From the NCBI RefSeq assembly GCF_011193355.1, contig NZ_CP049780.1, positions 1,099,582-1,163,581 on the forward strand: a stretch of 64,000 bases of DNA, in the 5' to 3' direction. Below are positions 1 to 64,000 of this stretch, piece by piece. The stretch is from Streptomyces sp. JB150 (GTDB lineage: Bacteria > Actinomycetota > Actinomycetes > Streptomycetales > Streptomycetaceae). The notes under the pieces are model-generated. The model was not told the origin of the DNA, searched no databases, and saw nothing but the letters and a program-made list of their open reading frames with translations. The translations under genes were made by a program, and so were the position numbers. Every line of letters begins with the position of its first letter. Positions within the stretch are counted from its first letter, which is position 1.

Positions 1-225
1 CTCGGGCTTTCCTCCGGGCGCTTCCCTTCGGTCTTGCGTTTCCGACTCTATCAGGCTTTTTCCGTCTCTCTGACCACCCTCCTGCAGGCATGCAGAAGGA
101 GACCCCGAGATAGGATCTGACAAGTTGGGTTCCACCGGGCGAGGACGCCTTGGTCGCGTCGCTCAGCCCCAAGCAGGAGTACGACTGTACACGGGGCCGT
201 CGAGCGGGTGCAAATCCCTGAAGGA
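1..225. other. Non-coding leader region upstream of crr
   Basis: No convincing gene is seen here. A stretch at about 206-220 resembles a tRNA T-arm, but no acceptor, D or anticodon arm can be built around it. The segment presumably holds the distal part of the crr promoter region. The DasR-type operator follows at 226-241. I cannot place -10 and -35 boxes with confidence. Confidence 0.4.
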
Positions 226-241
226 GGTGGTCTAGACCTCT
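226..241. promoter_or_regulatory. DasR-responsive element (dre) of crr-ptsI
   Basis: The 16 bases GGTGGTCTAGACCTCT are centred on the palindrome GGTCTAGACC. They match the known DasR operator consensus ACTGGTCTAGACCACT closely. The site lies 114 bases before the crr start. In S. coelicolor the crr-ptsI transcript is known to be repressed by the GntR-family regulator DasR, which is relieved by glucosamine-6-phosphate. The assignment rests on motif similarity and gene context. Confidence 0.88.
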
Positions 242-354
242 ATTCAGGAGCTATCGTGCGGAACCGCCACTTCCTGTGACATACGCTGCTGATCAGTGCG
301 TCGTCCGGGACAGGCAGTGACGGCCCATACATCTCCACCCCTGGGAGGCTTCCC

Positions 355-804
355 ATGACCACCGTGACGTCCCCGTTGTCAGGACGCGCCATCGGACTGG
401 CGGCTGTGCCGGATCCGGTCTTCTCCGGGGCCATGGTCGGCCCTGGTACCGCCATCGATCCCGTGCGTGAGCCCTCCGAGGCGGTCGCGCCCGTCGACGG
501 CGTCATCGTCTCCCTCCACCCGCACGCCTTCGTGGTCGTCGACCCGGACGGACACGGCGTGCTCACCCATCTCGGCATCGACACCGTGCAGCTCAACGGC
601 GAGGGCTTCGAGCTGCTGGTGAACAAGGGCGACACCGTGACGCGCGGACAGGCCGTCGTGCGGTGGAACCCCGCCGCCGTCGAGGCCGCCGGCAAGTCCC
701 CGGTGTGCCCCGTCGTGGCGCTGGAGGCCACCGTCGAGGCGCTCTCCGAGCTCCGCGAGGACGGCGAGGTCAAGGTCGGCGACGGTCTCTTCGTCTGGAA
801 GTGA
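355..804 (+). CDS. crr: PTS glucose-type EIIA component (Crr)
   Basis: Cytoplasmic phosphocarrier of the phosphotransferase system. It takes phosphate from HPr and passes it to the IIB domain of a sugar permease. The 149-residue protein has the compact IIA-Glc fold. The phospho-accepting histidine is His72 in VLTHLGIDTV, with the partner His57 in LHPHAF. Length equals that of known Streptomyces Crr. A GGGAGG ribosome site precedes the ATG. It is followed 80 bases on by ptsI and preceded by a DasR operator. In Streptomyces this IIA serves mainly N-acetylglucosamine uptake rather than glucose. The HPr gene is not in the window. Confidence 0.95.
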   Translation: MTTVTSPLSGRAIGLAAVPDPVFSGAMVGPGTAIDPVREPSEAVAPVDGVIVSLHPHAFVVVDPDGHGVLTHLGIDTVQLNGEGFELLVNKGDTVTRGQAVVRWNPAAVEAAGKSPVCPVVALEATVEALSELREDGEVKVGDGLFVWK

Positions 805-884
805 CGTCACTGCCGTCCTAGGGCGGCCTGGTAGGACAACCACCGCGGCGGCGGGGCCCGCCGCACGTATCGGAGACGGGTGAG

Positions 885-2555
885 ATGGAGACAACGCTGC
901 GAGGCGTCGGCGTGAGCCACGGTGTGGCGATCGGCCAGGTTCGGCACATGGGGACGGCGGTGCTCGAACCGCCCGCCAAGCAGATCCCGGCCGAGGAGGC
1001 GGAGCGTGAGCAGGGGCGCGCCCGCAAGGCCGTGGAGGCTGTGGCGGCCGACCTGATCGCGCGCGGCAATCTGGCGGGCGGCGAGGCCCAGGCGGTGCTC
1101 GAGGCGCAGGCCATGATGGCGCAGGACCCCGAGCTGATCGCGGACGTCGACCGGCGGATCGTCGTGGGCAGCACGGCCGAGCGGGCCGTGTACGACGCGT
1201 TCGCCGCGTACCGGGATCTGCTGGCCGGTGCCGGTGAGTACCTGGCGGGCCGGGTCGCGGACCTCGACGATGTGCGGAATCGTATCGTCGCCCGGCTGCT
1301 GGGCGTTCCGATGCCGGGTGTGCCGGACAGCGACGAGCCCTATGTGCTGGTGGCGCGTGATCTGGCGCCGGCGGACACGGCGCTGCTCGATCCGGCGCTG
1401 GTGCTCGGGTTCGTGACCGAGGAGGGCGGGCCGACCAGCCACAGCGCGATCCTGGCCCGGGCGCTCGGTGTGCCGGCCGTGGTGGCGCTGCCGGGCGCCG
1501 GCGAGCTGGCCGAGGGAACGGTCGTCGCGGTGGACGGCAGCACCGGCGAGGTCTTCGTCGACCCGAGCGAGGAGAAGAAGGCGGCGCTGGAGGCGGCGGC
1601 CGCCGAGCGCAAGGCCGCGCTGGCCGCGTCGTCCGGTCCTGGTGCCACGTCCGACGGTCACAAGGTGCCGCTGCTCGCCAACATCGGCGGGATCGCGGAC
1701 GTGGCCGCGGCGGTGGAGGCTGGTGCGGAGGGGGTCGGTCTGTTCCGGACCGAGTTCCTGTTCCTGGACGACAACAAGAAGGCTCCTTCGGAGGAGAAGC
1801 AGGTCGAGGCCTACCGGCAGGTGCTCGAGGCGTTCCCCGAGGGCCGGGTCGTGGTGCGGGTGCTGGACGCCGGGGCGGACAAGCCGCTCGACTTCCTGAC
1901 GCCGGCCGACGAGCCGAACCCGGCGCTGGGTGTGCGGGGTCTGCGGACGCTGCTGGACCACCCCGAGGTGCTGCGCACCCAGTTGTCGGCGCTGGCGAAG
2001 GCCGCCGAGGGTCTGCCGGTCTACCTCGAGGTCATGGCGCCGATGGTGGCGGACCGTACGGACGCGAAGGCGTTCGCCGACGCGTGCCGGGCGGCGGGGC
2101 TGCGGGCGAAGTTCGGGGCGATGGTGGAGATCCCGTCGGCCGCGCTGCGGGCGCGGGCGATCCTCCAGGAGGTCGAGTTCCTGTCCCTGGGCACGAACGA
2201 CCTCGCTCAGTACACCTTCGCCGCGGACCGGCAGGTGGGTGCGGTGTCCCGGTTGCAGGACCCGTGGCAGCCGGCGCTGCTCGACCTGGTGGCGATGGCG
2301 GCCGAGGCCGCCAAGGCCGAGGGCAAGAGCTGTGGTGTCTGTGGTGAGGCGGCGTCCGACCCGCTGCTCGCCTGTGTGCTGACCGGTCTGGGGGTCACCT
2401 CGCTCTCCATGGGTGCGGCGTCGATTCCTTATGTCCGGGCGGCGCTGGCGAAGTACACACTGGCGCAGTGCGAGCGTGCCGCGGCGGCCGCGCGGGCGGC
2501 GGACACGGCCGAGGACGCGCGCAACGCCGCTCAGGCGGTGCTGTCCGGCGAGTGA
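885..2555 (+). CDS. ptsI: PTS enzyme I (phosphoenolpyruvate-protein phosphotransferase)
   Basis: Transfers phosphate from phosphoenolpyruvate to HPr, the first step of the PTS. The 556-residue protein shows the N-terminal HPr-binding and phosphohistidine domain. Its active His186 lies in the swivelling segment GGPTSHSAILARALGVPAVV. The C-terminal PEP-binding TIM barrel carries the conserved GLFRTEFLF, LGTNDLAQYT and CGEAASDP motifs. Length is normal for the family. It shares the DasR-controlled transcript with crr and is followed at once by a strong hairpin terminator. Confidence 0.96.
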   Translation: METTLRGVGVSHGVAIGQVRHMGTAVLEPPAKQIPAEEAEREQGRARKAVEAVAADLIARGNLAGGEAQAVLEAQAMMAQDPELIADVDRRIVVGSTAERAVYDAFAAYRDLLAGAGEYLAGRVADLDDVRNRIVARLLGVPMPGVPDSDEPYVLVARDLAPADTALLDPALVLGFVTEEGGPTSHSAILARALGVPAVVALPGAGELAEGTVVAVDGSTGEVFVDPSEEKKAALEAAAAERKAALAASSGPGATSDGHKVPLLANIGGIADVAAAVEAGAEGVGLFRTEFLFLDDNKKAPSEEKQVEAYRQVLEAFPEGRVVVRVLDAGADKPLDFLTPADEPNPALGVRGLRTLLDHPEVLRTQLSALAKAAEGLPVYLEVMAPMVADRTDAKAFADACRAAGLRAKFGAMVEIPSAALRARAILQEVEFLSLGTNDLAQYTFAADRQVGAVSRLQDPWQPALLDLVAMAAEAAKAEGKSCGVCGEAASDPLLACVLTGLGVTSLSMGAASIPYVRAALAKYTLAQCERAAAAARAADTAEDARNAAQAVLSGE

Positions 2556-2580
2556 TCCGGAAGTCCGGCCGAGGCTGTGG

Positions 2581-2616
2581 CCAGGGGCGCTCCACCGTCG
2601 GGTGGGGCGCCCCTGG
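2581..2616. terminator. Rho-independent-type terminator after ptsI
   Basis: A 16-bp stem (2581-2596 with 2601-2616, one G-T pair) closes a 4-base GTCG loop 26 bases after the ptsI stop. There is no strong T-run, as is common in Streptomyces. It lies between converging genes and may serve both strands. Confidence 0.8.
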
Positions 2617-2621
2617 CGCGT

Positions 2622-3509
2622 TCAGTGCCGGTGGGGTGGCGGTGCGTCGTCGCCGAGGTCGGGCGGCGCGCAGTAGTCGACGCCCGACTCGGGTGAGATC
2701 AGGTCGCCGGATTCGACGTCGGTGCAGTACGCGTCGAAGACCTCTCCGGCGGTGAGGGCTTCGAGTCCGTTGCCGCGCAGGCGCCAGCCGTAGACGCGGT
2801 CGGAGGTGCCGGGGGCGCTGGTGCGCATGACGAGGCCGCCGGGGCTGCGGGTGGCGATGCCGAGGGCGAGGACCGTGGTGAATTCGAGGGCTTCGGACTC
2901 GTCGAGCTCGGTGGCGCCGTCGTGGTCGTCGGCGTGCAGGACGGCGACGAGGGTCTCGGGGGTCGCCGAGACGCTGCACACGAGGTGGCGGTGGCCCGGT
3001 GGGGCCGTGTCGAGGATGCGGACGAGGAGGGCGGAGGCGCGGGTGAAGGCAGCGCGTCCGAGGTCCTCGCCGCAGGTGGCGCAGGTGCCGGCGCGGGCCA
3101 GCAGCGTCGACGCGTAGTCCCAGGTGGCCTGGCGGACGGCCGCCTCGACCAGTTCGGGGACGAGGTCGGTGAGGGGCCGGCCGTCGTAGGGGATGCTGGG
3201 GCCTTCGGCGGCCAGTTCGGCGGTGAAGCGGCTGCGGCTGGCCGGGGCGTCGGGGTCGAGGCCGGTGGCGGCGCAGTAGTCGGCGTATTCCTGCGGGTCG
3301 AAGAGGGCGACCGTGGTGTGGGTGCCCTGGGCGGCTCGGTTCTTGAGCAGGGCTTCGACCTGCTGGAGGTAGGTCCGGTGGTCGTCGAAGGTGAAGCTGC
3401 GGTAGCGCCGCATGGCGCGGAAGTCGTGCTCGTCGGTGAGCAGGCCGATGGTGCCGGCGATCTCGCGGTGCAGGACGCGCCGCATGGTCAGGTTGTCGGT
3501 GTGCGCCAT
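2622..3509 (-). CDS. Conserved hypothetical protein
   Basis: A 295-residue soluble protein that I do not recognise. The start MAHTDNLTMRRVL is chosen because a GGGGGA ribosome site sits just upstream; an in-frame ATG 36 bases further up lacks one. The N-terminal third is charged and helical. A CATCGEDLG stretch near residues 150-160 and a later lone Cys are not enough to claim zinc binding. There is no signal peptide or membrane segment. It converges on ptsI across the terminator and is probably monocistronic. Confidence 0.75.
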   Translation of the reverse strand: MAHTDNLTMRRVLHREIAGTIGLLTDEHDFRAMRRYRSFTFDDHRTYLQQVEALLKNRAAQGTHTTVALFDPQEYADYCAATGLDPDAPASRSRFTAELAAEGPSIPYDGRPLTDLVPELVEAAVRQATWDYASTLLARAGTCATCGEDLGRAAFTRASALLVRILDTAPPGHRHLVCSVSATPETLVAVLHADDHDGATELDESEALEFTTVLALGIATRSPGGLVMRTSAPGTSDRVYGWRLRGNGLEALTAGEVFDAYCTDVESGDLISPESGVDYCAPPDLGDDAPPPHRH

Positions 3510-3646
3510 TGTTTCCCCCTGTGCGCGCAGTCGATCAGTGCTCACTCACCGTAACGGGTGGCACTGACAACGGCGTCCGAGCGGCCTCGGCCGGCGCCGC
3601 GGGGTGCGGGTCCGGGGCCGCTCGGCGGGGTGGGCGCCGGGTGCGG

Positions 3647-5614
3647 TCAGGCGCGTTCGCGGGCCAGGTCCTCGTAGAAGTGGAGCAGGTCGAGGTTGTC
3701 GACGGAACCGGGGTTGACGGCTTTGTCGAGGGGGGTGCCCTGAAGGAGGCGCTTGACGGGAACCTCGATGCGTTTGCCGGTGAGGGTGTGCGGGACGCCG
3801 GGCACTTCGATGATCTCGTCGGGGACGTGGCGCGGTGAGAGCTGTTCGCGGATGGTCCGCTTGACGCGGTCGCGGAGGGCGTCGTCGAGGACGGCGCCGG
3901 GGGCAAGGTGGACGAACAGGGGCATCCAGTAGCCGCCGTCGGGCTGTTCGATGCCGATGACGAGGGATTCCCTGATCTCCGGAAGGCGTTCGACGGCTTC
4001 GTAGATGTCGGCCGAGCCCATGCGCACGCCCTGCCGGTTGAGGGTCGAGTCGGAGCGGCCGTGGATGACGACGGAGCCGCGGGAGGTGACGGTGATCCAG
4101 TCGCCGTGGCGCCAGACGCCGGGGTAGGTGTCGAAGTAGCTGTCGTGGTAGCGGCTGCCGTCGGGGTCGTTCCAGAAGTAGATCGGCATGGACGGCATGG
4201 GGTTGGTGACCACGAGTTCGCCGACCTCGTCGGTCAGGGGTTTGCCGCTCGGGTCCCAGGACTGCAGGTCGGTGCCGAGGCCGGGGGCCTGGAGTTCGCC
4301 GACGTACACGGGGAGGGTGGGGACGGCTCCGGCGAAGCAGGAGCACACGTCGGTGCCGCCGCTGACGGAGGCGATCCAGAGGTCGTCGCGGACCTCGTCG
4401 TGCAGCCAGCGGAAGCCGTCGGGCGGCAGGGGGGAGCCGGTGGTGGCGACGCAGCGCACGGCGGACAGGTCGTAGTCCCGCGCGGGGTGGACGTCCGCCT
4501 TGCGGCAGGCCATGACGTAGGCGGCGGAGGTGCCGTAGAGGGTGGCCCCGGTGCGTTCGGCGATGCGCCACTGGGCACCGGTGTCGGGGTGTCCGGGGCT
4601 GCCGTCGTAGAGGACGATCGTGGTGCCGGTGAGGAGGCCGGAGACGAGGAAGTTCCACATCATCCAGCCGGTCGAGGTGTACCAGAAGAAGCGGTCCCCG
4701 GGGCCGAGGTCGCAGTGCAGGCCGAGCTGTTTGAGGTGCTCGACGAGGATGCCGCCCTGGGACTGGACGATCGGCTTGGGCAGGCCCGTGGTGCCCGAGG
4801 AGTACAGGACCCACAGGGGGTGGTCGAAGGGGACCTGCTCGAATGCGGGCTCGACGTCCGCGCTGGTGAGGGCCGGCCACTCCAGGGTTCCCTCGGGTGC
4901 CCCGGTGCCGAGGAGGGGGATGTGGACGACCGCGCGGAGGCTGGGCAGCTCGCGGCGCAGTTCGGCGACGGTGTCGCGGCGGTCGTGTTCCTTGCCGCCG
5001 TAGCGGTAGCCGTCGACGGTGAACAGGACGACGGGTTCGACCTGCTGAAAGCGGTCGAGGACGCTGCGGGCGCCGAAGTCGGGGGCGCAGGAGGTCCACA
5101 CGCCGCCGACCGCGGCGGTGGCCAGGAGGGCGACGACGGCTTCGGGGATGTTGGGGAGGTAGCCGCTGACGCGGTCGCCGGGGCGGACGCCGAGGGCGCG
5201 CAGTTCCGCGGCCAGGGAGCCGACCTGGCGGCGCAGCTCGGACCAGGTCACCGCGCGGGGCTCGTGTGTCTCGTCGACGCAGAGGAGGGCCGGTTCGTCC
5301 GCGCGGGTCGCGCTCGCGCGCAGGGCGTGTTCGGCGTAGTTCAGGGTGGCTCCGGGGAACCACTGGGCGCCGGGCATGGCGCGGTCGCCGAGCACGCGCG
5401 CGTAGAGGGTGGAGAAGCGGACATCGAACCATTCGGTGACGGCTTTCCAGAAGGTGTCCAGCTCGTCGACGGACCAGCGGTGCAGTGCGGCGTATCCGCC
5501 CTCGGCGGGGGCGCCGTGGTGTTCGGCGGCCCAGGCCTGGAACCTGGTGATCTGTGCCTGGGCGATGCGTTCCGGATCGGGCTGCCAGAGCGGCTGGGGG
5601 TTCACGGTCGACAT
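3647..5614 (-). CDS. Acetoacetyl-CoA synthetase
   Basis: Activates acetoacetate with ATP and CoA to acetoacetyl-CoA (family EC 6.2.1.16). The 655-residue length and N-terminal extension match the acetoacetate-CoA ligase branch of the ANL superfamily. The AMP-binding P-loop motif is VLYSSGTTGLPKPI. The mid-domain FWYTSTGWMMWNF and YHDSYF segments are typical of the branch. The C-terminal domain contains GSADIYEAVE and the lysine-bearing PHTLTGKRIEVPVKR. The ATG start follows a GGGAG ribosome site; upstream in-frame sequence lacks one. It is transcribed away from the GH31 gene. Confidence 0.93.
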   Translation of the reverse strand: MSTVNPQPLWQPDPERIAQAQITRFQAWAAEHHGAPAEGGYAALHRWSVDELDTFWKAVTEWFDVRFSTLYARVLGDRAMPGAQWFPGATLNYAEHALRASATRADEPALLCVDETHEPRAVTWSELRRQVGSLAAELRALGVRPGDRVSGYLPNIPEAVVALLATAAVGGVWTSCAPDFGARSVLDRFQQVEPVVLFTVDGYRYGGKEHDRRDTVAELRRELPSLRAVVHIPLLGTGAPEGTLEWPALTSADVEPAFEQVPFDHPLWVLYSSGTTGLPKPIVQSQGGILVEHLKQLGLHCDLGPGDRFFWYTSTGWMMWNFLVSGLLTGTTIVLYDGSPGHPDTGAQWRIAERTGATLYGTSAAYVMACRKADVHPARDYDLSAVRCVATTGSPLPPDGFRWLHDEVRDDLWIASVSGGTDVCSCFAGAVPTLPVYVGELQAPGLGTDLQSWDPSGKPLTDEVGELVVTNPMPSMPIYFWNDPDGSRYHDSYFDTYPGVWRHGDWITVTSRGSVVIHGRSDSTLNRQGVRMGSADIYEAVERLPEIRESLVIGIEQPDGGYWMPLFVHLAPGAVLDDALRDRVKRTIREQLSPRHVPDEIIEVPGVPHTLTGKRIEVPVKRLLQGTPLDKAVNPGSVDNLDLLHFYEDLARERA

Positions 5615-5826
5615 GGGCGGCTCCCGGACTGTGCGCGTCGTGTGCGTCCTCCGCGCACGGGCTGGGGTGTGCGCGTGACGCGGCTGACACGGACGATGCC
5701 ATGTGATCGACTTCAGCACCAGGGTCCGCCCCACATAGTCCGTGTCGTGAAGATGTGGTCCTGGCACGGGTGAACGGCAGTTGAACGCGACGCGCCGACC
5801 GTCCGGACAGTGGCAGGGTGAGCAGC

Positions 5827-8193
5827 ATGGACGGTCGTGACCTGGTGCGTTCGGTGAAGGCGGTCGGTTCCGTGGGGGCGGCGCAGGGGTTGCGTATCGT
5901 GCGGGCGGCGTGGCGCAGGAGGCGCGCGGACGCCGCGGGGCTGCCGCCGCGGGGTGCGGAGCGGGCGCGGGTGCCCGGTGTCCTGGAGTGCGCGGAGCCC
6001 GGGCCGGGTGGCGGCACGCTGCGGTTCAGCCGGTCGGAGCTGCGGGTGACCGTCACGGTGAGCGGGGCGGTCTTCTGGGGGTGGGACGGGGCCGGTCCCG
6101 AGCCGTCGTACGCGCTCGCGGGGCGGTGTCCGGAGCCGGATCCGCGGGCGGTGCTGGAGCCCGACAAGGACGGCGGCTGGCGGGTGGTGGCCGAGCGGAT
6201 GACGGTCGTGGTGTCGCGGCAGGGGGCGATCGAGGTCCGTACGCCCGGTGGGGTGACCCTGCGCCGCGATCTGCCGCCGCGCTGGTGGGAGCCGGCCGGT
6301 GGGGGCACCGCGCGGTGGCGGCAGCGGTCGGAGGTGCCGGCGGACGCGCGGTTCTTCGGGCTGGGCGGACGGGCGTGCGGGCCCCGGCTGCGGGACGGCG
6401 CCTACCGGCTGTGGAACACCGACCCGGGGCGGCCCTTCGGGCCCGGGGACGATCCGCTGTACATCACGATGCCGGTGCACCTGGTGGTGGCCGACGCGGG
6501 CACGCATCTGGTGTTCCACGACACCACGTGGGACGGGACGGTGCTGCTGCGCGAGGGCGAGGAGGGCGCGGGTTCGGGGCACGACCGCGGCGGGATGTGC
6601 GAGCTGCGGATGGACGGGGGGCCGCTGCGCTGCTGGGTGGTGGTGGGGTCCCCCTCGCGCGTGCTGCTCGGCTGGGCGTCGCTGACGGGGGCGCCCGCGC
6701 TGCCGCCGGTCTGGGCGCTGGGCCATCACCACGCACGGTGGGGTTTCGGCAGCGAGCAGGAGGTGCGGCGGATCGTCGCGGGCTACCAGGAGCGCGGTCT
6801 GCCGCTGGACGCGGTCCATCTGGCCACCGATCACCACGAGGAGCACCGGGTCTTCACCGTCGATCCCGATCGCTTCCCGAAGCTGCCGCAGCTCGCCGAG
6901 GACCTGCGGCGGGACGGGATACGGCTGGTGTCGGTCGTGGGCGCGGCGGTGCAGGCGGAGCCGGGGGACGCCGTGTACGACAGCGGGACGGCCGGGGACG
7001 CGTTCGTGCGGGACGCGTCGGGGCGGCTCGTGCGGGGTGTCGGGTGGCCCGGCGAGACGGTGTTCCCGGATTTCACGGACGCGCGGGTGCGGCGGTGGTG
7101 GGGCCGACAGTACGAGGAGCGGCTGGCGCAGGGTTTCTCCGGGTTCTGGCATGACATGAACGAGCCGACGTCGTTCGCGGCGTTCGGGGAGACGACGCTG
7201 CCGCGGTCGGCCCGGCACTCCCTGGAGGGGCGTGGGGGCGATCACCGGGAGGCGCACAACGTGTACGGGCTGGGCATGGCGCGGGCGGGCTACGAAGGGC
7301 TGGCCGGGCCGGCGCCGGGGCAGCGGCCGTTCGTGTTCTCTCGTTCGGGCTGGGTGGGCATGCAGCGTTACGGCGGTGCCTGGTCGGGTGGCGTGGCGAC
7401 GGGCTGGCCGGGGCTGCGGGCGTCGCTGTCGCTGGTCATGGGGCTCGGTCTGTGCGGGGTGCCGTACTCGGGGCCGGACGTGGGCGGCTACGACGGCCGT
7501 CCTTCGCCGGAGCTGTATCTGCGCTGGTTCCAGCTCGCCGCGTACCTGCCGCTGTTCCGCACGCATGCCGGGCCGGAGGCGGGGCGCAGGGAGCCGTGGG
7601 AGTTCGGCACGCAGGTGCTGGAGTACGCGCGCGTGGCGCTGCTGGAGCGGCGGCGGCTGCTGCCGTACTTCGTGACGCTGGCGCATCTGGCCCGGCGTAC
7701 GGGGGCTCCCTATGTGCGGCCGTTGTGGTGGGCGGCGCCGGAGGACCGGGCGCTGCGGGACTGTGAGGACGCCTTCCTGCTGGGCGACTGTCTGCTGGTG
7801 GCGCCGGTGCTGCAGCCGGGCACGGAGCGGCGGGTGGTGCGGCTGCCGCGCGGGCGGTGGTACGACACGGCGACGGAGCGGGCGTACGAGGGTCCGGGGC
7901 GGGTGCTGGTGGATGCGCCCCTGTCACGGATTCCGGTGTTCGCGCGCGCGGGTGCGGTGATTCCCGTCCGCGGGGACGACGGCGGCCTGGAGCTGGAGGT
8001 GTGGGCTCCCGCGCGGGGCCGGACCGGGCGTGGCCTGGTGGTGCGGGATGCCGGGGACGGCTGGGAGGAGGCGGAGATCGAGCGGTACACGTCCCGCCGG
8101 GCGGGCCGGCGGGTGGTGGTCGAGCGGTCCGGTGAGGGCGGCGGGGCGGAGCCGCCGTGCTCGGTGCGGGTGCGGGGGCTGGGCGCGGAGTGA
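5827..8193 (+). CDS. Glycoside hydrolase family 31 (alpha-glucosidase-like)
   Basis: A predicted alpha-glycosidase of 788 residues. The N-terminal beta-sandwich is followed by the GH31 barrel. The catalytic nucleophile is Asp443 in FWHDMNEPTSF. The acid/base region lies in the following RSGWVGMQRYGGAWSG and GVPYSGPDVGGYDG segments, and the substrate-shaping GHHHARWGF motif is earlier. There is no signal peptide, so it probably acts in the cytoplasm on imported or storage alpha-glucans. The ATG at 5827 is preferred over a GTG nine bases upstream because AGGGTGAG is better spaced to it. Substrate is not determinable from sequence. Confidence 0.88.
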   Translation: MDGRDLVRSVKAVGSVGAAQGLRIVRAAWRRRRADAAGLPPRGAERARVPGVLECAEPGPGGGTLRFSRSELRVTVTVSGAVFWGWDGAGPEPSYALAGRCPEPDPRAVLEPDKDGGWRVVAERMTVVVSRQGAIEVRTPGGVTLRRDLPPRWWEPAGGGTARWRQRSEVPADARFFGLGGRACGPRLRDGAYRLWNTDPGRPFGPGDDPLYITMPVHLVVADAGTHLVFHDTTWDGTVLLREGEEGAGSGHDRGGMCELRMDGGPLRCWVVVGSPSRVLLGWASLTGAPALPPVWALGHHHARWGFGSEQEVRRIVAGYQERGLPLDAVHLATDHHEEHRVFTVDPDRFPKLPQLAEDLRRDGIRLVSVVGAAVQAEPGDAVYDSGTAGDAFVRDASGRLVRGVGWPGETVFPDFTDARVRRWWGRQYEERLAQGFSGFWHDMNEPTSFAAFGETTLPRSARHSLEGRGGDHREAHNVYGLGMARAGYEGLAGPAPGQRPFVFSRSGWVGMQRYGGAWSGGVATGWPGLRASLSLVMGLGLCGVPYSGPDVGGYDGRPSPELYLRWFQLAAYLPLFRTHAGPEAGRREPWEFGTQVLEYARVALLERRRLLPYFVTLAHLARRTGAPYVRPLWWAAPEDRALRDCEDAFLLGDCLLVAPVLQPGTERRVVRLPRGRWYDTATERAYEGPGRVLVDAPLSRIPVFARAGAVIPVRGDDGGLELEVWAPARGRTGRGLVVRDAGDGWEEAEIERYTSRRAGRRVVVERSGEGGGAEPPCSVRVRGLGAE

Positions 8194-8310
8194 GTCGGTA
8201 GGGCCAGGCGGCGGGGACAGCCGTGGGGCGGTGTCCGGCGGGGACAGGCGCGGCTGCGGCGGATTCGGCTGCGGTGCCCGGCTACGGTCGATCGGCTGCG
8301 GGGGATCGGC

Positions 8311-8386
8311 TGCGGTGTCCGGGGGGTGGCCCGGTTGCGGTGTCCGGGGGGTGGCCCGGTTGCGGTGTCCGGGGGTGGCCGGGTGC
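8311..8386. repeat. 25-bp tandem repeat, three copies
   Basis: A unit starting TGCGGTGTCCGGGGGGTGGC occurs at 8311-8335, 8336-8360 and, with slight decay, from 8361. It lies in the gap between converging genes. Shorter degenerate copies of GGCTGCGG precede it from about 8250. No coding or regulatory role is visible. Confidence 0.8.
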
Positions 8387-8402
8387 GGTCGGCCCGGCGG
8401 CC

Positions 8403-9794
8403 TCAGATGTAGCGGCCCTCGAACCAGCCGCGGACGGCGAGCGTGTGCAGGGGGAAGGCCAGTTCCTGCGGTCTGCGCAGGAGGTGCCAGCCCTCCGTCT
8501 CGTCGGTGGGGGCGGAGGCCGGGAGTCCGTCGGCGGGGCGTTCCGGCAGGAGGCCGAAGAGCAACAGGTGGCCGTCGGGGGAGCTCATCGCGTCGGCGAG
8601 GCGTACGTCGCGGGCCGCGGCGTCGATGCCGGTCTCCTCCGCGAGTTCCCGCACGACGGCCTGGCGCCAGTCCTCGCGGTCGTTGACGAAGCCGCCGGGC
8701 AGGGCGATGCCTCCGCGCGCGGGGGCCACGGTTCGGGTGATGACGACGAGGGCGGTGCCCTGGGTGTCGTACACGGGCTGGAGGGCCACCGCGACCGGCA
8801 GGGGGTTGCGGTAGGCCACGGTGCCGCAGGAGGGGCAGGTGCGGGGCCAGCCGGAGGCGCCCACTCCGTAAGGTGCGCCGCAGCTCGAACAGTGCGAGCC
8901 GGGGCCGGTGTGGGAGTACAGGGATTCGGACACGGCGCGGACTGTATCCGATCGCGGAGAGGGCGCCGACGGGGGGCGGCGTTCAGCGGGCGTGGGCGAG
9001 GACCGCGCGGAGACGGGGAAGTCGAAGTAGGTGTCCGGGTGGGGCTCGGGCTTGTAGGTGAAGTGCCACCACTCCTCGGGGAGGTTGTCGAATCCGAGGT
9101 CTTCGAGGGTGTGCTTCAGCAGCAGGCGGTTGGCGCGCTGCTCGCCCTGGACGCGCGGGTCGAGGGTGTGGGAGAGGGTGTCGAAGCAGTCGTAACCGGT
9201 GCCCATGTCGACGGAGTTGTCGGGGAAGCGCTCGTCCTGGGGGGCGTGGCAGGGCACGAGCGGCTGTCCGGGCACGTACGGCCTGGTCGGCTTCGCGGGG
9301 AGTTCGACGAGGGTCAGGTCGACGGTGGAGCCGCGGCTGTGGCCGGATTTCTCGGCGATGTAACCGTCCGCGAACAGGCGGGTCTTGTCGACGTTCGGGT
9401 AGAACTCGGCCTTCATGGCCTGGTCGTCGAGGTCCTTGGCCCAGCGGACGAAGTGGTCCACCGCGCGCTGCGGCCGGTAGCAGTCGTAGACCTTGAGGCT
9501 GTAGCCCCGGCGGAGCAGCGTGGACTGGGCCCGGTGGAGGGCTTCGGCGGCGGGGCGGGTGAGGATGCACAGGGGCTGCCGGTAGCCGTCGATGCGCTCG
9601 CCGACGAAGTTGTGGCGGGTGAAGTAGCGCATCTCCTGGATGATCGTCGGGTCGACGGTGCGCAGTGCCACGAAGTCGTCCGGTGCGATGGGCTCGGTCG
9701 TCGCCCGGGCGGGGGCGGGGGCGGTCGTGAGGGCCAGGAGGGCGGCGGCCGCGGTGATCAGGCCGTGGGCCGCGCGGGTGAGTCGTCGTGTCAT
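8403..9794 (-). CDS. Secreted VanX-like D-Ala-D-Ala dipeptidase fused in frame to a NUDIX hydrolase
   Basis: One open frame of 463 residues encodes two proteins' worth of sequence. Residues 1-35 form a Sec signal peptide ending near ARA. The next part, to about residue 265, is an M15D VanX-type peptidase: YDCYRPQ, zinc ligands in SGHSRGSTVDLTL and the catalytic EWWHFTYK, ending with the family's usual TYFDFPV. After a 25-residue Pro/Ser linker comes a NUDIX protein with a CSSCG/CPSCG zinc ribbon and a full Nudix box beginning GGFVNDRE. NUDIX enzymes work in the cytoplasm, so a secreted fusion is odd. The NUDIX part could start alone at the GTG at 8933, though no good ribosome site precedes it. 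Start 9794 is chosen for GCAGGA upstream; an ATG at 9803 also exists. Confidence 0.8.
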   Translation of the reverse strand: MTRRLTRAAHGLITAAAALLALTTAPAPARATTEPIAPDDFVALRTVDPTIIQEMRYFTRHNFVGERIDGYRQPLCILTRPAAEALHRAQSTLLRRGYSLKVYDCYRPQRAVDHFVRWAKDLDDQAMKAEFYPNVDKTRLFADGYIAEKSGHSRGSTVDLTLVELPAKPTRPYVPGQPLVPCHAPQDERFPDNSVDMGTGYDCFDTLSHTLDPRVQGEQRANRLLLKHTLEDLGFDNLPEEWWHFTYKPEPHPDTYFDFPVSARSSPTPAERRPPSAPSPRSDTVRAVSESLYSHTGPGSHCSSCGAPYGVGASGWPRTCPSCGTVAYRNPLPVAVALQPVYDTQGTALVVITRTVAPARGGIALPGGFVNDREDWRQAVVRELAEETGIDAAARDVRLADAMSSPDGHLLLFGLLPERPADGLPASAPTDETEGWHLLRRPQELAFPLHTLAVRGWFEGRYI

Positions 9795-9943
9795 GTCCTG
9801 CATCTATCAGGGGCGGGTCGCGTGGGGGAAGCGACCGGAGGGGCGGCAGGCCGTGCGTACGCTGTGTGACCGGCTGGGAATGCTGCGTGAACGTCTCATG
9901 AACTGCGCCGGGGCGGGTGTGCGGGCGGCGCCATCATGCTCCC

Positions 9944-11758
9944 GTGCACTCCTGGTCGGACACGCTCCGCTTCGCTTTCCAGCCGGTGGTCAATCTGTCC
10001 ACCGGCGGGATCGCGGCGCAGGAGGTCCTCGCCCGCCCGGAAACCGGTGACGTGCTGGCCGAGGCCCGCCGGGATCCCGAACTCGACGGCCGGCTGGCCG
10101 CGTCGGCGGTGCGGGCCGCGGTGCGTCACGAGACGCTGCTGCCGCTGCACGTCAACGTGTTCGCCGGGACGCTCGCGGATCTCGGCGGGCTCGGCCCGCT
10201 GCACGACGCGGTGCGCGCGGCGGGACGGCTGCCGGGCGAGGTGACCGTCGACATCGGCCCGCCGTACACCCATGTGCCGCAGCGCGGCCTGCTGGACGCC
10301 GTGGCCGCCCTGCGGGGGCTCGGCTTCCGGATCAGCGCGGACGGTGTGGGGGACGGCGACCTGCCGCTTCGGCTGCTCGCGGATCTGGCGCCCGACCTGG
10401 TGAAGCTGGACGCGTCGCTGCTGGCCCGGCCGGCCGCCGTGCGGGCCATGCGGACGCTGTGCGACGAGCTGGGAGCGCTGCTGGCCGTCGAGGGGGTGGA
10501 GACCGAGGCGCAGTGCGCGGCCGCGCTGTCGGCCGGGGCGCAGCTGGCGCAGGGCACGCTGTTCGCCCCGCCGACCAGGCTGCCCGCGGCCGGAGTGTAC
10601 GTTCCGGCCCGCTCCCCCGCCGTCGAGGGCGGGGCGCGCACCGGCCCGTCGGTACGGCAGTTCGTACGGCCGGCGGCGCTGCTGCCCGACACCGCGTCGG
10701 CGTCCGAGGTGCGGTCGCTGCTGACCGGGTCGCCGGACGTGTCCGGGGTGCTGCTCGTGGACCGCGACGGCCTGCCGGTCCGCTCGGTGCACCGGTCCCG
10801 GTTCCTGCTGTCCATGTCGGGGCGGTACGGGCACGCGCTGTACGCCGACCGGCCGGCGGCGCGGCTGGGCGATCCGCCGCGCACGGTGGGTGTCGAGGCC
10901 ACCGCGTGGGAGGTGCTGGACGTGGTGGCGGACGGCGAGCGGGACCGGACGTCGGACGACGTGGCGGTCGTCGACGGGTACGGGCGGTGCGTGGGGGTCG
11001 TACGGCTGGCGGATCTGGTGCGGGCGCTGGCGGAGTCGCGGGTGGAGGAGGCGGCCGGGCTCAATCCGCTGACGCGGCTGCCGGGTTCGGACGCGATCAC
11101 CGCCGAGGTGGACCGGTGGATCGCGGACGGGCGGGAGTTCGCGCTGAGCTGGCTGGATGTCGACCACTTCAAGCAGGTGAACGACGGGGCCGGGTTCGCG
11201 GCAGGGGACGAGCTGATCCGGTCGGTGGGGTGGGCGCTGCAGCGCGCGGCGTCGGGCAGTACCCGCGTGGGGCACATCGGCGGGGACGACTTCCTGGTGC
11301 TGAGCGAGCCGGAAGCCCTCGGTCCGCTCGCCGCGTCGGTGCTCGACAGCCCGTGGTCGGCGGGCGGACGGCCGGTGACCCTGTCGCTGGCCACGGTCGT
11401 GTGCGGGCCCGGCGGTGTGGGCGATCACCGGCAGGCGGCGGCCTGTCTTGCGCCGCTGAAGAAGGCCGCGAAGGCGTTGAGCGGGGCGAGTTGGGTGTTG
11501 GGGCGGGCGGGGGTGCCGGGGCATCGGGTGCTGCGGGGTGTGGAGGGGATGCCTGGGGAGGCGGAGCGTCGGGAGGCGGGTGCGGAAACCGGTGCCGGTG
11601 CGGAAGCGGCGCGTCGGGAGGCGGGTGCGGAGGCCGGCGCGGGTGCGGAGGCGGGGAGTGGGGTGCCCGCGTGGTGGGGTGCCGGTGCGCGAACGGGAGT
11701 ACCGCGACGGGCGCAGGGCCGTGGAGAAGGGCCTCGGGTGGGGGGGCGGGGCGCCTAA
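9944..11758 (+). CDS. EAL-GGDEF protein (cyclic di-GMP turnover or sensing)
   Basis: A soluble protein of about 604 residues with an N-terminal EAL domain, a middle CBS-like stretch and a C-terminal GGDEF domain, the reverse of the usual order. The EAL signature is EVLARP. The metal-binding DDFG is replaced by ADGVG, so phosphodiesterase activity is doubtful, although VKLD and VEGVE remain. The cyclase half keeps LDVDHFKQVND and GGDDF, so diguanylate cyclase activity is plausible. No RxxD inhibitory site is seen. The tail is an Ala/Gly/Glu-rich low-complexity segment encoded by repeats. The start is uncertain: GTG 9944 begins the conserved part, and GTG 9917 is possible. Confidence 0.85.
   Translation: MHSWSDTLRFAFQPVVNLSTGGIAAQEVLARPETGDVLAEARRDPELDGRLAASAVRAAVRHETLLPLHVNVFAGTLADLGGLGPLHDAVRAAGRLPGEVTVDIGPPYTHVPQRGLLDAVAALRGLGFRISADGVGDGDLPLRLLADLAPDLVKLDASLLARPAAVRAMRTLCDELGALLAVEGVETEAQCAAALSAGAQLAQGTLFAPPTRLPAAGVYVPARSPAVEGGARTGPSVRQFVRPAALLPDTASASEVRSLLTGSPDVSGVLLVDRDGLPVRSVHRSRFLLSMSGRYGHALYADRPAARLGDPPRTVGVEATAWEVLDVVADGERDRTSDDVAVVDGYGRCVGVVRLADLVRALAESRVEEAAGLNPLTRLPGSDAITAEVDRWIADGREFALSWLDVDHFKQVNDGAGFAAGDELIRSVGWALQRAASGSTRVGHIGGDDFLVLSEPEALGPLAASVLDSPWSAGGRPVTLSLATVVCGPGGVGDHRQAAACLAPLKKAAKALSGASWVLGRAGVPGHRVLRGVEGMPGEAERREAGAETGAGAEAARREAGAEAGAGAEAGSGVPAWWGAGARTGVPRRAQGRGEGPRVGGRGA
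11564..11655 (+). repeat. Imperfect in-gene tandem repeat encoding the EAL-GGDEF tail
   Basis: Two copies of a unit beginning GCGTCGGGAGGCGGGTGCGG, each about 45 bases, encode REAGAE-GAGAEA stretches. It lies after the GGDEF domain and is probably dispensable low-complexity sequence prone to length change. Confidence 0.6.
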
Positions 11759-11786
11759 GCGTGCGCGCGCGGGGTAGCCGGGACTG

Positions 11787-11820
11787 CGGCCCGTACCTCA
11801 GTCGGCGGAGGTACGGGCCG
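11787..11820. terminator. Bidirectional terminator
   Basis: A perfect 13-bp stem (11787-11799 with 11808-11820) with an 8-base loop lies between the converging EAL-GGDEF gene and the conservon operon. Confidence 0.78.
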
Positions 11821-11840
11821 TTCCGGAGCTGTGGCCGACC

Positions 11841-12446
11841 TCAGGTCGCGACCGCCTGACGGCGGTCCGCGGCCTGGGCCATGGCGTGCTGGACGACGCC
11901 GACGAGGACGTCCTTGACCGATTCGCGGTCGCGGGCGTCGCACAGCACGAGGGGAACGTGGTCGTCCAGGTCGAGGGCCCTGCGGACCTCGTCGGCCGGG
12001 TAACGGACTTCCCCCTCGAAGCAGTTGACGCCGACCAGGAAGGGGATGGCGCGCCGCTCGAAGTAGTCGATGGCGGCGAAGCAGTCCTCCAGGCGGCGGG
12101 TGTCGGCGAGGACGACGGCGCCGAGCGCACCCTCGGACAGCTCGTCCCACATGAACCAGAACCGCTCCTGGCCGGGCGTTCCGAAGAGGTAGAGGACCAG
12201 GTCCTCGCGGAGGGTGATGCGGCCGAAGTCCATGGCGACGGTGGTGGTGTGCTTGCCCTCGACGCCGGTGGTGTCGTCGACCGGGCGGCTGACCTCGGTG
12301 AGCGGTTCCTCGGTGCGCAGCGGTCTGATCTCGCTGACCGCGCCGACGAGGGTGGTCTTGCCCACGCCGAAGCCGCCGGCCACGAGGATCTTGAGCGTGA
12401 CGGGCTCGACCGGGGGCTTGCCGCGTTCAGAACGCCCGAAGATCAT
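11841..12446 (-). CDS. cvnD: Conservon GTP/ATP-binding protein (CvnD)
   Basis: A 201-residue Ras-like small GTPase, last gene of a conservon. The P-loop is GGFGVGKTT near residues 24-32, and GTPGQERF is the G3 motif. The usual NKxD specificity motif is replaced by VNCFEG, a known feature of this MglA-like bacterial family. A good AGGAG ribosome site precedes the ATG. In Streptomyces conservons, CvnD is thought to form a membrane-associated signalling complex with CvnA-C, loosely like eukaryotic G-protein coupling. No cytochrome P450 gene, found in some conservons, follows. Confidence 0.9.
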   Translation of the reverse strand: MIFGRSERGKPPVEPVTLKILVAGGFGVGKTTLVGAVSEIRPLRTEEPLTEVSRPVDDTTGVEGKHTTTVAMDFGRITLREDLVLYLFGTPGQERFWFMWDELSEGALGAVVLADTRRLEDCFAAIDYFERRAIPFLVGVNCFEGEVRYPADEVRRALDLDDHVPLVLCDARDRESVKDVLVGVVQHAMAQAADRRQAVAT

Positions 12447-12511
12447 CGGTCTCTACTCCTGCTCGATGGGGGGGGTGAGTGGGCGGTGGGCCCGCTGTTC
12501 ACGTGCCCGGT

Positions 12512-12907
12512 TCACAGTGCCCGGAGGCCGTTGATCACGTCGCGCAGAATACTTTCGTCCGGGAGTTCGGCCGGTGGCACCGGCCGGGTCACATGGACGA
12601 ACTCCGCGTCCACGAGATCGCCGATGAGCACCCGTACCACGCCGATGGGCAGGTCGAGTTCGGCGGCGAGTTCGGCGACCGACTGCGGTGTGTCACGGCA
12701 CAGTCCGACGATGCGCACGTGTTCCGGGGACAGCGTCGGGTCGGTCTCCGGGTCGCCCGCGTCGGGCTCCGTGACGACCACCGCGATCACGTCGAGGCGG
12801 TGCTGGGCCGCGTGGCTGGTGCGGCCGCGCGTCATGGCGTAGGGGCGCACGACCGGTCCTGCCTCGTCGTCGAACCAGTGGCTTCCTGCCTGTCCGTCTG
12901 CGCTCAT
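12512..12907 (-). CDS. cvnC: Conservon DUF742 protein (CvnC)
   Basis: A 131-residue DUF742 protein. The family pattern VRPYAMTRGRT is near the N-terminus. A winged-helix-like region follows (PQSVAELAAELDLPIGVVRV) and then the GDLVDAEFVHV segment. It probably acts as an adaptor between the histidine-kinase-like CvnA and the GTPase CvnD. It lies nine bases after cvnB in the operon, 65 bases before cvnD. Confidence 0.9.
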   Translation of the reverse strand: MSADGQAGSHWFDDEAGPVVRPYAMTRGRTSHAAQHRLDVIAVVVTEPDAGDPETDPTLSPEHVRIVGLCRDTPQSVAELAAELDLPIGVVRVLIGDLVDAEFVHVTRPVPPAELPDESILRDVINGLRAL

Positions 12908-12916
12908 GCCATCCCA

Positions 12917-13354
12917 CTACCCGCCGGCGGGCAGGTCGGTGCGCGGAGCGGTGCCCAGATGCACCCCGACCCGCTTCACGAGGAGCGTCATCTCGTAGGC
13001 GACCTGGCCGATGTCGGAATCGGCGTCGGACAGGACGGCGAGGCAGCTGCCGTCGCCGGCGGCCGTGACGAACAGGAAGGCGTCGTCCAGTTCGACCACC
13101 GTCTGCCGGACGCTGCCCGCCTCGAAGTGGCGGCCGACGCCCTTGGCCAGGCTGTGGAAGCCGGAGGCCACGGCGGCCAGGTGCTCGCTGTCCTCGCGGG
13201 TCAGGTCCTTGGAGGCCCCGGTGGGCAGTCCGTCGCCGGACAGCACGACGGCCTTGCGGATGCTCGCCACGCGGTCCACCAGTTCGTCGAGCAGCCAGTT
13301 CAGCTCGCCTGACTTGCCGGTCGTGGCGTGGTCGGTCGCCTTCGGTGCGGTCAT
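12917..13354 (-). CDS. cvnB: Conservon roadblock/LC7 protein (CvnB)
   Basis: A 145-residue roadblock/LC7-domain protein, with the typical LNWLLDELVDRV start, VVLSGDGLP strand and LFVTAAGDGSCLAVL core. Roadblock proteins commonly regulate small Ras-like GTPases such as the neighbouring CvnD. Its ATG overlaps the cvnA stop as ATGA, indicating translational coupling. Confidence 0.92.
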   Translation of the reverse strand: MTAPKATDHATTGKSGELNWLLDELVDRVASIRKAVVLSGDGLPTGASKDLTREDSEHLAAVASGFHSLAKGVGRHFEAGSVRQTVVELDDAFLFVTAAGDGSCLAVLSDADSDIGQVAYEMTLLVKRVGVHLGTAPRTDLPAGG

Positions 13355-16290
13355 CGACCGTCCCCCTTAGTCGTTCGGTGTGGTGCCGTGGAGCTGTGGG
13401 CGTCGTCGCCCGCGGCGTTCTCCTCGCGGCCGCGCCGCCAGCCTCGCTGGAGGGAGGCCATACGGTTGCGGACCTCGTCGGCGTCCCGTTCCCCGGGTGC
13501 CGCGCGGTCGTCGGTACGGTGCGCCGGTCCCTGCCGCAGCTGCGGCGCGAGGCTGGCCTGCCGCACGCGGCGGGGCAGCGGGCCGGAGCCGGGATCGGTT
13601 CCGGGGTGAGTGCCGGCTCCGGGGTCGGTGCCGGCGCCGGGTCCGCGGTCGGTACCGGTTCCGGTGCCGGGGCCGGGCGCGCGGTCCGGGCTTTCGGTGC
13701 GGCCCCGCAGGGCGCGCAGTGAGGTCGTCGCGCGGTCGCTCGGGTGGGAGGCCCCGCTGTCACGGGAGTCCGCGTTCTCGCGGTTCTCCCGGTGGGCCGG
13801 TGCGGTGGTGCCGCGGCCGAGCGGGGAGCTGCCGCGGCGGCGGGTCGGGAGCGGCGTCGCGCGGTCCGGGTCGGCCGGGCGCGGGGCGGGGCCCTCCGGC
13901 GGTTCCTCGTCCGGGCCGGCGCGGCGGGTGCGCTGCTCGGTGACCGGGCGCCCGTGGGAGCTGACCAGCTTGGGTGTACGGCGGCGGGGCAGTGGGACGG
14001 GCGCGTCGAGGTGGTCGTCCTCGTCGGTGCCGTCGCCCGCGGACGCGTCGCGGGTGCGGGAGGCTCCGTGCTGACGTGGGCCGGGGCGTCCCGGTGTGTC
14101 CTCGTCGGCGGCGAGGAGCGAGCGGCGGGGGCGGAACAGGCCGCCGCGGTCGGTGTCCTCGCCGTCGAGCACGCCGGGGAAGTCGTCGATGGCATCGATC
14201 GCGTCGATGGTGCCCATGGCGTCGAGGGCGTCGAGGTCGACGGGGGCCTCCAGCTCGACCGGCCCGTCGAGCAGCGCGGGGGGCAGGCCGGGGACCTTCA
14301 CGGGCGCCTTGGAGAGCGCGGCCCGGCGGCCGCCGGCCTCGGTGTCCTTGGCGGGCCGCGGCCGGTCGAGGCGAAAACCGATGCCGTTGGTGTCCGGGAC
14401 GTCGTCCGTCAGCAGGGTGTCGGGGATGAAGACGACGGCGGTGGTGCCGCCGTACGGGGACGGCTGGAGGGAGACCCGGACGTTCTGCCGCTGCGCGAGC
14501 CGGCTGACCACGAACAGGCCGAGCCGGTCGGTGTCGGACAGCTCGAACTCCGGGGTCTCGGCGAGCCGGAGGTTGGCTTCGAGGAGCGCGTCGGCCGCCA
14601 TGCCGAGGCCGCGGTCGTGGATCTCCAGGGTGAAGCCGTTGGCGACCCGCTCCCCCACGACCTGGACGGCGGTGTGCGGCGGGGAGAAGACGGTGGCGTT
14701 TTCCAGGAGTTCGGCCACGAGGTGGGTGAGGTCGGCGACGGCCGGGCCGGTGACGGCGATCCGCGGCAGTCTGCGGACCTCGATGCGCTCGTAGTCCTCG
14801 ACCTCGGCGACGGCGGCCCGTACGACGTCCATGAGCTGGATCGGCTTGCGCCACTGCCGGGACGGGGCCGCGCCGGAGAGGATCACCAGGCCCTCGGCGT
14901 GCCGGCGCATCCGCGTGGTGAGGTGGTCGAGACGGAAGAGGTCGGCCAGTTCCTCGGTGTCCTCGGTGCGGCGTTCCATGGTGTCGAGGAGCGTGAGCTG
15001 CTTGTGCAGCAGGACCTGGCTGCGGCGGGCGAGGTTGACGAAGACCTCGGAGACCCCGGCGCGCAGTTCGGCCTGCTTGACGGCGGCTTCGACGGCGGCG
15101 CGCTGGAGGGTGTTGAGGGCCTGGCCGACTTCGCCGATCTCGTTCTTGTCGTACTCCAGGCGCGGCACCTCGGTCTCCACGTCGACCTGCTCGCCCGCGG
15201 AGAGCCGGCGCATCACGCTCGGCAGCCGCACGCCGGACGCCTCGTGGGCCTCCAGGCGGAGCTGGCGCAGGTCCCGGATCAGGCCGCGGCCGATGCGCAC
15301 CGAGACCACGAGGGAGACGAGCAGGGCGGCGAGGCCGAGGGCGCCGGCGACGACGACCTTGACGATGACGCCGGTCGCGATCGGGCGGACGCGTTCCTGG
15401 TAGCGGTCGGCGGTCTCGTCGTCGAGGGTGCCGAGTTCGGCGAGGACGTCGCCGGCGGCGGTGTCCCAGGTCCGCGCGGTGACGCCGCTGGGGGTGCCGG
15501 ACCTGGTGGCGACGGCGGCTTCCTCGGCGACTCGGAGGGGGGCGGTCTCGGCGTTCTTCCAGAACCGCTCGTAGCGGTCCCGGTCCGACGCCGGGAGCAG
15601 GGCCCGGTTGGCGTCGTAGAGCAGGGTGCGCTGGGCGATGAGGTCGGAGATCCGGCGCACCTCGGTGCGGGAGAGCCGGCCGACGACCAGGGCGGAGCCG
15701 AGCAGGGCGTCCTCGCGGGAGAGGAGTTCGCGGGCGCGGGAGAGGTTGACGAGGGCGCGGTACTGGGTGTCCATCTCCACGTTGTCGACGACGTGGAGGT
15801 TGGCCAGCAGCGCGTAGCACGGGTCGACCAGGCGGTTGTACAGCTCGAAGGCCTGGGCGCGGTCGACGGTGCCGTCGGCGATGCTGCGGCGCAGGGACTC
15901 GATGCCGTCGAACGCCTCCAGGACGGCGGTCAGCCGCTCACCGTCGCTCGCGCCGAGGGCGTCCCGCACATCGGGGTCGCGGGCGTTCTTGCGGATCTCG
16001 GCCACGGCCGCGTCGGTGGCGGCCTGGCTGCGCCTGAGGGCGGCGAGGCCGTTGGAGGCGCGGGGATCGGCGAGGTAGACGAGGGCCTGGCGGCGCTCCT
16101 GCTGGAGTACGCGGACGGTGTCCTCGGTGGGGTAACCGATCTCCTCGACGAGGGACGACACACTGAACAGCCGGGCTGCCTCGCGCCCCGTGAGCACCGT
16201 GGCGAACGCCCAGATCGCCGTCAGGGACACCAACGGCACGAGCAGCAGTGCCACGATCTTCCGGCGGATGGACTTCCCGCGAAAGCGCAT
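13351..16290 (-). CDS. cvnA: Conservon sensor histidine-kinase-like protein (CvnA)
   Basis: A 979-residue membrane sensor. Transmembrane segments lie at about residues 11-30 and 303-327 and flank an extracytoplasmic nitrate/nitrite-sensing (NIT) type domain. A HAMP-like region and a HATPase domain follow, with N box ELLENA near residue 528, DRGLGM near 560 and LGLFVVSRLA. No clear phospho-accepting His motif is seen, as usual for CvnA. The last 300 residues are Pro/Arg/Gly-rich and look disordered, including Gly-Thr dipeptide runs near 13600-13700. The ATG at 16290 has a GGGGGAGG ribosome site; an in-frame start 39 bases upstream lacks one. Confidence 0.92.
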   Translation of the reverse strand: MRFRGKSIRRKIVALLLVPLVSLTAIWAFATVLTGREAARLFSVSSLVEEIGYPTEDTVRVLQQERRQALVYLADPRASNGLAALRRSQAATDAAVAEIRKNARDPDVRDALGASDGERLTAVLEAFDGIESLRRSIADGTVDRAQAFELYNRLVDPCYALLANLHVVDNVEMDTQYRALVNLSRARELLSREDALLGSALVVGRLSRTEVRRISDLIAQRTLLYDANRALLPASDRDRYERFWKNAETAPLRVAEEAAVATRSGTPSGVTARTWDTAAGDVLAELGTLDDETADRYQERVRPIATGVIVKVVVAGALGLAALLVSLVVSVRIGRGLIRDLRQLRLEAHEASGVRLPSVMRRLSAGEQVDVETEVPRLEYDKNEIGEVGQALNTLQRAAVEAAVKQAELRAGVSEVFVNLARRSQVLLHKQLTLLDTMERRTEDTEELADLFRLDHLTTRMRRHAEGLVILSGAAPSRQWRKPIQLMDVVRAAVAEVEDYERIEVRRLPRIAVTGPAVADLTHLVAELLENATVFSPPHTAVQVVGERVANGFTLEIHDRGLGMAADALLEANLRLAETPEFELSDTDRLGLFVVSRLAQRQNVRVSLQPSPYGGTTAVVFIPDTLLTDDVPDTNGIGFRLDRPRPAKDTEAGGRRAALSKAPVKVPGLPPALLDGPVELEAPVDLDALDAMGTIDAIDAIDDFPGVLDGEDTDRGGLFRPRRSLLAADEDTPGRPGPRQHGASRTRDASAGDGTDEDDHLDAPVPLPRRRTPKLVSSHGRPVTEQRTRRAGPDEEPPEGPAPRPADPDRATPLPTRRRGSSPLGRGTTAPAHRENRENADSRDSGASHPSDRATTSLRALRGRTESPDRAPGPGTGTGTDRGPGAGTDPGAGTHPGTDPGSGPLPRRVRQASLAPQLRQGPAHRTDDRAAPGERDADEVRNRMASLQRGWRRGREENAAGDDAHSSTAPHRTTKGDGR

Positions 16291-16709
16291 GGCCTCCCCC
16301 AGCTCGACCCCCACCGGCCGGGGGTACACATGTGCGTCAACAAACGGCGCGAGCCTACTACCGTCACACGGGGAACTCGAAGGGCGTTCCGGAGGGCGAA
16401 CTTCCGTACTGGCCGCCCATCATGGGGAGTTGTCGGGTCATTGCGGGAGATTGCCTCCCCGATTCGGGCGGTGCGCCGAGGGCCGCACCCGATGGGTTCG
16501 ACCGGACGATTGGCCGGATTTTTTCGGCGGCGGGGAATCTTCGCGGAGTGCCGTTCGTCCTTCATGGCAGGGAATGGGGGCGGAATCGGCCACAGGAGCC
16601 GCATCCCGCACCCGGGCGGCGTAAAACAGCGCAAGCCGGGCAGCCACACGGGGAGTCGGGTCTTCGGACCGAGGCGAGCGGATCTGCTGGGCGGTGGGGA
16701 GTGGACACG
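16291..16709. other. Divergent intergenic region, conservon and small membrane gene
   Basis: About 420 bases without a credible gene. It must hold the conservon promoter on the minus strand and that of the 16710 gene on the plus strand. It is less GC-rich than its neighbours. I can name no convincing -10/-35 pair or operator. Confidence 0.4.
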
Positions 16710-17195
16710 ATGATGGGCACGGCGGAGCGGCAGGAGGCGCCCGTGGCGAGCGTGGCGGGTGCCCGCAGGTCCGACGACCCGGGCGGCGCTCAGGAACGGC
16801 CGTATTACCGGCCGTTGTGGGTCGAGGAGCCGGCGAAGCGGCGCCGGCTTCCCGATCCGGTGCGTACGGCGGCCGTGCGGGCGGTGCTCATCATCGCGGT
16901 GACGCTGATTCAGGCGATGGTGGCGTTCCTGTGCACTCTGGCCGGATCATGGCTGGCGTTCCCGATGGTGCTCAGCGGCGTGGCGAGCACGGTGGTGGCC
17001 ACGTGGGCGGCGCTGGACGTGTGGGTGACGCGTCAAGTGTGGACCCAGCGCAACGGCGTGGTGTCGACGCCGAGCAGCACGGCACGCGCGCTGCGTCGCG
17101 AACGCCGCCGGGCGCGTCGGCAGGCTCGCGTCGCCGAGCGGAGGCAGGAGCGCATACGCCGGTCCGGCGGGGCGGAGCAGCTGTCGCATTCCTGA
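16710..17195 (+). CDS. Small membrane protein of unknown function
   Basis: A 161-residue protein. The acidic-polar N-terminus includes RPYYRPLWVEEPAKRRR. One or two membrane segments at about residues 53-95 (AVLIIAVTLIQAMVAFLC and a following hydrophobic stretch) are followed by a strongly basic Arg-rich cytoplasmic tail. The start ATG at 16710 is chosen because GGGGAG is eight bases upstream; GTG 16701 is too close to that site. It lies divergent from the conservon and upstream of an IclR regulator. I do not recognise the family. Confidence 0.72.
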   Translation: MMGTAERQEAPVASVAGARRSDDPGGAQERPYYRPLWVEEPAKRRRLPDPVRTAAVRAVLIIAVTLIQAMVAFLCTLAGSWLAFPMVLSGVASTVVATWAALDVWVTRQVWTQRNGVVSTPSSTARALRRERRRARRQARVAERRQERIRRSGGAEQLSHS

Positions 17196-17373
17196 GGACG
17201 GCGGAGCGGGGACACCAGTCGGGATCCGGACGCTTCGGTAGCATGTTGTCTCGCATGGCGCATTGGCCGGCGCTGTGCGCAACAGAACCCACACGTCAGG
17301 CGGGACGACCGTCGCGTCCAGGGATTCCCGCAGAGGCGGCCCGAAGTGGCCGTCAGGCAGTAAGAGTCGAGTG

Positions 17374-18204
17374 ATGGTCCGCACGCAGAGCCAGTCCGCG
17401 CCCGCCGGTGACAGCGCCTCGCCCGCAGCGAAGCGGGGCGGCCGGGGTGCCACCAGTGCCGTGCAGTCGGTGGATCGCGCCGTCAGCGTCCTGGAGATCC
17501 TGGCCCGGCTCGGGGAGGCGGGCGTCACGGAGATCGCCGAAGAGCTGGACGTGCACAAGTCCACCGCGTTCCGGCTGCTCGGCGTCCTGGAGAACCGCGG
17601 CCTGGTGGCGCAGGCGAAGGACCGCGGCAAGTACTACCTGGGAGCCGGTGTGCTGCGGCTGGCGGGTGCGGCGGCGGTCCGGCTGGACATCTCGCAGGAG
17701 GGCGTCCCGGTGTGCCGGGAGCTCGCCGACGAGCTGGGCGAGACCGTCAACATCGCGGTCCTCGACGACGACGCGGCCGTCAACATCATGCAGGCTCGCG
17801 GCACGGCGTCCGTGACCGCGCAGAACTGGCTCGGCCGGCGCACCCCGCTGCACGCCACGTCCAGCGGAAAGGTGCTGCTCGCGCACATGCCGCCGGCCCT
17901 GCGCGAGGGCCTGCTGGCCCGTCCGCTGCCCCGGTTCACCGAGCGCACGGTCACCGGCGCGTCCACGCTCCGCGGCGAGCTGGAGGCCGTGGTCCGGCAG
18001 GGCTACGGGATGACCGTCGAGGAGCTGGAGCTGGGACTCGCCGCCGTGGCCGCGCCGGTCCGGGCGCACGACGGCCAGGTGATCGCCGCGATCAGCGTCT
18101 CGGGGCCGGTCTACCGGCTGAACGCGGACCGGCTGCCGGAACTGGCCCAGCGCATGGTGGCGGCCGGCGCCGAGCTGTCGCGCCGTATGGGCTACGGCTT
18201 CTGA
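17374..18204 (+). CDS. IclR-family transcriptional regulator
   Basis: A 276-residue regulator. A disordered Ser/Ala-rich N-terminus precedes the winged helix (AVSVLEILARLGEAGVTEIA, then KSTAFRLLGVLENRGLV). The C-terminal effector domain carries LHATSSGKVLLA and the late GLAAVAAPVRAHDGQVIAAISVSGP pattern. IclR proteins sense small metabolites and usually control adjacent catabolic genes, but no obvious catabolic operon is adjacent. ATG 17374 is preferred; in-frame starts upstream to 17263 give an unlikely N-terminus. The effector is unknown. Confidence 0.88.
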   Translation: MVRTQSQSAPAGDSASPAAKRGGRGATSAVQSVDRAVSVLEILARLGEAGVTEIAEELDVHKSTAFRLLGVLENRGLVAQAKDRGKYYLGAGVLRLAGAAAVRLDISQEGVPVCRELADELGETVNIAVLDDDAAVNIMQARGTASVTAQNWLGRRTPLHATSSGKVLLAHMPPALREGLLARPLPRFTERTVTGASTLRGELEAVVRQGYGMTVEELELGLAAVAAPVRAHDGQVIAAISVSGPVYRLNADRLPELAQRMVAAGAELSRRMGYGF

Positions 18205-18611
18205 ACCGCTCCACGGCTTCCAGAAGGGCCGGCCGCCGCAAGGGCTGAGCACTTCCGCGGCGACTGCTGGGCACTCCTCCGGCGACTGCCGAGAACTCCC
18301 TCGGCGACCGGCTGCGCACCCGCTGACGGCGTCGCTTCACAGGGCGCCTGTTTCAGCCGACGTGGACCGCCGGCGGATGACGGAACGGCCGATTCCGCGT
18401 CGGATCAGGCCTCCCATGTCCTGATGAGTGCCGCCATGTCGCCCTGGAAGCGGCCGGGCCGATTCCGGCCCGTATAGATCAACTGTTCGGGGGCAGAGCC
18501 CGTCAACTTGTGTGCCTGGTGTGACAGCTTGTGCAGCAGTGGCGACCGTGGACGTCGCCACTTCTGACTGTCTGTCGCATTTCTCTTCTGACTTCCTGTG
18601 GGGGGAAGCTG
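18205..18611. other. Intergenic region before the YD-repeat gene
   Basis: About 400 bases with no credible gene. Degenerate repeats of GGCGACTGC lie at 18258-18310. A TATAGA box at 18473-18478 could be part of a promoter for the YD-repeat gene, but no matching -35 element is visible. A short GGCCGG/CCGGCC hairpin lies just before it. Confidence 0.35.
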
Positions 18612-21600
18612 ATGCATTCGCGTGCTGGGCGCACGCCGTTTCGGCGTGCCCGGAGAACACACAGAACAGCCTTCGTCGCCGCGATCACCACGGCCGCCCT
18701 GGTGGTCGCCGCGGCGCCCGGCCTCGCAGCGACTCCTCGGCCACAGTTGCCGGAGCCGGAGAGTCCGTGGACGAATGGCATCGCGTCCTCGACACCCGCC
18801 TGAACGACGCCCTCGTGGCCCGGGTGAACCTGTCCAACGGCAACCTGATGCTCGCGGCCACCGACTTCGACATCGCCGGCGTCGGCCAGAAGCTGCAGCT
18901 CGCCCGCACCTACAACTCCCTCGAGGCGCCCTGGGGGAAGGTCTCGCAGCGCTGGTGGCAGGGCTACGAGCGCTACCTCCAGATTGGCGACACCGAGGTG
19001 GTCGTCTTCGACGCCACCGGGGCAGCCCTGCGCTTCAAGCAGACCAGCACCGGCACCTACACCACGCCGACCGGCTACGCCAAGGACCTGAAGAAGAACG
19101 CGGACGGCACCTACACCCTGACCGACCGCAAGTCCGGCAGCCGCGACACCTACGACGCACACGGCACGCTCACCAAGGTCGCGGACAAGAACCACGGCAC
19201 GATCACCGTCGACCAGCACGACGAGAGCGGCGAGCACAAGGGCTTCAAGCTCACCGAGACCCGCTCGGGCCGCTGGATCGACCTGGTCAAGACGTACGGC
19301 AACCAGTGGCAGGCCAAGGACCACACCGGCCGTACCGCCGTCTTCGACCTCGACACGCACGGCCACCTCGCCAAGGTGACCGACACGGCGGGCAAGGCCA
19401 CCTCGTACACCTACGACGGCGACGGCCGCCTGACCAAGGTGACCACCCCGGAGGGCACGGTCACCCTCTTCACCTACGACGGCCACAACCGCGTGACCTC
19501 CATGCAGCGCGCCACCGAGTCGTCGGCCAGCGGCCACACCGGCCCGACCTGGCGCTTCGACTACAGCGCGGCCACGCCGCAGGACGCCGGCACCACGACG
19601 GTCACCGACCCGGACGGCGACGCCACGGTCCACTGGCACAACGCCGACGGCGAGGTCACCAAGGTCAAGGACCCGCTGGACCACTACCGGCACGCCAGCT
19701 ACACCAACCACCTGACCCAGACCACGACCGACGCGATGGGCACGGGGACGGACGGCACGGGCGGCAACGTCACCACCTACGGCTGGGACACCCGTAACAA
19801 CCCGGTCAAGACCCAGCTGCCCATGGGTGCCACCGCGTCGGTGACGGCGTACCAGACGATCGCCGGCACGGACCTGCCGAACGACTTCACCTCCGCCGAC
19901 GGCCGTAAGGACTCGTTCTCCTACGACACCAACGGCAACACCATGTCGGTCACCACGTCCGGCACCGCCGGCGGGCAGCGCACCTACACCTACAACAAGG
20001 CCACCCCCACCTGCGGCGGCTTCGAGGGCCAGCGCTGCACGGCGACGGTGAAAATCAACGACACCCGCTCGTCGAAGACGTCCTTCACCTACGACGACAA
20101 GGGCAACTTGTCCAAGGTCACGCCGCCCGCGCCGCTGGGTGAGACGACGTACACCTACGACGCGCTCGGCCGCGTCGAGACCGTCACCGACGGCCGCGGC
20201 ATCAAGACCGTCTACACCTACGACACCCGCGACCGGGTCACGAAGGTGTCCTCGACCAACGCGACCGTCACCTTCGACTACGACGGCGACGGCAACCTCA
20301 AGGTCCGCACCGACGCCTCCGGCACCACCCGCTGGGACTACGACAAACTCAACCGCGAGAGGATCCGCACCCTCCAGAACGGTGCGCAGACCGCCCTCGC
20401 CTACACCCCGGGCGGCGAGGTCGACCACTACACCGACCCCACCGGGAAGACCGACTACACGTGGGACGCCGCCGGCCGCCTGGACTACCTGACCGCGCCG
20501 GACGGCAAGAAGACCGACTTCGAGCACAACAACAACGACAAGCGCACCAAGACGGTCTACCCCGGCGGCACCACCCAGTCGGCCACCATCGACAAGAACG
20601 GCCGCCCGTCCGCGATCAAGACCACCGCGGGCACGACGACGCTCATCGACCTGACCTACACCTACACCAACAGCGCGGGCAAGGACACCACCAAGATCCG
20701 CACCCGCACCGACAACCTCACCAAACTCAGGACCACCTACGACTACGACACCCAGGACCGGCTCCGTTACGCCCTGGAGACCGACTCCGCGGGTACCCGC
20801 AAGGCGTCGTGGCTGTACTGCTTCGACCAGGCCGGCAACCTCACCAGCCAGGACGGCTCCGCGGCCACCTGCCCCGGCTCGGCGCAGTTCACCTACAACG
20901 ACGCCCTCCAGCTCACCGCCCAGACCGGCTCCACGACACCGTGGTCGTACGACAAGACCGGCAACGAAACAGCCGGCGGCCGCGTCGCCGCGACGGCGCG
21001 GTCGAACGAGAAGTGGACCGACTACCACCAGCTGGCCGACATCACGGTGGGCGGCACGAGCCACGACCTGGTCCACGCGGGCACCGACAACAACGAGCGC
21101 ACGAAGTTCGGTGCGACGTGGTTCCACCACACCGCAGTCGGTCTGGCGTCCACGACCACCAACGGCGTCGACACGGGATTCATCCGCGAACCGGCGGGCA
21201 CCTTGAACTCCATGACGACCGGGGGTAAGTCGTACTACTACCTCACCGACGCCACGGGCAACGTCCTGGGTCTGGCGGACGACACGGGCAAGCGCACGCA
21301 CACCTACGCCTACGGCCCCACCGGCCTGCCCCGCGGCACCACCACCGAGGCAACCCCCCAACCGTTCCGTTATGCCGGTGCCTACCTGGACGCGACGGGT
21401 CTGTACAAGATGGGCCACCGCTACTACGACCCCCAGCTCGGCCGCTTCACCCAGCCGGACCCGTCCGGACAGGAAACCAACCCCTACCTGTACGCGGGCG
21501 GCGACCCCGTCAACAACGGTGATCCCACCGGGCTGCTCTCACTGGACACCCTGGGGAACATCGGCAGTGGGCTTTCCGTTGCCGGCATCGTCTATGAAGG

Positions 21601-21799
21601 CCTGACCGGCGGCCCGGACGCGGCGGAAGCCGCAACGGCGGGTGTCATCGCGGACATCGGCATCACAGGTCTTTGTGAAGCCGGGGCTGCGGCCGTGGGA
21701 GGGCCGGCCGGAGCGGGGGCAGCGGTGCCCTATTGCGCAGCCATAGGAACTGCCGCGGGAGCCTACGTCACGGCGAACTACCAGAACAGCGCGACGTGA
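18612..21799 (+). CDS. Secreted YD/RHS-repeat protein with an apparent frameshift
   Basis: A polymorphic-toxin-like RHS protein of about 1060 residues if repaired. The start ATG at 18612 has GGGGGAA upstream. It encodes a clear Sec signal peptide, with an Arg-rich n-region then TAFVAAITTAALVVAAAPGLAA. That frame stops at 18803, while the body continues one frame back from about 18761 (ESVDEWHRVLDTRLND). About a dozen YD repeats such as YTYDGDGRLTK follow. The RHS core ends PYLYAGGDPVNNGDPTG at 21530. The 88-residue tip is Gly/Ala-rich and hydrophobic. Two tiny membrane genes follow. It could be a real one-base deletion, making a pseudogene, or a sequencing error. I see no slippery heptamer for programmed shifting. 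Confidence 0.8.
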
Positions 21800-21865
21800 G
21801 AGAAATCTGCCCGGACACGGTGTCGACCGTGTCCGGGCAGGACTGATCCGACGGAGGAAGTGACA

Positions 21866-22087
21866 GTGGAACTCGCCAGGAACGAGAGAGAGAACCGCAG
21901 GACTGCGGTGATTCTCGCGGCCATCAGTGCAGTCGAGTTGGTATGCGGGATCGTGCTGGGTTTCCTGTCCTTCCCCTCCTGGGGTATGGCTGACAGTTCC
22001 TTCATGCTGGGCAAAGTATTGAGTGTGGTCTTCATCTGCGGCGCCTTCGCTTGCCTTCTGGCGGCGATGGGAAGGAGCCGGAAGTGA
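21866..22087 (+). CDS. Small two-helix membrane protein, possible immunity protein
   Basis: A 73-residue protein. A charged N-terminus (VELARNERENRRT) is followed by two transmembrane helices, about residues 15-35 and 48-68, and a basic end. The GTG at 21866 is chosen because GGAGG lies eight bases upstream; GTG 21860 is too close to it. It sits 66 bases after the YD-repeat gene, where toxin systems keep their immunity gene. The hydrophobic toxin-like tip upstream makes a membrane-protecting partner plausible, but this is inference from position and topology only. Confidence 0.65.
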   Translation: MELARNERENRRTAVILAAISAVELVCGIVLGFLSFPSWGMADSSFMLGKVLSVVFICGAFACLLAAMGRSRK

Positions 22088-22224
22088 CACACGCGGCCGT
22101 ACTGGCAGCCAGCGGCAAATACTCACCAGTCGAAAACGCGCAGGATGCGCTCGTCTTCACCATAGTTTTCGTCGCGATCATCGTCGCGCTGTACATACTC
22201 GTGAAGATCCGACGCGGTAGGTGA
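22084..22224 (+). CDS. Tiny membrane protein coupled to the preceding gene
   Basis: A 46-residue protein starting VTHAAVLAASGKYSPVEN, with one strong transmembrane helix (LVFTIVFVAIIVALYILV) and a basic KIRRGR end. The GTG overlaps the stop of the previous gene as GTGA, and AAGGAG lies six bases upstream, so translation is well supported. The topology (outside-facing N-terminus, basic C-terminus) suits a single-pass peptide. Function is unknown; position suggests a second component of the YD-repeat cassette. Confidence 0.6.
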   Translation: MTHAAVLAASGKYSPVENAQDALVFTIVFVAIIVALYILVKIRRGR

Positions 22225-22320
22225 GGCAGCGCCAAGCCCCCCCGAGGCGTCGGACGGAAGCTGCGTGAAACGGGGGCCAGAGCGTGACTGGGCCGTCGGC
22301 GTACTGGCCGGAGAGACCGG

Positions 22321-22384
22321 CCCTCGAGTGTGCCAACCGGTCCGCCCCCCCGCTACGGGAGCGGACCGGTTCGGCGTTCGAGGG
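22321..22384. terminator. Nested hairpin terminator
   Basis: A perfect 11-bp stem (22335-22345 with 22361-22371) lies inside an outer 7-bp stem CCCTCGA/TCGAGGG (22321-22327 with 22378-22384). It separates the YD-repeat cassette from the converging SMC operon, and could end transcription from both sides. Confidence 0.75.
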
Positions 22385-22433
22385 TGCAGCAGGCTTGTGC
22401 GGGCCCGCGGCCACGGTGCTCGTCCCGCGCCTC

Positions 22434-25400
22434 TCAGGTCGTCGACGGCGCCGGGCGCTTGTACATCCTGGTCGCGGTGATCTCGCTGTGGACCGCCTCC
22501 CCCGCCTGCGGCGGCTTCGGCAGGCCGGGGCGAAGGTGCTCCTCCACGCTGATGTACTTCAGGCCGGCCCGCAGGTCCGCGTCGTTGCGCAGGCGGATCA
22601 CCAGCGGGAACTCGGCGAGCGCCGTGGTGTCGAACAGGCCGGTGGTGTACAGCAGCTGCACGCCCAGCGCGTCCGAGACCGCGCGCTGGAGCTCCAGCAG
22701 GTACGTCGCGTTGGCGCGGCCGATCGGGTTGTCGAGGAACAGGGTGCCCGCGTGGCGGTGCTTGTCGCTGCGGCCCCGGTCGTTGGAGCGCAGGGCGGCC
22801 ATCGTGCAGTACAGGGCGATGGCCGCGGTGAGCAGCTGGCCGCCGGAGAACACGTCACCCATCTGTCCGACGGGCACCCGCTCGGCGCGCAGCACCGCGT
22901 CGGGCTTGAGGATCTCGACGGCGACGCCCTTCGGCTGGAGCGCGGCGGCGACTCCGCGCAGCAGCAGGGACATGCCGTCGCGGCGCAGGTCGGAGTTCTT
23001 CTTGACCGCCGCGCGGGTGGCCTCGTCGATGACCTCGCCGAGGCGTTCGGTGAGGGTGGCCTGGTCTGGTTCCTCGAAGCGGATGCGCAGGAACTCCTGC
23101 CCGGACCACTCGCCGAGCCCTTCCGGCAGCCGGGACAGCCGCTGCGCGGAGCGCAGGGTGGCGAGGGCGGACTCGACCATGCCGCGCAGCCGGTCCACGA
23201 TCGAGTCGCGGTTGCGCTCCAGCTGCGCCAGCTCGTCGGTGAGGACGCGCAGCCGGGGCGCGAAGGCGTCCGCCCAGCGCTGGGCGTGCTCGGGCAGGGC
23301 GGACGCGGGCAGTTCGCGGATCTGCTGCCGGGCGGGGGTGCGCACCTGCTCGTAGCGGGTGGAGTTGGCGTGCCGCACCAGGACGTCGCTCGCCTCGCGG
23401 ACGGCGGCCTCGGCGGCCGAGAGGTCGGCGGCGCAGCCGCGCAGCGACCGGCGGGCCTCGGCGGCGGCCTGCCGGGCCTCCTCCAGGCTGCCCGGGTACG
23501 GTTCCGGCTGCTCCTGGTCGTCCTCCGCGGCGGGCTCGCGCAGCAGGTCGCGCAGGAGGGCGGCGATCTCGTCGAAGCCGCCGGCCGCGTCCTCGGCGGC
23601 GCGGTGGGCGGCCAGCAGTTCGGCGTGCGCCTCGCGGGCCTGGGCCAGCGCCTCGGTGCGGGAGGCGAGTTCGGCGGTGGCAGTGCGCAGCAGCGCCTGG
23701 GCGTGCTCGGCGTCGCGCGGGACCAGCTCCTCGGGCAGCTCGGTGTGCGCCTCGCCGTCCTCGGGGGCGTGCCGTTCGGCCTCGCCGCGCAGCCGGCCCA
23801 GCTGCTCGCTGGCGGTGGACATCCGGGTCTCCAGGAGCTGCACCAGCTCCTCCGCGCGGGCCGCGGCGGCCTGCCGGGACGGCCCGTCGGAGCCGTCGGG
23901 GGACTGGAGCAGCTGCTCCGCGCGGGTGCGCACCTTGTTGCTGAGCCGGTCCAGTTCGGCGCGGGCGGCGCTCTCGTCGCTTTCCGCGCGGGCCTGCTCG
24001 GCGCGCAGGTCGGCGCCGACGCCGACCTTCTCGTACACCTGGGAGGCGGCCCGGTAGGCCTCGCGCAGGGCGGGCAGGGACGCCTTGGGCGCGTCCGTGT
24101 CCGGTTCCGGTACGTCGTCGGGGGCGCCGGCGATCTCGGCGCGCTCGGCACGCAGGGCGCGGGCGGTGCGGCGGGCGTCGTCGGCGGCGCGCTGGGCGGC
24201 GCGGCGGTCCTCGTCGGCGGCGCGGGCACGTTCCAGGCAGGCCTGGGCGCGGGCCTCGGACTCGGCGGCCTCGTCGGCGAGTTCGCGCAGCTTGGCCTGC
24301 CAGCCGGCCCGTTCGCGCAGCCGGAAGGCGAGGCCGGCGAGGGCGTCGGCGGCGCGCCGGGCCTTCTGGGCGGCCTCCTGCTTCTCGTCGCGGACCCGGG
24401 CGGCCTCGGTGGCGGCTTCCTCGGCCTCCGCGTGGACGGTGCGGGCCTCGGCCAGCTCGGCCTCGGTCTCCTCGGCGAAGGCGCGCGCCTCCTGGGCGGT
24501 GCGGGCGAGTTCGGCGAGGCGGCCGGCGGGGCAGCCGGTGCGCCAGGAGGCGAGCCGGGCGGCCAGTTCGCGGTCCTTGCCGAGGCGGGCGGCGAGGGCG
24601 CGGATCTGCTCGTCGCGCTCGGTCGCGCGGGCGCGCAGGGCCTGTCGTTCCTCGTCGGCGGCGTGTTCGTCGTGCATGGCCGGGTTCGGCGGGACGAGGA
24701 AGACGTCGCCGGAGCCGGCGGCCGGGGTGGGGGCGAGCAGGGCGGCGGCGGTGCCGACGGCCACGGCGGACCGGGGCAGCAGCGCGGCGTCGCTGAGGGC
24801 TTCGCGGGCGCGGGCGTGCGAGTCGGGGTCGGTGATGATCACGCCGTCGACCAGCTCGGGCCGGGCGGCCAGCACGCGCGCGTGGTCGGCGGGGTCGACG
24901 GCCTGGGCGAGGTAGCGCCAGCCGGGGAGCGCGGGGATGCCGTGCTCGCCGAGGAACTCGACGGTGGCCAGCACGTCGGGGCCGGGCGGCAGCAGCCCGC
25001 CGTCGCCGAGCGCGCCGAGGATGCGGGCGTCGTCGGCGGCGGCGGTGCGCAGGTCGAACAGCTGTCGCTCGGCGGAGGAGACCGCGTCGTCGAGGAGTTC
25101 GCGCAGCTCGTCGGCGAAGCGGTCCAGCTCCTCGGCGGTCAGGGCGGTCGCGGCGGGTGCGGTGTCGTCCTCGGGGGTGCCCTCGCCGTTGCGGGGCGCG
25201 GGCACCAGGGCGCGGGCGCCGGCGGAGGCGCCGGGCAGGCTCAGCAGTTCCGCCAGCCGCTGCTCGGCGGCCAGCGCCTCGGCGGTGCGCCGTTCGCCCT
25301 CGTACGCCCGTTCGGCCGCGGTGGCGGCGTCGGCCGCGCGGGCGGCGGTCAGCTCCGCGCGGGACTCGGCGGCGGCCGCCTCGCGCGCGTGCTCGGCGGC

Positions 25401-27074
25401 CCGGCGGGCGGCTTCGCGGGCGGTGTCCCAGGCGGCGACGGCGCTCTTCTCGGCGTCGCTGGCGGCGAGGGCGGCGCGCGCGGGGTCGGCGTCGGGGGCG
25501 CTGTCGTCGAGCCAGCCCGCGCGGACCGCTTCGGCGGTCTCCTGCTCGACCTCGGCGAGGCGCTGCCGCAGGTGCCCGATCTCGCTGCGGGCGCGCTGCG
25601 CCTCGGTGGCGGCGGCGGTGGAGTCCCGGTAGGCGAGGTCGCCGGCCTCCTGGAGCGCGGCGGAGCGCTCCTCCTCCTCGTTGGCCAGGGTCTCGGCGCT
25701 CTCGGCGGCGGCGTGCAGGGCGCGCACCAGATCGACGGCGGCCTTGGTGCGGGCGGCGAGCGCGGGGGCGGCGTCCCGCTCGGCCTCCTGGATGGCGGCG
25801 GCCACGCGGGCGACCCGGTCGGCGGCGGCGCGGTGGCGCAGCACGGCCTCGGCGGCCTGCCAGGCGGAGTGCAGGGTGCGCGCGTCGGCGAGTTCCCGCT
25901 TCTGCGCGGCGGCGGCCTTCTCGGCGGCGGCGAGCGCCAGGGAGGCGTGCCGGTAGGCGAGTTCGGCGGTGATCAGGGCGCTGCGCTCGCGGGCGCTCTC
26001 GGCGTGGGTGACGGCGTAGGCGGCGGCGGTGACCCGCTGGGCGAGGTCGGCGGCGCGCACGCGTTCCCGGGCGCCGCGCGCGGAGAGCCGGCGGGCCAGG
26101 GTGCGGGTGCGCCGCTCGGCTCCGGCGTGCACGTCGCGCGCGCGGGAACGGGCCTCGGCTGCCTCGACGATCTTCCCGAGCAGGTCCACGGACCCGGCGG
26201 TGAAGTCGCGTTCGGCGATCAGCTCGGCGCGGCGGCCCAGCTTGTTGCCGAAGCCGCTGACGAGGTCGGCGAGCCCGTCGGTGTCACGGGTGTCGGTGAC
26301 GGCGCGCAGCAGCAGGTCGGTGAAGTCGGAGTCCTTCTTCACCGCGAACAGGCCGGCCGCCTCGCCCTCGTCGGCGTTCATCTCGCGCTGGTACCGGAAG
26401 AGTTCGGGGTCGAGGCCGAGTTCGCCGAGGTGTTCGGTCCAGCGCTCGTGAATCTCCTCCCAGTGCACCTCCAGGTGCGGGTAGGCCTTGCCGGCGTCGG
26501 TGAGGGCGTCGCGGAAGCCCTTCATGGTGCGGCGGCGGCCCTGGGCGCCGGACTGGCCCTCGGCGGGCGGGCGGACGGCGGTGGACTCGGCGACGGGCAG
26601 GTTGTCGAGGGTGAGTCCGGGGCCGGGCCGGAAGGAGTACCAGGCCTCGGCGAACTTGCGCGGGTCGTTGGAGACCTGCCGGCCGCGCCATTCGCTGACC
26701 TTGCCGACGACGACGCACTCGCCGGTCTGCACGTGCTGCCACTCCAGGGCGACGTGGCCGCAGTCGTCGGCGAGCAGGAACTTGCGCAGCACGCCGGAGC
26801 TGGCGCCGCCGAGGGTGTTGCGGTGGCCCGGCAGCATCACCGAGAAGATCAGCTTGAGCAGGACGGACTTGCCGCCGCCGTTCTCCAGGAAGAGGACGCC
26901 TGCGGGCGCGGGGCGGCGCGGCGGGCCGACGGGCTCCTCCTCGAAGAACTCCGCCTGGGCGGGCGCGGGATCGGGCACGGGCGCGCCCACCCCGCGCAGG
27001 TCAAGCACGGTGTCGGCGTAGCGCGCACCGGCGGGCCCGATGGAGTAGAGGCGGACCCGGGACAGCTCGTACAT
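22434..27074 (-). CDS. SMC-like ATPase (MksB/JetC type)
   Basis: A 1546-residue SMC/MukB-like ATPase. The P-loop LENGGGKS is at residues 63-70. Two long Ala/Glu/Arg coiled-coil arms run at about 300-640 and 810-1270 and flank a globular hinge at about 650-800 (GIPALPGWRYLAQ). The ABC signature VFSGGQLL is near 1408-1415. The Walker B strand is LFLDNPIGRAN, with Asp1448 followed by Asn1449 where most SMC and Rad50 proteins have Glu. With the two upstream genes it forms a condensin-like set as in MksBEF and Wadjet JetABC. These systems extrude DNA and, with a nuclease, eliminate plasmids. No nuclease gene is adjacent. Confidence 0.85.
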   Translation of the reverse strand: MYELSRVRLYSIGPAGARYADTVLDLRGVGAPVPDPAPAQAEFFEEEPVGPPRRPAPAGVLFLENGGGKSVLLKLIFSVMLPGHRNTLGGASSGVLRKFLLADDCGHVALEWQHVQTGECVVVGKVSEWRGRQVSNDPRKFAEAWYSFRPGPGLTLDNLPVAESTAVRPPAEGQSGAQGRRRTMKGFRDALTDAGKAYPHLEVHWEEIHERWTEHLGELGLDPELFRYQREMNADEGEAAGLFAVKKDSDFTDLLLRAVTDTRDTDGLADLVSGFGNKLGRRAELIAERDFTAGSVDLLGKIVEAAEARSRARDVHAGAERRTRTLARRLSARGARERVRAADLAQRVTAAAYAVTHAESARERSALITAELAYRHASLALAAAEKAAAAQKRELADARTLHSAWQAAEAVLRHRAAADRVARVAAAIQEAERDAAPALAARTKAAVDLVRALHAAAESAETLANEEEERSAALQEAGDLAYRDSTAAATEAQRARSEIGHLRQRLAEVEQETAEAVRAGWLDDSAPDADPARAALAASDAEKSAVAAWDTAREAARRAAEHAREAAAAESRAELTAARAADAATAAERAYEGERRTAEALAAEQRLAELLSLPGASAGARALVPAPRNGEGTPEDDTAPAATALTAEELDRFADELRELLDDAVSSAERQLFDLRTAAADDARILGALGDGGLLPPGPDVLATVEFLGEHGIPALPGWRYLAQAVDPADHARVLAARPELVDGVIITDPDSHARAREALSDAALLPRSAVAVGTAAALLAPTPAAGSGDVFLVPPNPAMHDEHAADEERQALRARATERDEQIRALAARLGKDRELAARLASWRTGCPAGRLAELARTAQEARAFAEETEAELAEARTVHAEAEEAATEAARVRDEKQEAAQKARRAADALAGLAFRLRERAGWQAKLRELADEAAESEARAQACLERARAADEDRRAAQRAADDARRTARALRAERAEIAGAPDDVPEPDTDAPKASLPALREAYRAASQVYEKVGVGADLRAEQARAESDESAARAELDRLSNKVRTRAEQLLQSPDGSDGPSRQAAAARAEELVQLLETRMSTASEQLGRLRGEAERHAPEDGEAHTELPEELVPRDAEHAQALLRTATAELASRTEALAQAREAHAELLAAHRAAEDAAGGFDEIAALLRDLLREPAAEDDQEQPEPYPGSLEEARQAAAEARRSLRGCAADLSAAEAAVREASDVLVRHANSTRYEQVRTPARQQIRELPASALPEHAQRWADAFAPRLRVLTDELAQLERNRDSIVDRLRGMVESALATLRSAQRLSRLPEGLGEWSGQEFLRIRFEEPDQATLTERLGEVIDEATRAAVKKNSDLRRDGMSLLLRGVAAALQPKGVAVEILKPDAVLRAERVPVGQMGDVFSGGQLLTAAIALYCTMAALRSNDRGRSDKHRHAGTLFLDNPIGRANATYLLELQRAVSDALGVQLLYTTGLFDTTALAEFPLVIRLRNDADLRAGLKYISVEEHLRPGLPKPPQAGEAVHSEITATRMYKRPAPSTT

Positions 27075-27133
27075 GGCGGACTCTCGTAACGCTTCGGCAG
27101 ATCGGGAGGAACGGGGAGGTGCGGGGGTGCGGC

Positions 27134-28015
27134 TCAGGAGGAGTGGAAGGGCAGTCCGGCGTCGGCCACCAGGTCCAGGTCGTCGCTCTCCTCTGCGGGC
27201 AGCAGGGTCGGTGTGCCGTCGGTGACCGGGACGACGCCCAGTTCCAGCAGTTCGGCCAGCGCCGCGCTGCCCGCCATGTCGCGGACCTGGAGCTGGTACC
27301 GCGCGGTGGTGCGGTAGGTGCCGCCGTTGTCGTCGCCGGTGCGCTGGAGGAAGCCGGAGTCGGTGAGGAACATGACGGCCTTGGCGACGATGCCCGTCGT
27401 GGAGGCGGCCGGCCGGCGCGCGTCCTTGGTGGCGCCGGTCGCGCTGCGTCTCGACCAGACCCGCCAGGCGGCTTCCAGACCGGGCGCGTCCGTGGCCGGG
27501 TCGGTGTTCTCGCCCTGCTCGGCGGCGCGTTCCTCCAGGCGGCGGCAGGCCTGCCGGACGAAGGCGTCGACGCCGTTGACGGTGACGCGGCCGATGTAGC
27601 CGTCGTCGGCGAGGTCCTCGGGGCGCGGGAAGGCCATCGCGGCGACGGCGAGGTGGGCGAGGCCGTGCAGGAAGCGGTCGCCGGAGTCGGCGGAGGTGCG
27701 ACGCGCGTAGTCCCCCATGCGTACGGCGAACACCGAGTCCTCGGCGGCCGTCACGGCCATGCCCGCGCGCGGGGACACCTCCAGCACGACGAGGCCGAGA
27801 CCGGCGGCGACGGCGTCGGCGAGGCGGGCGAACGGCGGGTCCTCCCGGTAGCGGCGCAGCAGGTCGGCGTACTCCTGGTCGCGGGCGGGGAGCAGCTTGG
27901 GCTGGAGCCCGAAGGCGACGAGCCGCGCCGCGTCGGCGGCGTCGGCGGGAGTGACGGGAACCTGCGCCGACGGGGCGGATGCCTCCGGCTCACTCCACTC
28001 GGCGTGCTCGGTCAC
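27134..28015 (-). CDS. MksE/JetB-like (DUF4194-type) accessory protein
   Basis: A 293-residue protein predicted to be the winged-helix KITE-like partner of the SMC complex. It begins with an acidic Pro-rich tail, then helical segments and a winged-helix-like end (GIVAKAVMFLTDSGFLQRT then TYRTTARYQLQVRDM). Assignment relies mainly on its place between the kleisin-like and SMC genes and on size. The GTG start has AAGGAG eight bases upstream. It begins 31 bases after the kleisin-like stop and lies 59 bases before the SMC gene, so one operon is likely. Confidence 0.65.
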   Translation of the reverse strand: MTEHAEWSEPEASAPSAQVPVTPADAADAARLVAFGLQPKLLPARDQEYADLLRRYREDPPFARLADAVAAGLGLVVLEVSPRAGMAVTAAEDSVFAVRMGDYARRTSADSGDRFLHGLAHLAVAAMAFPRPEDLADDGYIGRVTVNGVDAFVRQACRRLEERAAEQGENTDPATDAPGLEAAWRVWSRRSATGATKDARRPAASTTGIVAKAVMFLTDSGFLQRTGDDNGGTYRTTARYQLQVRDMAGSAALAELLELGVVPVTDGTPTLLPAEESDDLDLVADAGLPFHSS

Positions 28016-28046
28016 GGGCGGTGCTCCTTGATGCGCTGGTGCTGGG

Positions 28047-29582
28047 TCATGCTGCTTCCGTCCTGCCGGCCGCCATCCCGGCCGCGTCCAGCAGCGCCGT
28101 GCCGACGATGAGGTCGGCGCCGCCGAACTCGGGGTCGTCCAGCTCGGTGCCGTCGTCCACGGCGAACAGGAGTTTCTCCTCGCCCTGCCGGTAGGCGGTG
28201 CCGACGGGCGGGCTGGCCGCGTGGACGGCCAGCAGGGCGATCAGGTACGGCAGGTCGGGGTCCTGGGGGTGCGTGCGCCTGGCCTCGGCCAGTAGGCCGG
28301 AGAGCCGGCGGGGCGCGTCGGCCGGGAGGTCCAGCAGTTCCGTCGCCGCGGCGAGCTGTTCCTCGCTGAAGCGGCTGTCGTCCGGGGTGGCGATGAGGTC
28401 GGGTTCGGGCATCTCGGCGCCCAGGTGCTCGCGCTCGACGGGCGGGGTGAGCAGGATGTCGACGAGGTCGCCGACACGGACGGACACCGGGGTGCGCAGG
28501 CCGGTGCCCTGCGCGAACCAGGCGTCGGTGACGCGGGTCGCCTGCTCCAGGGGCAGCGGCAGGACGGGGGCGAGGAGGTGGCCGTAGACGTCTATGCCCG
28601 CGGTCGACGCCGGGGTGGCGAAGGCCTGGCGGTCCTGCTCGGCGCGGAACAGGGGGCCGGCTTCCAGCAGGCGGGACTGGAGCTGGGTGTGGCGGCGGAT
28701 GCAGTCCTTGACGATGTCGACCAGCTCGGCGGCGCGGCGCTTGTGCTCGGGGTCCTCGGACTCGTCGCGGGCCTTGCGGATGTTGGTGAGGATCGCGTTC
28801 TCGTGCCGGTAGCGGTCGGCGACGTGGTCGAGGGCCTCGGCGATCATGTCGGGGACGGCGTTGAGCCAGTCCACCGCGCGGACGTTGCGGCGGGTGGCGT
28901 CCAGGGCCTTGCGCAGGGTCTCCGAGTACTGCACGGTGCGGTACCGGGCCTGTTCGGCGGCGAGCTGGGCGTCGGCGAGGCGGCCGCGGCTGATCAGCAC
29001 CTCCAGCTTGACCTCGGCGGCGATCTGGGCACTGGTGACATCGGTGTCGAGGGCGCCGACGAGGACGTTGACCGCCTCGTCGGTGGTGCGCAGGTAGACG
29101 CTGCCGCCGGGGCCGGGGACCTCCTCGATCAGCTTGAAGTCGTAGTCCCGGCGGACGTACGTGCCGTCCGGGCCGAAGGTTCCGTAGACCGCGCGGAAGC
29201 CGCGGTCCACGCTGCCGACGTTGATGAGGTTCTCCAGGACCCAGCGGGCGACCCGCTCGTGCTCGGCGGCGGGCCGCTGCGGGGCCTGGGCGGCGATGCG
29301 CGGGACGAGCCGGGCGACGACCTGTTCGTGGTCGGCGCCGGTGTCGAAGTCCATGTTCAGCGTAACGAGGTCGATCGCGGCGAGGGCGATCTCCGCCATC
29401 CCGTACACCGAGTACTCACCGGCGAGATTCGCCTTGCGGGCGTCGAGGTCGTGCAGCGGCGCGGTGCAGGCGAGCGCGCGCAGCCGCCGCGCCAGTCCCT
29501 CGTCGGCGGCCGGGCCCATGGCGGGGCGCGGCCCCGCGCTGAGCTGGGGCGGAACGCTGTCCGTCGATGCAGGCGAAGTCAC
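28047..29582 (-). CDS. MksF/JetA-like kleisin subunit
   Basis: A 511-residue mainly helical protein and first gene of the three-gene SMC operon, the usual place of MksF/JetA. The N-terminal part (GEYSVYGMAEIALAAIDLVT) looks like a winged-helix start. A long helical middle (LDATRRNVRAVDWLNAVPDM, RYRHENAILTNIRKARDESE) resembles kleisin/MukF arms, and a C-terminal globular domain follows. I infer it bridges the SMC heads. The GTG at 29582 is the best start by conserved length but its ribosome site is weak; ATG 29519 is an alternative. Confidence 0.65.
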   Translation of the reverse strand: MTSPASTDSVPPQLSAGPRPAMGPAADEGLARRLRALACTAPLHDLDARKANLAGEYSVYGMAEIALAAIDLVTLNMDFDTGADHEQVVARLVPRIAAQAPQRPAAEHERVARWVLENLINVGSVDRGFRAVYGTFGPDGTYVRRDYDFKLIEEVPGPGGSVYLRTTDEAVNVLVGALDTDVTSAQIAAEVKLEVLISRGRLADAQLAAEQARYRTVQYSETLRKALDATRRNVRAVDWLNAVPDMIAEALDHVADRYRHENAILTNIRKARDESEDPEHKRRAAELVDIVKDCIRRHTQLQSRLLEAGPLFRAEQDRQAFATPASTAGIDVYGHLLAPVLPLPLEQATRVTDAWFAQGTGLRTPVSVRVGDLVDILLTPPVEREHLGAEMPEPDLIATPDDSRFSEEQLAAATELLDLPADAPRRLSGLLAEARRTHPQDPDLPYLIALLAVHAASPPVGTAYRQGEEKLLFAVDDGTELDDPEFGGADLIVGTALLDAAGMAAGRTEAA

Positions 29583-29780
29583 GGTGCACAGACTAGGTCC
29601 TCGGTCTGACAACGGCCCAAACGGCGGGCGGCCGTGCGAGGGGACCGGGGCGGGGACCGTCCGGCGGGAGCTGCCGGCCGTGCCCCGGCGGTGGCAGGCG
29701 GTGGCCCGGCGGCGCCCCGGCAGTGGCAGACGGTGGCCCCGTGTCGCCCCGGCAGTGGCAGACGGTGGCCCCGTGTCGCT

Positions 29781-30491
29781 TCAGAAGCGGTCGTCCGTAC
29801 CGTCCGTGCCGACCCGGCGCCGGTAGACCTCCACCACGCGTTCCAGGGAGTCGTCGAGGTAGCCCGCGAGCAGGTGCTCGGCGCGGGCGGGGTCGCCCGC
29901 CTGAAGGGCCTTTAGGATCTGGACATTTCGCGCGATGTACGGTTCGTGCAGTTGCTGCGGCTCGTCCACGACGTGGAACGCGAGGCGCAGTTCGGCGAAG
30001 ACGCTGCGCATGAGCTCGTCGGTGCGCTCGCTGCCGGAGAGCGCGACCAGCTCCCGGTGGAAGTGGATGTTGGCCGTGCCCACCGCCTTCCAGTCGCCTT
30101 CGCGCGCGGCCCGCCGGCCCGCCTCGACGGCCGCGGCGAGCGCGTCGACGGCGTACGGCGGCTCGCCCAGCCCCCGGACGACGGCGCACTCGACGAGCCG
30201 GCGGGTGCGGTAGATGTCCTCGACGTCCTCGACGGTCAGAACCCGCACGAAGACGCCGCGGTTCAGCTCGTGGACGAGCAGCCGTTCGTGCGTGAGCAGC
30301 CGGAACGCCTCGCGCAGGGTGTTGCGGGAGACCCCGAGCGCGCCGCCGATGCTCTCCTCCGACAGCCGGGTGCCCGGCGGGAAGTACCCGTCGGCGATCC
30401 GGCTGCGGAGGATGTCCGAGACCCGCTCCGCGGTGCTGGTGCGCCCGAGGAGCGCGCGGTCGTCGGCGAGGTCCGTCAACTGCTCTGCCAT
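29781..30491 (-). CDS. GntR/FCD-family transcriptional regulator
   Basis: A 236-residue regulator. The winged helix at about residues 20-85 contains GTRLSEESIGGALGVSRNTL. The FCD effector domain has the metal/ligand histidine pattern in NIHFHRELVALSGS and LAFHVVDEP. It lies divergent from the 5-oxoproline operon with a perfect palindrome between them, so it is probably that operon's repressor, responding to 5-oxoproline or a related acid. This is inference from location and family habit. Confidence 0.9.
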   Translation of the reverse strand: MAEQLTDLADDRALLGRTSTAERVSDILRSRIADGYFPPGTRLSEESIGGALGVSRNTLREAFRLLTHERLLVHELNRGVFVRVLTVEDVEDIYRTRRLVECAVVRGLGEPPYAVDALAAAVEAGRRAAREGDWKAVGTANIHFHRELVALSGSERTDELMRSVFAELRLAFHVVDEPQQLHEPYIARNVQILKALQAGDPARAEHLLAGYLDDSLERVVEVYRRRVGTDGTDDRF

Positions 30492-30539
30492 GCCCGGAAT
30501 TCAAGCGCAGACATCAGAACGAAACAACAGGGGTATTGA

Positions 30540-30558
30540 AGGATCGTTGAACGATCCT
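30540..30558. promoter_or_regulatory. Perfect 19-bp palindrome, likely GntR operator
   Basis: AGGATCGTT-G-AACGATCCT is a 9-1-9 perfect inverted repeat. It overlaps a direct repeat TTGAAGGATCG-TTGAACGATCC at 30537-30558. It lies between the GntR gene (start 30491) and the MFS gene (start 30616). Size and symmetry fit FCD-GntR operators. Confidence 0.75.
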
Positions 30559-30615
30559 CTACGTTGCTGTGCGTTGGCTCACTCTCAAGCACCGTCCTCT
30601 TCCTGCGAGGTGCCC

Positions 30616-31920
30616 ATGAGCACGACCCCTCCACCGAAGGCCGTGACCGGCCAGACGCCCCGCCCCGTCACCGGTGAACACCCTGGCGATGACGGCCCGT
30701 TGGGCTGGCTGCGCGCGCTCGGTCCGCGCGGCCGGCGCGCGTTCGCCGGGGCGTTCGGCGGCTACGCCCTGGACTCCTACGACTACTTCACCCTGCCGCT
30801 GAGCATGGTCGCGCTGGCCGCGTACTTCGGCCTGGACAGCGGCCAGACCGGCCTGTTCACCACGGTCACGCTCGTCGTCTCGGCCGTCGGCGGCGCCCTC
30901 GCGGGCGTGCTGGCGGACCGGATCGGCCGCGTCAAGGCCCTGATGATCACGGTGATCACGTACGCCGTGTTCACGGTGGCCTGCGGATTCGCCCCCAACT
31001 ACGAGACGCTGCTGGTCTTCCGCGCCCTTCAGGGACTCGGCTTCGGCGGCGAGTGGGCGGTCGGCGCCATCCTGGTCGCCGAGTACGCGAGCGCGAAGCA
31101 CCGCGGCCGCACCCTGGGCGCCATCCAGAGCTCGTGGGCGGTCGGCTGGGGCCTCGCGGTGATCGTCTACACGCTGGTCTTCTCCGTCCTCGACGACGGC
31201 CTGGCCTGGCGGGTGATGTTCTGGACCGGCGCGCTGCCCGCGCTGCTGGTGGTGTGGATGCGGCGCCGGGTGCAGGACGCCCCGCAGGCCGTCGCCGTAC
31301 GCGAACACACCCCGGCCAAGGGCTCCTTCACCGCCATCTTCGAGCCGGGCCTGCGGCGCACCACGGTCTTCGCGGTGCTGCTGTCCACCGGCGTCCAGGG
31401 CGGCTACTACACCCTCGCCACGTGGGTGCCGACCTACCTCAAGACGGAACGCGACCTGTCGGTTGTCGGCACCGGCGGCTACCTGACGTTCCTCATCTCC
31501 GGCGCGTTCACCGGGTATCTGACGGGGGGTTACCTCACGGACCGGCTGGGCCGGCGGCGCAACATCTGGCTGTTCGCCCTGCTGTCGGCGGTGTGCATCC
31601 TGGCGTACGCGAACATCCCCAGTGGCGCCGACTCCCTGCTGCTGGTGCTCGGTTTCCCGCTCGGGTTCTGCATGTCGGCGATCTTCAGCGGCTTCGGGTC
31701 CTTCCTCAGCGAGCTGTACCCGACGGCCGTGCGCGGCACCGGGCAGGGGTTCACCTACAACACCGGCCGCGCGGTGGGCGCGGTCTTCCCCACGACGGTC
31801 GGCTTCCTCGCCGACAGCTGGGGCGTGGGCGGCGCGCTGGTCTTCGGCGCGCTCGGCTACGGCCTCGCCGCGCTGGCCCTGCTCGGACTGCCCGAGACCC
31901 GCGGAAAGGAACTCACATGA
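30616..31920 (+). CDS. MFS transporter of the 5-oxoproline operon
   Basis: A 434-residue twelve-helix major facilitator. The loop 2-3 signature is [13 protein letters not shown]. It resembles the sugar/aromatic-acid/lactate uptake branches ([35 protein letters not shown]). As first gene of the operon with pxpABC it probably imports 5-oxoproline or a related carboxylate. ATG 30616 has GAGG upstream. Its stop overlaps the next ATG by four bases. Confidence 0.88.
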
Positions 31921-32774
31921 CCCGCCCGCCCGTCGGGAGCGACCCGCTCGCCGCGCCCGCCGGCGACGACCGCCCCTTGACCGTCGTCGACGCGCACGCG
32001 CACGCGTGGACCCCCCGTGAGGCCCGGGCCCGCATCCGCGCGGGGCTCACCGGCCCCACCGCGGGCGTCGCGGCGGGCCACACCCAGGCGAACCTCATCG
32101 CGGTGCCCGCGGACTGGGCGTACGACATGCTGCTGTTCTGCCAGCGCAACCCCAAGCCCTGCCCGGTGCTCGACGTGACCGACGCGGGCTCCTGGACCAC
32201 AGTCCTCGCGGACGGCGCGGACCTGCGCACCGACCTGCCGCGCTACCGGGTCTGGGAGCACGGCGAGCTGGTGGACGAGCCGGTGGACGTGCGCGCGCAC
32301 TGGCGCGAGGACCTGGTGTCGTTCCTGATCGGGTGCAGCTTCACCTTCGAGGGGGCGCTGACCGCGGCGGGCGTCCCGATGCGCCACGTCGAGCAGGGCC
32401 GCAACGTCCCGATGTACGTCACCAGCCGCCCCTGCCGGCCCGCCGGACGGCTGCACGGGCCGATGGTGGTGTCCATGCGCCCGGTCCCGCCGCGCCACCT
32501 GGAGACGGCCATCCGGGAGACCAGCCTGCTCCCGGCCGTGCACGGCAGCCCCGTACACTGCGGCGACGCGTCGGCGCTCGGCATCGCCGACCTCAGCCGG
32601 CCCGACTTCGGCGAGCCGGTGACGGCCGAACCGGACGACATCCCGGTGTTCTGGGCCTGCGGCGTGACCCCGCAGGCCGCCGTGATGGCCTCCCGCCCGC
32701 CGTTCGCGATCACCCACGCGCCGGGCCGGATGCTCCTCACCGACGCCCGCGACGAGCAGTACCGCGTGGCGTGA
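31917..32774 (+). CDS. DUF1445 putative hydro-lyase (D-glutamate cyclase-like)
   Basis: A 285-residue member of the DUF1445 family. The hallmark segments are [37 protein letters not shown] and [12 protein letters not shown]. Relatives of this domain include vertebrate mitochondrial D-glutamate cyclase, which interconverts D-glutamate and 5-oxo-D-proline. That fits this operon well: it could feed 5-oxoproline or handle the D-form. The N-terminal 30 residues include an unusual DAHAHAW stretch. The ATG overlaps the MFS stop. Confidence 0.87.
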
Positions 32775-32797
32775 CCCAGCGAGACAATGAGGGAACC

Positions 32798-33556
32798 ATG
32801 ACCGCGATCGATCTGAACGCCGACCTCGGCGAGGGCTTCGGCCGCTGGCGGCTGACCGACGACGAGCAGCTCCTGACCGTCGTCACCAGCGCCAACGTGG
32901 CCTGCGGCTTCCACGCGGGGGACGCGGTCACCATGCGCCGGGTGTGCGAACTGGCGGTGGCGCGGGGGGTGACGATCGGCGCACAGGTGTCCTACCGGGA
33001 CCTGGCCGGGTTCGGGCGGCGCGCGATGGACGTGCCGCCCGCCGAGCTGGCGGCCGAGGTGGCCTACCAGATCGGCGCCCTGGAGGTCTTCGCGCGCGCG
33101 GCGGGCTCCCGCGTGGCCTACGTCAAGCCGCACGGCGCCCTGTACAACCGCGTGGTGCGCGACGAGCGTCAGGCAGCCGCCGTCGTCGAGGGGGTGCTGC
33201 TGGCGGGCGGCTCGCTCCCCGTGCTGGGCCTGCCCGGGTCGCAGCTGCTGGAGCTGGCCGGGAAGGCGGGACTCCCCGCGGTGCCGGAGGCGTTCGCGGA
33301 CCGCGCGTACACCGAGGAGGGCACGCTGGTGCCGCGCGGGCAGGACGGCGCCGTGGTCACCGACCCGGAGGCCGTCGAGGAACGGTCGGTCGGCATCGCC
33401 CGCTCCGGCACGGTCACCTCCCTGGCCGGCACCCCGGTCGGGGTCCGCGCGCGGTCGCTGTGCCTGCACGGGGACACCCCCGGCGCGGTCGAGCTGGCCC
33501 GGCGGGTGCGGCGGCGCCTGGAGGCCGCGGGTGTGCGGGTGGAGGCCTTCGCATGA
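32798..33556 (+). CDS. pxpA: 5-oxoprolinase subunit PxpA (LamB/YcsF)
   Basis: A 252-residue LamB/YcsF protein. It carries the signatures MTAIDLNADLGEGFGRW, ANVACGFHAGD, GAQVSYRDLAGFGRR and YVKPHGALYNRV. PxpA works with PxpB and PxpC to hydrolyse 5-oxoproline to glutamate using ATP. The start has GGGAA just upstream. The stop overlaps the pxpB start as ATGA. Confidence 0.95.
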   Translation: MTAIDLNADLGEGFGRWRLTDDEQLLTVVTSANVACGFHAGDAVTMRRVCELAVARGVTIGAQVSYRDLAGFGRRAMDVPPAELAAEVAYQIGALEVFARAAGSRVAYVKPHGALYNRVVRDERQAAAVVEGVLLAGGSLPVLGLPGSQLLELAGKAGLPAVPEAFADRAYTEEGTLVPRGQDGAVVTDPEAVEERSVGIARSGTVTSLAGTPVGVRARSLCLHGDTPGAVELARRVRRRLEAAGVRVEAFA

Positions 33557-34179
33557 GGGTGCTGCCCGTCGGGACCGGCGCGTTGCTCGTCGAGGTGGAC
33601 TCGGGCGAGCAGGCGCAGGCGCTCCACGCGGAGCTGCTGCGCCGCCGCGCGGAGGGCTCGCTGACGGTGCGGGAGATCGTGCCCGCCGCGCGGACGGTCC
33701 TCCTCGACGGCCTGACCGACCCGGGCCGGGTGGCCTCGGACCTGGCCGCCGCCGACGTGCCGCCCGCGCCGCCGCTCCCGGAGACGGTCGTGGAGATCCC
33801 GGTGCGCTACGACGGACCCGACCTGGCAGACGTCGCCGCACACTGGGGGGTGTCCCCCGAGGAGGTCGCCCGCGTCCACGCGGCAATCGAGTTCCGGGTC
33901 GCCTTCTGCGGCTTCGCCCCCGGCTTCGGTTACCTCACCGGGCTGCCGCCGCGCTACGACGTCCCGCGCCGGGCCACCCCGCGCACCGCGGTGCCCGCGG
34001 GCTCGGTGGCACTGGCGGGGCCGTACACCGGCGTCTATCCGAGGTCGTCGCCCGGCGGCTGGCAGCTGATCGGCACCACGGACGCCGTGCTGTGGGACCC
34101 CGCGCGGGAACCGGCCGCGCTGCTCGCCCCGGGCACGCGGGTGCGTTTCGTGCCGGAGGCGGAGGTGGCCGCCCGATGA
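33553..34179 (+). CDS. pxpB: 5-oxoprolinase subunit PxpB (KipI-like)
   Basis: A 208-residue KipI/allophanate-hydrolase subunit 1 protein. Characteristic segments are VVEIPVRYDGPDLADVA, FCGFAPGFGYLTGLP, PRRATPRTAVPAGSVALAG and GGWQLIGTT. It forms the core with PxpC. In Bacillus the homologue KipI inhibits sporulation kinase KinA, but the operon context favours the metabolic role. Four-base overlaps on both sides show tight coupling. Confidence 0.94.
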   Translation: MRVLPVGTGALLVEVDSGEQAQALHAELLRRRAEGSLTVREIVPAARTVLLDGLTDPGRVASDLAAADVPPAPPLPETVVEIPVRYDGPDLADVAAHWGVSPEEVARVHAAIEFRVAFCGFAPGFGYLTGLPPRYDVPRRATPRTAVPAGSVALAGPYTGVYPRSSPGGWQLIGTTDAVLWDPAREPAALLAPGTRVRFVPEAEVAAR

Positions 34180-35045
34180 CCGACCGCGCCCTCGCCGTCG
34201 TCCGCGCCGGAGCCCTGACCACCGTGCAGGACCTCGGCCGCCCCGGATACGCCCACCTCGGCGTACCGCGCTCCGGGGCGCTCGACGCGCCCGCGGCGGC
34301 CCTGGTGAACCGGCTGGTGGGCAACCGGCGGGCGGCGGCCGTGCTGGAGACGACGCTCACCGGGTGCGCGCTGCGCCCCCGCTGCGCCGTCACCGTCGCG
34401 GTCGGCGGCGCCCCCTGCGCGGTGACCGTCGACGGGCGGCCGGCGGCCTGGGGCGCCCCGGTACGGGTACCCGCCGGGGCGCTGCTCGACGTGGGCCCGG
34501 CCCGCGCGGGCGTCCGCAGTTACGTCGCCGTTTCCGGGGGCGTCGCCGTCGAGCCGGTGCTCGGCAGCCGCTCCACGGACCTGCTGTCGGGCCTGGGTCC
34601 GGTGCCGCTGACGGACGGGGCGGTACTGCCCCTGGGCACGCCCGGTGCGCCCCACGCGCGCGTGGACACCGCTCCGCAGCCCGCCCCGCCCGCCGAGCTG
34701 GTGCTGCGGGTGACGCTCGGCCCCCGCGACGACTGGTTCACCCGGCGGGCCCTGGGCGACTTCACGTCCCGCGCGTACCGGGTGTCGGCGTCGAGCAACC
34801 GCATCGGCCTCCGCACGGAGGGCCCCGCCCTGGAACGGGCCCGGCCCGGTGAACTGCCCAGCGAGGGCATGGTGCTGGGCGCGGTCCAGGTCCCGCCGGA
34901 CGGCCGCCCGGTGGTCTTCCTCGCCGACCACCCGACCACCGGCGGCTATCCGGTGATCGCGGTCGTCCACCCCGCCGACCTGCCGGCGGCCGCCCAGGCC
35001 CTGCCGGGAACACCGGTCCGCTTCGTGGCGGTACGCCGGCGGTGA
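34176..35045 (+). CDS. pxpC: 5-oxoprolinase subunit PxpC (KipA/biotin-dependent carboxyltransferase-like)
   Basis: A 289-residue KipA/allophanate-hydrolase subunit 2 protein. The typical start is VVRAGALTTVQDLGRPGYAH, then GVPRSGALDAPAAALVNRLVGN, and the late SSNRIGLRTEGPAL and PTTGGYPVIAVV motifs. It completes the PxpABC set and ends the operon. The gene converges on the SGNH hydrolase gene. Confidence 0.94.
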   Translation: MTDRALAVVRAGALTTVQDLGRPGYAHLGVPRSGALDAPAAALVNRLVGNRRAAAVLETTLTGCALRPRCAVTVAVGGAPCAVTVDGRPAAWGAPVRVPAGALLDVGPARAGVRSYVAVSGGVAVEPVLGSRSTDLLSGLGPVPLTDGAVLPLGTPGAPHARVDTAPQPAPPAELVLRVTLGPRDDWFTRRALGDFTSRAYRVSASSNRIGLRTEGPALERARPGELPSEGMVLGAVQVPPDGRPVVFLADHPTTGGYPVIAVVHPADLPAAAQALPGTPVRFVAVRRR

Positions 35046-35151
35046 TCCCGGCGCCGGCCGCCGCCCGGCTCCCCCGCGCGCGGCAACGCCCCACCGCCGA
35101 GCCTGCCACCCGCGAACCCGTCACCGGCCCGTCCCCCCGCGCTCCGTCTCC

Positions 35152-36000
35152 CTACGCCGCCTCCCTCCCCTCCCCCACCGGCAACGCGGCAAGCGCCGCG
35201 GTCACCGCGTGGGTGGCTCGCAGGTCCAGGCGGGCGCTCGTGCCGCGCGCGTGGTGGTGGATCTCGTCGGCGGCGAGGCGGAGCAGCTGGGGCAGGAGGT
35301 CGGTGCAGCGGCGGGCCACCCAGCCGGTGCCCGCCGTGGCCAGCCACCACAGGGCCGCCGCTCTGGTCGGCGCCGGGGAGTTTGGTTCCGGCGAGGGCGG
35401 GGTCCCGGTGGCGAGGCCGGCCCGGGCCAGCAGGGCGTGGCAGCGCACGGCGAACTGCCGGTGGCCGCGCTCGCCCGGATGCAGCCGGTCCGCGCTCCAC
35501 AGGGCCCGGTCCCGCAGCCAGTCCCCCTCGCAGGCGTGCAGGTGCACGGCCCCGTACCGCTCGGACAGCGCGTGGACCACGGTGTTGACCGCCCGCTGCC
35601 GCCGGGCGAGGGGGCGGGCCAGGGCGCCCGGCAGGCCCAGCATGGTGCCGGGGTCGGGCAGACAGGCGGTGAGCAGTGCCGCGCCCTGCCCGGCGAAGGC
35701 GCCGTAGACCTCGTCGAGGCGGGCGGCGACGGCCTGGATGTCGAAGGTGCGGCGCAGCGTGTCGTTGACGCCCACGACGACGGACACGAGGTCCGGCCGC
35801 AGGGCGAGCCCGGCGGGCAGCTGGGTCTCCAGGACGTCCCGGGTCTGCGCCCCGCTGACCGCGAGGTTGGTGAACCGCACGGGCTGCGGGGAGAGCCCGG
35901 CGGCGAGCAGCGCGGCCCAGCCGCGCCATCCGTTCCCGGCGGGGTCGCCCACTCCTTCCGTCAGCGAGTCGCCGAGGGCGACGAACGTCAGGGGTCTCAT
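35152..36000 (-). CDS. SGNH/GDSL-type lipase or esterase
   Basis: A 282-residue SGNH hydrolase. Block I is FVALGDSLTEGVGD with the catalytic Ser, block II has the Gly in NLAVSGAQTRD, block III is VVVGVNDTLR with the Asn, and block V is SADRLHPGERGH with Asp and His. There is no signal peptide, so a cytoplasmic enzyme acting on a small ester or acylated sugar is likely. Its ATG overlaps the glycosyltransferase stop by four bases, linking it to the two-glycosyltransferase operon. Confidence 0.9.
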   Translation of the reverse strand: MRPLTFVALGDSLTEGVGDPAGNGWRGWAALLAAGLSPQPVRFTNLAVSGAQTRDVLETQLPAGLALRPDLVSVVVGVNDTLRRTFDIQAVAARLDEVYGAFAGQGAALLTACLPDPGTMLGLPGALARPLARRQRAVNTVVHALSERYGAVHLHACEGDWLRDRALWSADRLHPGERGHRQFAVRCHALLARAGLATGTPPSPEPNSPAPTRAAALWWLATAGTGWVARRCTDLLPQLLRLAADEIHHHARGTSARLDLRATHAVTAALAALPVGEGREAA

Positions 36001-37271
36001 CCGGCAGCCCCCTCGGCGACCCCCACCCCGTGCCGCGGGACCCCGGTGCCCGTCCGGGCTCGTTCGCCCTGCCCGCTCTCCCCGCGCGGGGCGGCGTCGG
36101 CGCCCGGGGCCCGGACCGGACGGCTGGGTGCCGTCGCGTCGTGCGCGGCGAGGAACGCCGCCACCGCCGCGTCCCAGCCGAACAGCTCCGCACGCGCGCG
36201 TGCTGCCTCCCGCCGCTCCCGCTCGGGCCGCGCCAGCAGCGCCTCGACGGCGTCCGCGAAACCCTCCCCGGTGTCCGCCGCGACGGCGCCGGCGGCTCCG
36301 ACGACCTCGGGCAGCGCCGACGACGCGCTCACCGCGACCGGCGTGCCGCAGGCCATCGCCTCCAGGGCGGCCAGCCCGAACGTCTCCGCGGGCCCCGGCG
36401 CCAGGCACACGTCGGCACTGGCCTGGAGCGCGGCCAGCAGCCTTGGTTCGGAGACGTGCCCGAGGAAGGCCACCGGCAGATTCCGCTCGCGTGCGCGCTG
36501 TTCCAGCCGCCCCCGCAGCGGCCCGTCCCCGGCGACCACCAGCACCGCCCGCCTGCCCCGCCGCCGCAGCTCGGCCAGGGCGTCCAGCGCGGTGCCGGGC
36601 CGCTTCTCCACGGACAGCCGCGAGCACATCACCAGCAGGTCCTGGTCCACGCGCGCGTGGAGGCCGCGTATCCCCGCGTCACGCAGCGAGGGGTGGCGGC
36701 TCGTCAGGTCGACGCCCAGCGGCGCCCGTACGACGTTGCGGGCGCCGATCCGCACGAACTCCCGCTCGGCGAACTCCGTCGTGCACACGACGCGGGAGTA
36801 CGCGTGCGCGGTGCGCACGTTGAGCGCGTCGGCCGCGCGCCGGGCCGCCGCCTCGGGCAGCCCCCAGGTGCGCAGCACCCCGTCGGCGGTCTCGTGGGAG
36901 ACCATCACGGCGGGCACCCGCGCGCGCCGCGCCCACCGGCCGGTCCAGCGCAGGGTCGTCCGGTCGGAGACCTCCAGGCGGTCGGGTGCCAGGTCCTCCA
37001 GGAGGGCGGCGACGCGGCGCCGGTCGGTGAGGACGCGGTAGCCGCCGGTGCCGGGCAGCAGCGGACCGGGCAGGGTGATGACGCGGCCCTGCTCGGTGTC
37101 CCGGTCGGTGTGCCGCTCGCCCGGCACGATCAGCACGGGTTCGTGTCCGGCCGCCCGGAAGCCCTTGCCCAGCTCGCGCAGGGCGGTGCGCAGGCCCCCG
37201 GAGGCGGGTGTGACGAAGTTGGCCAGCCGGACGATCCGCAGCGGGCCGTCCGTCCCGCGTGGGGTGGTCAT
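35997..37271 (-). CDS. GT4-family glycosyltransferase
   Basis: A 424-residue retaining glycosyltransferase. The GT-B fold shows an N-terminal acceptor domain (ANFVTPASGGLRTALRELGK). The C-terminal nucleotide-sugar domain has CSRLSVEKRPGTALDALAEL, VVAGDGPLR and the E-x7-E motif in APAETFGLAALEAMACGTPV-type sequence. The last 45 residues are an Arg/Gly-rich extension. Probably adds a sugar to a lipid or glycoside acceptor. It is coupled by ATGA overlaps to the genes on both sides. Confidence 0.9.
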   Translation of the reverse strand: MTTPRGTDGPLRIVRLANFVTPASGGLRTALRELGKGFRAAGHEPVLIVPGERHTDRDTEQGRVITLPGPLLPGTGGYRVLTDRRRVAALLEDLAPDRLEVSDRTTLRWTGRWARRARVPAVMVSHETADGVLRTWGLPEAAARRAADALNVRTAHAYSRVVCTTEFAEREFVRIGARNVVRAPLGVDLTSRHPSLRDAGIRGLHARVDQDLLVMCSRLSVEKRPGTALDALAELRRRGRRAVLVVAGDGPLRGRLEQRARERNLPVAFLGHVSEPRLLAALQASADVCLAPGPAETFGLAALEAMACGTPVAVSASSALPEVVGAAGAVAADTGEGFADAVEALLARPERERREAARARAELFGWDAAVAAFLAAHDATAPSRPVRAPGADAAPRGESGQGERARTGTGVPRHGVGVAEGAAG

Positions 37272-38395
37272 GCCGCCAGCACCGCCTTCCGCGCGGCGAG
37301 CACGTCCTCGTAGTGCTCGATCAGCCGGTCGCCGACGGCCGCCCAGGTGCGGCCCTCGACGGCGTCCCGCGCGGCGGCCCCGTACGCGGCGCGCAGGGCG
37401 GGAGCGGCGGCGAGGGCAGCCACCGCGTCCCGCAGGGCGTCCGGGTCGCGCGGCGGGACGAGCAGTCCATTCCGGCCGTGGCCGACCAGGTCCAGTGGCC
37501 CGCCCGTGGCGGGCGCGACGACGGGCACCCCGCTCGCCATGGCCTCCTGCACGGTCTGGCAGAAGGTCTCGAAGGGGCCGGTGTGCGCGAACACGTCGAG
37601 CGAGGCGAAGATCCGGGCGAGGTCGTCGCCGGTACGGCGGCCCAGGAACACCGCGCCGGGCAGCGCCTGCTCCAGGCCGGGCCGGCTGGGCCCGTCCCCG
37701 ACGACCACCACCCGCACGCCCGGCAGCGCGCAGGCCCGGGCGAGCAGTTCGACGTGCTTCTCGGGGGCGAGCCGACCGACGTACCCGACGATCAGCTCAC
37801 CGTTCGGGGCCAGCTCGCGGCGCACCGCCTCGTCCCGCCGGTCCGGCCGGAAACGTACGGTGTCGACCCCGCGCGGCCACAGCCGTACCCGGGGCACGCC
37901 GTGCGCCTGAAGGTCGCGCAGGGAGGCGGTGGACGGTGCGAGGGTGCGGTCGGCGGCGGTGTGCACCGCGCGGATGCGCCGCCAGGCCGCGGCCTCGCCG
38001 GCGCCCATGTAGGTGCGGGCGTATCCGGCCAGGTCGGTCTGGTAGACGGCCACGGCGGGGATGCCGAGCCGGGCGGCGGCGGCCATGCCGCGTACGCCGA
38101 GCACGAAGGGGCTGGCCAGGTGGACGAGGTCCGCGCGGTGCTCGATCAGCGCGGCGGTCAGGCGCCGGCTGGGCAGCGCGACCCGGACCTGCGGGTAGCC
38201 GGGGAGCGGCAGGGAGGGGACGTGGACGACGGGGCACGGTGCGAGGGCGTCGGGCCGCTGTCCGGGAGCGGGAGCCGGTGCGACGACGAGGGGCGCGTGA
38301 CCGCGGTCGACGAGGTGCCGGGCGGTCTGGAGCGCGCAGTGGGCCACGCCGTTCACATCGGGGGGAAAGGATTCGGTCACGATGACGACACGCAT
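37268..38395 (-). CDS. GT4-family glycosyltransferase (MgtA-like)
   Basis: A 375-residue GT-B glycosyltransferase. It begins MRVVIVTESFPPDVNGVAH, typical of the actinobacterial MgtA-like mannosyltransferases that act on glycolipids. Further motifs are LASPFVLGVRGMAAA, GYVGRLAPEKHVELLARA, VVVGDGPSR and HTGPFETFCQTVQEAMASGV. First gene of a three-gene coupled operon with a second glycosyltransferase and an SGNH hydrolase, suggesting synthesis and trimming of one glycoconjugate. Donor and acceptor are not known from sequence. Confidence 0.9.
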   Translation of the reverse strand: MRVVIVTESFPPDVNGVAHCALQTARHLVDRGHAPLVVAPAPAPGQRPDALAPCPVVHVPSLPLPGYPQVRVALPSRRLTAALIEHRADLVHLASPFVLGVRGMAAAARLGIPAVAVYQTDLAGYARTYMGAGEAAAWRRIRAVHTAADRTLAPSTASLRDLQAHGVPRVRLWPRGVDTVRFRPDRRDEAVRRELAPNGELIVGYVGRLAPEKHVELLARACALPGVRVVVVGDGPSRPGLEQALPGAVFLGRRTGDDLARIFASLDVFAHTGPFETFCQTVQEAMASGVPVVAPATGGPLDLVGHGRNGLLVPPRDPDALRDAVAALAAAPALRAAYGAAARDAVEGRTWAAVGDRLIEHYEDVLAARKAVLAA

Positions 38396-38867
38396 ACGGG
38401 TGTTGTCGCCGCGCTGGACGTGGCCGCGTCAACGTGGATCTTTCCGGGCGAGGAACGTCCCATGAGCGTTGGTACGCGCACCCGCGTGGGTCAGGATCCG
38501 GCCACGCGTCTCTGCCCGGCGGGTCACCCGGAGTTCACCGGACGAGCCGACCGGCGCTCCTCCGTCCCGGATCCAGCCGCACCGACGGCGGTCCTCCGTT
38601 TCGGTTCCGGCCAGCACCGACGGCGATCCTTCTGTTCCGGTCCCGGGGTGCCGTCATCGGCACCCCGTCCGCGTCCGCCGACCTCGTCACGGCCCTCGCC
38701 CCGACGCCAGGCCGACTCGGGCCGCGAACGCCGTACCGGCCCACCCCGCGCGGGCCCTGTACTCGCTCACCCCGCGCGCCCCGTACCGGCTGCCATCCCG
38801 GACCCGCCTCCCGCGCGCCCCACCCTAGGGCGCCCTACGGACTAACTCTCGCGCCCCCACGACCGGC
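38396..38867. other. Intergenic region upstream of the glycosyltransferase operon
   Basis: About 470 bases with no credible gene. It contains an imperfect direct repeat beginning ACCGACGGCG at 38581 and 38616, and a second loose repeat around CGTACCGGC at 38733 and 38783. It must contain the operon promoter on the minus strand near 38400-38500. No clear terminator for the HEAT-repeat gene's neighbours is seen. Confidence 0.4.
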
Positions 38868-40286
38868 TCACACCGCCGGCGCGTCCGGTCCGATCCGGCT
38901 GCGTACGGCCGTCTGGACCTCCGCCTCCTCGGCCGGATCGGCGGCCAGCCTGCGCAGCTGCTCGACGACGCGGGTGTCGCCGGTCTCGGCGTGCCGGGCG
39001 GCCAGTTCGCGGGTGGACTCCTCGCAGTCCCACAGGCACTCGACGGCGAATCCGGCGGGGAAGGAGGGATCGGTGGCGGCTAGCGCGCGGGCGGCGCGGC
39101 CGCGCAGGTGGGAGGAAGCGGTCTCCCGGTAGACGTGCCGCAGTACCGGCGCGGCGCAGGCGATGCCGAGGCGTCCGGCGCCGTCGACGAGGGTCCACAG
39201 GGTCGGCGCGTCGGGGCCCTCGCCCCGGACGGCCTCGCGCAGGGCGCCGAGGACGAGGTCGCTGTCCTGGGTCCCGCCCCGGCAGGCGAGCACCCGCCCG
39301 GCGGCGGCGCCCAGCGGGTCGGGGCGGCGGGCCCAGCCGCGCGCCCGGTCGACGGCGGCGGTGCCGCGCATCCGTTCGAAGGCGTCGACGGCGGCCTCCA
39401 CGACGGCCGGTGATCCGGTGCTCACGGCGGCCTCGACCAAATCGAGGGCGTCGGGATCGTCGCGGTCGGCGAGGTAGCGCAACGCGGTGCTGCGGGCGCC
39501 ATCGGTGCCGTCCTTGGCCGCCTGGATGATCTCGGGCCGGTCCTCGGGCCCGGCGACGGCGATCAGGCAGCGGGCGGCGGGCACGTGGAGGGCCGCGCCG
39601 CGGTCGAGGCCCTGCTGGGCCCATTCGAACACCGCGCGCACGCTCCAGCCGGGCCGGGGCCCGGTGGGCCGCATCTGCCGCTGCCAGCGGTCGAAGCAGC
39701 CGGTCTCGTGGGCGGCCCGGACCCGGCCGGAGATCCATGCGCGCGGATCCTCGGCCCACAGCCGCCAGGGCCGCGGCTCGAAGGCGTCCCGCACGGCGGC
39801 GGCCAGCTCGGCGTCGCCCTCGGCACCGGCCGGGAAACGCGCCAGGACGGGCGCCGCGAGGGCGCGCAGACCGGCGTCGTCGTCGCGCAGGGCGAGTTCG
39901 TCGAGGGCCCAGGCCCAGTTGGAGCCGTGGGCGGCGTACCTGCGCAACAGCATCAGGGCGTCCCGCCTGCCGTAGGACGCGAGGTGGCCGAGGACGGCCA
40001 GGGCGAGCCCGGTGCGGGACTCCTCGGGGTCGAGGACGTCCTCGGGGTCGAAGAGGTGTGCCTCGATGGCGTCCAGCTCGCCGTTCAGGTCGAGGTAGAG
40101 ACGGGCGTAGTAGAGGGAGCGGTTCTCCAGCTGCCAGTCGTGGCGGGGGTCGCGCAGCACACAGTGGTTCAGGGCCGTCAGGGCCTCGTCACGGGGGGCG
40201 GTGAGCGCGTGCAGCGTGCCGTCGCCGCGGCCCCGCTGGAGCAGGCCGAGCAGCGTACCGCTGGGCGCTATGACCGGATCGAACAT
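38868..40286 (-). CDS. HEAT-repeat-type protein
   Basis: A 472-residue all-helical protein with repeated amphipathic pairs, such as GARSTALRYLADRDDPDALD and AAVDAFERMRGTAAVD, typical of HEAT/PBS-lyase-like repeats. There is no signal peptide, catalytic motif or membrane segment. Such proteins are usually scaffolds for protein binding. The start MFDPVIAPSG at 40286 is chosen as the conserved beginning; a GTG nine bases upstream is possible. Its partners are unknown. Confidence 0.82.
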   Translation of the reverse strand: MFDPVIAPSGTLLGLLQRGRGDGTLHALTAPRDEALTALNHCVLRDPRHDWQLENRSLYYARLYLDLNGELDAIEAHLFDPEDVLDPEESRTGLALAVLGHLASYGRRDALMLLRRYAAHGSNWAWALDELALRDDDAGLRALAAPVLARFPAGAEGDAELAAAVRDAFEPRPWRLWAEDPRAWISGRVRAAHETGCFDRWQRQMRPTGPRPGWSVRAVFEWAQQGLDRGAALHVPAARCLIAVAGPEDRPEIIQAAKDGTDGARSTALRYLADRDDPDALDLVEAAVSTGSPAVVEAAVDAFERMRGTAAVDRARGWARRPDPLGAAAGRVLACRGGTQDSDLVLGALREAVRGEGPDAPTLWTLVDGAGRLGIACAAPVLRHVYRETASSHLRGRAARALAATDPSFPAGFAVECLWDCEESTRELAARHAETGDTRVVEQLRRLAADPAEEAEVQTAVRSRIGPDAPAV

Positions 40287-40613
40287 GGGAAACACAGCCT
40301 CACATCAAGCGTCGACGCAACCGGGGAACACGCACTACCTGGCCGCGTGACAACACGTCGGGGCGCCCGCCGTCTCATGCTTGCTGTAGACCATCTTCCT
40401 CTGCCTCTCGTCGGTGGCCCTCGCGGACCGAGTCACGGCCCGCGCGGTGCGGCAACACTTGCCCGGCCATCGCGTCCGTGAATCACGACGTCATGATGAC
40501 TCGGCGGTTCTCGATGCCGCGACCGATATTTCCGGCGGCCGCGTACCGCCTCCCCCGTGGTCGTCGTCCTGCCTGGTCGGAACGTGCGTTTTACCTGATC
40601 AGACGCGGTGAGA
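40287..40613. other. Intergenic region, HEAT-repeat and ankyrin genes
   Basis: About 330 bases without a credible gene between two same-direction genes. It is somewhat more AT-rich than its neighbours, especially 40480-40610. It holds the HEAT-gene promoter on the minus strand. I see no strong hairpin behind the ankyrin gene. Confidence 0.4.
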
Positions 40614-41006
40614 TCAATCCGCGCCGAAGAGCTCGAGCAGCTCTGCCTTGCCGAACATCCGGGCCGTGTCCACGGCCGACGGCGTGCCGGCGGAAGGGTC
40701 GGCTCCGCCCTCGAGCAGCGCCCTGATGACCTCCTCCTCGCCCTTGAAAACCGCTCCGGCGAGGGGGGTCTGGCCTCGGTCGTTGACGCGGTCCGCCTCG
40801 GCCCCGCGCGCGAGCAGCGCCCGTACGGTCTCCGCGTGGCCGTGATAGGCGGCGAGCATCACCAGGGAGTCGCCGCGGTCATTGGTGAGGTTGGCCGGAA
40901 CACCCGCGTCGACATACGCCACGAGGGCCTCGGTCTGTCCCTGCCGGGCCAGATCGAAGATCTTCGTCGCCAGCTCCACGACCTCGGGGTCGGGGGCTTC
41001 ACTCAT
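40614..41006 (-). CDS. Ankyrin-repeat protein
   Basis: A 130-residue protein made of about three ankyrin repeats: NDRGDSLVMLAAYHGHAETV, NDRGQTPLAGAVFKGEEEVI and a final degenerate TPSAVDTARMFGKAELLEL. It has an N-terminal helical cap and no signal peptide. It is a cytoplasmic binding module common in Streptomyces. It lies divergent from the small membrane protein and FtsK-like pair. Its partner is unknown. Confidence 0.88.
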   Translation of the reverse strand: MSEAPDPEVVELATKIFDLARQGQTEALVAYVDAGVPANLTNDRGDSLVMLAAYHGHAETVRALLARGAEADRVNDRGQTPLAGAVFKGEEEVIRALLEGGADPSAGTPSAVDTARMFGKAELLELFGAD

Positions 41007-41267
41007 CGGCCGGACCGCCTCTCACTGCAACCGTTCAGGTGAATCGCCAGGGTACTGGCTCGCGCCGCACATGACCCGATCTGCCGGAGGTAAAGATCAC
41101 CACAGCCCCGGCCGGGCCCGATCGCCGGGCTCGATCAGCGGAACACAGCTCGGCCGAACGAGGGAAATCGCCCGAATTTCACCCACTTGCACCTTTTATC
41201 GTATGGATACATGCTGTGAGCCTGGAAGTACTCATGGTGACTGTCCCCACGAACCAGGAGCACTCAC

Positions 41268-41462
41268 ATGATCCTCTCCATCTCAGGCGTCGTTCTGCTC
41301 GGCGTGGTCGTCTTCATCTTCTTCCGCAAGGACGGCCTCAAGGCGTCGCACGCCCTGGTCTCGGCCCTGTTCGGCTTCTACCTGGCGAGTACGGCCATCG
41401 CGCCCAGCATCAAGGCCGGCGGCGAGAGCCTCGCGAGCCTCCTCGGCGGCATCAAGTTCTGA
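41268..41462 (+). CDS. Small membrane protein upstream of the FtsK-like gene
   Basis: A 64-residue protein with an N-terminal helix (ISGVVLLGVVVFIFF) and a second helix near residues 27-45, giving a short hairpin in the membrane. CAGGAG precedes the ATG by eight bases. It lies 37 bases before the FtsK-like gene, so it is probably co-transcribed. Similar small proteins accompany FtsK/TraB-type or Spd genes on Streptomyces integrative elements; that link is from memory and not tested. Confidence 0.75.
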   Translation: MILSISGVVLLGVVVFIFFRKDGLKASHALVSALFGFYLASTAIAPSIKAGGESLASLLGGIKF

Positions 41463-41499
41463 CGTCCGTCCCGCCCGTACGCACCTTCAGGAGACAGCA

Positions 41500-43155
41500 G
41501 TGGCCCGGCGCCCCCTCCCCCGCATCCTGAGCACAGGCAGCGCGCAGATCGCCCGGAGCCGGGAGCTGGCCCGGACGGCGGCCGACAGCGCCACCGACGT
41601 TCTCCATCCGCTGATCACGATCACCCGCGGTCTGCGCCGGCTGGCGGCGGCCGGACGGCGCAGGTGGGCCGACACCCCGAAGGACAAGCGCGGCCCGCTG
41701 CTGTTCCTCGTGGCCTCGGTGATCCTGGTCGTGGCCCTGGCGCCGTACGGCCCGCTGCTCGCCGTCATCAGCCTGATGGCGGCGGCAGCCTGGCAGGGCC
41801 GGGACCGCCCCCCGGCCGTGCCGGACGGGCCCGACGCGTCCCAGACGGAGCGGCTGAAGTCGCTCTACGAGGCACTGGTCCCCTACTTCTCGACCGCCGA
41901 GGACCCCGAGCCGCTGTACACCCACGGCGGCGACTGGGAGAAGGCCTTCCCCGAGTACGAGTTCGACGGCTCGGGCCGGGTCGCCCAGCTGGCGATCCGC
42001 TACCCGGCCTACTTCCCGGACGGCGAACCGGAGGCGCGCGCGCGCGTGGAGCACCTGCTCAGCGCCAAGTCGGGCCGCGGCCGGGAGTACCACTTCGCCT
42101 GGGACGAGGAGGGCAACCAGCTCACGGTCACCGTCCTCGCCCCGCTGCCCACCGACATCGCCGCCCAGCGCTTCGTCACCGCCCCCGGCGAGACGGTCCT
42201 CGGCTTCACCGACCCCACCGAGGTCCAGCGCACGCTCCCCCTCACCCACGGCGAGGAGCGGCGCGACGTCCCGCCGGTCGTCTGGCGCACCGGCATCCGC
42301 TCCACCGAGCCGCATCTGCTGGTCATGGGCCAGCCGGGCACCGGCACCTCCACCCTGCTGCGCTCCATCGCCCTCCAGGCCCTGCGGCACGGCGACATCC
42401 TCATCGTGGAAGGCGGCGGCACCGGCGAGTACGCCTGCCTGACCGGCCGCGACGGCGTGCTGGCGGTCGAGTGCTCCCTGACCGGGGCGCTGGCCGGCCT
42501 GGAGTGGGCCGCGGCCGAGACCGAGCGCCGGCTGATCGCCGTCAACCGCGCCCGGCAGGAGGGCAACCCGCCGCCGGAGGACACCAAGCGCCCGCTGTGG
42601 CTGCTGCTCGACCGGCCGACGGCACTCGGCCACGTCACCGAGGCGGACGGCGACAAGGACCCGCTGTCCCTGCTCCAGGTGCCGCTGCGGCACGGCCGCG
42701 CCGCGGGCGTCACCGTGGTCGTCGCCGAGCAGTTCGACAGCCTGGACGCCCTCCCCGACGCCGTACGCCAGCACACACGCGCGCGGGTCGCCCTCGGACC
42801 GGCCGGCGTCGCGCAGCTGGAGGCGGTCCTCGGCGCCCCGCCGCACACCACACCCACCTCCCACGTCCCCCCGGGCCGCGGTTACGCCCGTCTCGGCGCG
42901 GGACCGGTGCTGCGCCTCCAGGTCCCGGCGACCCCCGACCCGTACGACGACGCGACCAGCGACGCCCACCGCCAGGCCGTCCTAGACCTGCTGCCCCCGC
43001 GCACGACACCGGCGGACGAGGAACCGGAAGCGGTGGAGCCCGAGAGGGTGCGGCCGGAGACGGTGGAGCCCGAGACGGTCCCCGAGACCGACGGGCAGAC
43101 GGACGGTGTGGCCGAGCCGGTCCCCGCGAAGGCGGTCGCGGCGGAGACGTCCTGA
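41500..43155 (+). CDS. FtsK/SpoIIIE-like membrane protein with degenerate ATP site
   Basis: A 551-residue protein. A basic N-terminus precedes two close transmembrane helices at about residues 66-100, then an acidic linker and a FtsK-like motor domain at about 265-480. The P-loop reads GQPGTGTST, so the essential Lys is Thr. The Walker B strand is LWLLLDRP without the following acidic residue. It thus looks like a pseudo-ATPase that keeps the fold. The C-terminus is a Glu/Val/Pro repeat tail. GTG start with CAGGAG upstream. It is co-oriented with the small membrane gene. It may be a conserved chromosomal relic of a transfer apparatus or a regulator of a true FtsK. Confidence 0.78.
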   Translation: MARRPLPRILSTGSAQIARSRELARTAADSATDVLHPLITITRGLRRLAAAGRRRWADTPKDKRGPLLFLVASVILVVALAPYGPLLAVISLMAAAAWQGRDRPPAVPDGPDASQTERLKSLYEALVPYFSTAEDPEPLYTHGGDWEKAFPEYEFDGSGRVAQLAIRYPAYFPDGEPEARARVEHLLSAKSGRGREYHFAWDEEGNQLTVTVLAPLPTDIAAQRFVTAPGETVLGFTDPTEVQRTLPLTHGEERRDVPPVVWRTGIRSTEPHLLVMGQPGTGTSTLLRSIALQALRHGDILIVEGGGTGEYACLTGRDGVLAVECSLTGALAGLEWAAAETERRLIAVNRARQEGNPPPEDTKRPLWLLLDRPTALGHVTEADGDKDPLSLLQVPLRHGRAAGVTVVVAEQFDSLDALPDAVRQHTRARVALGPAGVAQLEAVLGAPPHTTPTSHVPPGRGYARLGAGPVLRLQVPATPDPYDDATSDAHRQAVLDLLPPRTTPADEEPEAVEPERVRPETVEPETVPETDGQTDGVAEPVPAKAVAAETS

Positions 43156-43194
43156 CCGCAGGAGTCACCCGCCGGCACGAGAGTCACCGGCACC

Positions 43195-43232
43195 GGAAAA
43201 GGGCGGGCCCCGCGCGGGGCCCGCCCTTTTCC
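43195..43232. terminator. Strong bidirectional terminator
   Basis: A perfect 17-bp stem (43195-43211 with 43216-43232) with a GCGC loop. The A-rich start and T-rich end of the arms give a run of Ts on either strand. It lies between the converging FtsK-like and MocR genes. Confidence 0.9.
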
Positions 43233-43239
43233 GTGTCGC

Positions 43240-43287
43240 CACGCCGTGTCGCACGCCGTGTCACACGCCATGTCACACGCGATGCCA
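43240..43287. repeat. 12-bp tandem repeat, four copies
   Basis: CACGCCGTGTCG and three variants (CACGCCGTGTCA, CACGCCATGTCA, CACGCGATGCCA) follow each other exactly, just after the terminator. Related GCCACGCG words continue to about 43330. It lies downstream of two converging genes, and no function is visible. Confidence 0.8.
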
Positions 43288-43351
43288 CGCGCCCCGCCAC
43301 GCGAAGGTACGCGTCACGCGTGCCCCATGCCATGCCCCACGAATCCGCCCC

Positions 43352-44857
43352 TCACGCGACGAACGTGCGCGGCGCCTCCGCTCCCGCCGTGCCCCCGCTC
43401 TCCACCAGCCGCGCCGCCGCGGCCAGCCGCGCCGCCGCCTCCTCCGCCACCGCGCCGCCGACGGTGAACGGCAGCCGCACATACCCCTCGAACGCCCCGT
43501 CCACACCGAACCGCGGCCCGGACGGAACCCGGACGCCGACCCGCTCCCCCGCCTCGGCGAGCCGGGACCCGGACAGGCCCCCGGCGCGCACCCAGAGCGT
43601 GAGGCCGCCCTTGGGCACCTCGTACTCCCATTCGGGCAGCTCCCGCCGTACCGCCGCGACCAGCGCGTCCCGGTTGTCCCGGGCCTGCTGCCGCCGCAGC
43701 TCCACGGCCTGCTCCCAGCCACCGGTGCTGAACAGCCAGTGCACCGCCAGCTGCTCCAGCACGGGCGTGCCCAGGTCGGCGTAGGCGCGCGCGGCCACCA
43801 GGCTGCGGACCACGTCAGGCGCCGCCCGCACCCAGCCGATGCGCATCCCCGCCCAGAACGCCTTGCTCGCCGACCCGACCGTGATCACCGTGGACCCGGC
43901 GGGGTCGAAGGAGCAGACCGGCGGCGGCATCGCGCCCGCCATGTCCGCGTCGAGCCACAGCTCGCTCATCGTCTCGTCGGCGACCAGCACGGTCCCGGCG
44001 GACCGGGCCGCCTCCACCAGTCGGCGCCGCTGGTCCTCGTCGGCGAGCGCGCCGGTGGGGTTGTGGAAGTCGGCGACGACATAGGCGATGCGCGGCGCGG
44101 CGTCCCGCAGGACCTGGCGCCAGCGGTCCATGTCCCAGCCGCTCAGTCCCTCGGCCATCGCGACGGGCACCAGCCGGGCGCCCGCCTCGCGCATGAGCTG
44201 GAGGATGTTGGCGTACGACGGCGACTCCACGGCGATCCGCTCGCCGCGCCCGGCGAAGAGGTGGCAGATGGCGTCGATGGCGCCCATCGCGCCGGTCGTC
44301 ACCATGATCTGCTCGGGCATGGTGGGGATGCCCCGCGCGGTGTACCGCTCGGCGATCATCGCGCGCAGGGCGGGCAGCCCGGCCGGATAGTCGCCGTGCG
44401 TGTGCGCGTACGGCGGCAGTTCCTCCAGGGCGCCCTGCACCGCGCGCGTGAGCCACGGTTCGGGCGCGGGCAGCGCCGCGCAGCCGAGGTCGATCAGCGA
44501 GCCCAGCGCCTCGGGCGGCAGCGGTTCGAGGCCCCGCGCGGGGAGCGGGTTCCCCGCCGGGACGGCGGTCCAGCTGCCGGCGCCGCGCCGCGACTCCAGG
44601 AAGCCCTCGGTGCGCAGCGCCTCGTAGGCGGCGGCGACCGTCGTACGGCTGACGGACAGGGCGAGGGCCAGCTCGCGCTCGGCGGGCAGCCGCGCGGCGA
44701 CCGGCACCCGCCCTTCGAGCACCAGCAGCCGGATCCCGTCGGCGAGCGCCCGGTAGGCGGGCGGGCGGCGGGTGCCGGGGCCCGCGGGGCGGTCCTGCTG
44801 GGACTTGAGCAGCCGGGCGAGCTGCGCGGCCCCCACCGCCGAGGTCCACTGCGCCAT
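43352..44857 (-). CDS. MocR-family regulator (YczR type)
   Basis: A 501-residue GntR/aminotransferase chimera. The winged helix lies at about residues 30-95 (RLPAERELALALSVSRTTVAAAYEA). A fold-type I PLP domain follows, with the PLP lysine Lys332 in GSASKAFWAG and the Asn/Asp pocket in ADFHNPTG and VADETMSEL. It lies divergent from a yczE gene, the pairing known for the YczR subgroup of MocR regulators, which control yczE. Its own promoter overlaps the shared operator, so autoregulation is likely. Confidence 0.92.
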   Translation of the reverse strand: MAQWTSAVGAAQLARLLKSQQDRPAGPGTRRPPAYRALADGIRLLVLEGRVPVAARLPAERELALALSVSRTTVAAAYEALRTEGFLESRRGAGSWTAVPAGNPLPARGLEPLPPEALGSLIDLGCAALPAPEPWLTRAVQGALEELPPYAHTHGDYPAGLPALRAMIAERYTARGIPTMPEQIMVTTGAMGAIDAICHLFAGRGERIAVESPSYANILQLMREAGARLVPVAMAEGLSGWDMDRWRQVLRDAAPRIAYVVADFHNPTGALADEDQRRRLVEAARSAGTVLVADETMSELWLDADMAGAMPPPVCSFDPAGSTVITVGSASKAFWAGMRIGWVRAAPDVVRSLVAARAYADLGTPVLEQLAVHWLFSTGGWEQAVELRRQQARDNRDALVAAVRRELPEWEYEVPKGGLTLWVRAGGLSGSRLAEAGERVGVRVPSGPRFGVDGAFEGYVRLPFTVGGAVAEEAAARLAAAARLVESGGTAGAEAPRTFVA

Positions 44858-44957
44858 GATTACCAGTCCACCTTCCCGCGATTGGCCCTGGATGACGTTT
44901 CATCCCAAGCCACAGAGTGTCATGCGTCAGGCCACCAACACCACCAGGGGGGACCTC
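44858..44957. promoter_or_regulatory. Divergent mocR-yczE control region
   Basis: This 100-base gap holds two similar half-sites: TGGACTGG read on the minus strand (44863-44870) and TGGCCCTGG on the plus strand (44883-44891). Their placement just before the mocR start fits MocR-type operators, but the match is loose. The yczE ribosome site AGGGGGGA is at 44946-44953. Confidence 0.4.
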
Positions 44958-45659
44958 TTGTCGACACACCGGTCCACGGACTCCACACCGTCCACGGAAG
45001 ACGGCGGGCGCGAACCACGCCACCTAACGCGCCGGCTGATCCAGCTGTACGCCGGTCTCGCGCTGTACGGCGCCAGCTCCGCCCTCCTGGTGGAGGCGGG
45101 ACTCGGCCTGGAGCCGTGGAACGTGCTCCACCAGGGCCTGGCCGAACGCACCGGCCTCACGATCGGCGTCGTGTCGATCATCGTCGGCGCCGTGGTGCTG
45201 CTGCTGTGGGTCCCGCTGCGCCAGCGCCCGGGACTCGGCACGGTCTCCAACGTGTTCGTGGTGGGCATCGCCATGGACGGCACGCTCGCCCTCGTCCCCG
45301 AGGCGCACACCCTGCTCGTCCGGGTCCCCCTGATGCTGGCCGGCATCGTCCTCAACGGCGTCGCCACCGGTCTGTACATCGCCGCCCGCTTCGGTCCGGG
45401 GCCGCGCGACGGGCTGATGACCGGGCTGCACCGGCGCACCGGCCGGTCGATCCGGCTGATGCGGACGGCCGTCGAGGTCGCGGTCGTGACCGGCGGTTTC
45501 GTCCTGGGCGGCACCATCGGCGTGGCCACGGTGCTGTACGCGGTCGCGATCGGCCCGCTCGCCCAGCTCTTCCTGCGGGTGTTCGCCGTCCCGTCGGCAT
45601 CCGACGGCAGCACGGTCGTTGCCGAGGGGCAACCGCGGCGCGCGATACTGCGACGGTGA
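44958..45659 (+). CDS. yczE: YczE/YitT-type integral membrane protein
   Basis: A 233-residue membrane protein with five or six helices, matching the YczE family (LYGASSALLVEAGLGLEPWN, GLYIAARFGPGPRDGLMTG). Function in the cell is not established; partner MocR proteins regulate it. The TTG at 44958 is chosen because AGGGGGGA lies four bases upstream. The ATG at 44922 gives a longer N-terminus but has no ribosome site. The stop overlaps the next gene's GTG as GTGA. Confidence 0.85.
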   Translation: MSTHRSTDSTPSTEDGGREPRHLTRRLIQLYAGLALYGASSALLVEAGLGLEPWNVLHQGLAERTGLTIGVVSIIVGAVVLLLWVPLRQRPGLGTVSNVFVVGIAMDGTLALVPEAHTLLVRVPLMLAGIVLNGVATGLYIAARFGPGPRDGLMTGLHRRTGRSIRLMRTAVEVAVVTGGFVLGGTIGVATVLYAVAIGPLAQLFLRVFAVPSASDGSTVVAEGQPRRAILRR

Positions 45660-46423
45660 GCACGCGCGTACGCCATCCGTATCTCGACCATCCCGGCCCC
45701 ATCCCGTTCGCCCACCGGGGCGGGGCGGCCGACGGCCTGGAGAACACCGTGCTCCAGTTCCGGCGCGCGGTCGAGGCCGGCTACCGGTACATCGAGACCG
45801 ATGTGCACGCCACGCGGGACGGCAAGCTCGTGGCGTTCCACGACACGACGCTGGACCGGGTGACCGACGGCACGGGCCGGATCGCGGAGCTGCCGTGGGC
45901 GGAGGTGCGGCACGCGCGCGTGGGCGGCCGCGAACCGGTGCCGCTGTTCGAGGAGCTGCTGGAGACCTTCCCCGAGGTGCGCTGGAACGTCGACCTCAAG
46001 GCGGAGTCGGCGCTGCACTCGTTCCTGAACCTGGTGGCGCGCACCGACTCCTGGGACCGAGTATGCGTCGGCTCCTTCTCGGAGGCCCGCGTGGTCCGCG
46101 CCCAGCGGCTGGCCGGACCGCGCCTGGCGACGTCGTACGGCACCCGGGGCGTGCTCAATCTGCGGCTGCGCTCGTGGGGTGTCCCGGCGGCGCTGCGCCG
46201 CTCGGCCGTCGCCGCGCAGGTGCCCGAGTCCCAGTCGGGGATCCAGGTGGTCGACCGCCGCTTCATCCGCGCCGCCCACGCGCGCGGGCTCCAGGTGCAC
46301 GTATGGACGATCAACGAACCGGAGCGGATGCACCGGCTCCTGGACCTGGGCGTCGATGGCATCATGACCGATCACATCGACACACTGCGCAGGGTCATGG
46401 AGGACCGCGGCCTCTGGGTGTGA
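45656..46423 (+). CDS. Glycerophosphodiester phosphodiesterase
   Basis: A 255-residue GDPD-family enzyme. It hydrolyses glycerophosphodiesters to glycerol-3-phosphate and an alcohol. Catalytic His20 lies in FAHRGG, with Glu29 in GLENT and the metal ligands in ETDVHATRDGKLVAFHD. Late family motifs are NVDLKAE and HVWTINEPERMHRLLDLGVDGI. No signal peptide is seen, so it acts on imported or internal substrates. The GTG start overlaps the yczE stop by four bases, showing coupling. Confidence 0.93.
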   Translation: MSTRVRHPYLDHPGPIPFAHRGGAADGLENTVLQFRRAVEAGYRYIETDVHATRDGKLVAFHDTTLDRVTDGTGRIAELPWAEVRHARVGGREPVPLFEELLETFPEVRWNVDLKAESALHSFLNLVARTDSWDRVCVGSFSEARVVRAQRLAGPRLATSYGTRGVLNLRLRSWGVPAALRRSAVAAQVPESQSGIQVVDRRFIRAAHARGLQVHVWTINEPERMHRLLDLGVDGIMTDHIDTLRRVMEDRGLWV

Positions 46424-46484
46424 CCCGCCGGGCCCGCCGCCGCCCGGCCCTTGCGCGCGGCATCGGCGGGGAAGCGGGGCACGG

Positions 46485-47840
46485 GTGGGCACGGACACCG
46501 GGCGGACCGGCGCGCGGGAGGCGGACGGCGAGTCCGCCGCGCGACGGCGTGAGCAGCGTGGCTGGTACGTCTACGACTGGGCGTGCTCCGTCTACTCGAC
46601 GAGCGTCCTCACCGTCTTCCTCGGCCCCTATCTGACCTCGGTCGCCGAGTCGGCGGCGGACGCCGACGGGTTCGTGCATCCGCTGGGGATCCCGGTCCGC
46701 GCGGGAGCCTTCTTCGCGTACGCGGTGTCCCTGTCGGTGGTCGTGGCCGTCCTGGCGATGCCCCTGGTGGGCGCCGCCGCCGACCGCACGGGCCGCAAGA
46801 AGCCCCTGCTGGCCGCCGCCGCGTACGTGGGCGCCACGGCCACCGCGGGCATGTTCTTCCTCTCCGGCGACCGCTATCTGCTCGGCGGGGCGCTGCTGGT
46901 CGTGGCGAACGCGGCCCAGTCGGTGGCGATGATGCTCTACAACTCCTACCTGCCGCAGATCGCGCCGCCCGAGGAGCGGGACGCGGTCTCCTCGCGCGGC
47001 TGGGCCTTCGGGTACGCGGCGGGAGCGCTGGTCCTGGTCGGCAATCTGGTGCTCTACCTCTCCCACGACTCGTTCGGCCTCTCGGAGAGCGAGGCCGTGC
47101 GCGTCTGTCTGGCCTCGGCGGGGCTGTGGTGGGGTGCGTTCGCGCTGATCCCGCTGCGCCGCCTGCGCGACCGCCCGGCACCCGGGCCGGCGCCGGCCGT
47201 GACCGGCCGGCGGCAGCTGCTGGCGACCCTGCGCGACATGCGCCGCCACCCGCTGACCCTGGGCTTCCTGCTGGCGTACCTGGTCTACAACGACGGCATC
47301 CAGACCGTGATCAGCCAGGCCTCGGTGTACGGCTCGAAGGAGCTGGGGCTCGGCCAGTCGACGCTCATCGCGGCGGTGCTGCTGGTCCAGGTGCTGGCGG
47401 TGGCGGGCGCGCTGGCGCTGGGCCGGCTGGCGCGGCGGTACGGCGCGCAACGGACGGTGCTGGGGTCGCTGGTGGCGTGGACGGTGATTCTCGCCACGGG
47501 ATACTTCCTGCCGGCCGGGGAGCCGGTGTGGTTCTTCGCGCTGGCCGCCGCGATCGGCCTGGTCCTCGGCGGCAGCCAGGCGCTGTCCCGCTCCCTGTTC
47601 TCGCACCTGGTCCCGCCCGGGAAGGAGGCCGAGTACTTCTCGGCGTACGAGCTGAGCGACCGCGGGATGAGCTGGCTGGGCCCGCTGCTGTTCGGGTTGA
47701 CCTACCAGCTGACCGGGAGCTACCGGGACGCGATCATCTCGCTGGTGGCCTTCTTCGTGCTGGGTTTCGTGCTCCTCGCGCGGGTACCGGTACGGCGGGC
47801 GATCGGGGACGCGGGCAACCCGGTTCCCGAAAGGATTTAG
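46485..47840 (+). CDS. MFS transporter (Atg22/UMF1-like)
   Basis: A 451-residue membrane transporter with about twelve helices. The N-terminal WYVYDWACSVYSTSVLTVFL and the PLVGAAADRTGRKKP loop match the vacuole-effluxer-like UMF1 branch of MFS permeases. Family members export amino acids in yeast; the bacterial substrate is unknown. It starts at GTG 46485, 61 bases after the phosphodiesterase gene, and may share its transcript. Confidence 0.87.
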   Translation: MGTDTGRTGAREADGESAARRREQRGWYVYDWACSVYSTSVLTVFLGPYLTSVAESAADADGFVHPLGIPVRAGAFFAYAVSLSVVVAVLAMPLVGAAADRTGRKKPLLAAAAYVGATATAGMFFLSGDRYLLGGALLVVANAAQSVAMMLYNSYLPQIAPPEERDAVSSRGWAFGYAAGALVLVGNLVLYLSHDSFGLSESEAVRVCLASAGLWWGAFALIPLRRLRDRPAPGPAPAVTGRRQLLATLRDMRRHPLTLGFLLAYLVYNDGIQTVISQASVYGSKELGLGQSTLIAAVLLVQVLAVAGALALGRLARRYGAQRTVLGSLVAWTVILATGYFLPAGEPVWFFALAAAIGLVLGGSQALSRSLFSHLVPPGKEAEYFSAYELSDRGMSWLGPLLFGLTYQLTGSYRDAIISLVAFFVLGFVLLARVPVRRAIGDAGNPVPERI

Positions 47841-48029
47841 CACTCGGCGCGAAAGGGCTGTAGTGTACGCGTTTGGCCTGCCAGGCGTACCGTTACTGCG
47901 TCAAAGATGATGAAACGCTGGGTGACATCTCCGATCAGATGTGACAAACCGGGCGCCTGTGGGTACTGCACTGGTTGACAAGGCTGCGGCTACGACGGCG
48001 ACGCATGACCCGGAACGGGACTCCGAACG

Positions 48030-48055
48030 GGAATCTTTACCGCCGACCGGACGTT
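48030..48055 (+). promoter_or_regulatory. Sigma-R promoter of rbpA
   Basis: GGAAT (48030-48034), an exact 18-base spacer, and GTT (48053-48055) match the sigma-R consensus GGAAT-N18-GTT. It lies 62 bases before the rbpA start. Sigma-R (thiol oxidative stress) control of rbpA is established in S. coelicolor. Confidence 0.85.
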
Positions 48056-48116
48056 GACCGGATGACGACGACAGCGACACCTGTCCTGTGGGCGACAAGC
48101 CCGGGAGGCACGATTC

Positions 48117-48491
48117 ATGAGTGAGCGAGCTCTTCGCGGCACGCGCCTCGTGGTGACCAGCTACGAGACGGACCGCGGCATCGACCTGGCCCCGCGCCAG
48201 GCCGTGGAGTACGCATGCGAGAAGGGGCACCGGTTCGAAATGCCCTTCTCGGTCGAGGCGGAGATCCCGCCGGAGTGGGAGTGCAAGGTCTGCGGGGCCC
48301 AGGCACTCCTCGTGGACGGTGACGGTCCGGAGGAGAAGAAGGCGAAGCCGGCCCGTACGCACTGGGACATGCTGATGGAGCGCCGCACCCGTGAGGAACT
48401 CGAAGAGGTCCTCGAGGAGCGGCTCGCCGTCCTGCGTTCCGGCGCGATGAACATCGCCGTTCATCCGCGGGACAGCCGCAAGTCGGCCTAG
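48117..48491 (+). CDS. rbpA: RNA polymerase-binding protein RbpA
   Basis: An essential-type actinobacterial transcription factor of 124 residues that binds RNA polymerase and the principal sigma factor and stabilises open complexes. It contains the RbpA core domain with zinc ligands Cys34, His38 (CEKGH), Cys56 and Cys59 (CKVC). The basic linker PEEKKAKPARTHWDML and the C-terminal sigma-interaction domain RTREELEEVLEERLAVLR follow. GGGAGG precedes the ATG. A perfect sigma-R promoter lies upstream, linking its level to thiol stress. Confidence 0.97.
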   Translation: MSERALRGTRLVVTSYETDRGIDLAPRQAVEYACEKGHRFEMPFSVEAEIPPEWECKVCGAQALLVDGDGPEEKKAKPARTHWDMLMERRTREELEEVLEERLAVLRSGAMNIAVHPRDSRKSA

Positions 48492-48528
48492 CCCGCGGGG
48501 CCCGGCCCGATTTCCAGCGCACGCACCT

Positions 48529-48572
48529 GACCGCGGGCGCCGTACGTGAGGCCACGTACGGCGCCCGCGGTC
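48529..48572. terminator. Very strong bidirectional terminator, rbpA/fxsA
   Basis: A perfect 20-bp stem (48529-48548 with 48553-48572) with a four-base AGGC loop lies between the converging rbpA and fxsA genes. Confidence 0.9.
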
Positions 48573-48612
48573 GTCGTGCTGCCCTGACGGACCCGCTCGG
48601 TGCGTGGGGCGG

Positions 48613-49167
48613 TCAGCGGTTCAGCGGCGGGTACTGCTCGCGCGGCGGGTCCGCCGGGGTGTCGCGGACGACCTCGCCCTGGACGACCTTGCCGTCGGGG
48701 CGGTACATGCGGGTCTGCTGGAAGACGTCACCCAGGGAGCCGGGGGCGGTCCGGCGCAGCCTGCGCTCCACCGTGCGCTCGGTGTACCGGCCGAGGGCCT
48801 TCCGGACCGGCGGGACGAGCAGGAGCAGACCGGCGACGTCCGAGATCAGACCGGGCAGCATCAGCAGCAGGCCGCCCAGCATCAGCAGTCCGCTGCCGCC
48901 TCCGCTGGAGGGCGCGGTGCCGCTCTGCAGCGCCTCGTTGAGATTCCGGAAGGCGCGCCGGCCCGCCCGCTTGATGACCAGGGAGCCGAGCACCAGCCCG
49001 GCGAGCAGCAGCAGGAACACCGTGAAGCCGCCCGCCGCCTCGGCGACCACGGTGAGCAGCCAGATCTCCAGCACCAGCGACGCCGCCACGGCGAGCGGCA
49101 GCGCCGTGCGCAGCCGGGATCGCCGGGGCCGGGTGAGGGGCGGAGGGGTCGGAGCGCCAGTCGTCAT
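48613..49167 (-). CDS. fxsA: FxsA-family membrane protein
   Basis: A 184-residue membrane protein with four helices. It carries the family segments EIWLLTVVAEAAGGF, GLVLGSLVIKRAGRRAFRNL and LLMLPGLISDVAGLLLLVP. E. coli FxsA eases phage T7 exclusion by F-plasmid PifA when overproduced; its normal role is unknown. The C-terminus is polar and Pro-rich. It lies downstream of ppm1 on the same strand and converges on rbpA. Confidence 0.9.
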   Translation of the reverse strand: MTTGAPTPPPLTRPRRSRLRTALPLAVAASLVLEIWLLTVVAEAAGGFTVFLLLLAGLVLGSLVIKRAGRRAFRNLNEALQSGTAPSSGGGSGLLMLGGLLLMLPGLISDVAGLLLLVPPVRKALGRYTERTVERRLRRTAPGSLGDVFQQTRMYRPDGKVVQGEVVRDTPADPPREQYPPLNR

Positions 49168-49229
49168 GCGTCCAGTGTGCCCGCACGGGGCTCAGCACGG
49201 GATAAGGGCCGTGCCCGGCCGGGGACGCC

Positions 49230-50033
49230 CTACCGCTGCGGCGCCCCGCCGCCCCGCCGCAGCAGCTTGCCGACCCGCTCCTCCACGCCCCAGGAGGTGA
49301 CCCGCCACAGGGCCTCGACGAGGATGTCGCGGCTCATCTTGGAGTCGCCCAGCTCCCGTTCGACGAAGGTGATCGGCACCTCGACGACGTGGTAGCCGGC
49401 TTTGATCGCGCGGCGGGCGAGGTCGACCTGGAAGCAGTAGCCCTGGGAGGCGACCTCCTGCAGGCCGAGGCCCCGCAGGGTCTCCGCGCGGAAGGCGCGG
49501 TAGCCGCCGGTGATGTCGCGCAGCGGCAGGTCGAGCGCGAGGCGCGAGTACAGGCTGCCGCCGCGGGAGATGAACTCGCGGGACTTGGGCCAGTTGACCA
49601 CCCGGCCGCCCGGCACCCAGCGGGAGCCGAGCACCAGGTCGGCGCCCTTGAGCGCGGTCAGCAGCCGGGGCAGTTCCTCGGGCTGGTGGGAGCCGTCGGC
49701 GTCCATCTCGATCAGCACGCCGTAGTCCCGCTCCAGGCCCCAGCGGAAGCCCGCGAGATAGGCGGCGCCGAGGCCTTCCTTTCCCTTGCGGTGCAGCACG
49801 TGGACCTGCTCGTCGACGGCGGCGAGCTCGTCGGCGAGCTTGCCGGTGCCGTCGGGGCTGTTGTCGTCGGCCACCAGAACGTGCGCCTCGGGGACCGCCT
49901 CGCGCACCCGGCCGACGATCGTCTTGATGTTCTCCGCCTCGTTGTAGGTCGGAATGATCACCAAGGCCGTGCCGAGCGGGCCGAAGCGCCTCCCCTGGGC
50001 CTTGGCCGCGCGGGTCCCGTCGCCGTCGTTCAC
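49230..50033 (-). CDS. ppm1: Polyprenol phosphate mannosyltransferase (Ppm1)
   Basis: A 267-residue GT2 enzyme. It transfers mannose from GDP-mannose to polyprenyl phosphate, supplying donor for protein O-mannosylation and other mannosylation outside the membrane. Motifs are VIIPTYNEAENI, VADDNSPDGTG, the metal-binding MDADGSHQPEEL and ITGGYRAFR. It lacks the fused acyltransferase found in the mycobacterial enzyme. The GTG at 50033 is chosen for AAGGGG eight bases upstream. S. coelicolor ppm1 is known to be needed for phiC31 infection. Confidence 0.92.
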   Translation of the reverse strand: MNDGDGTRAAKAQGRRFGPLGTALVIIPTYNEAENIKTIVGRVREAVPEAHVLVADDNSPDGTGKLADELAAVDEQVHVLHRKGKEGLGAAYLAGFRWGLERDYGVLIEMDADGSHQPEELPRLLTALKGADLVLGSRWVPGGRVVNWPKSREFISRGGSLYSRLALDLPLRDITGGYRAFRAETLRGLGLQEVASQGYCFQVDLARRAIKAGYHVVEVPITFVERELGDSKMSRDILVEALWRVTSWGVEERVGKLLRRGGGAPQR

Positions 50034-50579
50034 TGCTGCCCCTTCATGTCCGTACGCAGAGGTCCACCATAGTGGCCGCGGCCTGCGCGGATGCGACAAG
50101 GCGTGCGGACGGTGGTGTCGGCCTCGCGCGAGCGGGGCAGATGCGCGGATTTGACCGGCCCCACCGGCCACCGGTGCGGCGGATGGGGGCCCGGCGCCCT
50201 TCGGTCCGACCTGGGACCCGCTGGCTGCGGGTCTACCGAAAGCCGTTGTCTACTGAGCACCCGGGCCCCACCCGGGTCACACCTTCCCGACCGGCCGGAA
50301 CGCTCCCCCGCGTGCGGTGCGGACGCTGAGCCTGGCTCCCAGTGACGGTGCCCCGGTGCGGTACACCATCCCTGACCCAGCGGCACCGCGACGCGTGTGC
50401 GAACGTCCCCGGTCGGGTGTCCGGTGGTGGACCCGGCCGAACCTACCGGCCCCGGGCCGCCGCCTGTCAACAGCCGTTTGACCTGCGGGTTTCCTTCGAA
50501 ACCGCAGGTCGGAGCGGAGGATGCGCAGGTCGCGCGACGGTGCGCCGGGCGTGCTGCGCCCCGGCGTCACCCCCACAGA
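50034..50579. other. Large intergenic region upstream of ppm1
   Basis: About 545 bases without a credible protein gene, less codon-biased than flanking genes. It contains the ppm1 promoter near 50050-50130 and a hairpin at 50480-50510. A small RNA could fit between, but no promoter-terminator pair is clear enough to call. Confidence 0.4.
50480..50510 (-). terminator. Terminator of the amidohydrolase gene
   Basis: The arms GACCTGCGGGTTTC and GAAACCGCAGGTC (50480-50493 with 50498-50510, one bulged G) form a 13-bp hairpin 70 bases beyond the amidohydrolase stop. Confidence 0.65.
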
Positions 50580-52184
50580 TCACTCGCCCGGCCGTACGAA
50601 GACCGTCCGCCCGCCGACCACCGTGCGCAGACAGACGGGCAGGTCGGCGCCGGGGGTCAGGTCGGGCAGGCCGGGCGTGCCGGAGCGCGGGTCGGTGGAC
50701 CAGCGGGCGACCCGGTCGTCGGGTGCCTGCACGACGAGTTCCCCGGTGCGCCACACCGCGTAGTCCGCGGGCGCGCCCGGCACCAGGACGCCCGCGTCGT
50801 CGCGGCCGACCGCCCGCCAGCCGCCGCGGGTGTGGGCGGTGAAGGCGGCCCGTACGGAGACCCGGTGCTCGGGGGTGCGGTGGAAGGCGGCGGCGCGGAC
50901 CGTGCCCCACGGGTCGAGCGGGGTGACGGGGCTGTCGGAGCCGAGGGCGAGCGGGACCCCGGCGCGCAGCAGGGCCGCGAACGGGTTGAGCGAGCGGGCG
51001 CGCTCGGCGCCGAGCCGCTGGGCGTACATGCCGTCCTCGCCGCCCCACAGGGCGTCGAAGGCGGGCTGCACGGAGGCGGTCAGGCCGAGTTCGGCGAAGG
51101 CGGCGATGGTCTGCGGGGTGAGCATCTCGGCGTGCTCGATCCGGTGCCGGGCCGCCCGGACGCGGGCGAGGCCGAGCTTCTCGGCGGCCGCGCGCACGCC
51201 CTCGACGACGGCGGTGACGGCGGCGTCGCCGATGGCGTGGAAGCCCGCCTGCAGGCCCGCCTCGGTGCAGGCGACGACGTGCGCGGCGACGGCTGCGGCG
51301 TCGAGGTAGGCAGTGCCGGTGTGGGCGGCGTCGGCGTACGGCTCGTGCAGGCAGGCGGTGTGGGAGCCGAGGGCGCCGTCGGCGAAGAGGTCGCCCGCCG
51401 CGCCGAGCGCGCCCAGCTCGCGCGCCTTGTCCACGTCGCGTTCGGCCCAGTAGCCGACGACGCGCGGGCCGGGCTCCTCGGCGGCGAGGCGGAGCAGGCC
51501 GGTGAAGTCGTCCTCGGAGGAGATCTCCGGGCCGCCGCACTCGTGGACCGAGCCGATGCCGAGGGAGGCGGCGTGGGCGAGGGCGGCGCGCTGGGCCTCG
51601 GTGCGCTGCCGCGCGGTGACGGCACCGAGGGCGGCGGCGCGGACCGCGTGGTGGGCGTCGGCGGTCAGCGGGCCGTCGCCGACCGCGCCGAGGCCGGGGG
51701 TGAGGTCGAGCAGGGCGGTGGTGACGACCGCCGAGTGGACGTCGATCCGGCTCAGGTAGAGGGGGCGCCCGCCGGTGGCCTCGTCCAGCTCCGCGCGCGT
51801 GGGCGGGCGGCCTCCGGGCCAGCGGGCGGCGTCCCAGCCGTGGCCGAGCAGCACCCGGTCGTGCGGGCGGGCGGCGGCGAAGTCCCGTACGAGGGCGAGA
51901 GCGTGGTCGAGGTCGGGTGCGGCGGACAGGTCGAGCCCGGTGAGGGCGAGGCCGGTCGCGGTGGTGTGGACGTGGGCGTCGGTGAACGCGGGCGTGACGA
52001 GGGCGCCGTCGAGGTCGATCACCTCGTCGACGCCGTCCGCGAAGGCGTCGGCCGCGCCCTCGGAGCCGACCCAGGCGACCTGGCCGTGTTCGACGACCAT
52101 GGCGGTGGCGAACGGGTCGGCGGGGCTGTGGACCTCTCCGCGGCGGAGGAGGACGGTCTTCGTCGGGGCGGTGCGCTCACTCAT
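50580..52184 (-). CDS. YtcJ-like amidohydrolase
   Basis: A 534-residue metal-dependent hydrolase of the amidohydrolase-3 (YtcJ) branch. The metal-binding His71-x-His73 is in FTDAHVHTT. Further ligands are likely in FHAIGDAAV, RIEHAEMLTP and GSDSPVTPLDPW. Proteins of this branch hydrolyse formamides or cyclic amides, often of unknown substrate. There is no signal peptide. It lies just downstream of an Lrp regulator gene on the same strand with a 45-base gap, so co-transcription is possible. Confidence 0.9.
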   Translation of the reverse strand: MSERTAPTKTVLLRRGEVHSPADPFATAMVVEHGQVAWVGSEGAADAFADGVDEVIDLDGALVTPAFTDAHVHTTATGLALTGLDLSAAPDLDHALALVRDFAAARPHDRVLLGHGWDAARWPGGRPPTRAELDEATGGRPLYLSRIDVHSAVVTTALLDLTPGLGAVGDGPLTADAHHAVRAAALGAVTARQRTEAQRAALAHAASLGIGSVHECGGPEISSEDDFTGLLRLAAEEPGPRVVGYWAERDVDKARELGALGAAGDLFADGALGSHTACLHEPYADAAHTGTAYLDAAAVAAHVVACTEAGLQAGFHAIGDAAVTAVVEGVRAAAEKLGLARVRAARHRIEHAEMLTPQTIAAFAELGLTASVQPAFDALWGGEDGMYAQRLGAERARSLNPFAALLRAGVPLALGSDSPVTPLDPWGTVRAAAFHRTPEHRVSVRAAFTAHTRGGWRAVGRDDAGVLVPGAPADYAVWRTGELVVQAPDDRVARWSTDPRSGTPGLPDLTPGADLPVCLRTVVGGRTVFVRPGE

Positions 52185-52229
52185 GGGAACAGTTTCGCGC
52201 CCCGCGTGCGCCGCCCCGCACCCAGGTGC

Positions 52230-52670
52230 TCAGATACGCGGGGGCCGGGCCTCGTACGGCGTCGACAGGACCACGGTGGTACGGGTCGAGACCCCGGCGA
52301 GGCTGCGCAGCCGGGCCAGCAGCTCCTCCAGTTCGTGCGGGGTGGCCACCCGCACCTTGAGGATGTAGTTCTCGTCGCCGGCGACGCTGTGGCAGGCCTC
52401 GATCTCGGGGACGCCCGCGAGGCGGTCGGCGATGTCGTCGGGTGCGCTGGGGTCGAACGGCTTGACCGAGATGAAGGCGGTCAGGGGCAGCCCGACGGCC
52501 TCCGGGTCGACCACGGCGGCGTACCCGCGGATGACGCCACGCTGTTCCAGCCGGCGCACGCGCTGATGCACGGCCGAGGTGGACAGGCCCGTGGCCTTGC
52601 CCAGGTCGGTGTAGCTCATCCGCCCGTCCTTGACGAGCAGCTGCACGATCTGTCGGTCCAGCTCCTCCAT
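52230..52670 (-). CDS. Lrp/AsnC-family transcriptional regulator
   Basis: A 146-residue feast/famine regulator. The helix-turn-helix lies at residues 18-45 (SYTDLGKATGLSTSAVHQRV), followed by the RAM ligand-binding domain (GVPEIEACHSVAGDENYILK). MEELDRQIVQLL is the family's usual beginning. The ATG has no clear ribosome site; upstream in-frame codons give an atypical N-terminus. It probably responds to an amino acid. Adjacent targets may be the amidohydrolase and itself. Confidence 0.9.
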   Translation of the reverse strand: MEELDRQIVQLLVKDGRMSYTDLGKATGLSTSAVHQRVRRLEQRGVIRGYAAVVDPEAVGLPLTAFISVKPFDPSAPDDIADRLAGVPEIEACHSVAGDENYILKVRVATPHELEELLARLRSLAGVSTRTTVVLSTPYEARPPRI

Positions 52671-52937
52671 GGCGCAAGAACCTACAGTGCGGCTGATCTC
52701 CACGGATAGCCGAGCGGCGCAGGTCATACCCGGTTCGTGATGTGGTGGCCTGGATGTTGGGCCATCCGGGCGGTGCGGGCGCCGGGTGGGGCACCTGCGC
52801 ATGGCATGTGACGAACGCCACAAGATCCGGGCCGTCTCCGTGATGTTCTCGTGATTACCCCCCGAGCCCGCTGGGCAGTGCTTGGTGTGGTCGAGGCCGC
52901 AGTGCCCGAACGGCCCAGCCCGAGGGGGAGAATCCCA

Positions 52938-53378
52938 ATGCAGAGTCTTAAGCGCCCTGGTCGTACCGTGCCCAAGCGGCAGCAGCCGGTCGTCGAGCCC
53001 GAGCCGGAGGGTGTCGAACCCGACGCCCTCGACGACGCCGACGAGTTCGACGCGTACGACACCTTCGAGATGTTCCGGGTGATCTGCCCGGACTGCGCGC
53101 AGCCCATCGCCCTGCTGGCGGACGAGGAGGTCCTGCCGGAGCACGCGCTGTGCGCCTCGCCGTGGAACCCGTTCGGCCTCACGGTCTGTCCCGGCACCGG
53201 CCGCCGGGCCGCCGACGCCCGGCCGGCGGACGAGTCGTTCGAGCCGCAGGAGCAGGACACCGCCCTGCTGCTGACCCTGCCGCAGGGCCTCGACTGGCGC
53301 ACGCAGCCCTTCTCGCACGTCGGCGGCCCGGGCTCCCGCCCGATGCGCGTCCCGTCGCTGCGCCGCCGCGCCGCCTGA
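52938..53378 (+). CDS. Small Cys-containing conserved hypothetical protein
   Basis: A 146-residue protein beginning MQSLKRPGRTVPKRQQ with GAGGGGGAG upstream. A strongly acidic middle (DALDDADEFDAYDTFEMF) is followed by a CPDC pair and two further Cys in ALCASPWNPFGLTVCPGTG, giving four Cys that could bind zinc. The end is basic. It lies divergent from the Lrp gene. I do not recognise a named family. Confidence 0.72.
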   Translation: MQSLKRPGRTVPKRQQPVVEPEPEGVEPDALDDADEFDAYDTFEMFRVICPDCAQPIALLADEEVLPEHALCASPWNPFGLTVCPGTGRRAADARPADESFEPQEQDTALLLTLPQGLDWRTQPFSHVGGPGSRPMRVPSLRRRAA

Positions 53379-53857
53379 CCACACCGCCGGCCGGCACCGG
53401 CGCGCCGTCCTGAAACACCGGCGCGCCGCGTGGCGGCACTGCTGCACGGACGGCGACATCCCCGCGCGGACGGCGGCAACCCCGCGCGGACCGCAGCGCC
53501 GTCACTCCGACCGCAGCACCGCCGCTTCTCCGGCAGCGCCGCCGCTCGGTCCGCAGCGCCGCCGTATCCCCGGCAGCACCGCCATGGACCGGCGGCGTCG
53601 CCGCGCTGCTCGGCCGTGGTCCGGCCGTCCGGCCGCAGCGGCACAGCGGCACTCCCGTCTCACCGCTCCGCACCGCGGCACCGGCCGCCGCAGTGCGGTT
53701 CGGCGGGCCCGGATGCGCCGTACGAGTGACATCCGCTTCGGAGTGCGACCCGCGCGCCCGCGCGCCGGTGGAGCTTCCGGGCGCCGGGCGCCGTCCGGAA
53801 CGTACGCCCGATTCCGCGCACCGGTGACCTGTCCGGCCGGTGGCGCGTTGCCCCGGT
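53379..53857. repeat. GC-rich degenerate repeat region
   Basis: From about 53430 to 53660 the sequence is a run of imperfect copies of CCGCAGCGCCGCCG-like words at roughly 16-36 base spacing. No reading frame has a ribosome site or protein-like composition that I trust. The part from 53700 to 53857 probably holds the promoter of the next small gene. Confidence 0.45.
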
Positions 53858-54103
53858 ATGACCCCCACCTCTTTCACGACCGGGCGTCAGCGCACCCTGT
53901 TCGTCCCGAGCGTCGCAGAATCGGTTCCGCTTCCGTCGTCGGCGGCTCCGCCGCACCTGCAGGACCCGCCGATCTACCGGGACCTGCTGCACGCCTGGGC
54001 GACCGGGGGCCGCACCCTGCCGGGGCGCCACGACCCGGAGTGGGTCCGGCTGGCGGCGCCCTTGGTCAGGCCGGGACAGTTCAGCGGGTCTCCGGACCGA
54101 TGA
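53858..54103 (+). CDS. Small conserved-looking hypothetical protein
   Basis: An 81-residue protein starting MTPTSFTTGRQRTLFVPS, with a Pro-rich middle and PIYRDLLHAWATGGRTLPGR near the end. No membrane segment or signal. The ribosome site is poor, so the call rests on plausible composition. The last 23 bases overlap the end of the converging acyl-CoA dehydrogenase gene. GTG 53840 is a possible longer start. Confidence 0.5.
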   Translation: MTPTSFTTGRQRTLFVPSVAESVPLPSSAAPPHLQDPPIYRDLLHAWATGGRTLPGRHDPEWVRLAAPLVRPGQFSGSPDR

Positions 54104-55253
54104 GGTGGCGGGCGACGACCATCCGCTGGATCTGGTTGGTGCCCTCGACGATCTGCAGCATCTTGGCCTCGCGCATGTAGCGCTCGACGGGGAAGTCCGC
54201 GGTGTAGCCGTACCCGCCGAGGACCTGGACGGCGTCCGTGGTGACCCGCATCGCCGTGTCGGTGCAGTGCAGCTTGGCCATGGCCGCCTGCTGGGCGAAC
54301 GGCCGGCCCGCGTCGCGCAGCCGCGCCGCCGCCAGGTAGAGGGCGCGGCCCGCCTCGATCTGGGTCGCCATGTCGGCGAGCATGAAGCGCAGGCCCTGGA
54401 AGTCGGCGATGGGCCGGCCGAACTGGCGGCGCCCCCGCGCGTAGTCCACCGCCGCGTCCAGCGCCGCCTGGGCGAGGCCGATCGCGCAGGCGGCGATGCC
54501 GAGCCGCCCGGAGTCGAGGGCGGACAGGGCGATCGCGAAGCCCTGCCCCTCCTCGCCGATGCGCCGCTCGTCGCCGACGCGCACGCCGTCGAAGTGGACC
54601 TGGGCGGTGGGCGAGCCCTTCATGCCCATCTTCTTCTCGGGCGCCGCCGCGCTGAGCCCCTCGGCGTCGCCGGGCACCAGGAAGGCGGTGATCCCGCGCG
54701 GGCCCTCCTCGCCGGTGCGGGCCATGACGGTGTAGAAGTCGGCGATGCCGCCGTGGGTGATCCAGGCCTTGGTTCCCGTGATCACCCAGTCGTCGCCGTC
54801 CCGGACGGCCTTGGTGCGCAGGGAGGCCGCGTCGGAGCCGGAGGCGGGCTCGGAGAGGCAGTACGCCCCGAGCAGGCCGCCGCCGAGCATCGCGGGCAGG
54901 TGCTCGACCCGCTGCTCCTTGGTGCCGTAGGTGGCGAGCGCGTGGGAGGCGAGGGTGTGCACGCTGATGCCGAGGCCGACGGTGAGGCGGACCGCGGCCA
55001 GCTCCTCCAGGACCTGGAGGTAGACCTCGTACGGCTGCTCACCGCCGCCGTACTCGGCGCCGTAGGGCAGTCCGAGCAGGCCGGATTCGGACAGGAGGGC
55101 GAAGACCTCGCGCGGGAAGCGGCCGGCGTCCTCCTCCTCGGCCGCCTTCGGTGCGATCTCGCGCTGCGCTATGTCGCGGACGAGCGAGATCAGGTCCCGG
55201 GCCTCGTCCGTGGGCAGTTGCCGGTCCACCGGCTGCGGGGCGTGGTCGGGCAT
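54081..55253 (-). CDS. Acyl-CoA dehydrogenase
   Basis: A 390-residue FAD flavoenzyme that introduces the alpha-beta double bond in acyl-CoA. Signature 1 is AYCLSEPASGSD, signature 2 is QFGRPIADFQGLRFMLADMA, and the catalytic base Glu370 is in LQIVEGTNQIQR. The position of the base matches the short/medium-chain or branched-chain types. GGAGGAG precedes the ATG. It lies divergent from the chitinase. Substrate chain length is not certain. Confidence 0.94.
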   Translation of the reverse strand: MPDHAPQPVDRQLPTDEARDLISLVRDIAQREIAPKAAEEEDAGRFPREVFALLSESGLLGLPYGAEYGGGEQPYEVYLQVLEELAAVRLTVGLGISVHTLASHALATYGTKEQRVEHLPAMLGGGLLGAYCLSEPASGSDAASLRTKAVRDGDDWVITGTKAWITHGGIADFYTVMARTGEEGPRGITAFLVPGDAEGLSAAAPEKKMGMKGSPTAQVHFDGVRVGDERRIGEEGQGFAIALSALDSGRLGIAACAIGLAQAALDAAVDYARGRRQFGRPIADFQGLRFMLADMATQIEAGRALYLAAARLRDAGRPFAQQAAMAKLHCTDTAMRVTTDAVQVLGGYGYTADFPVERYMREAKMLQIVEGTNQIQRMVVARHLIGPETR

Positions 55254-55487
55254 GGCGACGCTCTCCTCCCGTATCGGGCACGTCGGCGGACGGGCGCCGT
55301 TGGGTGGGGCGGCTCCGCCGGTCTTACTGAGGCCGGCCGCGGGGACGGGCTTCCGGGTCTCGGAAGTCGCTGACCAGCGGCTGTGCGCAGTGAGTATGCC
55401 CGATCGGCGCCTCCGCGTCACCGGTTAACGACCGCTCACTTCAAGAATTCCCGCGCGGCTCTCCCGGCAGTCCGCCCGGACGGAAAT

Positions 55488-55521
55488 TGGTCCGCACCAT
55501 TGACCCAACTGGTCTAGTCCT
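55488..55521 (+). promoter_or_regulatory. Chitinase-type promoter repeats with DasR-like site
   Basis: Two 12-bp direct repeats, TGGTCCGCACCA (55488-55499) and TGGTCTAGTCCT (55510-55521), start 22 bases apart. Such paired 12-bp repeats are the known control element of Streptomyces chitinase promoters. The second copy with its flank reads ACTGGTCTAGTCCTCC, near the DasR consensus. Both lie 85-118 bases before the chitinase ATG. Confidence 0.85.
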
Positions 55522-55605
55522 CCTACGGTGTCGCATCACCGAGCGCGTCTTTCGCGTTCATGCCAACCGGCGTGCGTTCCCCTCTCCCCCACGAGGAGAC
55601 ACCCG

Positions 55606-56877
<1,272 letters not shown>

Positions 56878-56878
56878 C

Positions 56879-56913
56879 CGGCCGCACGGGCGGGCACGAG
56901 GGGCGGCGGCCGG
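56879..56913. terminator. Hairpin between chitinase and TetR genes
   Basis: CCGGCCGC and GCGGCCGG arms (56879-56886 with 56906-56913) form an 8-bp stem just after the chitinase stop. It is shorter than the other terminators in the window. Confidence 0.5.
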
Positions 56914-56929
56914 TCACCGGCTGTCGCCC

Positions 56930-57589
56930 TCAGCCGTCGCGGCGGGCGGGCCGCGGCGCCGGGCAGGCGGGGTCCAGTTCCTCGATGGCCCGCATGGTGC
57001 CGCCCAGCGTCTTCACCAGCAGCTCCCGCATGAGGCCGCGGGACAGGCCGGGCCGGTCGATCCAGTCCAGGGTGGCGCCCTCGACGCCGCACACCCAGCC
57101 GAGCAGCCCCATCCGTGCCAGCGGCGTGATCTCCCGGCGGCCGTACGCCCCTTCGGCGATGGTCGCGACGATCGCCTCGCGCACCCCGTCCCGGATGGCC
57201 TGCACCTCGGTGTCGAACCCGACGCCCCCGCTGACGATGGTGCGGTACGCCGCCTGGTTGTGCTCGGCGTAGCGCAGATAGCCGTCGACGGTGCGCTCCA
57301 CCCGCTCCCGCGCGGGCAGTTCGATGCCGCTCGCCGCGAAGGTGACCAGGTCCGCGACGGAGTCCTGGACGATGGCCAGGTAGTAGCCGCGCTTGGACTG
57401 GAAGTAGTAGTAGATCAGTCCCTTGGCGACGTGGGCCTGGCGCGCGATGTCGTCCATCGACAGCGCGTCGTAGGAGGTGTCGGCGAACAGCTTGCGCCCG
57501 ATGGCGATGAGTTCGGCGCGGCGCGCGGCGGAACGCTCGGTTCCGCGCGCCCGGGGACGGGCGGCGTCGCGCTGTTCACTGATCTTCAC
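56930..57589 (-). CDS. TetR-family transcriptional regulator
   Basis: A 219-residue repressor-type protein. The N-terminal helix-turn-helix reads ALSMDDIARQAHVAKGLIYYYF. The ligand domain is helical and not diagnostic. The GTG at 57589 (VKISEQRDAARPR) has AGGG upstream; ATG 57622 gives a longer N-terminus without one. It converges on the chitinase gene and has no obvious target beside it except the small membrane gene upstream on the same strand. Confidence 0.88.
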   Translation of the reverse strand: MKISEQRDAARPRARGTERSAARRAELIAIGRKLFADTSYDALSMDDIARQAHVAKGLIYYYFQSKRGYYLAIVQDSVADLVTFAASGIELPARERVERTVDGYLRYAEHNQAAYRTIVSGGVGFDTEVQAIRDGVREAIVATIAEGAYGRREITPLARMGLLGWVCGVEGATLDWIDRPGLSRGLMRELLVKTLGGTMRAIEELDPACPAPRPARRDG

Positions 57590-57685
57590 TGTCGACCCTG
57601 GTTCCAACGGGCGGCGGGACATCCGCAGTATGGCAGGTCGGGCCCGAGCGGTATGTATCAGGTCACAGCGCGACTGTGCCGCGGG

Positions 57686-57826
57686 TCACAGCAGTCCGAG
57701 CTGGGTGATCAGCATGGCGACGACGGCCACCAGGACCCAGCCCATGACATGCTCGACGATCTTCGGACCGTCGTCCTGGGGGCCGCCGGTGCGGACGCGG
57801 GTGGCGGTGAGCGAAGTGGCGGTCAT
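57686..57826 (-). CDS. 46-residue membrane protein
   Basis: A tiny protein starting MTATSLTATRVRTGGPQDDG, with one transmembrane helix near the C-terminus (VMGWVLVAVVAMLITQLGLL) and no cytoplasmic tail. It resembles short tail-anchored proteins. It has only a weak GAGA ribosome site. It lies 96 bases upstream of the TetR gene, same strand. Function unknown. Confidence 0.55.
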   Translation of the reverse strand: MTATSLTATRVRTGGPQDDGPKIVEHVMGWVLVAVVAMLITQLGLL

Positions 57827-58021
57827 GTGTGTCTCGCTGATCTCGTGCGGAGCGGGGACAGCGGTGGGCGTTCCCCACCGGTCTGTCCACCTTGCCACCG
57901 CGCGCGGCCTTTGCGGCCGAGACGTTGCTCACAGCCCCGGCCGCTCCCCCGGCGTCCCCGGCTCTCCCGGCTCGCGTCCGGGCGCGCTCCGGGGACGCTC
58001 CCCGCGGGGCTCCCGCAGGGC

Positions 58022-59386
58022 TCAGCGCACGCCGACCGCCGCGAGCGCCGCCCGCTGGCGCGGGGTCGGGCGGGCCGGGAAGTAGAGGTAGCAGACGCCG
58101 CCGGTGCCGGAGACGACCTTGCCGGAGGCGTTGTACCGCTTGGTCCGCAGCCAGATGTTCTCGAACTCCCGCCGCTTGTAGACCCGCCGCACCGCCTCGT
58201 TGCTCGGCGAGGCCGGGTCGTTGGCGATCACGTCGCCGTCGGCGGTGAAGCCGATCACCGTCATCAGGTGCCCGGCGGTGCCGTAGCCCGCGCCGGTCAG
58301 CTCCTCCTTCAGGAAGGACTGGGAAGTGATGGCCGGGATGCCGGCCGCGATCAGCGTCTCCAGCTCGGTGAGCGACGCCAGCCGGGTCACCACGCCCTGG
58401 AGACCTTTGAAGGTGGCCGCGTAGGCCGCGTTGAACGGCCAGTTGCCGCAGCCCGCGTACTGGTAGTCGTAGGTGTAGCGGGCCGCGTGGCACACCTGCG
58501 GGTCGGCGTAGTCGGGGTCGACCCAGGACAGCTGCTCGGGGGTCAGCCGGCCGCCCCAGTACTCGATGATCATCTGCGAGGAGGTGGGGCTGCACCAGGC
58601 CTCGCCGCCGTTGTCGTACTCGGGGTACTGGCCGACGTGGATCTCCTGCGAGTAGCGCGGGACGGCCAGCTCCTGGGCGAGGCCCGGCGTGGAGGCGGGG
58701 ACGGTGAACCGGTCGGGGATGTCGGAGCCCATGGCCCCCACCCGCCACACGGTCGGCGTGAGCCGGGTGCCGGGCCGCCGGTACAGGGTCAGGCGCAGCC
58801 GGTACGACACCAGGCGCAGCCCGGACGCCGGGGTGTCGATGGCGAAGGTGTCCGTCCAGACGCTGCTCCTGCCGTCGCCCTGGTCGTCGACCGAGGTGCG
58901 CCGGATGTCCTGGTCGCCGGCGGCCCAGCGGCCCATGACGTACCAGGGGGTGTCGGTGCCGTCGGAGTAGGTGCCCTTGAGCTGGATCTGGATCCAGGTG
59001 CCGTCGGGGGTGTGCGCGTTCCAGGACGGGACGGCCTCGGTGGCGGGCACGGAGAGGCGGTGGACGGGCGAGGTCCAGGTCGCGTACTCCCAGCGGGAGG
59101 TCTTCCCGGTGTGCGGGTCCTGGTAGTCGAGGGTGCCGAGGGGCGTGGCCAGCGCCAGGCCGGGACGGGCGCCGGCGACGGCGCGGGTGCCCTTGGCGGT
59201 GCCGGAGCGCCAGTCGGTGTACGTGATCCAGGCGCGGTAGTCGATGGGGCGGGCCGGGGCCGCGGTGCGGGCCCCGCCGGCGGTCGTGGTGCTGTCGGCC
59301 AGGGCGGTGCCCGCGCCGCCGGCGACCGCGGCGACGACGGCGGCGGCCAGGACGGTTCGGCGGGACGGCTGTTCGGCTCTGCTCAT
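58022..59386 (-). CDS. Tat-exported C39-like peptidase
   Basis: A 454-residue secreted protein. The twin-arginine signal is SRRTVLAAAVVAAVAGGAG. After a beta-rich domain comes a papain-like C39-family domain (residues about 230-430). The candidate nucleophile is Cys265 in GGEAWCSPTSS, with His373 in AGHLMTVIGF and an Asp in VIANDPASP. The N-terminal WITYTDWRSG and RWEYATWTSP repeats suggest a binding domain. Likely a cell-wall or extracellular peptidase; substrate unknown. Confidence 0.87.
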   Translation of the reverse strand: MSRAEQPSRRTVLAAAVVAAVAGGAGTALADSTTTAGGARTAAPARPIDYRAWITYTDWRSGTAKGTRAVAGARPGLALATPLGTLDYQDPHTGKTSRWEYATWTSPVHRLSVPATEAVPSWNAHTPDGTWIQIQLKGTYSDGTDTPWYVMGRWAAGDQDIRRTSVDDQGDGRSSVWTDTFAIDTPASGLRLVSYRLRLTLYRRPGTRLTPTVWRVGAMGSDIPDRFTVPASTPGLAQELAVPRYSQEIHVGQYPEYDNGGEAWCSPTSSQMIIEYWGGRLTPEQLSWVDPDYADPQVCHAARYTYDYQYAGCGNWPFNAAYAATFKGLQGVVTRLASLTELETLIAAGIPAITSQSFLKEELTGAGYGTAGHLMTVIGFTADGDVIANDPASPSNEAVRRVYKRREFENIWLRTKRYNASGKVVSGTGGVCYLYFPARPTPRQRAALAAVGVR

Positions 59387-59827
59387 GGGCGCGTGACTCC
59401 CAGGGGTGCGAGACGGGCAGGTCCTTGCACGGCTGTGGGGGGTTGTGTCCGCCAACTATGGACGCGCGTGGACCGCCCTGCCAGCACTTCGGGGCGTGCC
59501 ACACCCACAAATATTGGTCGACACCTCTGACGGACCCGGTCGGCCCCATGGCCGCCCCCCACGGACGGCTTCGGTCGACTCCTGCCGGCTCCGGTCGGCT
59601 CGGGTCGGCTTGCGGTCGGCTCGGGTCGGCTTGCGGTCGGTTCGGGTCGGCTTGCGGACGCTTCGGGGCGCCTCCCCGGACGGCCCGTGGACGGCTCGGG
59701 TCGCCCCCCCCGGACGGCTCGGGTCGGCCTGCGGACGGCTCGGGTCGGCCGCAGCCCGGTCGGCCCCCGGACGGCCCCGGTGGGTGCCGGCGGCGGTCCG
59801 GTCCCGCCGGCGCGGGATGATGGGCAC
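59387..59827. other. Intergenic region holding tandem repeats
   Basis: About 440 bases between the divergent C39-like and uridine-kinase genes. 59570-59760 is repeat DNA, annotated separately. The part next to 59387 must hold the C39-like gene promoter. An open reading frame spans the repeats, but its composition (Arg-Pro-Glu repeats on one strand) is repeat-driven and not gene-like. Confidence 0.45.
59595..59657. repeat. 21-bp tandem repeat, three copies plus decayed copies
   Basis: The unit beginning TCGGCTCGGGTCGGCTTGCG occurs three times head to tail (59595, 59616, 59637), the third with one change. Decayed copies of ACGGCTCGGGTCGGC continue at 59691-59752. As an integer number of codons it gives in-phase repeats on both strands. 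Confidence 0.85.
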
Positions 59828-60460
59828 GTGTCCCACCCCCTGAGCGACCTCGCCCGCGCCCTGCGCCGTCTGCCGCCCTCCTGCGGCCCGGTCCGTCTCG
59901 TCGGCGTCGACGGGCACGCGGGCTCGGGGAAGTCCACCTTCGCCGGGCGGCTGGCCGCCGCGCTCGGCGGGGCCCCGGTGCTGCACCTGGACGACATCGC
60001 GAGCCACGAGGAGCTGTTCGACTGGACGCAGCGGCTACTGGACCAGGTGATCGAGCCGCTGCGCCGCGGGGCCACCGCCCGCTACGCCCCCTACGACTGG
60101 CGCGCCCGCCGCTTCGGCCCGCCGCGCCCGCTGCCGCCCGCCCCGGTGACCCTGATCGAGGGCGTGGGCGCCGGACGCCGGGCGCTGCGCCCGTTCCTGG
60201 CGCGCCTGCTGTGGATGGAGCTGCCCCGTGAGGAGGCGTGGGCGCGGGGCCGCTCGCGGGACGGGGAGGAGCAGCGGGAGTTCTGGGACGGCTGGGTCCG
60301 GGCGGAACGGCGGCATTTCGCCGACGACCCCTCACGGCCGTACGCCGACCTCCTGGTGCACCAGGTGACAGGGGGGTACCAGGTGCTTCCGGGGCCGGTG
60401 AGACGGCCGGGCGAGGACCAGCACGTGACGCTCCGTGACGGGTTGTCTTCGATGTGGTGA
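59828..60460 (+). CDS. Uridine kinase-like P-loop protein
   Basis: A 210-residue P-loop kinase related to uridine/phosphoribulokinase proteins. Walker A GHAGSGKST is at residues 29-37. The substrate-binding acidic segment is VLHLDDIASHEELFDW and the Walker B-like strand is VTLIEGVGAGRR. The GTG at 59828 (VSHPLSDLARALRRL) is the natural start; the open frame upstream runs through repeats. Likely phosphorylates a nucleoside or vitamin-like small molecule. Confidence 0.82.
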   Translation: MSHPLSDLARALRRLPPSCGPVRLVGVDGHAGSGKSTFAGRLAAALGGAPVLHLDDIASHEELFDWTQRLLDQVIEPLRRGATARYAPYDWRARRFGPPRPLPPAPVTLIEGVGAGRRALRPFLARLLWMELPREEAWARGRSRDGEEQREFWDGWVRAERRHFADDPSRPYADLLVHQVTGGYQVLPGPVRRPGEDQHVTLRDGLSSMW

Positions 60461-60545
60461 ACCTGTGAAGACCCTTGCGTGCGAACTTGGCCGAGTGCTC
60501 CAACTCGGCTTGACCCAGGGGCCGTACAGGACTTACGTTCTCAAT

Positions 60546-60613
60546 GTGCGGCCAAACGGAGCCGCCGAGAAGACGCGAAGCCCCCGGTTGTTCCCCCGTG
60601 ACCGGGGGCTTCG
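60546..60613 (+). ncRNA. Candidate small RNA with promoter and terminator
   Basis: A principal-sigma-like promoter TTGACC-N18-TACGTT lies at 60510-60539. About 37 bases later is a 13-bp hairpin (60576-60588 with 60601-60613). Transcription from about 60546 would give an RNA of 70 bases with a C-rich loop. There is no start codon with a ribosome site inside. The hairpin might instead just end the kinase transcript. Confidence 0.4.
60576..60613 (+). terminator. Hairpin terminator after the kinase gene
   Basis: CGAAGCCCCCGGT and ACCGGGGGCTTCG arms form a 13-bp perfect stem with a 12-base C-rich loop, followed by a T/C-rich stretch. Confidence 0.7.
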
Positions 60614-60862
60614 TTCTGCCCATATCGCCTTTTCCGGCCCCGGCGCGCTCCCGTTCGCTCACCCTCGGTCACCACACGGTGTGCGCCCCCTCTGCTCCCA
60701 CCTCGCCAAACGTGCCCTGCGGCGCCCTACGGCAGGTCCCCGGCCCGCGGGTACGATGCCCACTGTCGCAACTCCGGTCCGCTGCACAGCGGTTCGACCG
60801 AGCGGCCGCCGGGTGACGGCCCGGCGGTGAACCAGCGGGGGCACGGTTTGTGGGGGGACGTG

Positions 60863-62728
60863 ATGGACTTCGCCGCGCAGGGCCCCGAGGCCCCGGCCGA
60901 CCTCGCCTGGCTGCGAGGCGTGGACGCCTACACGATGGGCGCCTATCCGCAGGCGGAGGAGGAGTTCCGGACCGCGGTGCGCCTCGACCCCTCGATGGCC
61001 GACGGCTGGCTGGGGCTGCACGCGCTGCGCGTCGACACCACCACCGCCCTGCTGCGGATGTTCCGCCACCGTGACCGCTTCGGCGAGCAGCGCGCCCGCC
61101 ACCGGCGCACCCTCAACTCCTGGTACTGGCTGGGCTGGTGGGTGCAGCCGGTGCTGGAGAGCCCGCGCGATCTGCTGCTCGCGCACGCCTCGCACTGGCT
61201 GGACGGCCGGCACGTCCCCGAGCTGGACCGGGCGCTGGCCGGACTGCCGCCGGTCGACACCGATCCGCAGGTGCGTTTCCTGCACGCCTGCCGGGCCTAT
61301 CTGGTCAAGGACTGGGAGCAGTTGGTCCGGCACACCGACCCGCTGCTCGACGATCCGCTGCTCGGCATCGAGGCGGGCCTGTTCGGCGGCATGGCCCGGG
61401 TCCGGCTGGAGATGTACGGGCAGGCCGAGCCCCTGCTGTCCACCGCCCTGATGCGCTGCCGCAGCGAGCAGCCCCAGCGCAAGGAGCTGCGCTACTGGCT
61501 GGCGCGGGCGCACGAGGGCACCGGCCGCTCGGCGGCCGCGCTCCCCCTGTACCGGGCGGTGCACCGCGTCGACCCCGCCTTCATGGACACCTCCGCGCGG
61601 CTCGCCGCCATCGCCGAGGGCGACGGGTACGACGAGAGCGACGGCCTCACCGCGTTCAGCCTCTCCGGCGCCGGTCCGGACGGCCTCGACGGCACCGACG
61701 GACTCGATCCCCTCTACGGCGCCGAGGACCGCAACCTGAAGCTGTCCGACCCCGGACCGCCGCCCGCCGGTCCGCTGCCGTCGGTGGGCGATCCGGCGGT
61801 GCGCGAGAAGACGGTGCTGTCCGTGCAGCCGCTGCCGACCGGGCCCACGGACCCCGACCTCCTCGAGGAGGCGCTCGCCGAGCTGGAGCGCATGGTGGGC
61901 CTGGAGCCGGTGAAACGCCAGGTCAAGGCGCTGTCGGCCCAGCTGAACATGGCGCGGCTGCGGGCCGGTCAGGGGCTGCCCGTCCAGCCGCCCAAGCGGC
62001 ACTTCGTCTTCTCCGGCCCCTCCGGCACCGGCAAGACCACCGTCGCCCGCATCCTCGGCCGGGTCTTCTACGCGCTCGGCCTGCTCGGCGGCGACCACCT
62101 GGTGGAGGCGCAGCGCGCCGACCTGGTCGGCGAGTACCTGGGGCAGACGGCCGTCAAGGCCAACGAGCTGATCGACTCCGCGCTCGGCGGGGTGCTCTTC
62201 GTCGACGAGGCGTACGCGCTGTCCAACTCCGGCTACGGCAAGGGCGACGCGTACGGCGACGAGGCGTTGCAGGTACTGCTGAAGCGGGCCGAGGACAACC
62301 GCGACCACCTGGTGGTGATCCTGGCCGGCTACCCCGAGGGCATGGACCGGCTGCTCGCCGCCAACCCCGGTCTGTCCTCGCGTTTCACCACCCGGGTCGA
62401 CTTCCCCTCGTACCGGCCGCCGGAGCTGACCGCGATCGGCGAGGTGCTGGCCGCGGAGAACGGCGACGTGTGGGACGAGGAGTCGCTGGAGGAGCTGCGG
62501 TCGATCGCCGGGCACGTGGTGGACCAGGGCTGGATCGACGAGCTGGGCAACGGGCGGTTCCTGCGGACGCTGTACGAGAAGAGCTGCGCGTACCGCGATC
62601 TGCGGCTGTCCACGTATCCGGGGACGCTGACCCGGGAGGACCTGGCGACCCTGCGCCTGCCGGACCTGATGCAGGCGTACGGCGAGGTGCTGTCCGGGCG
62701 GGGGCCGCAGGACCCGTCGGCGCTGTGA
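60863..62728 (+). CDS. AAA+ ATPase with TPR-like N-terminus (EccA/CbbX type)
   Basis: A 621-residue protein. The N-terminal half is helical TPR-like (AYPQAEEEFRTAVRLDPSMADGW). The C-terminal half is an AAA+ motor of the CbbX/SpoVK/EccA group. Walker A GPSGTGKTT is near residues 384-392, the pore loop area is GEYLGQTAVKANELI, Walker B is VLFVDEAYAL near 442-451, and an arginine-finger region is in NPGLSSRFTTRVDF. The architecture matches EccA of type VII secretion, but no other ESX gene is near. ATG 60863 is chosen over GTG 60860 because GGGGGGA is well spaced. Confidence 0.88.
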   Translation: MDFAAQGPEAPADLAWLRGVDAYTMGAYPQAEEEFRTAVRLDPSMADGWLGLHALRVDTTTALLRMFRHRDRFGEQRARHRRTLNSWYWLGWWVQPVLESPRDLLLAHASHWLDGRHVPELDRALAGLPPVDTDPQVRFLHACRAYLVKDWEQLVRHTDPLLDDPLLGIEAGLFGGMARVRLEMYGQAEPLLSTALMRCRSEQPQRKELRYWLARAHEGTGRSAAALPLYRAVHRVDPAFMDTSARLAAIAEGDGYDESDGLTAFSLSGAGPDGLDGTDGLDPLYGAEDRNLKLSDPGPPPAGPLPSVGDPAVREKTVLSVQPLPTGPTDPDLLEEALAELERMVGLEPVKRQVKALSAQLNMARLRAGQGLPVQPPKRHFVFSGPSGTGKTTVARILGRVFYALGLLGGDHLVEAQRADLVGEYLGQTAVKANELIDSALGGVLFVDEAYALSNSGYGKGDAYGDEALQVLLKRAEDNRDHLVVILAGYPEGMDRLLAANPGLSSRFTTRVDFPSYRPPELTAIGEVLAAENGDVWDEESLEELRSIAGHVVDQGWIDELGNGRFLRTLYEKSCAYRDLRLSTYPGTLTREDLATLRLPDLMQAYGEVLSGRGPQDPSAL

Positions 62729-62761
62729 CCCGCCCGGCGGCCGCGCCCGCGGGCCGTCGGA

Positions 62762-62826
62762 CGATCAGCGGCCTGCCGCCCCGCCCGCCGACCGCCAGGC
62801 CGATCAGCGCCCTGCCGCCCCGCCCG
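62762..62826. repeat. Direct repeat after the AAA+ gene
   Basis: CGATCAGCGgCCTGCCGCCCCGCCCG-type sequence occurs at 62762-62787 and 62801-62826, with starts 39 bases apart and one mismatch. The second copy runs into the terminator hairpin. Confidence 0.7.
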
Positions 62827-62849
62827 CGCCACACCACGTGGCGCGGGCG
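62821..62849. terminator. Bidirectional terminator
   Basis: A perfect 12-bp stem (62821-62832 with 62838-62849) with a five-base loop lies between the converging AAA+ and CNNM genes. Confidence 0.78.
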
Positions 62850-62901
62850 TTCGCGGCCGGGTGCCGAGTCTGCCGCGGTCGGTCCGGCGTCCGGCCGCTC
62901 G

Positions 62902-63993
62902 TCAGGCGGTGAGCACCTCCTCGCCCGACCGCGGTACGGACCCCGACCGCGGCTCGGTCACCGTCGGCACGGGCTCCCGGTGCGCCGGGTCCCGTACCTC
63001 CCCGACCAACAGCTCCAGGACGTCCTCCAGGGCCACGAGGCCCAGCACCCGGCCGGAGGCGTCGGCCACCTGGGCGAGGTGGGTGGCGGCGCGGCGCATC
63101 ACGGTCAGGGCGTCGTCCAGGGGCAGTTCGGGGCGCAGGGTCGTCATCGGGCGCCACAGCTGCTGCGGCACCGCGCGGTCGGAGTCCTCCAGGTCGAGGA
63201 CGTCCTTCACGTGCAGATAGCCCATGAAGGCACCGGTGTCCGCGGCCACCGGGAACCGGGAGTAGCCGGTGCGCGCGGTCAGCTCGATGATCCGGCCGGG
63301 GGTGACCGACGGGTCCACCGTCACCAGCGACTCCCGCGTCAGCAGGACGTCCGTCACCGGGCGCGAGCCCAGCTCCAGGGCGTCCTCCAGGCGTTCGGCC
63401 TCCTCCGGGTCGAGCAGTCCGGCCTGGCCGGAGTCCTCCACCAGCCGGTTGAGCTGTTCGCTGGTGAAGACGGCCTCCACCTCGTCCTTCGGCTCGACGC
63501 GGAACAGCCGCAGCACGCCCTGCGCGCAGGCGCCGAGGGCCACGGTGATCGGCCGGCACAGCCGGGCGAAGGCGACCAGTCCGGGGCTCAGCCACAGCGC
63601 GGCCTTCTCCGGGGCGGCCATCGCCAGGTTCTTCGGGACCATCTCGCCGATGACGAGGTGGAAGAAGACGACGGTGGCCAGCGCGATGACGTAGCCCAGC
63701 GGGTGGATCATCGCGTGCGGCAGATGGATCCACGCGAAGAACGGCTCCAGCAGATGCGCGACCGTCGGTTCGGCGACCGCGCCCAACGTCAGCGAGCAGA
63801 CGGTGATGCCGAACTGGGCGGCGGCCATCATCTGCGGCAGTCGCTCCAGGCCGTAGAGCACCTGGCGGGCGCGGGCCGTGCCGAGCGGTTCGATCTGGCT
63901 GCGGCGCACGGAGACCAGCGCGAACTCGGCGCCGACGAAGAAGCCGTTGGCGAGCACGAGCAGCGCGGCGAAGAGCAGTTGGAGCACGCTCAT
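62902..63993 (-). CDS. CNNM/CorC-type membrane protein with CBS domains
   Basis: A 363-residue protein. The N-terminal DUF21 (CNNM) transmembrane domain has three or four helices (VLQLLFAALLVLANGFFVGAEFALVS and following) and the VIGEMVPKNLA motif. Two CBS domains follow (VTVDPSVTPGRIIELTARTG and VLGLVALEDVLELLVGEV). Family members affect magnesium or cobalt efflux. It ends without the CorC_HlyC C-terminal domain, so is shorter than many. The start is seven bases from the window edge and an upstream coupled gene is likely. Confidence 0.9.
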   Translation of the reverse strand: MSVLQLLFAALLVLANGFFVGAEFALVSVRRSQIEPLGTARARQVLYGLERLPQMMAAAQFGITVCSLTLGAVAEPTVAHLLEPFFAWIHLPHAMIHPLGYVIALATVVFFHLVIGEMVPKNLAMAAPEKAALWLSPGLVAFARLCRPITVALGACAQGVLRLFRVEPKDEVEAVFTSEQLNRLVEDSGQAGLLDPEEAERLEDALELGSRPVTDVLLTRESLVTVDPSVTPGRIIELTARTGYSRFPVAADTGAFMGYLHVKDVLDLEDSDRAVPQQLWRPMTTLRPELPLDDALTVMRRAATHLAQVADASGRVLGLVALEDVLELLVGEVRDPAHREPVPTVTEPRSGSVPRSGEEVLTA

Positions 63994-64000
63994 CGGGCGG

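Follow-up and report, generated by a model that had tools for sequence, protein, structure and literature searches.

The stretch of DNA analysed here, a 64,000-nt window from Streptomyces sp. JB150, raises the question of what an SMC cassette of the Wadjet kind does when the gene for its nuclease is missing. A first-pass annotation had left two answers, a nuclease-free branch or a nuclease encoded elsewhere. In this study, we identified on the minus strand, at positions 22434-29582, a jetA-jetB-jetC cassette of the Wadjet type III kind from which jetD is absent. The three co-directional genes of the annotation were all recovered in the order A-B-C and with the lengths it had given (Table 1), and the gaps of 31 and 59 bases between them are compatible with a single operon.

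Table 1. Features of the cassette and its surroundings, in window positions
Feature	Position	Strand	Details
Two small membrane-type ORFs, convergent, downstream of jetC	21860-22087, 22051-22224	+	ORF listing
Inverted repeat of 15 bp, located between jetC and small ORFs	22335..22371	.	possible T-less terminator
JetC3-like SMC ATPase	22434..27074	-	1546 aa; PADLOC JetC3 PDLC00588, E 0, 1426.5 bits
Walker-B-like LFLDNPIGRAN of JetC	22710..22742	-	80/80 loci
ABC signature SGGQ of JetC	22836..22847	-	read from sequence; FSGGQLLTAA in 80/80 loci
Walker A ENGGGKS of JetC	26865..26885	-	read from sequence; LENGGGKSVLL in 80/80 loci
JetB3-like subunit, KITE-like by position only	27134..28015	-	293 aa; homology to B genes of jetABCD operons
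JetA3-like kleisin	28047..29582	-	511 aa from GTG 29582; PADLOC JetA3 PDLC00567, 628.8 bits, E 2e-189
Putative -10-like TAGTCT	29590..29595	-	7 bases to GTG start
GntR/FCD regulator gene, upstream, co-directional	29781..30491	-	Pfam FCD 1e-18, GntR 1.1e-14

The proposed JetA-JetB-JetC character of the cassette was borne out by matches of JetA and JetC to the JetA3 and JetC3 profiles, at E values that are not a matter of chance, and by the homology of JetB, which shares 33-52% identity with its counterparts in seven jetABCD operons. JetA is 24-56% identical to homologues in operons with JetD. No PADLOC JetB model matched JetB and Pfam gave it no meaningful match (two, at 0.021 and 0.2, were below cut-off and unrelated); the B gene of one JetD-containing operon also lacked a PADLOC JetB match, and that of another reached only E 0.014. 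The models that the annotation had named, DUF3375, DUF4194 and TIGR02680 (types I and II), did not match any cassette protein. Given that these models were unmatched and the type III PADLOC models matched, the cassette is of type III. At E 1 there were no Pfam matches to MukB, MukE or MukF, and JetC had no Pfam or NCBIfam match, the MukB/MksB families and SMC_N included; the one NCBIfam match of JetA, at 0.14, was below cut-off and unrelated.

The AlphaFold2 model of JetA is of low confidence (pLDDT 51.9), its best PDB matches being MukF (9gm7_C, E 8.6e-5), with a weak match to JetA (8q72_E, E 0.13). That of JetB (pLDDT 49.1) is too poor to assign a fold and found no match in the structure search, so we do not claim a KITE fold for JetB; the low pLDDT of both models is probably due to the shallow alignments used. 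PDB sequence searches returned nothing with the JetB profile and one unrelated match (E 0.082) with the JetA profile, and hhalign comparisons of JetA3 with type I and type II JetA, and of JetB3 with type I JetB, made with shallow profiles, gave no link.

The P-loop, signature and Walker B that the annotation had seen in the SMC protein could be read in JetC as LENGGGKS, FSGGQ and a Walker-B-like LFLDNPIG. In the last of these, an asparagine occupies the position of the usual catalytic glutamate, so ATP hydrolysis cannot be taken for granted. The JetD-containing type III relatives share this DN, whereas Walker B reads DE in two type I loci and one type II locus (L168-L170).

Although the ORF listing extends jetA to a TTG at 29612, we prefer the GTG at 29582, because the block around it, including the preceding TAGTCT, is conserved in relatives (kept in at least 90% of the 45 aligned upstream regions, out of 77 extracted). 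This GTG is probably a leaderless start, and TAGTCT may be the -10 element of the promoter. A promoter scan called no sigma-70-type promoter upstream of jetA, and the search there for developmental regulator motifs found only two GACAC words, outside the conserved block.

Is the nuclease encoded elsewhere? The genome search for JetD that the annotation had suggested, with models covering types I, II and III, gave no match to PF09983 (JetD_C), PDLC00594 (JetD3) or TIGR02679 in the one-contig genome of the strain; PF09664 (DUF2399) was also unmatched, in a search in which the control was silent too. No JetD remnant was found in the flanks of the cassette, in the window or in the JetD-less loci searched, and no JetD match lay beside the core cassette in the sampled Streptomycetaceae genomes. 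Core JetA is present in 99 of these 101 genomes, the strain's own included (the others 74-94% identical; missing in G075 and G010), spread over 16 of 17 genera; the cassette is a trait of the lineage. JetD, by comparison, is patchy (JetD3 in 11, JetD_C in 12 and TIGR02679, or JetD2, in 33 of the 101), and 61 of the 99 cassette-bearing genomes match none of the three models searched family-wide. These findings speak for the nuclease-free branch and against a nuclease at another site. A working Wadjet served in trans by the JetD of another system or by an unrelated nuclease is accordingly quite unlikely: 38 of the 99 genomes do carry some JetD elsewhere, and the models might miss a nuclease of unrelated origin, but the strain itself and the 61 genomes are without a match, and no neighbour gene that might replace JetD is common to Streptomycetaceae and a second actinobacterial family, f18 (23 and 12 loci). 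From the sequence comparisons, the absence of JetD and the type III Wadjet ancestry are well supported.

More distant relatives turn up sporadically, both on plasmids and in the sampled family genomes, and these are jetABCD operons. JetD directly follows JetC in seven family loci and in all three plasmid loci examined (five plasmid records found), which makes JetD the usual fourth gene. Three loci (L091-L093) that the ORF list had suggested to be JetD-free proved to contain JetD in the JetD3 search. A mobile origin of the core cassette was considered and rejected, since JetA matches on the five plasmid records were all below 60% identity. One match on a viral contig (L149, 86%) could derive from Streptomyces chromosomal DNA.

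The second family has a nuclease-free clade of its own, in 19 of 35 genomes; the class-wide JetA search scored no more than four first-look candidates in each genome, so extra copies may be missed. Our trees drew on 57 rows (the window, 10 of 80 loci, 16 core family loci, 18 from f18 and 12 with JetD), of which 54 remained once the long rows L097, L124 and L125 were dropped; the concatenated tree had 53. We inferred L125 and L126 to be JetD-containing from fragments of JetC and JetD found on separate contigs of the same genome (L127, L132). Kept out of the trees were L129, L131, L132 and L133, which have JetD with a JetC fragment or none, and L127, a JetC fragment with JetD. The JetD-less rows fell into two supported clades with the JetD-containing rows outside both, as would suit a nuclease-free branch, and in the concatenated tree a JetD-containing group adjoins the Streptomycetaceae JetD-less clade (support 91). 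One loss of JetD and two were not separated by the AU test (p 0.238).

The median dN/dS values of jetA, jetB and jetC (0.107, 0.162 and 0.140 at 77, 79 and 80 loci) indicate that the cassette is under purifying selection. Together with the ATPase motifs, intact at 80 of 80 loci, they argue against a Wadjet remnant in decay after a recent loss of jetD. Some copies do look broken, namely JetB and JetC of G012 (L140) and JetA in G040, G051, G054, G074 and G084, where internal stops or a split match were seen and some may be a natural stop that is read through; set against the constraint on sequence and the near-universal retention across genera, decay is highly improbable.

That almost all sampled family members keep the cassette suggests a defence machine turned to housekeeping. 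We lean, somewhat beyond an even chance, towards the reading that this nuclease-less type III Wadjet is a chromosomal SMC complex beside the canonical SMC, its JetD having been lost. JetA, JetB and JetC would assemble into a MukBEF-like complex of SMC ATPase, kleisin and KITE; JetD would have been lost from a type III Wadjet in the ancestor of Streptomycetaceae, and also in, or before, the second family. Since the motor is conserved while the cutter is missing, extrusion or tethering of host DNA loops without cleavage appears the most likely activity, and the complex may serve as a second condensin-type complex on the chromosome. We infer the loss of JetD, rather than its gain by the others, as well as the assembly, loop extrusion, chromosomal target and timing.

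A defence role without a nuclease, in which plasmid or phage DNA is recognised and then repressed, compacted or mis-segregated, much as has been proposed for the silencing of episomes by eukaryotic Smc5/6, seems unlikely, yet it has points in its favour. The cassette descends from a plasmid-defence family, and none of 283 conserved columns of the JetD-containing proteins (9 rows) separates them from the JetD-less ones (26 + 17 rows); this gives no sign of retargeting to the chromosome, and what the complex recognises may have stayed the same. Part of a review (PMC10586767) also discusses Smc5/6 as compacting viral DNA circles. Retention in nearly every genome, unlike the patchy JetD, stands against such a role.

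The chromosomal reading can be set beside known systems. Canonical type III Wadjet has the same A-B-C order, the JetA3 and JetC3 profiles and the DNPIG variant of Walker B, but it carries JetD in the operon and is sporadic, whereas our cassette lacks JetD in locus and genome and is near-universal in the family. MksBEFG and Wadjet types I and II share the overall subunit plan; they differ in having JetD/MksG and, in the three loci read, the DE Walker B, and the profile comparisons above did not connect them. The Smc-ScpAB plan is SMC-kleisin-KITE, and thus alike, although JetC does not match SMC_N and a gene that does lies elsewhere in the genome, its SMC_N halves in one 1239-codon frame (G000:5424078-5427734). 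MukBEF is a three-part SMC complex without a nuclease; the low-confidence JetA model points to MukF chains, but the Muk families are unmatched by sequence and a canonical SMC is also present in the genome. According to a passage of the same review (PMC10586767), P. aeruginosa MksBEF is likely JetABCD minus JetD. It is likewise a nuclease-free three-part set with the same proposed route, whereas our cassette belongs to the type III branch in Actinobacteria; since MksBEF lies outside the trees compared, a separate loss of JetD is presumed. The origin that we favour for the cassette would parallel the one proposed for MksBEF and MukBEF. We put at about even the fuller proposal that Streptomycetaceae possess a second condensin, a former type III Wadjet now near-universal on the chromosome, as a MukBEF-like machine whose origin is separate from the proteobacterial ones and possibly repeated in a second family, with an SMC ATPase lacking the usual Walker-B glutamate.

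Our literature search found no published description of a nuclease-free type III cassette, and in sections of work on Streptomyces chromosome folding SMC is the condensin and Wadjet goes unmentioned (PMC8410768, PMC13121528). If the proposal is true, an SMC player has been overlooked on the linear chromosome, compacted at sporulation, of nearly every sampled species, and the cassette offers a testable case of a defence SMC becoming housekeeping by nuclease loss, with JetD-containing cousins in the same genus. Because the JetA3 and JetC3 profiles match it so strongly, a survey using both without JetD would score it as plasmid defence.

The upstream neighbour is a gene with GntR and FCD domains, as annotated. 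A GntR match was found at 74 of 80 loci (one displaced, L078; four of the six misses at contig ends) and at none of L134-L147 or the f18 loci. As matches were confined to loci of the genus Streptomyces, we rejected it as a system component; it is probably outside the complex, a local association in Streptomyces. Downstream, the convergent membrane-peptide gene of the annotation corresponds to two small plus-strand ORFs. The terminator described with it was not called by a scan requiring a T-tract, but a 15-bp inverted repeat does lie there.

The first-pass annotation had described three co-directional SMC-cassette genes, and jetA, jetB and jetC do all lie on the minus strand. The JetA3 and JetC3 matches obtained with PADLOC assign the cassette, at the level of sequence profiles, to Wadjet type III. 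No PADLOC model matched JetB, and none of the three proteins had a meaningful match in Pfam or NCBIfam; types I and II, implied by the families that the annotation had listed, thus gave way to type III. In three lists of 120 homologues, the UniRef names of some JetA and JetB homologues are DUF3375 or DUF2398, while the source names, where shown, are hypothetical or uncharacterized protein and now and then membrane protein.

Features of the cassette and its surroundings in the window
Feature	Position	Strand	Description
JetA-like	28047-29582	-	511 aa; PADLOC JetA3 PDLC00567, 628.8 bits
JetB-like	27134-28015	-	293 aa; named from its position and from seven jetABCD operons, whose B genes it matches at 33-52% identity
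JetC-like	22434-27074	-	1546 aa; PADLOC JetC3 PDLC00588, 1426.5 bits, E 0
Walker-B segment of JetC	22710-22742		LFLDNPIGRAN or close variants in type III
Block before jetA	29580-29601		highly conserved; TAGTCT seven bases before GTG at 29582
RHS-repeat gene	18428-21799	+	DUF6531; convergent with jetC
Two small membrane-type ORFs	21860-22224	+	after the RHS-repeat gene

Profile searches of the strain's own genome (one contig of 7,318,937 bases, 98.82% complete) gave zero matches to JetD_C (PF09983), JetD3 (PDLC00594) and type II JetD (TIGR02679), all of which do match in other genomes of the Streptomycetaceae-wide searches; PF09664 was also without a match, though no positive control matched it either. 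The suggestion that the nuclease is encoded elsewhere in the genome was therefore not borne out. A home-made JetD3 profile, built from 17 proteins, was compared with six-frame peptides of the window, of 80 kept loci with a JetC relative (L001-L080), of loci from a second actinobacterial family, f18 (L104-L123), of further loci (L134-L148) and of three controls. It matched the three controls and the two JetD-bearing loci in the set (L106 and L118), all five of which had helped to build it, and beyond these nothing was better than E 0.44. The window thus holds no JetD remnant detectable by this profile, in agreement with the annotated lack of a nuclease.

A JetA match was found in 100 of the 101 sampled Streptomycetaceae genomes, and the core copy, that is, the JetA type of the nuclease-free cassette, in 99 (own genome included; 16 of 17 genera), with 74-94% identity to the window's JetA in the 98 other genomes. 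The sole JetA match of G010 is 26% identical and belongs to a jetABCD, and G075 had no JetA match in this search. Core JetA has an internal stop or is split in five genomes (G040, G051, G054, G074 and G084), some perhaps representing a natural stop read through, and is cut by a contig end in G034. In G012 (L140), core JetB and JetC look broken and jetA is open. This near-universal presence fits vertical descent of the sequences. A contig scan revealed at least 556 stretches encoding a JetC relative, of which 80 were retained (82-93% identical); 79 of them carry the name Streptomyces and the remaining one 'Actinobacteria bacterium'. The synteny check proposed for Streptomyces showed the same A-B-C order in 77 of these 80, being all those that match each gene; L059 and L071 end before A or B, and L051 shows A in part. 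Median pairwise dN/dS against the window was 0.107 for A (77 loci), 0.162 for B (79 loci) and 0.140 for C (80 loci), and the Walker A, signature and Walker-B blocks of JetC are identical in 80 of 80 loci. Judged by these sequences, the cassette is kept in working order.

A JetD3 match occurs in 11 of the 101 Streptomycetaceae genomes. Seven of the eight strong matches (E 7e-51 or better) immediately follow a diverged JetC gene (L091-L097), in loci whose JetA is 26-58% identical to the window's, and the eighth adjoins a JetC fragment (G080, L129). The JetD_C model matched in 12 of the 101 genomes and the type II JetD model, sporadically, in 33; one TIGR02679 locus (L168, in G056) has JetA2 and JetD2. 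Coordinate comparison across the 101 genomes placed no JetD3, JetD_C or TIGR02679 match beside a core JetA. With weak matches counted, a JetD match turns up somewhere in 38 of the 99 genomes that carry the cassette, and the other 61, including that of our strain, lack one. JetA matches on plasmids come from five records, all below 60% identity, and in the three examined (one Rhodococcus, two Streptomyces) JetD is next to JetC. The adjacency of JetD and JetC in the diverged and plasmid loci indicates that JetD is the usual fourth gene of the JetA/JetC type III family and that the core cassette is without it. We infer that JetD was lost from the core cassette rather than gained by its JetD-bearing relatives. 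One viral-contig record (L149) encodes a JetA that shares 86% identity with that of the window; the record is perhaps a misfiled Streptomyces chromosome.

Across the class, with up to four candidates scored per genome, the JetA profile matched in 51 of 345 genomes; 33 belong to the same genus as the window and 18 to f18, and together they represent 5 of 126 genera. Within f18, a JetA match was present in 19 of 35 genomes and 4 of 7 genera, and 18 core-type loci were fetched from the 19. JetD was not found after JetC in the 11 loci with visible downstream sequence, the other seven being ended first by the contig or stretch; the nineteenth genome (G426) has no JetD3 match. JetD-bearing copies also occur in three of the 19 (G331, G322 and G404), and in G260 a JetD fragment adjoins a JetC fragment. 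The JetC length in f18 is more variable, the distance between the first and the last match being about 1090-1750 codons, with frameshifts possible; the same kind of JetC motifs is present in the nuclease-free loci wherever readable. In a JetA tree of 57 rows, the nuclease-free copies form a Streptomycetaceae clade (27 rows, support 95/96) and an f18 clade (18 rows, support 100/99), neither of which includes any of the 12 JetD-bearing rows. Both clades recur (support 100 each) in a quick 53-row tree of JetA, JetB and JetC heads, where a JetD-bearing group is placed next to the Streptomycetaceae clade (support 91). These trees favour two changes in JetD state, although the AU test leaves room for a single nuclease-free clade (p 0.238). 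Of the 283 columns conserved in JetD-bearing complexes, none is fixed differently in both nuclease-free clades.

The predicted structure of JetA is of low confidence (pLDDT 51.9) and that of JetB too poor for fold comparison. In the PDB the JetA model nevertheless comes closest to MukF chains from MukBEF (9gm7_C, E 8.6e-5; 7nz2, 1.1e-3; 3euh, 0.07), which supports a MukF-like kleisin; comparison with the JetA of a solved JetABCD gave E 0.13. The residue after the Walker-B aspartate is normally the catalytic glutamate. Types I (two loci) and II (one locus) have DE here (VVIDEAFGRG and ILLDEVFVGVD), whereas the type III copies of JetC, a putative ATPase, that were read with an unbiased pattern, a set without the most distant one (L097), have DN and thus asparagine, with or without JetD; plasmid copies were searched for DN only.

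In characterised Wadjet, according to a review, JetABC senses DNA shape and size and JetD cuts (PMC10586767). A JetABC motor without JetD would bind and reel DNA without cutting it. We suggest that the cassette most likely acts on the chromosome beside the canonical SMC (SMC_N match in one 1239-codon frame, G000:5424078-5427734), by analogy with MksBEF of Pseudomonas aeruginosa, for which that review gives JetABCD without JetD as the likely origin, and because it is kept like a core gene, unlike the JetD systems scattered among these genomes. The main rival is that the complex handles foreign DNA without cutting.

Among the open-access papers searched, no title or abstract opening described this cassette. 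Wadjet is reported in 42% of Actinobacteria and as enriched towards Streptomyces chromosome ends (PMC10482375). The word 'Wadjet' is absent from the main text of two Streptomyces SMC papers (PMC8410768, PMC13121528), one of which cites a mycobacterial MksB paper.

Comparison of 23 Streptomycetaceae and 12 f18 neighbourhoods revealed no cross-family gene cluster except A, B, C and opposite-strand ORFs overlapping them. The conserved TAGTCT block suggests that jetA has its own predicted promoter and a leaderless start. A conserved membrane-type protein (L001:16385-17320, minus strand), convergent downstream of jetC, is present in 15 of the 23 Streptomycetaceae loci, in none of the 12 f18 loci and in 40 of the 67 L001-L080 loci with both flanks. 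In the window, the two small membrane-type ORFs could be an immunity partner of the RHS-repeat gene or unrelated to it.
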